This document shows, one piece after another, positions 1 to 41,451 of a stretch of 41,451 bases of DNA (positions are counted from its first letter, which is position 1; the number at the start of each line of letters is the position of its first letter). The position numbers and the translations under genes were made by a program. This DNA is from Candidatus Omnitrophota bacterium (GTDB lineage: Bacteria; Omnitrophota; Gorgyraeia; Gorgyraeales; Gorgyraeaceae). The notes beneath the pieces were generated by a model. The model searched no databases, was not told the DNA's origin, and was given only the letters and a program-made list of their open reading frames with translations. The DNA is taken from NCBI GenBank assembly GCA_018824145.1, contig JAHJHC010000062.1, forward strand, positions 1-41,451. The letters run 5' to 3'.

Positions 1-1
1 C

Positions 2-1162
2 AAGAGGCTTTTTAAAAGACTTTCCTTGAGGCCCTCAGACTTTAAGGACATTTCTGATTTGGATAAACTGCCGTTTATTAGCAAGAAGGATGTAAAGGGA
101 AACTCAGAGGATTTTTTGGCTGTAAATATGAACAGGTTTTTTATAAGGAAGGTCTTTACGAGCGGGACTACTGGCTCGCCTTTAAGGCTGTATAGGGATC
201 TATATTCTATCAATTTTGAGCATGCTATAGTCAAGAGACAATACAGATGGGCAGGATTTGATTCTAATCAGAGAAAGGTAATTTTGCGATCGAACCCTAT
301 TGTGGCTCCAAACATAAAGAGACGGTCTTTCTGGAGACGTGATTTTTTTCAGAAGAGTTTATTTGTTTCAGCATACCATCTTTCGGAAGAAAATATAGAT
401 TATTATTTTGACAATATTAGAAAATATAAACCAGTTGCTTTAGAGACAGTGCCTTCAGCAGGTTATCTCATGGCAAAGTTATTAAATCTTAAAGGTAAGC
501 ACCTCGATTTTAAATATGTATTTACCTCTTCAGAGGTCCTTATGCCTCATCAGAAGGTATTTATAGAGATGGAGTTCGGAACCAAGATATTTGATCACTA
601 TGGGACAGCAGAGAGAGTTTCGGCCATAGGTATGTGTGAAAGACAGAATTATCATATATATCCTGAATATGCAATAACAGAGTTGGTGCCTTTGGAAGAT
701 AAAAAAGGCTATTTTGAGGTCGTAGGCACCACATTGAATAATTTTGCCATGCCTCTTTTGAGGTATAAGACAGATGATATCGTAACGTTATCTTCCGAGA
801 GATGTCCGTGCGGCAGAAATTTTCAAAGAGTAGGGTCTATATACGGAAGAAAGACAGATACCTGTTTTGCGACAAAAGATGGCAGGTTTATATCTCTTCT
901 TTCAGGAATACTCTCTAGAGACTTAGAGGGTCTCATAGAGACACAGTTTATACAGGAAGATTTTGATATGTTAAAGGTGAAGATCGTGACAGACGAGAAA
1001 TATTCCAGTTATGATGAATCAAGACTTGAAGATAGTATAAAGAATTTTCTCGGAGAGGATATAAAGGTGTGTATCGAGAAGGTTTCTGATATTCCTAGAA
1101 CAAGTGGTGGTAAATTTAAACAGTTTATATCAAAGATAGAGAAAGAAGAGGCGTTCTTATGA
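2..1162 (+). CDS. Phenylacetate-CoA ligase/CapK-like adenylate-forming enzyme (5' truncated by window edge)
   Basis: TSGTTGSPLRLYRD (P-loop-like) and HYGTAERVSAIGMCE and CPCGR motifs. The reading frame stays open upstream of the TTG at 26 (KRLFKRLSLRPSDF...) and aligns with RRLFDSIGLS in the 4701 paralogue, so the true start is outside the window. Confidence 0.85.
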   Translation, partial: KRLFKRLSLRPSDFKDISDLDKLPFISKKDVKGNSEDFLAVNMNRFFIRKVFTSGTTGSPLRLYRDLYSINFEHAIVKRQYRWAGFDSNQRKVILRSNPIVAPNIKRRSFWRRDFFQKSLFVSAYHLSEENIDYYFDNIRKYKPVALETVPSAGYLMAKLLNLKGKHLDFKYVFTSSEVLMPHQKVFIEMEFGTKIFDHYGTAERVSAIGMCERQNYHIYPEYAITELVPLEDKKGYFEVVGTTLNNFAMPLLRYKTDDIVTLSSERCPCGRNFQRVGSIYGRKTDTCFATKDGRFISLLSGILSRDLEGLIETQFIQEDFDMLKVKIVTDEKYSSYDESRLEDSIKNFLGEDIKVCIEKVSDIPRTSGGKFKQFISKIEKEEAFL

Positions 1163-2238
1163 AGAAATTAAATGCTAACTACGAGGCTAGATTGTACAAA
1201 AGGCTTTCAGGTAACAAGGTCCGATGCAGTCTCTGTCCTAGAAGGTGTGTGATAGATGATGGAAGCACAGGGCGTTGCCGGGTCAGGATGAATGAAAAAG
1301 GGAAGCTTTATGCCATAAGTTATGGCAGGGCAGTGCATGTGGCAGAAGAATTCATAGAGACAGAGGCAGTGTTCCATTTTGAGCCGGGCAGCCGAATTTT
1401 ATCTGTTGGCAATGTGGGATGCAACCTGTCATGTGTGTATTGTCAGAACTGGAGATTTTCACAGTTAGACCATATTAATGAGAATGATATATTTGAATAC
1501 ACACCTGAACAAATCGTACGGATGGCCTTGGAAAAGGGTATAAAGGTTATTTCCTGGACGTATAATGATCCTGCAATCTGGCTGGAATTTGTAGAGGATA
1601 CAGCTAAGTTAGCCAGGAGGCATGGTATTTATAATCTATTTAAGTCAGCCTTGTTCTTAACGCCTGAGGCCATTGAAGCCTTTATGGATGTAATAGATAT
1701 CTTTAGTATTTCAGTAAAGAGCCTGGATCCGGATTTCTATCGTCGGTTCACAGGCGGATGGATAAAGCCTGTTATCGAGGGCACACAACAGATATTTAAA
1801 GGTCAAAGGCATCATATGGAAATAAGTAATCTGATTGTGACGGATGCGAATGACAATGAAAAAGACTATATGGATTTAATCAATTGGGTCAAGGCTCATC
1901 TATCGGTAGATGTACCTATTCATTTTGTGCGCTTTCATCCTAACTATAAATATACACATGTCTCAAGACCAACCATAGAGACACTTGAAAGGGCAAGGGA
2001 ATTGGCAAAGGCATCTGGTATAAGGCATTGTTATTTAGGTAATGTCTTTATGCATGAAGGTGCCAATACCTATTGCAGTGTTTGTAATAGCCTTCTCGTA
2101 GAGAGAAGAGGTTTGAATGCCGAGCCTATTGGTTTAGAATCTGGCAAGGAAGAATATATATGCAGGAGATGTAAGAATAGGACACAAATAAAGATGTTCC
2201 ATACCGAGGAGAGTTTTTATGAAAGCATTGAAGTATGA
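1159..2238 (+). CDS. AmrS-like (AmmeMemoRadiSam family) radical SAM enzyme
   Basis: CSLCPRRC N-terminal cluster, GCNLSCVYCQNW radical-SAM CxxxCxxC motif, C-terminal CSVCN...CRRC; 4-bp ATGA overlap with the previous CDS. Confidence 0.82.
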   Translation: MKKLNANYEARLYKRLSGNKVRCSLCPRRCVIDDGSTGRCRVRMNEKGKLYAISYGRAVHVAEEFIETEAVFHFEPGSRILSVGNVGCNLSCVYCQNWRFSQLDHINENDIFEYTPEQIVRMALEKGIKVISWTYNDPAIWLEFVEDTAKLARRHGIYNLFKSALFLTPEAIEAFMDVIDIFSISVKSLDPDFYRRFTGGWIKPVIEGTQQIFKGQRHHMEISNLIVTDANDNEKDYMDLINWVKAHLSVDVPIHFVRFHPNYKYTHVSRPTIETLERARELAKASGIRHCYLGNVFMHEGANTYCSVCNSLLVERRGLNAEPIGLESGKEEYICRRCKNRTQIKMFHTEESFYESIEV

Positions 2239-2530
2239 ATGGGATGATGATATCTGGTTGCTTCATGTAGAAGTTAATAATATGACTCAAAACAAGAGGA
2301 CCCTGGTATATTCCCGTGTTATAGAGAACGGTAATAATGGGGGAGAGAGTAAAATCTTTGTAAAACCAGGAGAGAGTTACAGATTTATTCTTTCGAGGAA
2401 TTATCTGCAGGAGAGAAGTTTGGATATTAGATTTGACAATAAGCTTTTACTGAAGATATTCAGACTCTATGACAGGGCCTATCTGCCCAGTAGTTCAGAT
2501 ATGGTCTATTCTAACAAGGATATACAGTGA
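2219..2530 (+). CDS. Hypothetical protein (103 aa), overlaps the radical SAM gene by 20 nt
   Basis: Open frame tightly coupled on both sides (20-nt overlap upstream, 4-nt overlap downstream). Confidence 0.6.
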   Translation: MKALKYEWDDDIWLLHVEVNNMTQNKRTLVYSRVIENGNNGGESKIFVKPGESYRFILSRNYLQERSLDIRFDNKLLLKIFRLYDRAYLPSSSDMVYSNKDIQ

Positions 2531-4704
2531 AGAAGATAGTCTTTATTAATTCAAGTTTATCACTTGGTGGCGCTGAGAAGATTGTTTATGAGGTAATTAA
2601 AGGGCTTGATAGGACAAGATTCCAGATAAAGTCGTATTGCCTTTACAGTCCTGGTGTTATAGGAAAGGCACTTATGTTAGAGCATATAGATTTTAATCAT
2701 AGCTTTATGCGCAATAAGTACGATTTGAGAGGTATCTATAGACTTGCCAAGTTAGTTGGAAAGGAAAGAACAGATGTCTTATATCTACAGAGTTCGCCAT
2801 TGGTGTTATTTTGGGGATTTATCTTGGGAATGATGTTTAAAATCCCTCATACTGTAACAGTTTTACATGGCATGAAAGATTCTTTTTGGCGGGAAAGACT
2901 TAAGTCTAACATTGTAAATAGATTGATATTGCATAGATTGGATAGGATAGGAGTAGTGTCTAAGGCAAAATTAGCTTCATTACTTAAAAAATACAAGTTA
3001 GATCCATCCAAGGTCGAATTGATAAATAATGCAGTAGATATTGATAGATTTACGCCTCTGAAAGATATTGACGGATTTAAAAAGAAGATAGGTATTACTG
3101 ATAACGAGAAGATTATAGGTATTGTGGGAAGGTTGGTGACTGAGAAGGCATACGATGTCTTTCTAAAATCAGCCCAGCATATTAAAACACGCATTCCAAA
3201 CTCTAAATTCGTAATCGTAGGAGATGGTAGAGAAAGGACGAATCTTGAAAGATTGACAAAAGATCTGGGGCTTGAGAATCAGGTGATATTTTTGGGCGAA
3301 AGACATGATGTAAGTATTCTTATTGCATTGTTTGATGTTGCAGTACTTTCTTCAAGGATAGAATCACTTCCTGTGGTACTGTTGGAATATATGGCAGCTT
3401 GTAGGCCTATTGTTGCAACTGATGTGGGTGGGAATTCTGAGGTTTTGTTACATGGCCAGTCAGGACTTATTGTGCCTCCTGAAGAGCCCGGATTAATCGC
3501 AGATGCTGTCATAAGACTTCTTAATAATACTGAATATGCCAAGAACATGGGGATGGAGGCCAGAAGAAGAGTAGAAGAAAGTTTTTCCTTAGATGGATTT
3601 ATGACTAAGATGGAAAGATTTTTTTCATTTGATACAACATGTCATATATTGATGGCAGGCCCTTCTTTAAATTCAAAAGGTGGCATATCTTCTTTTGCGA
3701 AAAATCTTCTTAGTTCAAAATCTCCAGGAGAGTTTAAGATAGAATATCATCCTACAACGACTGATGCCAATAATATTTTTAAATCAGTTTTTTTTATAAA
3801 AAGCCTTGTCCTGCTTTTTATTAGATTATTGACGGATAAAAATATAAAGATTATTCATATATGCAGTGCCTCAAAAGGCAGTTTTTACAGAAAGGCAGTA
3901 GTCTTATTGGTATCCAAGCTCTTTAAAAAATCAGTAATTTTTCATATACATGGCGGAGGATTTCAGCTGTTTTATAACAGTTCACATGGTCTAAAGAGAG
4001 CTTTTGTGAGAAAGATATTGGATCTTTCTGATAGCATAATTGTTTTATCTGAATCATGGCATTCCGCAGTGAAGAATATGACGAAAAATACAAACATAAA
4101 AATAATACCCAATCCCATAGATACGTCTCTATTCGAGTCTGTTAGGACAAGGAGGGCTTTTGATTTAAATGTATTTACTGCAGGCCGTCTTGAAAGCCAG
4201 AAAGGGACTTATGACATATTAGACATAGTACCAGATGTCCTGAAGGAAATACCGCATGTGAGGTTTTCTTTAGCAGGTAACGGTGATATTGAGAAGATAA
4301 GTATGCTTTGTAAGGAAAGAGGTATCGAGAAGAATGTAATATTATTAGGTTGGCTCGATAGAGAGATGTTACTTGCTGAACTTAAAAAGGCAGCTTTATT
4401 TTTGTTGCCGTCCTACCATGAAGGGCTTCCTATCTCTATATTAGAGGCAATGGCTTCTGGATTGCCTGTAATTTCTACAAAAGTAGGAGGCATACCTGAG
4501 ATTATAGAAGACGGTGTGAATGGCTTTTTAGTGGCACCGGGGAATAAAAAGGAATTGGTTGAAAAGATAATAGGCTTACTTAGAGATGCAAAACTCAAAA
4601 AGAAGATGGCAAAGAATAATATTGAGAAGATAGATCTGATTTACAGGTCAGATCGTATACTTGATAGAATGCACGTCGAGTATAAACATCTGATAACAGA
4701 GTGA
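2527..4704 (+). CDS. Tandem (fused) GT4-type glycosyltransferase, two glycosyltransferase halves
   Basis: Half 1: SLSLGGAEKIVYEV, GRLVTEKAYDVFLKS, VLLEYMAACRPIVATDVGGNSEV. Half 2: GRLESQKGTYDILD, SYHEGLPISILEAMASGLPVISTKVGGIPEI. Confidence 0.88.
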   Translation: MKKIVFINSSLSLGGAEKIVYEVIKGLDRTRFQIKSYCLYSPGVIGKALMLEHIDFNHSFMRNKYDLRGIYRLAKLVGKERTDVLYLQSSPLVLFWGFILGMMFKIPHTVTVLHGMKDSFWRERLKSNIVNRLILHRLDRIGVVSKAKLASLLKKYKLDPSKVELINNAVDIDRFTPLKDIDGFKKKIGITDNEKIIGIVGRLVTEKAYDVFLKSAQHIKTRIPNSKFVIVGDGRERTNLERLTKDLGLENQVIFLGERHDVSILIALFDVAVLSSRIESLPVVLLEYMAACRPIVATDVGGNSEVLLHGQSGLIVPPEEPGLIADAVIRLLNNTEYAKNMGMEARRRVEESFSLDGFMTKMERFFSFDTTCHILMAGPSLNSKGGISSFAKNLLSSKSPGEFKIEYHPTTTDANNIFKSVFFIKSLVLLFIRLLTDKNIKIIHICSASKGSFYRKAVVLLVSKLFKKSVIFHIHGGGFQLFYNSSHGLKRAFVRKILDLSDSIIVLSESWHSAVKNMTKNTNIKIIPNPIDTSLFESVRTRRAFDLNVFTAGRLESQKGTYDILDIVPDVLKEIPHVRFSLAGNGDIEKISMLCKERGIEKNVILLGWLDREMLLAELKKAALFLLPSYHEGLPISILEAMASGLPVISTKVGGIPEIIEDGVNGFLVAPGNKKELVEKIIGLLRDAKLKKKMAKNNIEKIDLIYRSDRILDRMHVEYKHLITE

Positions 4705-6056
4705 TTACTATGGTCAAAGATTTGAATATCACTATAAAAAGGTTGATATGGAGAAGATTGCGTGAGGGAAAACGTTTTAAGCATATATTTTCATGTATCC
4801 AAGAGATAGATAGGTTCTCTAAAGAAGAGATCAGGAGATTGCAGTTAGAGACATTGAAGGAAATTATCCGTCATTCTTATAGTAGTGTCCCTTATTATAG
4901 AAGGCTCTTTGATAGCATTGGTCTTAGTGTAAATGGTAGGTTTAATTTCGAAGATATAGCGAAGATCCCGTTTCTTACAAAGGATGAAATTGCAAGAAAT
5001 ACACATGATTTCATATCTTCACATTCGAAAAAGGCCTTTTTGAAAAAAACAGCAAGTAGTGGAACGACCGGCCGCCCTGTAGTGCTTTATAGAGACTTAT
5101 ATTCTATTAATTTTGAGAATGCAATATTGTGGAAACAGCGCTCTTGGGCAGGTATTAAACATGGAGATAAAAAGGCGACCATTAGAGGAGAGTTTGTAGT
5201 GGATGGTTCGAAAAATAAGCCTCCTTTTTGGAAGATCGATTGGCTTGGTAAGGAATTGATTTTATCTTCTTACCATATTTCAAGTAAAAATGTCCGTTAT
5301 TATCTGGAAATATTAAAGAATTTTAGGCCGCATTATATAGAGGCATACCCGTCGTCTCTTTATTTATTGGCAAGATTTATAAAAGACCTTGGGCTTGAAA
5401 GTGTACCTGTTAAAGCAGCTATCACCTCTTCCGAAATGATCGAAGATTATAAGAAGGCGTTGATAGAGGATGTCTTTAGATGTAAGGTATATGATTTTTA
5501 CGGAAACGCTGAACGGGTATCAGCTATAGCAACTTGTCCGGCGGGGAATTATCATATTCTTCCCGAATATGGATTTACGGAATTGATAGATTTAAAAGAA
5601 GATAAATATAATAAAGAACTTACAGGGACTTCTTTTATCAATATGTCAATGCCGCTTATCAGATATCGCACCGGAGATATGGTTGTCCCTTCACCTGGAC
5701 AATGTGAATGTGGGAGGCAATCACAAGTAGTTCAGAGCATTATAGGAAGATTGGACGATATAATTGTTACGCCAGAAGGACGATACATCCCGGTTATAGA
5801 CTCTATATTAGACAGGGATTTCTACGATATAGTCGAGATTCAGTTTATACAGGAAGATCATTGCAGTATTAGAGTAAGACTTGTCCCTGGGAGAGATTTT
5901 GGAAATTCCGACAGGAATAAACTTATCTCCAAGTTGTCTGAACGGATCGGATCCAATATGAAAATCTATGTGGAAGAAGTAGATTCCATAGAACGGGCAA
6001 AAAACGGAAAGTACAGGACAGTCATATCTAATATAAAAAGGAAGGAATATGAATAA
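4701..6056 (+). CDS. CapK/PaaK-like adenylate-forming enzyme, paralogue of the first CDS
   Basis: SSGTTGRPVVLYRDLYSINFENAI, FYGNAERVSAIATCP, CECGRQSQ; clear similarity to the ORF at 26..1162. Confidence 0.87.
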   Translation: MITMVKDLNITIKRLIWRRLREGKRFKHIFSCIQEIDRFSKEEIRRLQLETLKEIIRHSYSSVPYYRRLFDSIGLSVNGRFNFEDIAKIPFLTKDEIARNTHDFISSHSKKAFLKKTASSGTTGRPVVLYRDLYSINFENAILWKQRSWAGIKHGDKKATIRGEFVVDGSKNKPPFWKIDWLGKELILSSYHISSKNVRYYLEILKNFRPHYIEAYPSSLYLLARFIKDLGLESVPVKAAITSSEMIEDYKKALIEDVFRCKVYDFYGNAERVSAIATCPAGNYHILPEYGFTELIDLKEDKYNKELTGTSFINMSMPLIRYRTGDMVVPSPGQCECGRQSQVVQSIIGRLDDIIVTPEGRYIPVIDSILDRDFYDIVEIQFIQEDHCSIRVRLVPGRDFGNSDRNKLISKLSERIGSNMKIYVEEVDSIERAKNGKYRTVISNIKRKEYE

Positions 6057-8049
6057 GTTTATATGGTATATAAAAAGGCTATCCTGTATGTCTTTAGCCG
6101 AGATATCCCATAGAACATATATATTTATTGGAATAAATGCCAGTAGATTTATTCGTAATAATGTGGATATGGAAAAGGTGCTGGATCGAAATCCGATAAA
6201 AACAAATTTTTATTTTGGACCTAATAGTATTGGAGAATTAAGACAGGAATTCATTAATCTTTTTCCGGGAAGATTAAAAGAGATTGTTAATGAAGCGGAT
6301 TTATGTTGCCAACATAAATTCAGGGTATTTGATTTAGATTTGGATGCAGGGGAACATATAGATTGGCACAAAGACATAGTTACAGGGAAAAGGTGGCCTA
6401 TAAAGTACTGGGCCGATATAGATTTTAGAAATAATCATTGCTCTAAAGATGTTAGGTTAGTATGGGAGTTGAACAGGCATCAACATCTTGTGACACTGGG
6501 CGAGGCGTATCTATTGACAGTACAAAAAAAATATGCTGAAGAGGTAAAAAATCAGATTTTTTCATGGATAACAGATAATCCTATCCATATTGGTGTGAAT
6601 TGGGCAAGCCCGCTTGAGATTAGTATAAGGCTTGTATCGTGGTGTTGGGCGTATAAATTCATAGAATCTTCATGTGTTTTTTCGGAAGATAACAAGGCCG
6701 AATTTTTGAAATCCATATATATGCAGGTAAATTTTATAGATAGAAATATATCAAAATATTCCTCTGCAAACAATCATCTAATAGGAGAGGCATGCGGTTT
6801 ATTGATGACTGGACTTGCATTCCCTGAATTTAAAAATTCTGAAGAATGGGTAAATAAAGGTAAGGCGATTTTGTTTGAGGAGATATTAAAACAGGTGCAT
6901 CCAGACGGCGTTACAAAAGAGCAGGCATTTGGCTATCAGGTTTTTGTAATGGAACTATGTTTACTTGCTGTTATTCTCCTTGTAAAAAATGATATAAAAG
7001 TCCCGGAAGAGGTATATGAGAGATTCTATGCAATGTGCGAATTTATTATAAATATAATGGATGTAAACGGAAAGATACCCAATATCGGAGATTCGGACAG
7101 TGGTAGGGCTGTGAGGTTGTCACAGGATAAGAAATTTAACGTAGTTAAATCTTTATTGTCAAGTGCCAGTATTTTAAATGGAAGGGGAGATTTCAAAGAA
7201 AAGGGTGGTGTTTTTGAAGAGGTGCAATATTGGCTATTTGGCGCAAAAGGATTTAGAAGATATAAACGCATAAATAGTGTCAAACCGTTTTTACATTCCA
7301 GGCTTTTTAAAAAGGGAGGATATGCTGTTTTTAGGGGCTCTTCAGATAATGGTAAGGCCAGCATTCTTACGATGGACTGTGGTGAACTGGGCTACACTTC
7401 AATTGCAGCTCATGGACATGCAGATTTATTGAGTATAACGCTTTCTTTAGATGGGGTAGAGTTTTTAATAGATCCAGGCACGTATCTTTACCATACTGGT
7501 AGTGCCTGGAGAGATTATTTTAGAGGCACCAGCTCTCACAATACCATTACTGTAAATAATAAAAATCAGTCAGAGATAAAAGGGCCTTTTATGTGGGGGA
7601 AAAGACCTGTGCCAACTATAGAAGAATGGGAAAGTTCTAATAATCGGGATCGTATCAGTGTTTCATATAACAACTGTACAGTCAGACATAAAAGAACAAT
7701 TTATTTTGATAAAAAGAAAAACGTATGGTTGATTGAAGATTTTCTCAAAACAAAAGAAAAGAGTACAATAAGGCAATATTTTCATTTATCTCCTTTCTCT
7801 ACAGTGAAATTATTTGGTACGAATATACTTGAGATACAAAATCAGGGTATTTTTTTATATATGATATTGGACAAGACTTTTTCTGTAGATATAAAGGAAG
7901 GAGAGGAGTCTCCAATAGCTGGCTGGTCTTCCAATATGTTCGGAAACAAGGTGAATAGCCCTACCGTGCTAAATAAGGCCCTTATAGAGGGAAGCGAGAA
8001 GTTTTATACCCTTTTGTATTTTTCGAGAAAGAAATTGAGGTTGCATTGA
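6049..8049 (+). CDS. Heparinase II/III family / alginate lyase-like protein
   Basis: IGVNWASPLEISIRLVSWCWA, AHGHADLLSITLSLDGVEFLIDPGTYLYH, GTSSHNTITVNNKNQSEI motifs typical of the family. Confidence 0.85.
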   Translation: MNKFIWYIKRLSCMSLAEISHRTYIFIGINASRFIRNNVDMEKVLDRNPIKTNFYFGPNSIGELRQEFINLFPGRLKEIVNEADLCCQHKFRVFDLDLDAGEHIDWHKDIVTGKRWPIKYWADIDFRNNHCSKDVRLVWELNRHQHLVTLGEAYLLTVQKKYAEEVKNQIFSWITDNPIHIGVNWASPLEISIRLVSWCWAYKFIESSCVFSEDNKAEFLKSIYMQVNFIDRNISKYSSANNHLIGEACGLLMTGLAFPEFKNSEEWVNKGKAILFEEILKQVHPDGVTKEQAFGYQVFVMELCLLAVILLVKNDIKVPEEVYERFYAMCEFIINIMDVNGKIPNIGDSDSGRAVRLSQDKKFNVVKSLLSSASILNGRGDFKEKGGVFEEVQYWLFGAKGFRRYKRINSVKPFLHSRLFKKGGYAVFRGSSDNGKASILTMDCGELGYTSIAAHGHADLLSITLSLDGVEFLIDPGTYLYHTGSAWRDYFRGTSSHNTITVNNKNQSEIKGPFMWGKRPVPTIEEWESSNNRDRISVSYNNCTVRHKRTIYFDKKKNVWLIEDFLKTKEKSTIRQYFHLSPFSTVKLFGTNILEIQNQGIFLYMILDKTFSVDIKEGEESPIAGWSSNMFGNKVNSPTVLNKALIEGSEKFYTLLYFSRKKLRLH

Positions 8050-8082
8050 TTTAGAAAATTATAGTTTGGAGGCAAATTGGAT

Positions 8083-9189
8083 ATGAAGTTGAAGATTCTT
8101 AATGTAGTAGGTGCCAGGCCGAATTTTATGAAGATAGCCCCGATTATAAAAGAGATGAGGCGCTATCCGGATAAGATTATACCTTTATTGGTCCATACTG
8201 GCCAGCATTTTGACCGTGAGATGTCCAAGTTATTTTTTAAGGATTTGAATCTGCCTGAACCGGATTTTTATTTAGGCGTAGGCACAGGTTCACATGCTGT
8301 TCAGACTTCTAAGATTATAGAGAGATTCGAGAAGATATTATTAAAGGTAAGGCCTGATTTAGTATTAGTAGTAGGGGATGTGAATTCTACCATTGGCTGT
8401 GCATTGTGCGCGGTAAAGATGCATATCCCTGTAGCCCATGTGGAGGCTGGGTTAAGGAGTTTTAATAGAGCTATGCCGGAAGAGATTAACCGGATTTTGA
8501 CTGATACTATAGCAGAATACTTATTTATTACAGAGAAAAGTGCTGGGGCGAATTTATTAAAGCAGGGTGTCTCTAGAGATAGTACCTATTTTGTGGGAAA
8601 TGTGATGATTGATACGTTGCTAAGTCATAAGGAGAAGGCCTGTAACAGTACTATCTTAAAGAAGTTGGACCTAAAAAAAAGAAATTACGCAGTCTTAACC
8701 CTGCATAGGCCAAGCAATGTAGACGAGAGACAGACCCTTATCAATATATTTGATGCACTGAATGATATACAGAAGAGGATTAAGATTGTATGGCCTGTAC
8801 ATCCTCGCTCAAAAAAGATGTTGGATAAGTTTAAATTCAATGGCGCGATATCGAGAATGGCTAATCTCAAGATGGTTCCTGCGATGGGCTATCTGGATTT
8901 TTTAAAGCTAATGACAGATTCCAAGTTTGTCCTGACGGATTCAGGGGGTATTCAGGAAGAGACTAGTGTACTTGGTATACCATGCCTTACTCTTCGCGAG
9001 AATACAGAGAGGCCTGTGACAGTTGAGGAAGGGACAAATATTATCGTAGGGCAGGATAGAGATAAAATAACCAAAGAGAGTCTTAAGATTATGTGCGGTA
9101 AGTTTAAAAAAGGCAGGAGGCCAAGGCTTTGGGATGGAAAGGCAGCTAAACGTATTGTTAAGATATTGATTAGAGAAGGAAGGAAGTAA
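8083..9189 (+). CDS. wecB: UDP-N-acetylglucosamine 2-epimerase (non-hydrolysing)
   Basis: GARPNFMKIAPII, HTGQHFDREMS, GDVNSTIGCALCAVKMHIPVAHVEAGLRSF. ATG at 8083 is better placed after GGAGG (8068-8072) than the TTG at 8077 in the ORF track. Confidence 0.92.
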   Translation: MKLKILNVVGARPNFMKIAPIIKEMRRYPDKIIPLLVHTGQHFDREMSKLFFKDLNLPEPDFYLGVGTGSHAVQTSKIIERFEKILLKVRPDLVLVVGDVNSTIGCALCAVKMHIPVAHVEAGLRSFNRAMPEEINRILTDTIAEYLFITEKSAGANLLKQGVSRDSTYFVGNVMIDTLLSHKEKACNSTILKKLDLKKRNYAVLTLHRPSNVDERQTLINIFDALNDIQKRIKIVWPVHPRSKKMLDKFKFNGAISRMANLKMVPAMGYLDFLKLMTDSKFVLTDSGGIQEETSVLGIPCLTLRENTERPVTVEEGTNIIVGQDRDKITKESLKIMCGKFKKGRRPRLWDGKAAKRIVKILIREGRK

Positions 9190-10211
9190 TGAAAAGTAAT
9201 ATCATTCAGGATAAAAAGACATATCAAATGCATCTTCAGAAAGAGGCTGAATTTTGGGGCAAGATGGCAGAAGAAAGGTGGAAAGGAGGGGTTCCACTTA
9301 CTATGGATTATCAGCTTGCTACAAGATATAGAGTAAAAAGAGAGGCCCTTGGATGGGGAGATTATATTCAAGATCCTGAACTGGAGGCCTTGACCCCATT
9401 TGGTAGCGCACGGACAAAATTTATCGAGTTTGCTAAAAAAAGTAGCGGAGAAAGGGCACTTGACCTTTGCTGTGGTGCGGGGTTTTTGACTTTAGAGTTG
9501 GCACGAGCGGGTAAATCAGTCGATGCAATAGATTATAGTGAAAGAGAGATCAATGTGGCTAAGAAATATCAGCGTGGATTGAAAGAACAACCTTTGGGAA
9601 AGATTAATTGGATAATAGCGGATTTGAACAATTACAAACTTCCGACTGAAGAATATGACCTTGTTACTGCGTGGGATGGACTTCATCATATACCTAATAT
9701 CGATAGGTTATGTAATGAGATATACAATTCATTGAAACCCGGAGGGGTATTTCTTTTTTGTGAACGCATTTGGGGAGGGGAAGAACAAACATTTAAGGCT
9801 AAGATAAGTCAGGCATTTGAAATAACACTGAATGTTTGCCTTCCGTTAGCATGGCCTTATTCTAAACGTGTCAAAGTATTTAAGAATATGCTAAGCATTA
9901 TATATAACAAATATATCTTAAAACGTAACGTAGAGTTTGGTGCAAAGTTGGAGCAGGAAAACCATGGGTATAGTACGCCATTTGAAGATAGTATCGGTGT
10001 AGAAATGTTGTCTGCGATAGGGAAGTTTTTTGAAATTGCAAACCTACAAAAATTCGGTGCTTTTTCAGAAGAGGCTTGTAGATCATTGGATCTCCCGCGT
10101 TTTTTACGGATACCTGCGATATTATTTTTATCATGGTTTGATTACCTTTGGGTGAAGAGTAGATTGCTTGAAGGTAAGATATTCATGGGGTATGCAAAAA
10201 AAAGAAAATGA
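9189..10211 (+). CDS. Class I SAM-dependent methyltransferase
   Basis: ALDLCCGAGFLTLELARAGKSVDAIDYSE glycine-rich motif I; TAWDGLHHIPN; NSLKPGGVFLFCE. Confidence 0.87.
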   Translation: MKSNIIQDKKTYQMHLQKEAEFWGKMAEERWKGGVPLTMDYQLATRYRVKREALGWGDYIQDPELEALTPFGSARTKFIEFAKKSSGERALDLCCGAGFLTLELARAGKSVDAIDYSEREINVAKKYQRGLKEQPLGKINWIIADLNNYKLPTEEYDLVTAWDGLHHIPNIDRLCNEIYNSLKPGGVFLFCERIWGGEEQTFKAKISQAFEITLNVCLPLAWPYSKRVKVFKNMLSIIYNKYILKRNVEFGAKLEQENHGYSTPFEDSIGVEMLSAIGKFFEIANLQKFGAFSEEACRSLDLPRFLRIPAILFLSWFDYLWVKSRLLEGKIFMGYAKKRK

Positions 10212-11470
10212 ATAAAATGAATTCTACATATCCTCCGGCAGTTGTGACCTACATGTCTTACTCTGGGCTGGGAATTGTAAGGTCCTTAGGCAGACGTGGT
10301 GTGCCTGTCTACGCTTTGGATCCTGACCCAAGACAGGTAGGCATGGATTCACGCTTCTGCGAGAGTATAGTCTGTCCATCAGTTGAATCAAATGAAGAAA
10401 AACATATTGAGTTTTTAATCCGTTTAAGTAAGAGTTTGGCAGAGAGGCCTGTATTATTTCCTACGGGAGATAATACTGTGCTCTTGTATGCGAAATATGA
10501 AAATATACTAAGAGACTATTTTTTATTTGCAGGGCCAAAACGCAATACTATAGAAAAACTTGTTACGAAAGATGCCCTTTTTAAAACAGCGCTTGAGTGT
10601 AATATTCCTATACCTGATACCTATATACCGACTTCGTTGTCTGAGGTTAAGAGCATAGCTTCAAAGATATCTTATCCATGCATAATCAAGCCTGTGAGAT
10701 CTCACTCATGGCGTCAGAAATCCATGCAAAATATCTTGGGCGAGGGTAATAAGGTTATAGTTGTTCGGACAAGGGATGAATTAATAAACTACTACACTAA
10801 AATTGCATCTTGCGATCCTGATGTTATTATCTCTGAAGTTATTCCTGGAGATGACAACGAACTCTTTTATTTCGTATTCTATATGTCGAATGACCACAAA
10901 ATACTGGGATGTTTTTCCGGCAGGAAACTGCGTGTAATCCCTATTCACTTTGGCAGTGCAAGTTTCGTTGAATCTGTATATGTGAAAGAGTTGGATAGAC
11001 TTAGTATTGATTTCCTGGAAAAGCTTAGATATAGAGGCCTAGGCGGAATAGAGTTTAAAAGAGACCCCAGAGACGGAAGGTTTAAGCTCATTGAATTCAA
11101 TGCGCGGTTTGGACTTTGGGATATGTTAGGCTCAAGATGTGGTGTGGATATTGCATATATCGCATATTCTGATACCATCGGTAAAAAAATAAAAGGGAAA
11201 GTTAAGTATCGAACAGGAATCAAATGGGCCTCCATATGTCGTGATACTAAGGCATTCTTAAGTTACAGGAAAGAAGGTCATATTGCCTTTAGGAATTGGC
11301 TATCTTCTCTTCGTGGAGAGATACAATGGGCTGTGTTTGCATGGGATGACATAAGACCTGCTTTGAGCTTAACCATTAGATTTATATTGCGCAATATTAA
11401 CCGTATTATCTTTAAGATTACAGGTTTAATAATAAAACCGTTAGAAAGAAAAGCTGGTAGTAAGCTATAA
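10208..11470 (+). CDS. ATP-grasp domain protein (carbamoyl-phosphate-synthase-like)
   Basis: FPTGDNTVLLYAKYE, YPCIIKPVRSHSW, GLGGIEFKRDPRDGRFKLIEFNARFG. Confidence 0.82.
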   Translation: MNKMNSTYPPAVVTYMSYSGLGIVRSLGRRGVPVYALDPDPRQVGMDSRFCESIVCPSVESNEEKHIEFLIRLSKSLAERPVLFPTGDNTVLLYAKYENILRDYFLFAGPKRNTIEKLVTKDALFKTALECNIPIPDTYIPTSLSEVKSIASKISYPCIIKPVRSHSWRQKSMQNILGEGNKVIVVRTRDELINYYTKIASCDPDVIISEVIPGDDNELFYFVFYMSNDHKILGCFSGRKLRVIPIHFGSASFVESVYVKELDRLSIDFLEKLRYRGLGGIEFKRDPRDGRFKLIEFNARFGLWDMLGSRCGVDIAYIAYSDTIGKKIKGKVKYRTGIKWASICRDTKAFLSYRKEGHIAFRNWLSSLRGEIQWAVFAWDDIRPALSLTIRFILRNINRIIFKITGLIIKPLERKAGSKL

Positions 11471-11488
11471 GCTGAGAGAGAGAAATAT

Positions 11489-12241
11489 ATGGGCCGTATT
11501 AAATTTTTAGACGTTTTTATAGATAACCTTTCTATGCAAGAGGTTGTCGGATATATAGAAAGATTTGTAAATACTAAGAGACCACATCAACTAGTGGCAG
11601 TAAATGCTGCAAAGATAGTTAAGATGCGGCAAGACAGAAGACTGGCAGAGCTTATTAATTCGTCTGACCTTATCTTTGCCGACGGTCAGGCAGTAGTCAG
11701 TGCATCAAGAATCCTGGGTTGCTCATTGAAAGAAAGGGTAGCTGGCATAGATCTGATGCAGGAACTTGTTAAACTGGCCTTGGATAGAAAATATAAATTA
11801 TATTTTCTGGGAGCAAAGAAAGAGATAGTTAAAAAGGTAGTTGATATATATAAAGAGAGTTTATCCCGTATAAATATTCTAGGCTGGCACCATGGATATT
11901 TTTCTTCGCAGGAAGAGGAAAAGGCAGTAATTGAAGAGATAAGAAGGTTGAAACCTGATATCCTGTTTGTTGCGATGGGGACGCCTAAGAAAGAATATTG
12001 GATAAGAGACAATCTTATGTATTTAGGGGTGCCTGTTTGTATGGGGGTAGGCGGCAGTTTTGACGTAATTGCAGGGGTTCTGAAGAGGGCGCCGAAATGG
12101 ATGCAGGAAATAGGAATGGAGTGGTTTTTTAGATTTATTAGTGAGCCGCGAAGATTGTGGAAAAGGTATCTAGTCAGTAATACCGTATTTATCTGGTTGG
12201 TATTTAAAGAGAAGTGCAAAGTATTGTTGGGGTGGAGTTAA
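11489..12241 (+). CDS. WecG/TagA/CpsF family glycosyltransferase
   Basis: AVNAAKIVKMRQDRRLAELINSSDLIFADGQAVV, YFLGAKKEIV, GTPKKEYWI, GVGGSFDVIAG. Confidence 0.92.
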   Translation: MGRIKFLDVFIDNLSMQEVVGYIERFVNTKRPHQLVAVNAAKIVKMRQDRRLAELINSSDLIFADGQAVVSASRILGCSLKERVAGIDLMQELVKLALDRKYKLYFLGAKKEIVKKVVDIYKESLSRINILGWHHGYFSSQEEEKAVIEEIRRLKPDILFVAMGTPKKEYWIRDNLMYLGVPVCMGVGGSFDVIAGVLKRAPKWMQEIGMEWFFRFISEPRRLWKRYLVSNTVFIWLVFKEKCKVLLGWS

Positions 12242-14338
12242 ATGATGTTTAGAATGATGGATTTCAAAAGAATAGGAGCGACTATTTTTTTAATAGCATT
12301 TACGTTTCTGCCGATGCAGTTATTGCAAGGTAAGCAGAATGACGAATGGTTTCCATTTTGCATCCCGTGGACTTATTGCGAGAACTCAAAGATTGATTTT
12401 AGCTTTTTACTGGATAAACCCGCTGGAAAACATGGTTTTGTGACTGTCAAAGACGGACATTTTTATTTTGAAGACGGAACCAAGGCGAGATTCTGGGGGG
12501 TAAATATGCATTCTGACAAGGCATGTTTTCCTGTACATATACAGGCAGAGGATATTGCGAAAAGACTTGCTCAACTTGGTTGCAATATAGTCAGGATGCA
12601 TTTGCTTGATTACGGAGAACCTCATGGCATAGTAGATTCAAAACGCAGTGATTCTCAGCATTTTTCAGATTTACAGATGGATAGACTGGATTATTTTATA
12701 TATCAATTAAAGGAAAACGGCATATATGTAACTTTCGATGTCCTGGGACTGGGCGCCAGAAGGTTTAAAGAGCAAGATGGAGTGGTTGATTACGATAAGA
12801 TAAGGTCTGGGGCAGGCGGTATATCGTTTTTTAACGAGGATATTATTGCATTAAGTAAAAAATTCGCACTGGATTTTTTGTCTCATGTGAATCCCTATAC
12901 AGGGAATAGCTATCTGGATGAGCCTGCGCTTAGTATGATAGAAATGACAAATGAGAATACGCTTTTTGGCAATTGGATAATAGACAGATTCACGCCTTAT
13001 TATAAAAATGAAATAGATAGACTATGGAAGGCGTGGCTGGAAAATAAAAATCGTGACTCAAAAGAAATATATAAGGATTGGTCTATAGACAGGGAGTTTA
13101 AGTTTGAATTACAGGATGCATATCAGAAAGATATTTATAATTATTTACGCTCGATTGGCGTTAAATGTCCGATAGGGGCTTCGAATATACCACATGATAA
13201 TTTAAATCTTATTGCTGATAGCGAGATGGACTTTACAGATATTCACCCGTATTGGGACCATCCGTATAAAAAGACCAGGATACATAACCGGGCCCTTATA
13301 AGACAAAGCCATCTAAATCCGGATACGATAATCAATCAGGCATCCAGGGCCAAGGTCTATAATAAACCCCTTGTCTTTACAGAGTGGGACAGTATCTGGC
13401 CTAATGATTGGAGGGCATTGGATATATTGACTACAGCAGCTTATGCGAGATTGAATGATGTGGATGCACTCTTTTTGTATAGTTACAACGGTGGATGGGG
13501 AATGTCGTGGGATGACCTTGAGAAAAAGATATATTATCCGACAGTGGTATTTAACGATCCCGCCAAGATGGGCATTTTTCCTTTAGGTGCATTGATTTTT
13601 TTAAGGGAGGATGTTCAGGTCGCTTCAGATACTTATTATGTGTCTTATAGTTTGGATTCGCTTTTTGATATGGCAGATCCTATCCCTGACCGTTTGAGAT
13701 TGGCTGGTATTATGTATTTATCGAAATTGCAAAAGAAGTTTTATGAATCAGGCACAGAAGATTTAGGCCCGACCGGCGTGATTTATCCCAATGTTCCCGA
13801 TATCGATAAAGAGAAGAACAAAGTTGTATCTGATACAGGTGAGATTATAAGGGATTCTAAAAAGGGTATTTTTATATTAAAGACACATCGGACTTTTTCC
13901 TTTTCTGGATTTATAGGCGGAGAGGAAATCCAGGAGTTTAACGGTATAAAGTTTTACACAGAAGCAGAATTTGCTACGTTTACCGTAACATCTTTAGAAG
14001 AAAAACCTATTTCTGAATCAGGTCATCTCTTGGTTGCAATACTCGGGGAGGTCCGTAATAAAGGCCAGAAATTATCGCCCCATATTACAAAAAAAATCGA
14101 CGACCTGCGTAAAGATATTTATATCCTGGACAAAGGGAAGGCTCCTATTTTAGTGAAGGGTATAGATGGCAGGGTTTCTGTAAAAAAGATGAAAGAAAAA
14201 GAGGAGCTTAAGGTGTTTATTTTAGATGAGAAGGGTATCAGAAAGACAGAACTTTCAGTAGAAGAGGGCTTGGGATATTTTTTATTTAATGTGTCAGGAA
14301 TGCACAATGCTATATATTATGAAATTGTAAGGAAGTAA
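12242..14338 (+). CDS. Secreted GH5-like (clan GH-A type) glycoside hydrolase
   Basis: N-terminal hydrophobic signal; FWGVNMHSDKACFP; candidate acid/base in IEMTNENTLFGNW and nucleophile in PLVFTEWDSIWPND. Confidence 0.75.
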   Translation: MMFRMMDFKRIGATIFLIAFTFLPMQLLQGKQNDEWFPFCIPWTYCENSKIDFSFLLDKPAGKHGFVTVKDGHFYFEDGTKARFWGVNMHSDKACFPVHIQAEDIAKRLAQLGCNIVRMHLLDYGEPHGIVDSKRSDSQHFSDLQMDRLDYFIYQLKENGIYVTFDVLGLGARRFKEQDGVVDYDKIRSGAGGISFFNEDIIALSKKFALDFLSHVNPYTGNSYLDEPALSMIEMTNENTLFGNWIIDRFTPYYKNEIDRLWKAWLENKNRDSKEIYKDWSIDREFKFELQDAYQKDIYNYLRSIGVKCPIGASNIPHDNLNLIADSEMDFTDIHPYWDHPYKKTRIHNRALIRQSHLNPDTIINQASRAKVYNKPLVFTEWDSIWPNDWRALDILTTAAYARLNDVDALFLYSYNGGWGMSWDDLEKKIYYPTVVFNDPAKMGIFPLGALIFLREDVQVASDTYYVSYSLDSLFDMADPIPDRLRLAGIMYLSKLQKKFYESGTEDLGPTGVIYPNVPDIDKEKNKVVSDTGEIIRDSKKGIFILKTHRTFSFSGFIGGEEIQEFNGIKFYTEAEFATFTVTSLEEKPISESGHLLVAILGEVRNKGQKLSPHITKKIDDLRKDIYILDKGKAPILVKGIDGRVSVKKMKEKEELKVFILDEKGIRKTELSVEEGLGYFLFNVSGMHNAIYYEIVRK

Positions 14339-14342
14339 TATT

Positions 14343-15791
14343 ATGATAAAAGAAAAGATCGACCTTTTTAGAAAATTATTTATGGCGCTGGATATATTAG
14401 TAGTAGCCATTTCATTTTTCCTTGCCTATATGCTAAGGCATAATGTGCATATATTTTACAACTTAGACTTTTTTCCGGGAAGAGAGGTGTTGGGCGACCT
14501 GTATCCTTTGTCCAGATATTTAAATATATTGCCGTTGGTTTTTTTGGGATGGTGGGGTGCCCTTAATTATTTTGGCCTGTATAGATCTTTTAGAAGAAAG
14601 AAATTTTTCGAAATCGTATGGGAGATTATAAGAAGCACATTTTTTGTAATGATTGTTTTTGCAGTAGCAGTATTTATTTTTAAGTTAGATTTTATAAGTA
14701 GAAGTTTTTTATTCCTCTCATTGTTTATTACGAGCGTATTATTGATAATCGAGCGTTGGATTATAGTGGCATCTTTAAGGTTTTTCAGGAAAAGAGGATA
14801 TAATTATAGAAATATCTTATTGGTTGGTACAGGGTCGAGGGCAGAGAGGTTTATCGAACTTGTCCATAAGCATAGTGAATGGGGGTTAAGGATCGTCGGA
14901 TTGATAGATGTGGATGAAGACAGGTTAGGGAAGATTTTTTGCGGAGAAAAGGTAATAGGTCTTTTAAAAGATATACCTGTGATCCTTGATGAAAATATAA
15001 TAGATGAGGTGATATTTATAGTTCCAAGGAAGTGGCTTCCAATAATAGAAGAGAGCTTATTTACATGTGAGATACGCGGTGTTAAGACTAATGTAGCTGC
15101 AGATTTTTTCAATATGAAGATAGCACATTACATTTCCAGTGATATTGGAGGTATCCCTCTGTTAGGGTTCAAGACTACAGTAGGAGAAGAATGGCAATTG
15201 TTACTTAAGAGATTATTTGATATAATATTCTCATTGATAGGTTTGGTCATTACAGTACCTGTTTTCCTCATCCTGATTGTTGTTATAAAATGGCTTTCTC
15301 CTGGACAGGCAATATTTAAGCAGGTAAGAAGCGGCCTCAATGGCAGAAATTTTATGATGTATAAATTCAGGACCATGGTAGATGGTGCTGATGAAAAGAG
15401 GCATCTCTTGCGTTCTTTAAATGAGATGAATGGCCCTGTATTCAAGATGCATAATGACCCGAGGGTTACCATGTTCGGCAGGTTCCTGCGCAGGACCAGC
15501 CTTGATGAACTGCCGCAGCTTTTAAATGTAATTAAGGGTGATATGTCTATTGTAGGTCCAAGGCCTCCTATCCCTCATGAAGTAGAAAAATATGAAGTAT
15601 GGCAGAGAAGGCGTCTTAGTATGAAGCCTGGGCTTACGTGTCTGTGGCAGGCTAACGGTAGGAATAATGTGGATTTTGATAGATGGATGACGATGGATCT
15701 GGAATATATAGATAATTGGTCATTGGAATTGGATCTCAAGATTTTATTAAAAACAGTGCCTGCTGTCTTTTTATCGATAGGGGCACGGTGA
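14343..15791 (+). CDS. Exopolysaccharide biosynthesis polyprenyl glycosylphosphotransferase
   Basis: N-terminal TM helices, Rossmann GTGSRAERFIELV, C-terminal KRLFDIIFSLIGLV, YKFRTMVDGAD, RRTSLDELPQLLNVIKGDMSIVGPRPP, KPGLTCLWQANGR. Confidence 0.93.
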   Translation: MIKEKIDLFRKLFMALDILVVAISFFLAYMLRHNVHIFYNLDFFPGREVLGDLYPLSRYLNILPLVFLGWWGALNYFGLYRSFRRKKFFEIVWEIIRSTFFVMIVFAVAVFIFKLDFISRSFLFLSLFITSVLLIIERWIIVASLRFFRKRGYNYRNILLVGTGSRAERFIELVHKHSEWGLRIVGLIDVDEDRLGKIFCGEKVIGLLKDIPVILDENIIDEVIFIVPRKWLPIIEESLFTCEIRGVKTNVAADFFNMKIAHYISSDIGGIPLLGFKTTVGEEWQLLLKRLFDIIFSLIGLVITVPVFLILIVVIKWLSPGQAIFKQVRSGLNGRNFMMYKFRTMVDGADEKRHLLRSLNEMNGPVFKMHNDPRVTMFGRFLRRTSLDELPQLLNVIKGDMSIVGPRPPIPHEVEKYEVWQRRRLSMKPGLTCLWQANGRNNVDFDRWMTMDLEYIDNWSLELDLKILLKTVPAVFLSIGAR

Positions 15792-15801
15792 GGGGGTAAT
15801 C

Positions 15802-16365
15802 ATGAAAATGTTATTTTGCTGTATTCTTATTTCATCTTTTATTTTAACTGGATGTTCATCTGCTGGTACTGAGGGTGATAACCGGATTGTTACGCAGGTC
15901 AATAAATACAAGATGACGGTCGAAGATTTAAAATATGAATTGAGAAATATACCTTATGATGATGTAAGGCTCCTGAATACAGAGGAAGGCAGAAGAGAAT
16001 ATATGGATAGGTTATTGGAGAAGGAGATTCTGCTCCAAGAGGCACAGAGACAAGGGCTTGATAGGGAAAAGGATTTCATGAGGAGCATTGAAAATTACTG
16101 GGAGCAGGCACTTTTGAGGCTTTTGCTTGAGAAAAAAAGCAGCCAGATATCTGGTGCGATTCGCGTCTATGATAGAGAGGTGGAGGAGTATTACAGGGCT
16201 TCCGGAGAGCAATTGCCGTTTTCAAGAGTGGAAGCGGATATAAGGAGAGGCATAAGGCAGAAAAAAGAGACAGAGGCAATGGATAACTGGGTTAAGGAGT
16301 TGAGAGAAAAATCGTATATAAAGATTAACGATAGGATTTTGAAAGAGGTATTGAGTAGTAAATAA
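15802..16365 (+). CDS. Lipoprotein with SurA-N/EpsD-like helical domain, no PPIase domain visible
   Basis: Lipobox-like ILTGCSS; VNKYKMTVEDLKYEL...RREYMDRLLEKEILLQEAQRQGLD resembles the SurA N-terminal region. Confidence 0.65.
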   Translation: MKMLFCCILISSFILTGCSSAGTEGDNRIVTQVNKYKMTVEDLKYELRNIPYDDVRLLNTEEGRREYMDRLLEKEILLQEAQRQGLDREKDFMRSIENYWEQALLRLLLEKKSSQISGAIRVYDREVEEYYRASGEQLPFSRVEADIRRGIRQKKETEAMDNWVKELREKSYIKINDRILKEVLSSK

Positions 16366-16377
16366 TAGGAGGTAATT

Positions 16378-16968
16378 ATGAAGACCAGACGCAGAAAATA
16401 TTTTATAAACAAGGGATTTCAGTCAGAGTTTATATTGAAGTTTTGTGGATTAGTTGCGCTTGGGGGCGTGATCTTCGGCGTTATTCTCTATATTTTTTCG
16501 AGCCGCACTCTTACTACATCCTTTGAGAATTCAAGATTAGTGGTGAAAAGTACAGCTGATTATCTTCTTCCGGGTTTATTATTCGGCGGTATAGTAGTAG
16601 GTTTATTGACGGCAGTAGCGACTTCTATCGTAGTGCTTTTTATGACACATAGACTGGCAGGCCCTGTTTATAGATTCGAAAAATACATCAAGGATATTGG
16701 TTTGGGTGATTTTTCTCAGGACTTGAAGATTAGAAAGAAAGATCAGTTCCAGGACATGGCAAATAGTTTTAATAAAATGACGAATGATGTCAGAGCACAG
16801 CTTTTAAAGATAGTCGAGCTTTCAGAAAAACTGGATGGTCTGATAGAAGAACTCTCCAGCGTTTCACGGAGTGATATGCCTTTAAAAGAGGATATTGAAA
16901 GGACAGTCTCTGAATTGAGAAAAGACAGACAGGATCTTAAAAGGGTAATTGCATTTTTTAAGGTCTAA
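16378..16968 (+). CDS. Two-TM protein with HAMP domain and no catalytic output domain
   Basis: SD AGGAGGT; TM + HRLAGPVYRFEKYIKDIGLGDFSQDLKIRKKDQFQDMANSFNKM (HAMP). Confidence 0.7.
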   Translation: MKTRRRKYFINKGFQSEFILKFCGLVALGGVIFGVILYIFSSRTLTTSFENSRLVVKSTADYLLPGLLFGGIVVGLLTAVATSIVVLFMTHRLAGPVYRFEKYIKDIGLGDFSQDLKIRKKDQFQDMANSFNKMTNDVRAQLLKIVELSEKLDGLIEELSSVSRSDMPLKEDIERTVSELRKDRQDLKRVIAFFKV

Positions 16969-16976
16969 ATAAGAAT

Positions 16977-17540
16977 ATGCGATTTAGAATAGGTATTATT
17001 TTATCAATCGTATTTTGTTTGATATCTGTATATGTAGATGAGGCATATTCACAGGAAGAAGAGTGGAATGTGTTGCCTGCTAGATATTGCACCATTTTCT
17101 GTGAAAAAGAGGTCGATTTAAAATCAATTAATAGAAGAGTTAACCTTGGATTTGCTAATTTTTATAGTCCGAGAAATTACAGGAAAAAAGGGGACCTGTC
17201 AATCAAGGAGATTTTAACCGAGAAATTCGATGCTATCTTCTGTAGAGTACAAGATGTGCTGGATATGTACCCATCTAAGGTGCAGGTAGCTATCAATATC
17301 TATAAAGATAAGGAAGGCTTAGATAGGGTATATGAAGAGATTTTTAATGAGCCGAACGAGGCAGTTTCTTTCTATATTTACAAAACGAATACTATATATA
17401 CAACGGAAAGGGCAATAAACGAAAACATAATAGCACATGAGATGGCACATTGCATAATAGACCATTATTTCGTTATTTTACCGCCTAGAAAGATACAGGA
17501 GATTTTGGCAGTATATGCAGACGTGCATTTGAAAGATTAG
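16977..17540 (+). CDS. Small secreted HExxH metallopeptidase-like protein
   Basis: Signal peptide; NIIAHEMAHCIIDHYF with downstream EILAVYADVHL. Confidence 0.6.
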   Translation: MRFRIGIILSIVFCLISVYVDEAYSQEEEWNVLPARYCTIFCEKEVDLKSINRRVNLGFANFYSPRNYRKKGDLSIKEILTEKFDAIFCRVQDVLDMYPSKVQVAINIYKDKEGLDRVYEEIFNEPNEAVSFYIYKTNTIYTTERAINENIIAHEMAHCIIDHYFVILPPRKIQEILAVYADVHLKD

Positions 17541-17549
17541 ATGAGGTCA

Positions 17550-17564
17550 TCCGCCTGAGGCGGA
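17550..17564. repeat. Short palindrome TCCGCC-TGA-GGCGGA
   Basis: Perfect 6-bp arms with 3-nt loop in the intergenic gap, not followed by a T-run. Confidence 0.5.
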
Positions 17565-17583
17565 GCATTAAAGGAGGAGGAAA

Positions 17584-19014
17584 ATGAAGAAAATAATTTG
17601 TACCATCGTATTAATCGGAGCTATATTTTTTATGATAGCGCCGGCAGAAGGAGATGTGTGTAAAGTAAAGTGCAGGACGGAAGAGGGGATTATTTGTATT
17701 GAGAGAGGACCGTGCGAGCCTATAAATGAGTTTCTTTTAAGGGCTGCGAGGCATTGTAGAGAGACGACCCCTGCTTTGTCTACAACAATCTCAAAATTAT
17801 TATTTGTCGATATCTTGTCTAGAGTTATCCGGCTGGATAAAGAATTTCCTCAGGATATAGCTAAGTTAAATGACGAGGCGAGGTATGATCTGGAAGTAAA
17901 GTTGTTGTCAGAAAAAGGTATGGATATATTTACCGGCACTAATCCTTTTGCCCCTTTGACAAGGGAAGAATTAGTTGACATATTAAAGGACGCGCCGGTA
18001 GAAAAGGATCTGGGATACTCGAATGGATTGGCGAATCAGACCTTTGAGTTGGAGAATGACGAATTCATTATCTACCATGCCACAGTTTATATCGATGAAG
18101 GTAGTGGGTTTGAAGTATGGGAGAGGAAGGAAGATCTTGGAGAAAGTTTACCGGATACCAAACATTATAGTATAAAGGTAGATACTTGTAATAACGCTAT
18201 GGTAGTATTCGGAGACGATGTGAATGGTAAGATACCTGTTGTCGGGTCAAGGATGAAGACATTGTATCACCTTTATGGCAAAGATGATGATAATGTTAGT
18301 GAGTGTGAAGTAGTGGCACTTTTGTCTAACTCAACCATAGCCAGGTCAATAAAAGCTGCTTATAATCCATCCAGGCCGCTTACCAAGGAAAATTTTGCTG
18401 ATCTCTTGATAAAGGCAATGCATCTGGAGAGAGAATTACCAAGGGATTTCACTCAACTTTCCACAGAAGAGCTTTATGGTTTACAGGCAAAGATACTTTC
18501 AAGACATGGCATTGATATATTTAGAGGTTCTGATTACAACACTTTACTGTCTCGTGAAGAACTTGCCAGGATATTGTACAATTCTCCGATCGAAGAGATT
18601 ATCGGTATAAGTGACGGAAAAGAAAGTCAGAATTTTGAACTTAACAATGCTGGTTTTATGATATATGACCTGCATACGTATATAAACGAAGGCGTTAGAT
18701 ATGTAGAATGGAATAAGCGTGATAGTTTCATCGAAAGTGGTTCCGAAAGTAAGGATTATATACTTAAGCTTGATGCAGCAAATTATGCAAGTATTTATTT
18801 CGGTAACGGTAAGAATGCTAAAGTCCCTTCAGTCAATGCACCTATTAAGGTAAGGTATAGACTATATGCCCCTAGCACTATGATTACCGAAGATGACATC
18901 ATTTGCGTACTGGGTAAATTAAAACCTGTTGCCGAGGCATATAGACTGCCTACGCCGCCTTTTGAATTCCCTGATCCACCAGACGGCTATGACGACCCGG
19001 CGACGCATATCTGA
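17584..19014 (+). CDS. Secreted protein with internal tandem duplication (two ~185-aa units)
   Basis: SD AAGGAGGAGG; signal peptide; unit 1 (aa ~73-257) and unit 2 (aa ~271-452) align, e.g. PLTREELVDILKDAPVEKDLGYSNG / LLSREELARILYNSPIEEIIGISDG and VFGDDVNGKIPVVGSRMKTLYHLYG / YFGNGKNAKVPSVNAPIKVRYRLYA. Confidence 0.8.
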   Translation: MKKIICTIVLIGAIFFMIAPAEGDVCKVKCRTEEGIICIERGPCEPINEFLLRAARHCRETTPALSTTISKLLFVDILSRVIRLDKEFPQDIAKLNDEARYDLEVKLLSEKGMDIFTGTNPFAPLTREELVDILKDAPVEKDLGYSNGLANQTFELENDEFIIYHATVYIDEGSGFEVWERKEDLGESLPDTKHYSIKVDTCNNAMVVFGDDVNGKIPVVGSRMKTLYHLYGKDDDNVSECEVVALLSNSTIARSIKAAYNPSRPLTKENFADLLIKAMHLERELPRDFTQLSTEELYGLQAKILSRHGIDIFRGSDYNTLLSREELARILYNSPIEEIIGISDGKESQNFELNNAGFMIYDLHTYINEGVRYVEWNKRDSFIESGSESKDYILKLDAANYASIYFGNGKNAKVPSVNAPIKVRYRLYAPSTMITEDDIICVLGKLKPVAEAYRLPTPPFEFPDPPDGYDDPATHI

Positions 19015-19029
19015 TGACGAGGTAAACAA

Positions 19030-19881
19030 ATGACTTTTTTTGAAAGATATTTTTCAAGACTTGCAGAGAAATTTATTTTGAAGCATGAAACCTTAAAAAG
19101 AGTTTGTTTTTTTATTATATCACAAAAACCTGTAACTAAACTCTTTGGGCCTATTTTTACACGAAATACCGATATCATAGAACTAGATCTGACCTACGCC
19201 TGTAACTTGAAGTGTATTAATTGCGTTAGGTCTTGCAGGCAAGCGCCAAGCAATGATCGGATGAGTGTTGGACAGATAAGAAAATTTATTAAAGAAACTA
19301 TCGATAATAATATAAAATGGGAAAAAATAAGATTACTGGGAGGTGAACCAACCTTACATCCTGATATCTTTAAGATTTTAGACTTATTGTTGGAGTATAA
19401 GCACAGTCATTCCCTAAATACCTGCATAGAGATTGTCACTAATGGATATGGGAAAAAGCAAAAGGATATTCTATTGAAGGTTCCGAAAGAAGTTAAAATC
19501 TCTGATACATCGAAGAAATCTGAGGTTCAGGAGAAATTTTTTGCTTTTAATATTGCACCGCGGGATCTTATATATTATAAATTTGCTGATTACTCAATAG
19601 GTTGCAGAGCCATAAGCGTATGCGGAATGGGATTAACACCATTTGGTTATTATCCCTGTCCGCTGGCAGGAGGTATTGATAGAGTCTTTGGTTTTGATAT
19701 TGGAAGAAAAAAAATGCCGTCACTAGATGATTCGATGGTAGACCAATTAGAAATTTCCTGTCAATATTGCGGCAGATTCAGAGGTATGGGTGGATGGGTA
19801 AAAGAAGAAATCGTCTCGCCTACCTGGGCAGACGCCTATAATAGATATAGGATAAAGAAGCCTGCCTTATCATTGTATTGA
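19030..19881 (+). CDS. Radical SAM protein
   Basis: LDLTYACNLKCINCVRSCRQAPSND, RLLGGEPTLHPD, C-terminal ISCQYCGRFRGM cysteines. Confidence 0.82.
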   Translation: MTFFERYFSRLAEKFILKHETLKRVCFFIISQKPVTKLFGPIFTRNTDIIELDLTYACNLKCINCVRSCRQAPSNDRMSVGQIRKFIKETIDNNIKWEKIRLLGGEPTLHPDIFKILDLLLEYKHSHSLNTCIEIVTNGYGKKQKDILLKVPKEVKISDTSKKSEVQEKFFAFNIAPRDLIYYKFADYSIGCRAISVCGMGLTPFGYYPCPLAGGIDRVFGFDIGRKKMPSLDDSMVDQLEISCQYCGRFRGMGGWVKEEIVSPTWADAYNRYRIKKPALSLY

Positions 19882-19900
19882 TATCTTATTTATTCCCTTC

Positions 19901-19929
19901 TTGAACTGTAGAATATCGTATGATACAAT
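19901..19929 (+). promoter_or_regulatory. Sigma70-type promoter TTGAAC-N17-TACAAT
   Basis: -35 19901-19906, -10 19924-19929; ATG at 19936 is ~7 nt after the -10 and has no SD, suggesting leaderless initiation. Confidence 0.55.
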
Positions 19930-19935
19930 CTTTTC

Positions 19936-22611
19936 ATGCGGATAAGTAGAAAGATTGGATTAAGTTTTTTTATCACATTCCTCCTTGTAATCCTTCTGGG
20001 AGGCGTTTCTATTTATAGTCTAAGGCATATATACACAGGATTGAGCCAGGTTTTTAAAAAAGACTTGCCTGCCGCTAGATCTACCTACCAGATTGCTGTC
20101 TCAATGGAAAACGCCCTTTTGGAATTGAATACTTACTTGATAACGGGTAATGAGAATTTTAAAGTCAGTTATGAGCGTTCATTTAAGGATATGCAGGATG
20201 ATATTTTAGGCCTAAAGAGATTTATTTTTAAAGAGGAAGAAATTACCCTTTTTGAAGATCTAATAGATTTAGCCGGAGACATAGATAGACTTAGTGGCGA
20301 TATATTTGAAAAAAGGGACAAGATAAAGACCCTATTTAAATCACTTAAAGTAATAGAGGGTAAATATAGCCAAAGACTGGATGACCTTTTTGATTTTGAA
20401 GAGAGCAAGATGTCGCAGGAAAAAGACCTCTTACTGGTACAGGCTCAATATATCCCTGCTTCACAGCTTATAATGGAGGCAAGATCGAAATTTTCTGATT
20501 TACTTAATGACCTCGTTGAGTATGTAATGAGATATGAGAAAGATGATCCATTATCCTTTATGGATAACCTTTTGGTGTTAGATAAATCCCTGAGGGATTA
20601 TAAAAATTATTATGGCTATTCTCTTTCTGATAAAGAGCGCTTTTTAACGACTGAACTTATAGACTCCTCCGGAGAGATTAAATCGATTGTTAAGTCTATA
20701 GTCGATTTGAAAGGCGAGATACTAAGAGATATGGATTTTTTCTTGGCCAAAGAGAAAGATTTTATGGGGACCGTGGAGAAGATGATCGCTCTCAAGAAAA
20801 GCGGGATCTCTTCCAAGTTGGGTATAGGCGCTACATTAACCGAGGATATACCTGCCATACATAATATATCTAAGATAGAAAAGGACGTCGCCGAATCCTG
20901 GAGGATAAGCGGAAGATATATACTGAATAGTGACGAAAGTTTCAAGAATTCATATTACCAGTTGAGACAGAGTATTGACAAACAAGTCAAGGATTATGGC
21001 CGTCATGTAAGACTCAGGGGCACAGAGAAATTTTTAGATGATATCATTGAGTCAGATAACAATATTTTAGAAGCGATAGATTCCAATATAGAAGCATTTG
21101 ACAAAAAGAAGGAGAGCCTTTTAAGTCTATTATCGATAAAATCATCTCTTGAGCAAAGGATCGATAAAGCCCTCGAGCGCAATGATTCTAAAATAAAAGA
21201 GGCCGTGGACCCGGAAACTATTCATAAAGAGGATATTCCTGCAAGATGGATCGTGGTGAAGTTAAAAAATGAACTTTCCAGCTCCTATAGACTTATAATA
21301 AATTATTTAAATGAGCAGGAAACGCAATATAAGGATCTATATTCGGAATCTTATTTTAATATGAAAAAATATCTCAATAAATACAGAAATCTTTCGAGAG
21401 ACGCCGTTGATTCAGCATCTATAGAAGAGATAGAACTGGAATTAGATAAGTTTAATGCAGCGGTTTTGGATACCCTTGAAAATCACGATGCGATTATGAA
21501 AGAAAGGGGATGGAACCTCGTGAAATTGGAAGAAGATTTAAGGGGCAAACTTGATAAAGCAGTTCAAGTTGAGATGGCTCAGGTTGAAAAAAATAAAAAA
21601 GACATAAAAAACAGGATCGCTGTAATAAACACCTTGATATTTCTTATAATAGTCGTGGTTGCCCTCATAGCGATATTTATTATTTTTTATACCATGAATT
21701 CTATAACAAACCCCATTCATAAACTTTATAACGGGGCTGAAATAATAGGTAGCGGTAATTTAGATCATAGGTTGGATATAAAAACAGGCGACGAGATACA
21801 GGACCTTGCCGAAGGGTTTAACAGGATGGCAGGAGAGCTTAAGGAGTTTTATACGGACCTTGAGAATAAGGTTAAAGAGAGGACTATTCAGTTGGCTGAG
21901 GCCAATGAGGCCTTGGCCTTAAAGAATAAAGAACTGGACGATTTTACTTATATAGTATCGCACGATTTGAAAGAGCCATTACGGGGAACCAAGGCATTTA
22001 CAAAGTTATTAATGGAAGATTATTCGAATAAATTAGACAAAGAAGGTAAAGAGTACCTAAAGACCATATTGGATTCAAGCGTTAGAATGACGCGGCTTAT
22101 CGAAGATCTTTTGAACCTGTCGCGCATAGGAAGGATAAAAAATATAGAGCCGGATATAGACCTTAGTGATATCCTTTTAAACGTAAGAAAGAATCTAGTA
22201 TATGCTTTAGAAGAGAAGAAAGTGGATCTGAAGCTTACGGAAAATTTCCCGAAAGTTACATGTGACAAGATAAGGATATCAGAGGTATTTTCAAATCTTA
22301 TTTCAAATGCCATTAAATATTCGAAAAAGGATGTAAGGCCTGTTATCGAGGTGGGGTATGAAGACAAAGGCGGGTTTTATGAATTTCATGTAAAGGATAA
22401 TGGTATCGGCATAGAGAAAGAATACTATGATAAAGTATTCCAGATATTTCAACGGCTTCATGCTAAAGGCGAATATGAAGGTACCGGAGCAGGTCTTACT
22501 ATAGTTAAGAAGATCGTTGAAAATCATGGCGGTAAAATCTGGATTGCCTCAACCCCCGGTGAGGGCAGTACGTTTTATTTTACATTACCGAAGAAGGCTG
22601 GTAATGTATGA
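19936..22611 (+). CDS. Membrane sensor histidine kinase: four-repeat helical extracytoplasmic region, HAMP, HisKA, HATPase
   Basis: TM, long helical region, TM IAVINTLIFLIIVVVALIAIFIIF, HAMP, FTYIVSHDLKEPLRG H-box, NLISNAIKYS N-box, DNGIGIEKEY, GTGAGLTIVKKIVENHGG. Confidence 0.92.
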   Translation: MRISRKIGLSFFITFLLVILLGGVSIYSLRHIYTGLSQVFKKDLPAARSTYQIAVSMENALLELNTYLITGNENFKVSYERSFKDMQDDILGLKRFIFKEEEITLFEDLIDLAGDIDRLSGDIFEKRDKIKTLFKSLKVIEGKYSQRLDDLFDFEESKMSQEKDLLLVQAQYIPASQLIMEARSKFSDLLNDLVEYVMRYEKDDPLSFMDNLLVLDKSLRDYKNYYGYSLSDKERFLTTELIDSSGEIKSIVKSIVDLKGEILRDMDFFLAKEKDFMGTVEKMIALKKSGISSKLGIGATLTEDIPAIHNISKIEKDVAESWRISGRYILNSDESFKNSYYQLRQSIDKQVKDYGRHVRLRGTEKFLDDIIESDNNILEAIDSNIEAFDKKKESLLSLLSIKSSLEQRIDKALERNDSKIKEAVDPETIHKEDIPARWIVVKLKNELSSSYRLIINYLNEQETQYKDLYSESYFNMKKYLNKYRNLSRDAVDSASIEEIELELDKFNAAVLDTLENHDAIMKERGWNLVKLEEDLRGKLDKAVQVEMAQVEKNKKDIKNRIAVINTLIFLIIVVVALIAIFIIFYTMNSITNPIHKLYNGAEIIGSGNLDHRLDIKTGDEIQDLAEGFNRMAGELKEFYTDLENKVKERTIQLAEANEALALKNKELDDFTYIVSHDLKEPLRGTKAFTKLLMEDYSNKLDKEGKEYLKTILDSSVRMTRLIEDLLNLSRIGRIKNIEPDIDLSDILLNVRKNLVYALEEKKVDLKLTENFPKVTCDKIRISEVFSNLISNAIKYSKKDVRPVIEVGYEDKGGFYEFHVKDNGIGIEKEYYDKVFQIFQRLHAKGEYEGTGAGLTIVKKIVENHGGKIWIASTPGEGSTFYFTLPKKAGNV

Positions 22612-22649
22612 GTGTATTTTTATTTACCTAAAACAAAAAGGATGACAGG

Positions 22650-23798
22650 ATGGCTAAAGAGAAGCTTAAGGTTTTACTCGTAGAAGATAATCCCACAGAT
22701 GCGCTTATTGTGAAAAAGAAGCTCCAGAGAGACAGCGCCTTCGACTATGAAGTCACTCATGTTGTGTCAGGAGAGAATGCCCTCTTATATTTGGAAAAAG
22801 AGAGTTATCACATAATGCTTTTGGATCACAATCTCCCTAAAAAAAGCGGGCTTCAGACTTTAAAGGAAATAAAGGCGAGAAATATAGAGATACCGGTTGT
22901 TATGATAACAGGCCAGGGTGATGAGACTGTGGCTGTCAAACTCATCAAGGAAGGGGCATTTGATTATCTGCCAAAGGGAGAGAATTACGAGGATTCGATT
23001 CCTTTGATGATTAGAAAGACGATGGCAGAATTCAGGGCAAAACTTGAGAGTGAGAGATTGCAGAAAGAGATTGCATTGAAGAAAGATGAACTGGAAAAAA
23101 CAAATGAGCAACTTAAAGAATTAGACAGAATGAAATCCGATTTTGTGGCAAACGTAGTTCATGAATTGAGGACACCCCTTACCATAATAAAGGGCAATCT
23201 GGATAATATCGAAGAAGGTTACGCCGGAGAAGTGCAGCCGAAGCAGGTAGAGATATTAAAGGATGTTTTCAAGACATTAAATAGGCTTACTAGACTGGTG
23301 ACCGACTTGTTGGATCTTTCCAAAATAGAATCAGGAAAGATGGAGCTTAGCAAAGAAAATCTTGATATAGTGGAACTGGCGAAAGAGACTATCAAGGGTT
23401 TTGAGAAATTGGCTAGTGACAAAAACATAGAAATTAAAAAAGAACTTCCCGAATCCGAGGTTATTATATATGCAGATAGAGATAAATTGACACAGGTCTT
23501 TGTGAATTTAATCGGCAATGCCTGTAAGTTTACGGATAAAGGTATTATTACTATAAGGATTATAGGGCTTCAGGATGAGGTGCAGGTAGAGATACAGGAT
23601 ACCGGGCCCGGTATGCCTAAGGAACAAATAGGTAAGATTTTTGATAAATTTGCAAGGATAATGGCTGAGAAGAGAGAGGGTACTGGTTTGGGCCTTCCGA
23701 TAGCAAAGGATATAGTAGTGTTGCACAACGGCCGGATAAGGGCCGAAAGCATTCCTGGCAAAGGTTCCACTTTTATTTTTAACCTTCCAAAACATTGA
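22650..23798 (+). CDS. Hybrid response regulator receiver - histidine kinase
   Basis: LLVEDNPTDALIV...MLLDHNLPKKSGL...MITGQ...PKGENYED receiver; NVVHELRTPLTIIKGN H-box; NLIGNACKFTD; GTGLGLPIAKDIVVLHNG. Confidence 0.93.
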   Translation: MAKEKLKVLLVEDNPTDALIVKKKLQRDSAFDYEVTHVVSGENALLYLEKESYHIMLLDHNLPKKSGLQTLKEIKARNIEIPVVMITGQGDETVAVKLIKEGAFDYLPKGENYEDSIPLMIRKTMAEFRAKLESERLQKEIALKKDELEKTNEQLKELDRMKSDFVANVVHELRTPLTIIKGNLDNIEEGYAGEVQPKQVEILKDVFKTLNRLTRLVTDLLDLSKIESGKMELSKENLDIVELAKETIKGFEKLASDKNIEIKKELPESEVIIYADRDKLTQVFVNLIGNACKFTDKGIITIRIIGLQDEVQVEIQDTGPGMPKEQIGKIFDKFARIMAEKREGTGLGLPIAKDIVVLHNGRIRAESIPGKGSTFIFNLPKH

Positions 23799-23814
23799 AC
23801 TCTTTTTAAACTAA

Positions 23815-23835
23815 AACTAAAAAAATATTTTAGTT
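23815..23835. other. AT-rich hairpin AACTAAAA-AAATA-TTTTAGTT
   Basis: Perfect 8-bp arms between the hybrid kinase and the MEDS gene; overlaps the putative -35 box. Confidence 0.4.
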
Positions 23836-23862
23836 GCATGGTGTTATATAGTATGCTACAAT
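23834..23862 (+). promoter_or_regulatory. Promoter TTGCAT-N17-TACAAT
   Basis: Same GTATGNTACAAT -10 region and same 17-bp spacer as the promoter at 19901. Confidence 0.5.
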
Positions 23863-23922
23863 TTTAATAGTATACACATGTTCATTACACACTATAATTC
23901 CATAATAAAGGAGAACGATATT

Positions 23923-24486
23923 GTGGAACATACACCTTCCAATAAGCATACCTGTTTATTTTATAGCTCCAAAGATGAACTGCTTGATATTTTAGTCCCT
24001 TATTTTAAAGCGGGATTGGAAAATAACGAGTTTTGTATATGGGTCCCCCCTGAATCCTTGAAGGTCGAAGAGGCAAGGTTGGCTTTGAGTGAATCGGTGA
24101 AAAATCTAAATTATTACATTGAAAAAGGACAAATAGAAATTTATGATTACAGAGATTACTATCTTAAATCCGGCGTATTTCTAGCATTCGAAATGTTGGA
24201 TAACTGGGGCAAAAAAGAGCAGGAGATCTTAAGAAAAGGGTTTGATAAGATACGTGTGGCAGGGGACGGTAGTTGGGGATTAGAAGGTAGTTGGGTAAAT
24301 CTTATTTATTATGAAGAAGCAGTCAATAGTATTATTGCAGTACATCCGATAATATCGATTTGTTCATATAATATCGCTAGACTTAGCGTGGATAAAATCA
24401 TGGCGATAGGAGCAAATCATCAATCATCCCTTGTCAAGCGGATGGGATCTTGGGATAGCCTATCCCCAGCCGAGTTCAAAAAATAA
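23923..24486 (+). CDS. MEDS (DcmR-like sensory) domain protein
   Basis: SNKHTCLFYSSKDELLDILVPYFKAGLENNEFCIWVPPE...WGLEGSWVNLIYYEEAVN. GTG at 23923 has SD AAAGGAG at 23907-23913; the ORF-track start is ATG 23878. Confidence 0.72.
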   Translation: MEHTPSNKHTCLFYSSKDELLDILVPYFKAGLENNEFCIWVPPESLKVEEARLALSESVKNLNYYIEKGQIEIYDYRDYYLKSGVFLAFEMLDNWGKKEQEILRKGFDKIRVAGDGSWGLEGSWVNLIYYEEAVNSIIAVHPIISICSYNIARLSVDKIMAIGANHQSSLVKRMGSWDSLSPAEFKK

Positions 24487-24503
24487 AAACAGTATCTCGC
24501 TAT

Positions 24504-25295
24504 TTAAAATTTATAAGAGATCCCTGCTGTATAAGCTTGTTCGTCGATAAATCTGCCTTCCAAGTTTATGGTCAACTGTTCTTTTCCGTACGTCTCGGGT
24601 AATGTAGGAGTTATTGCGAAACCCAAAAAAGCCCCGATATTATTACTGGCATTTTTTCCGTTCGCATTATATTGTATATTTGATAAGGTTACATCGCCGT
24701 CCACCTCGACGTCTGAATATTTCATGCCGATATAGGGGATAAAATAATCAGTCTTCCATGCAAGTTCGCAACCTACCTGCCATTCCGTAAACTCACCGTT
24801 TCTCACAGAATCTAATTCATCTTTCCTGTATACAACTCCTTCAATATTGACCTCATTCGGAGCCATATCTGCTTTTCTGTAGCTTCCGCTTACTCCTACT
24901 TCAAGACCGTTGTCCCAGCGATAAGCCAATGCATTTAAGCCGATCCCGAAAAGTAAGTCATCTTCATGGTCGTATATAACTTTGGTACCATTATTCACAT
25001 AACAAGAATACTGCATATTCTGTGCCTCACCTATATCAACGTAGAGATAAAATCTATTGATTGCACTCACGCCTATCCTTAACATTAACGCGTCCATCTC
25101 AAATTCCCCGTCATCGATATCTATCGCTCTTTTATCCACCCTATCTGCGACAAATCCTACACTTAATCCCAGATCTTTATTCGGCCATAATTCAGATTCA
25201 CGCGCATCTGCTTCCGAAGTGATACCAATCGGAGCTGCATAGAGTGTTGTGGCAAAGCAAAATACAAACAACATAACTAACAAGTATTTCCCCAT
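24504..25295 (-). CDS. Outer-membrane beta-barrel protein (paralogue of the 27175 and 28049 genes)
   Basis: Signal peptide, alternating beta-strand pattern, C-terminal aromatic beta-signal GRFIDEQAYTAGISYKF. Confidence 0.7.
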   Translation of the reverse strand: MGKYLLVMLFVFCFATTLYAAPIGITSEADARESELWPNKDLGLSVGFVADRVDKRAIDIDDGEFEMDALMLRIGVSAINRFYLYVDIGEAQNMQYSCYVNNGTKVIYDHEDDLLFGIGLNALAYRWDNGLEVGVSGSYRKADMAPNEVNIEGVVYRKDELDSVRNGEFTEWQVGCELAWKTDYFIPYIGMKYSDVEVDGDVTLSNIQYNANGKNASNNIGAFLGFAITPTLPETYGKEQLTINLEGRFIDEQAYTAGISYKF

Positions 25296-25344
25296 TTTTA
25301 CCCCCTTCCTGTTTGTTTTATTGCACCAAGAAATGTTAAGATTA

Positions 25345-25372
25345 ATTTTAGCACTCTTTTTGGATTAGTCAA
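25345..25372 (-). promoter_or_regulatory. Promoter TTGACT-N16-TAAAAT for the beta-barrel gene at 24504
   Basis: Minus-strand -35 at 25372-25367, -10 at 25350-25345. Confidence 0.45.
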
Positions 25373-25405
25373 GAGGCAATAATAGTATATGTTATAACTT
25401 ATTAT

Positions 25406-26935
25406 TTAGATCCAGTGGTTTTTGTCTAGGCTCCTGTATTGTATTGCTTCTGAGACGTGGTCGGGTCCTATGTCGACTTTTCCCTCTAAATCAGCAATTG
25501 TTCTGGAAACTTTCAGGATCTTATCATAACACCTTGCACTAAAACCCAGTTCAGTTATAGCTTGTTTCAGTAGATTCTGCGAAACTTCATCTAACTTGCA
25601 ATATTTTCTAATGAGTTTATGCCTCATATGGGAGTTTGATAATATACTATCGTTGTTGAATCTTTTAAGCTGAATTTCCCTTGCGCCTTCAACCCTTTCT
25701 TTTATCTTTTCTGATTTTTCACCGGCATTTTCGTCCGAGAGTTCTTTGTATCTGACAGGGGGGACTTCTATATGGATGTCTATCCTGTCTAATAGAGGAC
25801 CGGAGATTTTAGAAAGATACTTTTGTATCCTTGGAGGCGTGCAGTGACATTCTTTTTTTGGATCAGTAAGAAAACCGCACGGGCAGGGGTTCATTGCGCA
25901 GACTAGCATGAAGTTGGCTGGGAATTTAACAGATCCATTTGCCCTTGACACAGTTACATGTTTTCCTTCCAGAGGTTGCCTTAATGCCTCCAGGACATTT
26001 CTGTGGAATTCAGGTAATTCATCCATGAATAAGACCCCATTATGGGCAAGGCTTACTTCGCCTGGCTTTGGCATGGGACCTCCGCCGACTAATGAGACGT
26101 CAGAGGCAGTGTGATGAGGAGTCCTAAAGGGCCTGGTAGATATTATGGGATTTTTTACTGGGCCAAAGCCACATATACTGTATATTTTTGCAGTTTCAAT
26201 GGATTCTTCGAGTGTCATATCAGGCATGATAGTCGGGACCCTTTTTGCGAGCATTGTTTTTCCGCTGCCTGGCGGACCTATCATTATAATATTGTGGTTT
26301 CCTGCAGCTGCGATTTCTATCGCCCTCTTTGCATAGAATTGCCCTTTTATGTCTGAAAAGTCTCTCTCACACTCATGATTTTTTGCCGGGGAGATTTCAG
26401 CGCTGTATGTCAAAGGAAGCGGGCTGATTTCCCCATTTAGAAGGAGGCATGCCTCTTTTAGTGTCTTTGCAGAATATATTTCTATGCCTTTTACTACGCT
26501 GGCCTCATACGCATTTTCGCTTGGCAACAAGAGTTTTTTATGTGAATCTTTTAGGGATATTGCAATTGGCAGGGCGCCTTTTATAGGCCTTATTTTTCCG
26601 TTTAGTGCTAGTTCGCCTAAGAATATAAAGTCTTTGATATTTTTATAATCTATTTGTCCGGAGGCTGCCAGTATCCCTATTGCTATAGGGAGGTCAAAAC
26701 ATGCACCTTCTTTTTTTAAGTTACATGGGGCAAGGTTTATCGTAATATTTTGCGAAGGATAGCTGAACTCGCTGTTTTTTATAGCAGATTTTACTCTATC
26801 TCTGGATTCACGTACAGCAGTATCAGGCAGCCCCACAATAGCAACATACGGCAGGCCACTTGATATATCCACTTCGATCTCGATCTGTCTTGCTTCAATG
26901 CCAATAGTGGTTGCTGAAAGTATTTTTGATAACAT
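25406..26935 (-). CDS. comM: YifB/ComM family Mg-chelatase-like AAA ATPase
   Basis: SGLPYVAIVGLPDTAVRESRDRVKSAI, GPPGSGKTMLAKR, FRTPHHTASDVSLVGGG, CAMNPCPCGF, LDRIDIHIEVP; SD AAGGAGG upstream. Confidence 0.95.
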   Translation of the reverse strand: MLSKILSATTIGIEARQIEIEVDISSGLPYVAIVGLPDTAVRESRDRVKSAIKNSEFSYPSQNITINLAPCNLKKEGACFDLPIAIGILAASGQIDYKNIKDFIFLGELALNGKIRPIKGALPIAISLKDSHKKLLLPSENAYEASVVKGIEIYSAKTLKEACLLLNGEISPLPLTYSAEISPAKNHECERDFSDIKGQFYAKRAIEIAAAGNHNIIMIGPPGSGKTMLAKRVPTIMPDMTLEESIETAKIYSICGFGPVKNPIISTRPFRTPHHTASDVSLVGGGPMPKPGEVSLAHNGVLFMDELPEFHRNVLEALRQPLEGKHVTVSRANGSVKFPANFMLVCAMNPCPCGFLTDPKKECHCTPPRIQKYLSKISGPLLDRIDIHIEVPPVRYKELSDENAGEKSEKIKERVEGAREIQLKRFNNDSILSNSHMRHKLIRKYCKLDEVSQNLLKQAITELGFSARCYDKILKVSRTIADLEGKVDIGPDHVSEAIQYRSLDKNHWI

Positions 26936-26990
26936 GAGTTAGCACCTCCTTTTAGGGTAGGCGATTATCCCACCTGGTATAACTATGTTA

Positions 26991-27006
26991 GCAAAGCAAG
27001 CTTTGC
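26991..27006. repeat. Palindrome GCAAAGC-AA-GCTTTGC
   Basis: Perfect 7-bp arms upstream of comM. Confidence 0.45.
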
Positions 27007-27059
27007 GGCTACTTATAAGACACAGGAGGGGGGCATTTTCTTTCAAATTTTTTTTATGG

Positions 27060-27079
27060 ATTCCCGCTTTCGCGGGAAT
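27060..27079. repeat. dRS3/REP-like palindromic element ATTCCCGC-TTTC-GCGGGAAT
   Basis: Perfect 8-bp arms with 4-nt loop; matches the widely dispersed 'ATTCCCGCG...GCGGGAAT' word. Confidence 0.65.
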
Positions 27080-27090
27080 GACACCTACCC

Positions 27091-27119
27091 TTGACAATGT
27101 ATATATCATAATGTATACT
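27091..27119 (+). promoter_or_regulatory. Near-consensus promoter TTGACA-N17-TATACT
   Basis: -35 27091-27096, -10 27114-27119. Confidence 0.65.
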
Positions 27120-27131
27120 TCATTATACATT
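27096..27131. promoter_or_regulatory. Putative operator: three AATGTATA half-sites (two direct, one inverted) at 14-bp spacing
   Basis: AATGTATA at 27096-27103 and 27110-27117, inverted TATACATT at 27124-27131; overlaps the promoter. Confidence 0.5.
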
Positions 27132-27174
27132 AGAATGATATATTATGATTTATTATAAGAAAGAGATGGGTTTA

Positions 27175-28029
27175 ATGAAGAAGTGCTATGTTTTATTCTT
27201 AATTTTTTTATTTATTATGTTCAGTAAAGATGTTAGTCTTGCCGCAACTGTTGGCAATCCTCTTGACCTGGATGTGCCTTCAATGTCAGCAGTGCTACGC
27301 CAAGAGATCGTAAAAAGGACCTTGGATGAATATGAGCAGATAGTGAAGATAAAGGCTTCTCTGGATGTGGAATTTTTATTTGGTAAGGACCTACATACGA
27401 CCAGTGAAGTGGATGGGGCTGAATTGAGCGGTGAGTGGTACATGATAAAGATCGGGACCACGATATTCAATAAGATTGAGCCGTATATTAAGCTGGGTAC
27501 TGCCAATTTAAAGGCAGATTGGAAACAGCATGGCACATATGATATAGAAGTGGTAGCTGATTCTGGCTTTGCATTGGGCTGGGGGATAAAAGGGATTATA
27601 GCTGAAGTGGAAGATTGGGGTGTTCGTTTAACAGGTGATTTTCAGTACAGAACAGCAGAGCTAGATGTAAGTGAGATTTCTTGGGGGAATACGGGTATAA
27701 TAGATTCAGGTGCGGATTTTGACATAGAAGAATGGCAGACATCGTTTATTTTAAGTAAAAAGTTCGAACTGCCTTTAAAATCGAAAAATATTTATATAGT
27801 CCCTTATACAGGTTTTAATTATTCTGATTCGAATGTGGATGTGAGATTTACAAATCCTAGTGATACTATGCAACATTGGACACTTTATGAGGCAAATAAT
27901 GATTCAAAGTTAGGTTTTGTCTTGGGGTGTGACATTATGCCGAATTTAATAAGTTCTTTTATCTATAGTTTAGAGCTTAGATTTATGAATGAGTTTGCAT
28001 TATCACTTGGCGGCGCTACGAAGTTTTAA
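27175..28029 (+). CDS. Outer-membrane beta-barrel protein
   Basis: Signal peptide from MKKCYVLF (ATG 27175; ORF track starts at 27145), mature ATVGNPLDL, VPYTGFNYSDSNVDVRF, terminal LRFMNEFALSLGGATKF. Confidence 0.7.
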   Translation: MKKCYVLFLIFLFIMFSKDVSLAATVGNPLDLDVPSMSAVLRQEIVKRTLDEYEQIVKIKASLDVEFLFGKDLHTTSEVDGAELSGEWYMIKIGTTIFNKIEPYIKLGTANLKADWKQHGTYDIEVVADSGFALGWGIKGIIAEVEDWGVRLTGDFQYRTAELDVSEISWGNTGIIDSGADFDIEEWQTSFILSKKFELPLKSKNIYIVPYTGFNYSDSNVDVRFTNPSDTMQHWTLYEANNDSKLGFVLGCDIMPNLISSFIYSLELRFMNEFALSLGGATKF

Positions 28030-28048
28030 AATATGTAAGGAGTTAAAA

Positions 28049-28894
28049 ATGAAGAAAATAATAATGATTTTATTTATTTTAAGTTTTGCTGCGCCTTCTA
28101 TGGCGGCAACAGTGGGAGGCCCTGATATTACCATCCCGGAAGAATCATTATTTTTAAAAGAAGAGGCAGTTAAGACGACCCTTGACCGCTTTGAATTTGA
28201 CATGGATATAAGAGCCAGTATGAATATAGAGGTCAACTTCAAAAAGAACCTTACTTCGTCTCAGGAAGTTTCAAATGCGAAAATAGAAGGACAGAATTAT
28301 ATGCTTAAATTTTCCGCAGAGAGTTTTGATATTATCGAGCCCTATATAATGATCGGTACATCTGATCTTAAAGTGAAATGGGAGCAGAACGGGAATACTG
28401 TTACAGTGGAAGCTGAGCCGGGTTTCACATGGGGAATGGGCGTAAAAACGAAGCTAATGGAATTCAAGGATTACGGTGTTAAACTAACAATGGACATCCA
28501 GTTTAGAAATGCGGACTTAAATATTGATAAACCGTTACTGAACGGTGCAGGTGCTTCCGCTAGAGATGAGAAATGTGAAATAAAGGAATGGCAGATAGCT
28601 TTATTGGCTAGCAAGAAATATATAGTTCCTATGGGTCTAAGAGATTATTACATAGTTCCATACACTGGCGTAACTTTTTCTTGGGCAGATGTGGATGTTA
28701 GCTTTAAAGATGGTAATTCTTCGGGGCCGCCATACCCTCTTTATTCAACATATAATGCAACCGAAGATAGTCACATCGGCCTTGTATTTGGCTGTGATGT
28801 TATGCCGTCTCTTTTGAGCTGGTATTTATTCAATTTTGAATTACGGCTTATAAATGAAACAGCATTCAGTCTCGGCGGCACAATGAAGTTTTAA
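28049..28894 (+). CDS. Outer-membrane beta-barrel protein, tandem paralogue
   Basis: AAGGAG SD and ATG 28049 (ORF track 27989 adds an implausible extension overlapping the upstream gene); ATVGGPDI, VPYTGVTFSWADVDVSF, LRLINETAFSLGGTMKF. Confidence 0.75.
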   Translation: MKKIIMILFILSFAAPSMAATVGGPDITIPEESLFLKEEAVKTTLDRFEFDMDIRASMNIEVNFKKNLTSSQEVSNAKIEGQNYMLKFSAESFDIIEPYIMIGTSDLKVKWEQNGNTVTVEAEPGFTWGMGVKTKLMEFKDYGVKLTMDIQFRNADLNIDKPLLNGAGASARDEKCEIKEWQIALLASKKYIVPMGLRDYYIVPYTGVTFSWADVDVSFKDGNSSGPPYPLYSTYNATEDSHIGLVFGCDVMPSLLSWYLFNFELRLINETAFSLGGTMKF

Positions 28895-28922
28895 TTGTAA
28901 TTCCTTTCTTTTTTCTTTTTCC

Positions 28923-28950
28923 TTGCCATAGTATCTATCTATAATATAAT
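28923..28950 (+). promoter_or_regulatory. Promoter TTGCCA-N16-TATAAT
   Basis: -35 28923-28928; -10 28945-28950 inside overlapping TATAATATAATATAAT. Confidence 0.45.
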
Positions 28951-28956
28951 ATAATA

Positions 28957-28980
28957 CTAATCAGACTTCTAATCAGACTT
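28957..28980 (+). repeat. Perfect 12-bp tandem duplication CTAATCAGACTT x2
   Basis: Direct reading of ctaatcagacttctaatcagactt. Confidence 0.9.
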
Positions 28981-28990
28981 AGGGGGTAGT

Positions 28991-29437
28991 GTGAATTTTT
29001 TCGTGAGTCTCAGTGAAAATCAGATGTTTTTAACAGTGCTTATAGCATGGTTACTGGCCCAGACCATAAAAGTAGCGATTGGTGTAATCCGCGAAAAAAG
29101 ATTCAACTTCAGGTGGTTTGTAGGTACTGGAGGAATGCCTAGTTCCCATGCTGCGACTGCTTCGGCCCTGGCTGCTTCAGTCGGATTTACATTTGGTTTT
29201 TCGTCCCCATTTTTTGCAATTGCCTTTTTCTTTGCTTTTATCATAATGTTTGATGCCCAGGGTGTACGTCGCCAGAGCGGACAACAGGCAGAGGTGCTAA
29301 ATAAAATTATTGAGGATATCTATCTAAAAAGGGGGGTCAAACAGGAGAGGCTTATTGAATTGTTAGGGCATACCCCTATACAGGTATTTATAGGTGCTGC
29401 ATTGGGTGTCTTAATAGCGTTTTTTAGGTATAGGTAA
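28991..29437 (+). CDS. Divergent PAP2 family (DUF212/YuiD-like) protein
   Basis: GGMPSSHAATASALAASVGF, MFDAQGVRRQSGQQAEVLN, LLGHTPIQVFIGAALG. Confidence 0.88.
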   Translation: MNFFVSLSENQMFLTVLIAWLLAQTIKVAIGVIREKRFNFRWFVGTGGMPSSHAATASALAASVGFTFGFSSPFFAIAFFFAFIIMFDAQGVRRQSGQQAEVLNKIIEDIYLKRGVKQERLIELLGHTPIQVFIGAALGVLIAFFRYR

Positions 29438-29451
29438 AAAGGAGGGTGGCA

Positions 29452-30357
29452 GTGAATAAGAAATTCATAGGTGCTGGTATAACGTTTGCATTAGTGATGG
29501 TTTTGATATTTATTGCACTTAGCACTAAGAGTGAGTATAAGGCCGAGGCCTTGTCAGATTTTAAATCCATAAAAGAATTGATGTCAAAGGATAAGCTGGA
29601 TGAGGCAAAGAAGAAAATGGATGAGATAAAAGGCAAGGATTCCGATTCAATCCTATTGGGAAAGCAATATTTTGACCTAGGTAATTTATATGAAAAAAAA
29701 GGGGACCTTGTCAAAGCAAGAGACATACACAGTATTATATTACATAACTACCAGAACATAGATAACATACTGGAGGTCCAGGAAAAGCTAGGTAAACTCA
29801 ACACAGAAATACTTTTTTCCAAGATCATTACCGATACCGACCTGCTTTATAAAGTTGAGCCCGGAGATTCACTTTCCAAGATCGCTAAAAAATTCGGGAC
29901 TACGGTCGACCTTATAAAGGTTTCAAATTCCCTTGAAAGCGACGTAATACGTGCCAATTCAGATCTTAAGGTCTCGAAGGCCAGCTATAAGATACTTGTA
30001 GACAAGTCCCAGAATCTATTAACTATTCTTAAGGATGATGATATTATTTTTAAGGTTTATCGTGTTTCAACCGGGGAGAATAGTTCTACGCCAGTAGGGA
30101 CTTTCAAGATAGTTAATAAGATAAAGGACCCTGTCTGGTATAATCAAGGCGTAGTCGTACCGTCAGAAAGCCCTGACAATATCCTGGGCTCGCGCTGGCT
30201 CGGATTTTCTAATCCAGGGTATGGTATTCATGGGACCATAGAGCCGGATAGCGTCGGACGCCAGGCTACCAGAGGTTGTATAAGGATGCTTAATGCTGAA
30301 ATAGAAGAAGTTTATACAATAATCCCTGTCGGTACTGAAGTTACTATAGTGGAGTGA
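29452..30357 (+). CDS. LysM + L,D-transpeptidase (YkuD) protein
   Basis: YKVEPGDSLSKIAKKFGTTVDLI LysM; GIHGTIEPDSVGRQATRGCIRM catalytic motif; GTG 29452 better spaced from AGGAGG than 29446. Confidence 0.88.
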   Translation: MNKKFIGAGITFALVMVLIFIALSTKSEYKAEALSDFKSIKELMSKDKLDEAKKKMDEIKGKDSDSILLGKQYFDLGNLYEKKGDLVKARDIHSIILHNYQNIDNILEVQEKLGKLNTEILFSKIITDTDLLYKVEPGDSLSKIAKKFGTTVDLIKVSNSLESDVIRANSDLKVSKASYKILVDKSQNLLTILKDDDIIFKVYRVSTGENSSTPVGTFKIVNKIKDPVWYNQGVVVPSESPDNILGSRWLGFSNPGYGIHGTIEPDSVGRQATRGCIRMLNAEIEEVYTIIPVGTEVTIVE

Positions 30358-30363
30358 GTACAT

Positions 30364-31311
30364 ATGGCGAGTGGGTTGGATTTTGAAAAACCTATATTGG
30401 AACTGGAACTTAAGATTGCAGAATTAAAGGCCCTGGCATCTGATGGCAGCATAGACCTTGCAGAAGAGATAAATAAGCTGGAATCAAGGCTTGAGAAGGT
30501 AAGAAGAGAGATATTCGAGTCTCTTACGCCGTGGCAGAAGGTGCAGATAGCAAGGCATCCGAAAAGGCCTTATACTATGGATTACATAAATATGATAATG
30601 GTGGATTTTATTGAGCTTCACGGCGACAGGATGTTCCAGGATGATAAGGCTATTATAGGAGGCTTTGCTAAGATAGACGGAGAAAAGATCCTTATAATCG
30701 GACATCAGAAAGGCAAGGATACTAAAGAAAATCTCATGAGGAATTTCGGTAGTGCACACCCTGAAGGATATCGCAAGGCCATGAGATTGATGGAACTCGC
30801 TGAAAAATTTAATGTACCCATAGTTACTTTTATCGATACGCCTGGTGCATATCCTGGAATAGGCGCTGAAGAACGGGGACAGGCAAATTCTATAGCACAT
30901 AATTTAAGGGAGATGATTTTTTTACGAGTACCTGTCATTGTAATAGTTATAGGAGAAGGTGGTTCGGGCGGTGCGCTTGGAATAGGGATAGGAGATAGGG
31001 TCTATGTGATGGAGAATGCCTACTATTCAGTGATATCGCCAGAAGGGTGTGCTGCAATTTTATGGAAGGATAGATTGAAGGCGCCAGAGGCAGCAGAAGT
31101 CCTGAAACTTACAGCAAAGGATTTGATTGGTTTGAAGATTATTGACGGAGAGATCCCTGAGCCATTGGGTGGCGCACACCGTGATCCTGAAAAGGCAGCA
31201 CAGGCACTAAAGAGGTATATAAAGAAAGCCCTGAAGGAGTTAAAAATACTGTCTATAGATAAATTAGTAGATAGGCGTTATGAAAAATTCAGGGGTATGG
31301 GGGATATATAA
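30364..31311 (+). CDS. accA: Acetyl-CoA carboxylase carboxyltransferase subunit alpha
   Basis: LTPWQKVQIARHPKRPYTMDYI, HGDRMFQDDKAIIGGFA, FIDTPGAYPGIGAEERGQ, GEGGSGGALGIGIGD. Confidence 0.96.
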   Translation: MASGLDFEKPILELELKIAELKALASDGSIDLAEEINKLESRLEKVRREIFESLTPWQKVQIARHPKRPYTMDYINMIMVDFIELHGDRMFQDDKAIIGGFAKIDGEKILIIGHQKGKDTKENLMRNFGSAHPEGYRKAMRLMELAEKFNVPIVTFIDTPGAYPGIGAEERGQANSIAHNLREMIFLRVPVIVIVIGEGGSGGALGIGIGDRVYVMENAYYSVISPEGCAAILWKDRLKAPEAAEVLKLTAKDLIGLKIIDGEIPEPLGGAHRDPEKAAQALKRYIKKALKELKILSIDKLVDRRYEKFRGMGDI

Positions 31312-31320
31312 ATAGTTATA

Positions 31321-31408
31321 GCCGGAGTGGCGGAATTGGCTGACGCGCACGACTCAAAATCGTGTGAGGTTACCCCTCGTGTGGGTTCGACTCCCACCTC
31401 CGGCACCA
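31321..31408 (+). tRNA. tRNA-Leu (anticodon CAA), CCA encoded
   Basis: GCCGGAG/CTCCGGC acceptor, CACGA-CTCAAAA-TCGTG anticodon arm, long variable arm GAGG..CCTC, GTGGG-TTCGACT-CCCAC T arm. Confidence 0.95.
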
Positions 31409-31522
31409 TCCTACGTTCACATGAGGTTAATATTCGAAGCATACTTCGGATGGCAAGCCACTGGCATTTGTAGGAAGGAGCACCCAAAAAGGGGTTTTAG
31501 GGAAAAGATATTAAAATAAATA

Positions 31523-32224
31523 ATGAGTAAAATTTATTCTGCTAAGATTAAAAATAAAGCTTGCTTATTGAGAAGTAAAGGGTTTTCATTAAAAGAAATT
31601 TCTTTAGAATTAGATATCCCTAAGAATACTATTCAAGGTTGGGTTAGGTATATAGAATTGACTAATAAGCAAAGGAGACGTTTGAGTAAAAAAGAAAAGC
31701 TCGGCGGTTATATAGGAAGGCTAAAGGCTAAGGATGTACTTAAAAGGAAGATAGAAGACTGGAAGAGACAAATACGAAAACGAGTGAATTATATGAGAAA
31801 ATTGCCTTATAAGGATGAAGAAATTGGTAAGCTTACTTGCGGGCTATTATATTTGTGTGAAGGGGGAAAATATCCTTCAACAAGACAACTAACCTTTGGA
31901 AATTCTGATCCTAAAATAATAAGATCATTTTTAAAATTGTTGAGGCAATGGTTTCATGTAGATGAAAGCAAGTTTAGGTGTCGGGTTATGCATCGATGGG
32001 ATCAAGATGGTAAAAGTTTAAATAGATATTGGTCAAACCTGACAAAGATTTCACCTGGACAGTTCTATAAAAGTTACGCAGATAAAAGAACTCTCGATAA
32101 ACCAACTAAAAAAGAAGGATATAAAGGGGTTTGCGCAGTTATGTACTTCAATACTAACTTGCAATTTGAACTTCAAGCTATTGGAGAGTCTATCGTAGAA
32201 TTTGGTGGAGCTGACGGGAATTGA
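31523..32224 (+). CDS. HTH + single LAGLIDADG-like motif protein (homing-endonuclease-like, free-standing)
   Basis: N-terminal HTH LLRSKGFSLKEISLELDIPKNTIQGWV; TCGLLYLCEGGK....LTFGNSDPKIIRSFLKLLRQWF; RYWSNLTKISPGQFYKSY. Last codons lie inside the antisense tRNA-Ala. Confidence 0.7.
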   Translation: MSKIYSAKIKNKACLLRSKGFSLKEISLELDIPKNTIQGWVRYIELTNKQRRRLSKKEKLGGYIGRLKAKDVLKRKIEDWKRQIRKRVNYMRKLPYKDEEIGKLTCGLLYLCEGGKYPSTRQLTFGNSDPKIIRSFLKLLRQWFHVDESKFRCRVMHRWDQDGKSLNRYWSNLTKISPGQFYKSYADKRTLDKPTKKEGYKGVCAVMYFNTNLQFELQAIGESIVEFGGADGN

Positions 32225-32276
32225 ACCCGTGATCCGACAATGCCATTGTCGTGTGATCCCGCTTCACTACAGCCCC
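32203..32276 (-). tRNA. tRNA-Ala (anticodon GGC), CCA encoded
   Basis: Minus strand GGGGCTG/CAGCTCC acceptor with G3-U70 pair, CGACA-ATGGCAT-TGTCG anticodon arm, ACGGG-TTCAATT-CCCGT T arm, A-CCA 3' end. Confidence 0.92.
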
Positions 32277-32353
32277 AAAACAGTGATTTTCTCAAATTTT
32301 AAGTATAACATTTTAATGCATATTTGTCAAAAAATTTTAAAAGAGACCGCTTT

Positions 32354-34852
32354 ATGACCCAGGAATTTTACCCATTCAAAGATATTGAAAAAAAGTGGCA
32401 GAAGAAGTGGGGAAAACAGGGGATGTTTAAAATGGACCCTGGTTCTTCTAAAGCAAAGTATTATTGTTTAATGATGTTTCCTTATCCTTCTTCAGCTCTT
32501 CACGTCGGTCATGGGAGGAATTATATAATAGGAGATGTGGTAGCGCGCTATAAGATTATGAGAGGATTTAATGTGCTTGCGCCGATGGGTTGGGATGCCT
32601 TTGGCCTGCCTGCTGAGAATGCCGCGATAAAAAGTGGTATCCATCCTAGAATTTCGACTCTGAATAATATAAAGACAATGAAGAAACAGCTTCTTTCCTG
32701 GGGTGTAGGTTATGATTGGGATAGAGAAGTCACTTCCTGCGAACCTGATTATTATAAATGGACGCAGTGGATATTTTTACAGCTTTACCAGAAAGGCCTC
32801 GCGTATAAAAAAAAGGCAGCCGTAAACTGGTGTCCGTCGTGCCAGACAGTATTGGCAAATGAGCAGGTTGTAGACGGTGGCTGCGAAAGGTGTTCTACGC
32901 AGGTTGAGCTGCGCAATCTAGAGCAGTGGTTTTTTAAAATTACCGACTATGCTCAGACCCTCTTGGATGATCTGGACCTTTTAAATGATTGGCCGGAGAG
33001 GGTGAAGTTAATGCAGAAAAATTGGATATCGAAAAGCGAAGGCGTAGAGATAGATTTTAAGGTTGTAGATACTGATATTACATTGAAGTGTTTTACTACA
33101 AGAGTAGATACGATTTATGGCGCTACATATATGGTAATGGCCCCTGAACACCCGTTGATCGATGATTTGATAAAAGGATCCGAGAATGAGAGCGAAATAC
33201 GACGATTTATCGACGAGGTTAAAAAAGAAAGTGTCTTGGATAGGGTATCAGTTGATATTGAGAAGAAGGGAGTTTTTACAAATAGATATGTAGTAAATCC
33301 TGTCAATAATAAAAAGATACCGCTTTGGATAGCAAACTATGTATTGATGGAATACGGGACCGGCGCAGTAATGGCAGTGCCTGCGCATGACCAGAGAGAT
33401 TTTGAGTTTGCAAAAAGATATGATTTAGCTATAGACCTTGTTATAGATAATCCCAAGGCACCTCTCAGGGCAGAAGACATGAAAGAGGCCTTTGTTGAAG
33501 AAGGGGTCATGGTGAATTCCGATAGATTCAATGGAATCTCAAGCCTCGAGGCTATGGGAAAGATAGCTGATTATATGGAGAAAGAGGGTATAGCCAGACG
33601 TGGTGTACATTATAAGTTAAGAGACTGGTTGGTCTCTAGACAGAGATATTGGGGCGCGCCAATACCTATTGTTTATTGTGATAAGTGTGGTATCCAGCCG
33701 GTAAAGGAAAAAGACTTACCTGTTTTATTACCCGAGAATATTAAATTCAAACCCCATGGTGAATCGCCGCTGAAGGATGTTAAAAAATTTGTGGAGACAA
33801 AATGTCCCAAATGCAGTTCAAAGGCCCGGCGGGAGATAGATACCATGGATACCTTCGTTGATTCAAGCTGGTATTTTTTAAGATATTTATCTCCAAAGGA
33901 CGATAAAAGGGCATTTGATAAAAATATGGTCAATGAATGGCTGCCAGTGGATCAGTATATCGGAGGCGTAGAACATGCGATCTTACATCTCATGTATTCC
34001 AGATTTATTGTAAAGGTGCTTTACGATATGGGGTATATAGGTTTTAAGGAACCGTTTGCAAGGCTTTTTACCCAGGGTATGATTATAAAAGATGGCAGAA
34101 AGATGTCCAAGTCAAAGGGGAATGTTATAAGTCCTGACGCACTTATTGATAAGTACGGCGCAGATACTGTTAGATTTTACACGCTGTTTATCGGGCCTCC
34201 TGAAAAAGATGCTGAATGGAATGATCGTGGAGTGGAAGGTGCCTGGAGGTTTTTGAATAGAGTATGGCGGCTTGCCCCGTACGAAATTTCGGTTAATCCT
34301 ACTGCAGAAGCAGAATTTCGTACGGGGCTTGGTTTGCCAACTTCACCACTCAGGCGCAAAACTCATCTGACTATTAAAAAAGTTACTGAAGACATCGAGG
34401 GGGCTTTTCATTTTAATACTGCCCTCAGTGCCATAATGGAACTGGTAAACGAGATTTATTTATATGCAGGTATCCAACATCCAACATCCAGCATCCAGCA
34501 ACCAGCATCAAACATTGAACTAAAACAAGCCATAGCTACTGTCGTAACACTACTTGCGCCCTTTGTTCCGCATATTGCTGAAGAGATGTGGGAAAAGTTG
34601 GGGAACAAGAAAAGTGTTTTTGACCATAGTTGGCCTGGATACGATCCGCAGGCGCTTAGTCAGGATAAGATTATTATGGTTATCCAGATAAACGGCAAGG
34701 TCAGGGCACGCGTAGAAGTCCCTGCAAAAGTATCTGAAGATGAGATAAAAAAGGCAGTATTGGAGAATCCTGTTGTTAATAAATGGATAGAGGAAAGGCC
34801 CCTGAAGAAATTCATAATCGTGCAGGGGAAGTTAGTGAACCTGGTAATATAA
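32354..34852 (+). CDS. leuS: Leucine-tRNA ligase
   Basis: YPSSALHVGHGRNYIIGD (HIGH), GWDAFGLPAENAA, DGRKMSKSKGNVISPD (KMSKS), C-terminal QINGKVRARVEVP. ATG at 32354 (MTQEFYPFKDIEKKWQKKW) preferred over TTG 32324. Confidence 0.96.
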   Translation: MTQEFYPFKDIEKKWQKKWGKQGMFKMDPGSSKAKYYCLMMFPYPSSALHVGHGRNYIIGDVVARYKIMRGFNVLAPMGWDAFGLPAENAAIKSGIHPRISTLNNIKTMKKQLLSWGVGYDWDREVTSCEPDYYKWTQWIFLQLYQKGLAYKKKAAVNWCPSCQTVLANEQVVDGGCERCSTQVELRNLEQWFFKITDYAQTLLDDLDLLNDWPERVKLMQKNWISKSEGVEIDFKVVDTDITLKCFTTRVDTIYGATYMVMAPEHPLIDDLIKGSENESEIRRFIDEVKKESVLDRVSVDIEKKGVFTNRYVVNPVNNKKIPLWIANYVLMEYGTGAVMAVPAHDQRDFEFAKRYDLAIDLVIDNPKAPLRAEDMKEAFVEEGVMVNSDRFNGISSLEAMGKIADYMEKEGIARRGVHYKLRDWLVSRQRYWGAPIPIVYCDKCGIQPVKEKDLPVLLPENIKFKPHGESPLKDVKKFVETKCPKCSSKARREIDTMDTFVDSSWYFLRYLSPKDDKRAFDKNMVNEWLPVDQYIGGVEHAILHLMYSRFIVKVLYDMGYIGFKEPFARLFTQGMIIKDGRKMSKSKGNVISPDALIDKYGADTVRFYTLFIGPPEKDAEWNDRGVEGAWRFLNRVWRLAPYEISVNPTAEAEFRTGLGLPTSPLRRKTHLTIKKVTEDIEGAFHFNTALSAIMELVNEIYLYAGIQHPTSSIQQPASNIELKQAIATVVTLLAPFVPHIAEEMWEKLGNKKSVFDHSWPGYDPQALSQDKIIMVIQINGKVRARVEVPAKVSEDEIKKAVLENPVVNKWIEERPLKKFIIVQGKLVNLVI
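34471..34519 (+). repeat. Heptanucleotide tandem array (~7 x CATCCAG-like) within leuS
   Basis: tatccaa catccaa catccag catccag caaccag catcaaa cattgaa. Confidence 0.85.
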
Positions 34853-34858
34853 AATTTA

Positions 34859-34921
34859 GATACTAGATCCTTGATCCTGGTATTACCTACAAGCATCCAG
34901 CATCAAGTATCCAGCATCAAG
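34859..34921 (+). repeat. Heptanucleotide array with inverted halves between leuS and the next CDS
   Basis: gatacta gatcctt gatcctg gtattac ctacaag catccag catcaag tatccag catcaag; CTTGATCCTGG (34870-34880) pairs with CCAGCATCAAG (34897-34907) with one mismatch. Confidence 0.75.
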
Positions 34922-34926
34922 AAATT

Positions 34927-36111
34927 ATGCTGAAGAAGCTTCTTTTTATTACACTTTTTATATTATTGTCTTATAATACAAGGGTTCATGCAGACACTAT
35001 CTATTTGAAGAATGGCAATAAGATCACGGGTATTATAACGAAAGAAGAGAGTGAGTCTATAGGGATAGATATAAATATCGGCGCGACAGTTACTTTTTCC
35101 AGGCAAGATATAGAAAGAATAGAAAGGGATTCTGATCTGGAACAAACCAAGATAAAAGAGGAATGGGAGTCTGAAAAGGCCAGGAAAGAAGCGGAGAAAA
35201 AAGAAGAGGATGCTTTTGAAGAAGGCCAGAGAGATAAAGGCCTAGTTGATTATGAAGGTAAATGGGTCACACTGGAGGAAAAGGAACGTTTACAGGCAGC
35301 AAGCATAGCTAAGGGTGGTCCTGTATCTCCTAGTCACAGGGAATCCGTATATAAAAAAGATTCAAAGAAGGCATCTGGGTTTGCAAAAAAATTGCTCAAA
35401 AAAGGCAAATGGCTTATACGTGAGACCGAACACTTCTCTATTTTTTATAAAGATCCGGCTCAAGCAAAGATAGTGAGCGATAAGGCAGAATATTATTTTG
35501 AAAAGATAGTATATGATCTCGGATATGAGGGTGAGATAGCCTGGGATGAGAAATGCCGCGTATATATCGTAGAGAGCGTTGAAGAGTGGAAGGTCTTTTT
35601 TGAAGATATTGGGTTTAATCCAGATTTGGCAGGAGGATTTGTGCCGAATTACGAGGAAAAAGAGATGTTTTTATGTGCCTTGTCAGAGGGGTATCTAGCA
35701 GTTACGTTTCCGCATGAATTGACCCATCTTATATTTAGGGAAATAGCTGATAAGAGTACCATACCTCTGTGGTTGAATGAGGGGTTGGCGAATTACGAGG
35801 CGAGCCTGACGAGCGTTTCAAATGAACTCCTCATGAAATATATAACAAAAGGCCGGCATATCCTCCTGGGGGATCTCTTGCGTATGACGGATTATCCCGA
35901 AGGAAAAGAAATGAGGGAGCTTTTCTATGCGCAGTCGGAGAAATTAGTGGCATTTCTGATTACGCAGTATGGAAGAGAAAAATTCAGAAAATTTTGCGAA
36001 TTGATTCTTAAAGACAGATCCTTTAAGGATTCAGTCCTTAGCGTTTATAAAGCGGATTTTAAGGATCTGGAAGATTTTAATATAAAATTGGTAGAATATA
36101 TCGTTAGGTAA
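34927..36111 (+). CDS. Secreted gluzincin-type metallopeptidase (peptidase MA-like)
   Basis: Signal peptide; DTIYLKNGNKITGIITKEE; FPHELTHLIFREIADKSTIPLWLNEGLANYEAS (HExxH + downstream E). Confidence 0.8.
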   Translation: MLKKLLFITLFILLSYNTRVHADTIYLKNGNKITGIITKEESESIGIDINIGATVTFSRQDIERIERDSDLEQTKIKEEWESEKARKEAEKKEEDAFEEGQRDKGLVDYEGKWVTLEEKERLQAASIAKGGPVSPSHRESVYKKDSKKASGFAKKLLKKGKWLIRETEHFSIFYKDPAQAKIVSDKAEYYFEKIVYDLGYEGEIAWDEKCRVYIVESVEEWKVFFEDIGFNPDLAGGFVPNYEEKEMFLCALSEGYLAVTFPHELTHLIFREIADKSTIPLWLNEGLANYEASLTSVSNELLMKYITKGRHILLGDLLRMTDYPEGKEMRELFYAQSEKLVAFLITQYGREKFRKFCELILKDRSFKDSVLSVYKADFKDLEDFNIKLVEYIVR

Positions 36112-36123
36112 AAAGGAGGAATA

Positions 36124-36480
36124 ATGGTTAACACATCTTTGAAAATTTTCTTAGTTGTAATATTCATCTTATCTCTACAGGCTTGCGCAGATGTTAAAGT
36201 ACCGACTGCAGAATATGCATTGACACACCCGCTAAGCACTAAGACAATGGTGGTTCCTGGCACGAGCAAAGGTGAGGTTCTTGAAAAATGGGGTGAACCT
36301 TCTGATATAATAGATGAGGGTTATGATGACAGGGGTATTAAGAAAGAGGCATGGATATATGAGGCGTGGTTCCCCAATACCCCGATAGACTTTAGGCATC
36401 TCTCAAGAAGAAAGAAGATTTATTTTACAGGTGATTTTGTAACAGGGCATGAGGATATAGAAGATGAAAAACCCTTATAA
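36124..36480 (+). CDS. BamE/SmpA-like lipoprotein
   Basis: Lipobox LSLQAC; VPGTSKGEVLEKWGEPSDI...KEAWIYEAWFPN...KIYFTGDFVTG. Confidence 0.6.
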   Translation: MVNTSLKIFLVVIFILSLQACADVKVPTAEYALTHPLSTKTMVVPGTSKGEVLEKWGEPSDIIDEGYDDRGIKKEAWIYEAWFPNTPIDFRHLSRRKKIYFTGDFVTGHEDIEDEKPL

Positions 36481-36970
36481 TAGCAGTAAAAAAATATATT
36501 ATATTTTATTAGTTATTACCTGCGTAATAATAATCTTTGCATCTGTGTCGATTAAAAGAGAAGCGATAGGCGCACCTGAATATGATGTGTCTATAGGGAA
36601 TAAAGATGCCTTAAAGGCTTATATCGGAGACCTGTCTTTAATAATGATGGAAGTCGATATCATGTTGAGGACCTTAGGGTCAACCACTTTATCCTTAAAG
36701 ACATTTAAAGAATCTATCAAGGGTATGGATGTGTATATTACTAAGATCGAACGCATGCAATATCCTGAGGTTATGTCGAGGCTGCACAAGATGGTTTTAT
36801 TATCGTTCAAAAAATTCAGGATGGGTTTTCTAATGTTTTCGATTGAGGAAAGAGATATCGGTGCTAGGCTGTTTAAAAGCGCCAGGTACTTGTTAAAATA
36901 TGCGGCAGACGATATGGTTAGTATTGTGGAAAAGGAAGGGTGGCGCGTAGAGAATAAGACAGAGGAGTGA
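36464..36970 (+). CDS. Hypothetical membrane-anchored protein
   Basis: Overlaps the previous CDS by 17 nt; N-terminal TM IYYILLVITCVIIIFASVSI. Confidence 0.6.
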   Translation: MKNPYNSSKKIYYILLVITCVIIIFASVSIKREAIGAPEYDVSIGNKDALKAYIGDLSLIMMEVDIMLRTLGSTTLSLKTFKESIKGMDVYITKIERMQYPEVMSRLHKMVLLSFKKFRMGFLMFSIEERDIGARLFKSARYLLKYAADDMVSIVEKEGWRVENKTEE

Positions 36971-36975
36971 TATAA

Positions 36976-37653
36976 ATGAAAAAGTTTGTTTTATGTATTG
37001 GCCTATTGTTTATTTTCTTATATTTTTGGTATAGTGAGGCCTATTCAACAGAAGAGAATAGACAATCTCAACAGCAGGCTATACAGGCCCGCGAGCTCCC
37101 TCAGAATACACAACCGAGAAGGCCTATACTTCCGCCTGTTGTTCCTTCTGCTGTATCAACAGTTTCGCCTACATCTTCTCCTCATATTGCTATACCTCCT
37201 GTTAGTGTACCGTATCAGCATCCTAATACTACCATTCATAATGTCCCGAGCTTTCCTGCACAAATAGCAGTGCCTAGAATAGATGTTTCTCCTGGTATCC
37301 CGAATATGCCGATAATCGGATACACATTATCAGAGGTGGTAGATATAGGACATAATGAGGATGGGGCACAATGGATAAAAGTAAAAGACGAAATTTTTGA
37401 TGTGCCTGATCCGTTAGAAATAAAGGTTGACCCAAAGACTACTAATATAAGAGAGAGAGAAACCCCGTTGAACTTTAGGGATATAAAAAAAGGAGATACC
37501 GTCAGCGTTGTTTATAATAAAGATCCTGAAACCGGAGAGAATACAGCTAGCTTTATAGGAGTTTTGACTGAAGAAGATTTAAAGGTAATGGAAGAAAGTC
37601 TTAAATCAGGGTTGAATGTAATAGAAGAGGGAAATATATCTCCCGAAGAGTAA
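36976..37653 (+). CDS. Secreted proline-rich hypothetical protein
   Basis: Signal peptide MKKFVLCIGLLFIFLYFWYSEAYS, Pro-rich linker, C-terminal KGDTVSVVYNKDPETGENTASFIG. Confidence 0.65.
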   Translation: MKKFVLCIGLLFIFLYFWYSEAYSTEENRQSQQQAIQARELPQNTQPRRPILPPVVPSAVSTVSPTSSPHIAIPPVSVPYQHPNTTIHNVPSFPAQIAVPRIDVSPGIPNMPIIGYTLSEVVDIGHNEDGAQWIKVKDEIFDVPDPLEIKVDPKTTNIRERETPLNFRDIKKGDTVSVVYNKDPETGENTASFIGVLTEEDLKVMEESLKSGLNVIEEGNISPEE

Positions 37654-37666
37654 CTTGATTAGTTAA

Positions 37667-37999
37667 ATGTTGGTTTTTTCAAAATCCGAAAGATATATTA
37701 TTTTAACATTTCTCGTCGTGGGCCTGTTTTCTGCAGGCCTTTTTTATTACGGAAAAGTTTCCGGCTTTGAGGTTAAAACGATTAATATTAATGAATCCGA
37801 CTCTTTAATAGATATCAATACGGCTAGCGCTCAACAACTTGAACGCCTACCAGGAATAGGCCCTGTCTTAGCGCAAGATATCGTTGTTTACAGACAGAGG
37901 ACAGGCTTGTTTAAAAGGATAGAAGAATTAAAGCATATAAAAGGAATCGGCGATAAGAAGTTTGAGAAGATAAAGGATTTGATAAGAATCAGTGAATAA
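37667..37999 (+). CDS. comEA: ComEA-like helix-hairpin-helix DNA-binding protein
   Basis: IDINTASAQQLERLPGIGPVLAQDIVVYRQRTGLFKRIEELKHIKGIGDKKFEKIKDLI. Confidence 0.9.
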   Translation: MLVFSKSERYIILTFLVVGLFSAGLFYYGKVSGFEVKTININESDSLIDINTASAQQLERLPGIGPVLAQDIVVYRQRTGLFKRIEELKHIKGIGDKKFEKIKDLIRISE

Positions 38000-39413
38000 A
38001 AGACCTCTCGCTATAATAGCTATTTTCTTTATATTAGGGATTATATTAGCAAGGTCTCTGCCTGATTCAATTAGGTTCCCCCGTATATTTATAAGCACAT
38101 TAATTTTTATTTTAACCTCTTTTATATTTTCGAAATATCATAAAATCTCAAATATCTTATTGCTTTTGTCAATAACCTCCTTTGCATCGCTTTTATATAT
38201 AAATTCTCATATCTATTCAAATAATCATATAAGCCATTTTTTAGCAGAAGAAAAACTTAAGACAAGTATAGCCGGAGTTATAAAAAGCCCTGTATTAACG
38301 CGAAAACCCTATTATGGAAAGATTAATTCTACATATCTATTTGAAATAGAAGGAGTAAAGGTTAATGAGGAATGGCTGGGATTAGAAGGATTAGCTCAGA
38401 TAAGGCTCCAGACAGAAAAGGATTATGCGTATGGTGATAGGTTGCTTGTGAAGGGGACGGTAAGGCGACCTCGCAATGACAATTATTACCGTGAATATCT
38501 GGAGCGGCAAAATATATTTGCCCTTATCAATACAAAAGAGAACTATGTAACTTTGTTGGAGCAGGGCTACAAATCAAATCCTGTCTTGAAATATACCTAT
38601 TTAATCCGGGAAAGGCTCAAGGCCCGAATCATAGAGAAGATGCCTCTTGAAAAAGGGGCTTTTCTTAGGGCTATCCTTATGGGTGACCGTTCAGAACTTC
38701 CAAAACATATCCAGACCTCTTTTAAAAATTCAGGCACCATGCACATATTGGCCATAAGTGGTCTTCACATCGGGCTTATTGCGTTATTAGTAATGTATTT
38801 ATTAAGATTTTTGAGAATGCCAAGAGGCCTTTATTACATATTTACAATACTATTTCTGATATTTTTCATTCCGTTTACTCTCTCGCGGCCTTCTGTTATG
38901 AGGGCTGTCTTGATGGCTTGTGTATTTCTTGTCGGGAGGCTGTTAGGAAGGGGCGTGGATGTGTATAACTCTCTCGGAATAGCAGCCGTTTTTATATTAA
39001 TCAAAAACCCGAAGGATCTGTTTAATGTTGGATTCCAACTTTCTTTTCTGGCTGTGCTTTCTATACTATTTTTCGTCCCCAAGTTTATGAAATTACTGGA
39101 GAGATATACAGATCACTACATAAAAAAATATTTTTGTATGAGTTTAACAGTCTCAATAACAGCCTGGCTTGGGACCGCTCTTTTGATCTTATATTATTTC
39201 AGGATAACTACTCCTATTGCCATTATTTCCAATCTTTTTATCATACCCGTCCTATTTATATTGTTAATAGGCAGTTTTGCCTTTTTTTTATTGGGTTGGT
39301 TGCCTTTTGCGGGAAGTTTTTTAATTGGATTTAATAGTCTTTTTGCAGGGATAATATTTGAATTGGCGGATTTTTTTGGTTCTTTGAGATTTGGACATTT
39401 TTATCTCGGTTGA
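37992..39413 (+). CDS. comEC: ComEC/Rec2-like DNA uptake channel protein without a C-terminal MBL domain
   Basis: Multi-TM; AILMGDRSELPKHIQTSFKNSGTMHILAISGLHIGLIALL; TLSRPSVMRAVLMA; NPKDLFNVGFQLSFLAVLSIL. Confidence 0.88.
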   Translation: MNKRPLAIIAIFFILGIILARSLPDSIRFPRIFISTLIFILTSFIFSKYHKISNILLLLSITSFASLLYINSHIYSNNHISHFLAEEKLKTSIAGVIKSPVLTRKPYYGKINSTYLFEIEGVKVNEEWLGLEGLAQIRLQTEKDYAYGDRLLVKGTVRRPRNDNYYREYLERQNIFALINTKENYVTLLEQGYKSNPVLKYTYLIRERLKARIIEKMPLEKGAFLRAILMGDRSELPKHIQTSFKNSGTMHILAISGLHIGLIALLVMYLLRFLRMPRGLYYIFTILFLIFFIPFTLSRPSVMRAVLMACVFLVGRLLGRGVDVYNSLGIAAVFILIKNPKDLFNVGFQLSFLAVLSILFFVPKFMKLLERYTDHYIKKYFCMSLTVSITAWLGTALLILYYFRITTPIAIISNLFIIPVLFILLIGSFAFFLLGWLPFAGSFLIGFNSLFAGIIFELADFFGSLRFGHFYLG

Positions 39414-39437
39414 CATATATGTGCTATATATGATAAT
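39410..39437 (+). promoter_or_regulatory. Promoter TTGACA-N16-GATAAT
   Basis: -35 39410-39415, -10 39432-39437, ATG at 39450. Confidence 0.5.
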
Positions 39438-39449
39438 ATCTATGGAATA

Positions 39450-40391
39450 ATGCGTAAGATATTTATATCCTTAATGATAATTACAGTTATAGCAGCTCAG
39501 CCTGCTTTTGCCTATTGGATATGGACCCCTAAGAGCGGCAAGTGGGAGAATCCTAAGTATGCAGCAAAGGATACGCCTGAAGACCAGATAAGATATGCCA
39601 AGACTTTTTATGAAGAGCAGAATTTTAAGGTAGCACTCCGGGAATTCAAGAAATTAATAAAATACTATCCGCTTTCTAAAGAGGCACCCGAGGCGCAGTA
39701 TTATATAGGCCGTATTATGGAAGATTTAGATAAGCCCTATGATGCATTCAGGTCATATCAGAAGATAATAGATGTTTATCCCTATACAGAGCTTGTGGAT
39801 GAGGTTATAGAGAGGGAATTTAAGATAGGAGAGTCACTTCTTTCGGGAAAGAGGCTTAGTGTTTTGGGGCCGTTGAAAATACCGGCTAAAGACAAGGCTA
39901 TAGAGATATTCAAACAAGTCGCGGATAATTCCCCTTATGGTAAATATGCACCTCAAGCAATATTTTATGCAGGATTAGGTTATAAAGATATTGCTGACTA
40001 CGACAATGCCATAATGATGTTTAAAGAATTGATAGATAAGTATCCTAATAGCGAGCTTATTGATAAGGCCAGGTATCAACTGGCCGAATGTTCGAAACTT
40101 TTGTCTTTAAGGCCTGATTATGACCAGACCCCTACAATAGCTGCCCGTGAGGAATTCGAGGATTATATAGAGAAACATCCTGAAAGTGAGATGTTGAATG
40201 AGGCCAAAGATATCGTTAACAGGCTCAAAGAAAAAGAGGCGCAGAACGCATACAATATAGGACAGTATTATGAATCAATGAAGATACCTGGAAGCGCGGT
40301 AATATATTATAGGGATATAATTCAAAATTATCCTGGTACGGAATGGGCAAAGAAGGCGCAGGAGAGACTAGATGAAATCGAAGAGAAATAA
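39450..40391 (+). CDS. bamD: BamD-like outer membrane assembly lipoprotein / TPR protein
   Basis: AKTFYEEQNFKVALREFKKLIKYYPLSKEAPEAQYYIGRIMEDL, repeated TPR units. Lipobox not obvious. Confidence 0.72.
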   Translation: MRKIFISLMIITVIAAQPAFAYWIWTPKSGKWENPKYAAKDTPEDQIRYAKTFYEEQNFKVALREFKKLIKYYPLSKEAPEAQYYIGRIMEDLDKPYDAFRSYQKIIDVYPYTELVDEVIEREFKIGESLLSGKRLSVLGPLKIPAKDKAIEIFKQVADNSPYGKYAPQAIFYAGLGYKDIADYDNAIMMFKELIDKYPNSELIDKARYQLAECSKLLSLRPDYDQTPTIAAREEFEDYIEKHPESEMLNEAKDIVNRLKEKEAQNAYNIGQYYESMKIPGSAVIYYRDIIQNYPGTEWAKKAQERLDEIEEK

Positions 40392-40917
40392 TATCTTACT
40401 ATCCGCTATTCTCATAGTTTTTATACTGCCCGGCTGTGGCTATACGACAAAGGCAGTGCTTCCTGACGATATAAAAAGCATCCATGTAGAGACCTTCAGA
40501 AACAACATTGAGATAACAAAAGAGGTTAGCGCTAAGGATAAATATGAGATATATAGGCCAAACCTTGAGACAGATTTGAGAGATAGGATCGTCGAAAGGT
40601 TTTTTCTGGACGGCCATTTAAAGATCCAATCAAATGATTTTGCTAACGCTGTTTTGGAAGGAGAAATCATACAATATAGAAAAGACCCCTTAAGATATCA
40701 GAATAAGGATGTAGAAGAGTACAGGATAAGCCTTGTTTGCGATGTCAAGTTGAGGAGTTCTGTGGATTCGGAGATTTTATTTGAGGAAGAAAATGTCATA
40801 GGAGATACTACCTATTTCACCACTGGGTCTCTGCAGAAAACCGAGACTGAGGCCCTAAACGATGCTATGCAGGACCTGGCTAGGAGGATAGTGAATAGGA
40901 TCGTGGAAAACTGGTAG
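40372..40917 (+). CDS. lptE: LptE-like LPS assembly lipoprotein
   Basis: LPGCGYTTKAVLPDDIKSIHVETFRNN...RDRIVERFFLDGHLKI...ALNDAMQDLARRIVNRIVENW. Confidence 0.85.
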   Translation: MKSKRNNILLSAILIVFILPGCGYTTKAVLPDDIKSIHVETFRNNIEITKEVSAKDKYEIYRPNLETDLRDRIVERFFLDGHLKIQSNDFANAVLEGEIIQYRKDPLRYQNKDVEEYRISLVCDVKLRSSVDSEILFEEENVIGDTTYFTTGSLQKTETEALNDAMQDLARRIVNRIVENW

Positions 40918-40933
40918 TTTGCGAATCGAAACA

Positions 40934-41451
40934 ATGCCCACCAAAATCTTACCCGCTTATCTCTTTCTTGGTGAAGAGGATTTTTTAAAAGAAGAGGCTG
41001 TGATTAAGCTGAAATCTAACTTTCTAAGCAGTCAAACTATGCAGCTTAATTACAGTGTATTTTATGCAAAAGAAAAAGATTTCGACCTTGCTCAAATGTT
41101 GGATAGTCTGAATACCCTGCCTTTTTTGTCAAAAAAACGGCTGGTTGTTTTAAAAGACGCTGATAGTCTCCCTGCGCATGCAAAAGAGTCTATCCTTTCT
41201 TATTTACGCAGCCCTAAGGAAAGTTCCATATTTATTATTGAGACTAGATCCCCTGGCATAAAAGGAGAATTCCTTTTGGCCATTTCAAGATTGGCGCATT
41301 TAGTTTACTATAGAAAATTGACGGATCCGGGTCTTAATGCCTGGTTGACTAAAAAATCAGCTTCTTCCGGCAAGAAGATATCGGTTGAGGCGCTTCGTGC
41401 AATAAAAGAGAATCTCCCGAATAATTTAAGAATACTTTCCTCCGGTATGGA
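40934..41451 (+). CDS. holA: DNA polymerase III delta subunit (3' truncated by window edge)
   Basis: Frame from ATG 40934: MPTKILPAYLFLGEEDFLKEEAVIKLKSNF...LNTLPFLSKKRLVVLKDADSLP...; absent from the ORF track because it runs off the end. Confidence 0.85.
   Translation, partial: MPTKILPAYLFLGEEDFLKEEAVIKLKSNFLSSQTMQLNYSVFYAKEKDFDLAQMLDSLNTLPFLSKKRLVVLKDADSLPAHAKESILSYLRSPKESSIFIIETRSPGIKGEFLLAISRLAHLVYYRKLTDPGLNAWLTKKSASSGKKISVEALRAIKENLPNNLRILSSGM

Follow-up and report, generated by a model that had tools for sequence, protein, structure and literature searches.

The locus considered here raises the question of what kind of gene would settle between the 3' ends of two tRNA genes. The window, that is the whole stretch of 41,451 nucleotides that was analysed, corresponds to a single contig from a genome of 1.73 Mb; the near relatives of this genome are listed under Candidatus Omnitrophota. 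An earlier note, made from the sequence alone, described in it a tRNA-Leu on the plus strand and a tRNA-Ala on the minus strand, convergent and both apparently intact, with one open reading frame (ORF) in the 794-bp gap between them. The two tRNAs were recovered at these positions by ARAGORN and Rfam with normal scores (58 bits). The ORF, open throughout, does lie between them but exceeds the gap, since the final 22 nt, among them the stop codon, extend into tRNA-Ala as the reverse complement of its 3' end (Table 1). This overlap recurs in other family members and in the closest relative, G011, whose protein shows 72% amino acid identity. Since G011 keeps the overlap while no tRNA-Leu is found within 1.5 kb of its ORF, tRNA-Ala is regarded as the partner of the ORF. 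A tRNA-Leu/tRNA-Ala pair was considered as the target and rejected on this ground, the tRNA-Leu side differing also in other relatives. The block of homology between loci L001 and L002 runs from the ATG of the ORF to the far end of tRNA-Ala. From the sequence comparisons presented here, the ORF is likely to be a free-standing, single-gene and tRNA-specific homing element, probably DNA-cutting, directed in this case at tRNA-Ala(GGC).

Table 1. Features of the ORF and of the flanking tRNA genes (positions in the window).
Feature	Position	Strand	Remark
tRNA-Leu(CAA)	31321-31408	+	ARAGORN, Rfam; probably not the target
Non-coding stretch, tRNA-Leu to ORF	31409-31522		not conserved in the closest relative
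ORF, 233 aa, ATG start	31523-32224	+	putative tRNA-associated homing-endonuclease-like protein
N-terminal helix-turn-helix (HTH), residues 7-41	31541-31645	+	
Conserved core, residues 97-228	31811-32206	+	order a-b-a-b-a-b-b-a
LAGLIDADG-like motif TCGLLYLCEGGK, residues 105-116	31835-31870	+	candidate catalytic acid Glu113
Overlap of ORF 3' end and tRNA-Ala 3' end	32203-32224	+	
tRNA-Ala(GGC)	32203-32276	-	presumed target and travelling companion; divergent sequence type B
Anticodon arm of tRNA-Ala, CGACAATGGCATTGTCG, near-perfect palindrome	32235-32251	-	

Relatives of the ORF occur in 8 of the 19 genomes of the order, and a tRNA gene neighbours them at nine of ten loci. Across the class, matches were obtained in 92/384 genomes, with up to 4 copies each. 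Adjacency was measured on the 89 distinct proteins scoring above 130 bits: a tRNA is present in the locus for 86 of them, at a distance of ≤100 bp in 86/86 cases and of ≤30 bp in 79/86, the remaining three proteins belonging to short contig-limited loci without tRNA. With 33-44 tRNAs per genome of 1.4-2.0 Mb, simple arithmetic gives a chance adjacency of about 2-3% for a 700-bp gene. An independent scan of GTDB genomes found a tRNA next to 37/38 members; among them are Patescibacteria and one Elusimicrobium, most of these being positioned 5' of tRNA-Ser(GCU). The association with tRNAs, on which the earlier note had made its reading depend, clearly held when the homologues were tabulated. The family is large and patchily distributed in Omnitrophota, Patescibacteria and Elusimicrobia; no homologues were detected in the viral contigs, phages or plasmids searched.

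The phylogeny of the family follows the tRNA and not the host. The 20 tRNA labels account for 20 label changes on the tree (58-68 in shuffles), as compared with 47 changes for the host-family labels (53-62 in shuffles). Post hoc resolution of the tRNA labels gives 15 changes for 16 labels. One branch initially labelled "tRNA-Thr(TGT) 3' end" was reassigned to tRNA-Tyr when a group I intron was found; this relabelling is itself post hoc, the value of 20 changes for 20 labels being already obtained with the raw labels. The branches correspond almost perfectly to tRNAs for Ala, Tyr, Val, Thr, Gly, Glu, Ser and others, and span many host families. The side on which the ORF abuts its specific tRNA, 5' or 3', depends on the branch, so that the general targeting of tRNA 3' ends suggested earlier does not hold; both genes are on the same strand in 75/86 cases. 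The Ala branch (support 100/99) is divided into two halves. In one, the ORF precedes tRNA-Ala on its 5' side, both genes sharing a strand; in the other, to which the ORF of the window belongs, it converges on the 3' end of the tRNA. The ORF points at the tRNA in both halves, and one subclade might be the mirror image of the other, produced by flipping the ORF around the palindromic Ala arm. Among members directed at Thr(ggt) (L032 2640-3359, L046, L049, L056, L076, L078, L083), the frame crosses the entire tRNA, so that the tRNA sequence would supply the C-terminal tail of the protein.

Members of the tRNA-Tyr branch have the ORF in contact with, or overlapping, the 5' exon of the tRNA gene. 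In ten of them the anticodon loop is interrupted by a group I intron (RF00028, 82-107 bits), inserted between the GT and the A of the anticodon. The common arm CAGACTGT|AAATCTG is kept in all eight of the ten intron members readable base by base, and the intron-less tRNA-Tyr genes accompanied by the ORF have other stems, that is a recoded arm, in 5/5 cases. The intact unsplit arm CAGACTGTAAATCTG is present in 7/7 tRNA-Tyr loci without the ORF versus 0/15 loci with it (Fisher 6e-6, relatedness not corrected). The presumed protection of the element's own copy by the intron is, in this branch, well supported as a correlation. The arrangement of an ORF-less group I intron beside a free-standing gene for a putative endonuclease, a feature of collaborative homing, is found here. 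ORF-less introns of about 180-270 nt were observed in the tRNA-Tyr of several Omnitrophota families (L032 2095-2387, L038, L040, L047, L048, L054, L055, L081 and others); the default settings of ARAGORN miss such intron-split genes.

An intron in a tRNA would also suit a protein directed at the RNA, such as a processing factor, a maturase or a modification enzyme kept beside its substrate gene, the core binding RNA as in maturases. The strict specificity for one isoacceptor, the shared strand of ORF and tRNA in most branches (75/86) and the purifying selection acting on the family point in the same direction. This explanation is nevertheless improbable. The tRNAs of the other scanned branches have no intron and the orientation in the window is convergent; moreover, the patchy presence (92/384 genomes), the clean empty sites, the decayed copies and the transfer across families, to which we now turn, are at odds with it.

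The ancestral order at the locus is accA - tRNA-Leu - tRNA-Ala - leuS, leuS and accA (acetyl-CoA carboxylase alpha) being presumptive names. In the window, leuS (ORF 32324-34852) follows tRNA-Ala and an accA-like ORF precedes tRNA-Leu, which is found after accA in most relatives too. Nine further genomes of the family have orthologues of leuS (74-82% identity), and in eight of them tRNA-Ala was read just upstream of leuS or adjoining it. Within this same family, the ancestral order occurs without the ORF, which is missing from the locus in G001-G004, G010, G012, G013 and G016. In these empty loci tRNA-Ala is on the leuS strand, whereas the window and G011 have it inverted and of a different sequence type; G002 and G003 possess this second tRNA-Ala type in the normal orientation and no ORF. 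The tRNA-Val and tRNA-Gly clusters of relatives are also empty and devoid of ORF remnants. The proposal of a free-standing selfish element targeting tRNA genes, made in the earlier note, is borne out by these genuine empty sites, which were sought in close relatives and clearly found, as well as by the 86/86 adjacency. The inverted tRNA-Ala(GGC) of different type was seen by comparison with L103, L104, L106 and L118-L126, that is with most relatives. In L118, L120 and L121, which are without the ORF, a dispersed repeat GATCCTGAG...GAAGGACC flanks tRNA-Ala.

The strongest evidence that the ORF and its tRNA would together form the transferred unit is provided by the comparison of blocks and of their edges. 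Of 69 cross-genus pairs, 34 show a higher similarity in the ORF block than in the flanking genes, 13 of them by more than 5 points, and 35 show no excess. In L069xL073 (block 86.6% versus flanks 70.5%), L026xL029 (84.3% versus 72.3%) and L004xL027 (72.3% versus 66.3%), the tRNA is included in the block and one of the edges lies ≤5 bp from its outer end; the best-matching blocks contain the ORF and the tRNA alone. Between the window and G011 the ORF is about as divergent as leuS, a pattern that long vertical inheritance could have produced in these two. Some copies are decayed by internal stops, and broken and truncated copies are present in G487 and G491. The dN/dS values of 0.12-0.23 in five measurable pairs, together with this minority of broken copies, fit a cycle of gain, decay and loss. 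Such a cycle is one of three hallmarks of free-standing homing genes observed in the family, along with patchy presence and empty sites at the same locus, and with a transfer into the same site that is more recent than the flanks.

Horizontal movement would be expected as well of a toxin/immunity-like or defence gene using tRNA loci as integration hotspots and moved by other recombinases; tRNA genes are classic integration sites, and the HTH domain would not be out of place. Such a gene is very improbable here, since the mobile unit is a single gene plus a tRNA, a given branch keeps to a single isoacceptor, at either of its sides and not at tRNA 3' ends generally, homologues are absent from the phages and plasmids searched, and no integrase match above cut-off was obtained for the protein. 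The integrase-like protein evoked in the earlier note finds no counterpart in these searches. Equally improbable is that the gene has been domesticated, as the earlier note also considered, to regulate the tRNA or leuS, and is inherited vertically. This reading would agree with the HTH and with the shared locus next to leuS, shared orientation and similar ORF and leuS divergence in the window and G011, but is made unlikely by the patchy presence, by the decayed copies, by the same locus being empty in the genomes listed above and by the different tRNAs and neighbours of the other branches.

As regards the protein of the putative homing element, the N-terminal HTH recognized from the start is confirmed. 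The HTH_23 match of the window protein (E=0.0019) is below the Pfam cut-off, and an HTH is matched in 21/33 relatives at E≤0.1, the best at 1.8e-6. On the basis of 33 relatives, AlphaFold predicts three short helices at this position (mean pLDDT 91.7), then a 40-residue helix, then the core, in the order given in Table 1; the core modelled alone reaches a pLDDT of 90.6 and a pTM of 0.84. Because some branches, Gly and Ser(gga), are without HTH, the core would be the essential part. The stretches CGLLYLCEGGK and FGNSDP are among the best conserved of the family. Residues Y110, C112, E113, G114, K116, W170 and G202 are invariant in the A3 alignment, and Y110, E113, G114, W170 and G202 remain so in a broader one.

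For this core, in which the earlier note saw one LAGLIDADG-like helix, membership of the LAGLIDADG family is weakly supported. Using hhalign, the motif helix and the next block align in register with LAGLIDADG_3 (PF14528), weakly (E=0.07, probability 0.8%); reversed or shuffled columns give E values of 0.27-0.62, and the unrelated HTH part also gives 0.07. The motif register, the spacing to the next conserved block and the presence of one motif per chain are shared with LAGLIDADG_3, and PF14528 is matched in 2/33 relatives at E about 0.05. A LAGLIDADG motif helix closes with an acidic residue followed by Gly, the place that the invariant E113 and G114 of CGLLYLCEGGK would take. In contrast, no significant match to this family was found in sequence or in fold, and the presumed beta3 and beta4 of the present protein are separated by an additional helix and strand, its predicted core order being a-b-a-b-a-b-b-a as compared with a-b-b-a-b-b-a in the LAGLIDADG fold. 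Against the PDB, Foldseek returned nothing at E≤0.001, and none of its first 50 entries was a LAGLIDADG protein; LAGLIDADG models from viruses came up in a few cases, at E about 0.4-0.5. Given this profile match and these Foldseek results, the LAGLIDADG-like label is plausible but unproven. Among the Pfam, PHROGs and PDB sequence searches, HTH matches alone are of note, and sequence, profile and Foldseek comparisons gave no significant match to any known nuclease fold or family. Foldseek matches to OmpA-like and IspF-like proteins, for the whole protein and the core, were taken as noise (TM about 0.2-0.43). An HNH identity was rejected, the "HNH endonuclease" PHROG matches being confined to the HTH part, and the GIY-YIG domain (PF01541) was unmatched in the Pfam scans.

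The tRNA alleles themselves may differ according to the presence of the ORF. In the window's family, alleles without the ORF are 98% identical to one another for Gly(gcc) in one genus, 99% for Ala in one genus and 97% for Val in related genera, versus 76%, 72% and 75% respectively between them and the ORF-linked alleles. The ORF-linked Gly and Val types are the only ones that a pattern search detected in G007, G010 and G005. Unlinked tRNAs also vary strongly in the window's family, so part of this effect would reflect a general exchange of tRNAs; for the window's own tRNA-Ala, the nearest genera are mixed. In family f3, the tRNA-Ala alleles with and without the ORF show no significant overall difference (p=0.096), and that of G348 (with ORF) is almost identical to those of G445 and G477 (without). 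Allele swapping is therefore not universal, and a universal swap was rejected for Ala in this family. As a test of prediction, two genomes were picked for their ORF-type tRNA-Ala arm, and both had decayed ORFs there, one broken and the other mostly deleted. For allele replacement there is support in places, and neither this process nor protection by an intron is general. The tRNA-Val(gac) allele of G014, G015 and G018 (L150, L151, L154) resembles that of G005, which carries the ORF, and no ORF remnant accompanies it; in G014 and G018 the tRNA-Leu(taa) next to it is likewise similar to that of G005.

From these elements we infer an endonuclease activity, the anticodon arm as the region of cleavage, homology-directed repair and self-protection by an intron or an altered allele. 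The protein, combining an HTH and a LAGLIDADG-like core, would bind one specific tRNA gene, probably around the anticodon arm, and would cut it in genomes without the element. Repair of the break from an element-bearing template would then copy the ORF, usually with the adjoining tRNA allele. The copied tRNA gene would stay functional, and the insertion would for this reason be tolerated. The hairpins of tRNAs are natural near-palindromes, which might suit a single-motif dimeric enzyme; in the window the anticodon arm of tRNA-Ala is the candidate recognition region, the anticodon loop being implicated by the tRNA-Tyr branch. The simplest description of such a process would be intronless homing and, in the Tyr branch, collaborative homing. 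A bolder version, offered tentatively, would describe a "home-and-rescue" family which would cleave tRNA genes present in single copy, within the anticodon arm, and substitute its own resistant or group I intron-shielded allele, with isoacceptor-specific lineages across at least three phyla driving tRNA gene replacement.

The best-known free-standing homing endonucleases are those of phages. Intron-encoded homing enzymes that target the tRNA anticodon region resemble the ORF family in this respect, but belong to a different nuclease family, the ORF being free-standing beside the tRNA. The nearest precedents are SegB of phage T4, in a tRNA cluster, and the collaborative homing of cyanophages (PMC2988022, PMC3984707, PMC6083498). 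According to the entry in Table 1 of PMC2988022 (ref. 38), SegB is a free-standing GIY-YIG homing endonuclease whose gene lies between tRNA genes, as does the ORF, and which drives the inheritance of the tRNA region. SegB, however, belongs to a phage and targets a tRNA intergenic region, whereas the ORF family resides in cellular chromosomes, has no GIY-YIG match and comprises some 12-16 isoacceptor-specific branches. Collaborative homing is exemplified by F-CphI and the psbA intron of cyanophages (Zeng, Bonocora and Shub 2009, as cited in PMC3984707), and its arrangement is that of the tRNA-Tyr branch; the phage system involves psbA and an Endo VII-type enzyme (PMC6083498), in contrast to a bacterial tRNA-Tyr and to other branches free of introns. 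Within the open-access literature, which excludes subscription papers and preprints, no description was found of the family or of tRNA-specific free-standing endonucleases of bacterial chromosomes. This family of mobile, probably DNA-cutting, tRNA-adjacent genes is apparently undescribed so far. In cellular genomes it seems to have diversified onto a dozen or more tRNA isoacceptors and across several phyla, and tRNA genes would thereby become battlegrounds of selfish genes. The replacement of tRNA alleles in bacteria, the way in which free-standing endonucleases and group I introns share a site, and a natural use of the resistant-rescue-copy logic of engineered gene drives all become testable, and the family could supply tRNA-gene-specific nucleases.

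Single-domain GIY-YIG genes of the same class (L235-L264) are located within 200 bp of a tRNA in 10/30 cases, and the genome of the window has one just before a tRNA (G000:C120:10018-10236). As these genes are enriched at tRNAs, though less strictly, the strategy may be broader than the ORF family. Finally, a free-standing LAGLIDADG_3 ORF of 256 aa was observed between tRNA-Cys and tRNA-Leu(taa) at G004:C44:14561-14776 (L157, about 625-840), which constitutes a third endonuclease family within a tRNA cluster.
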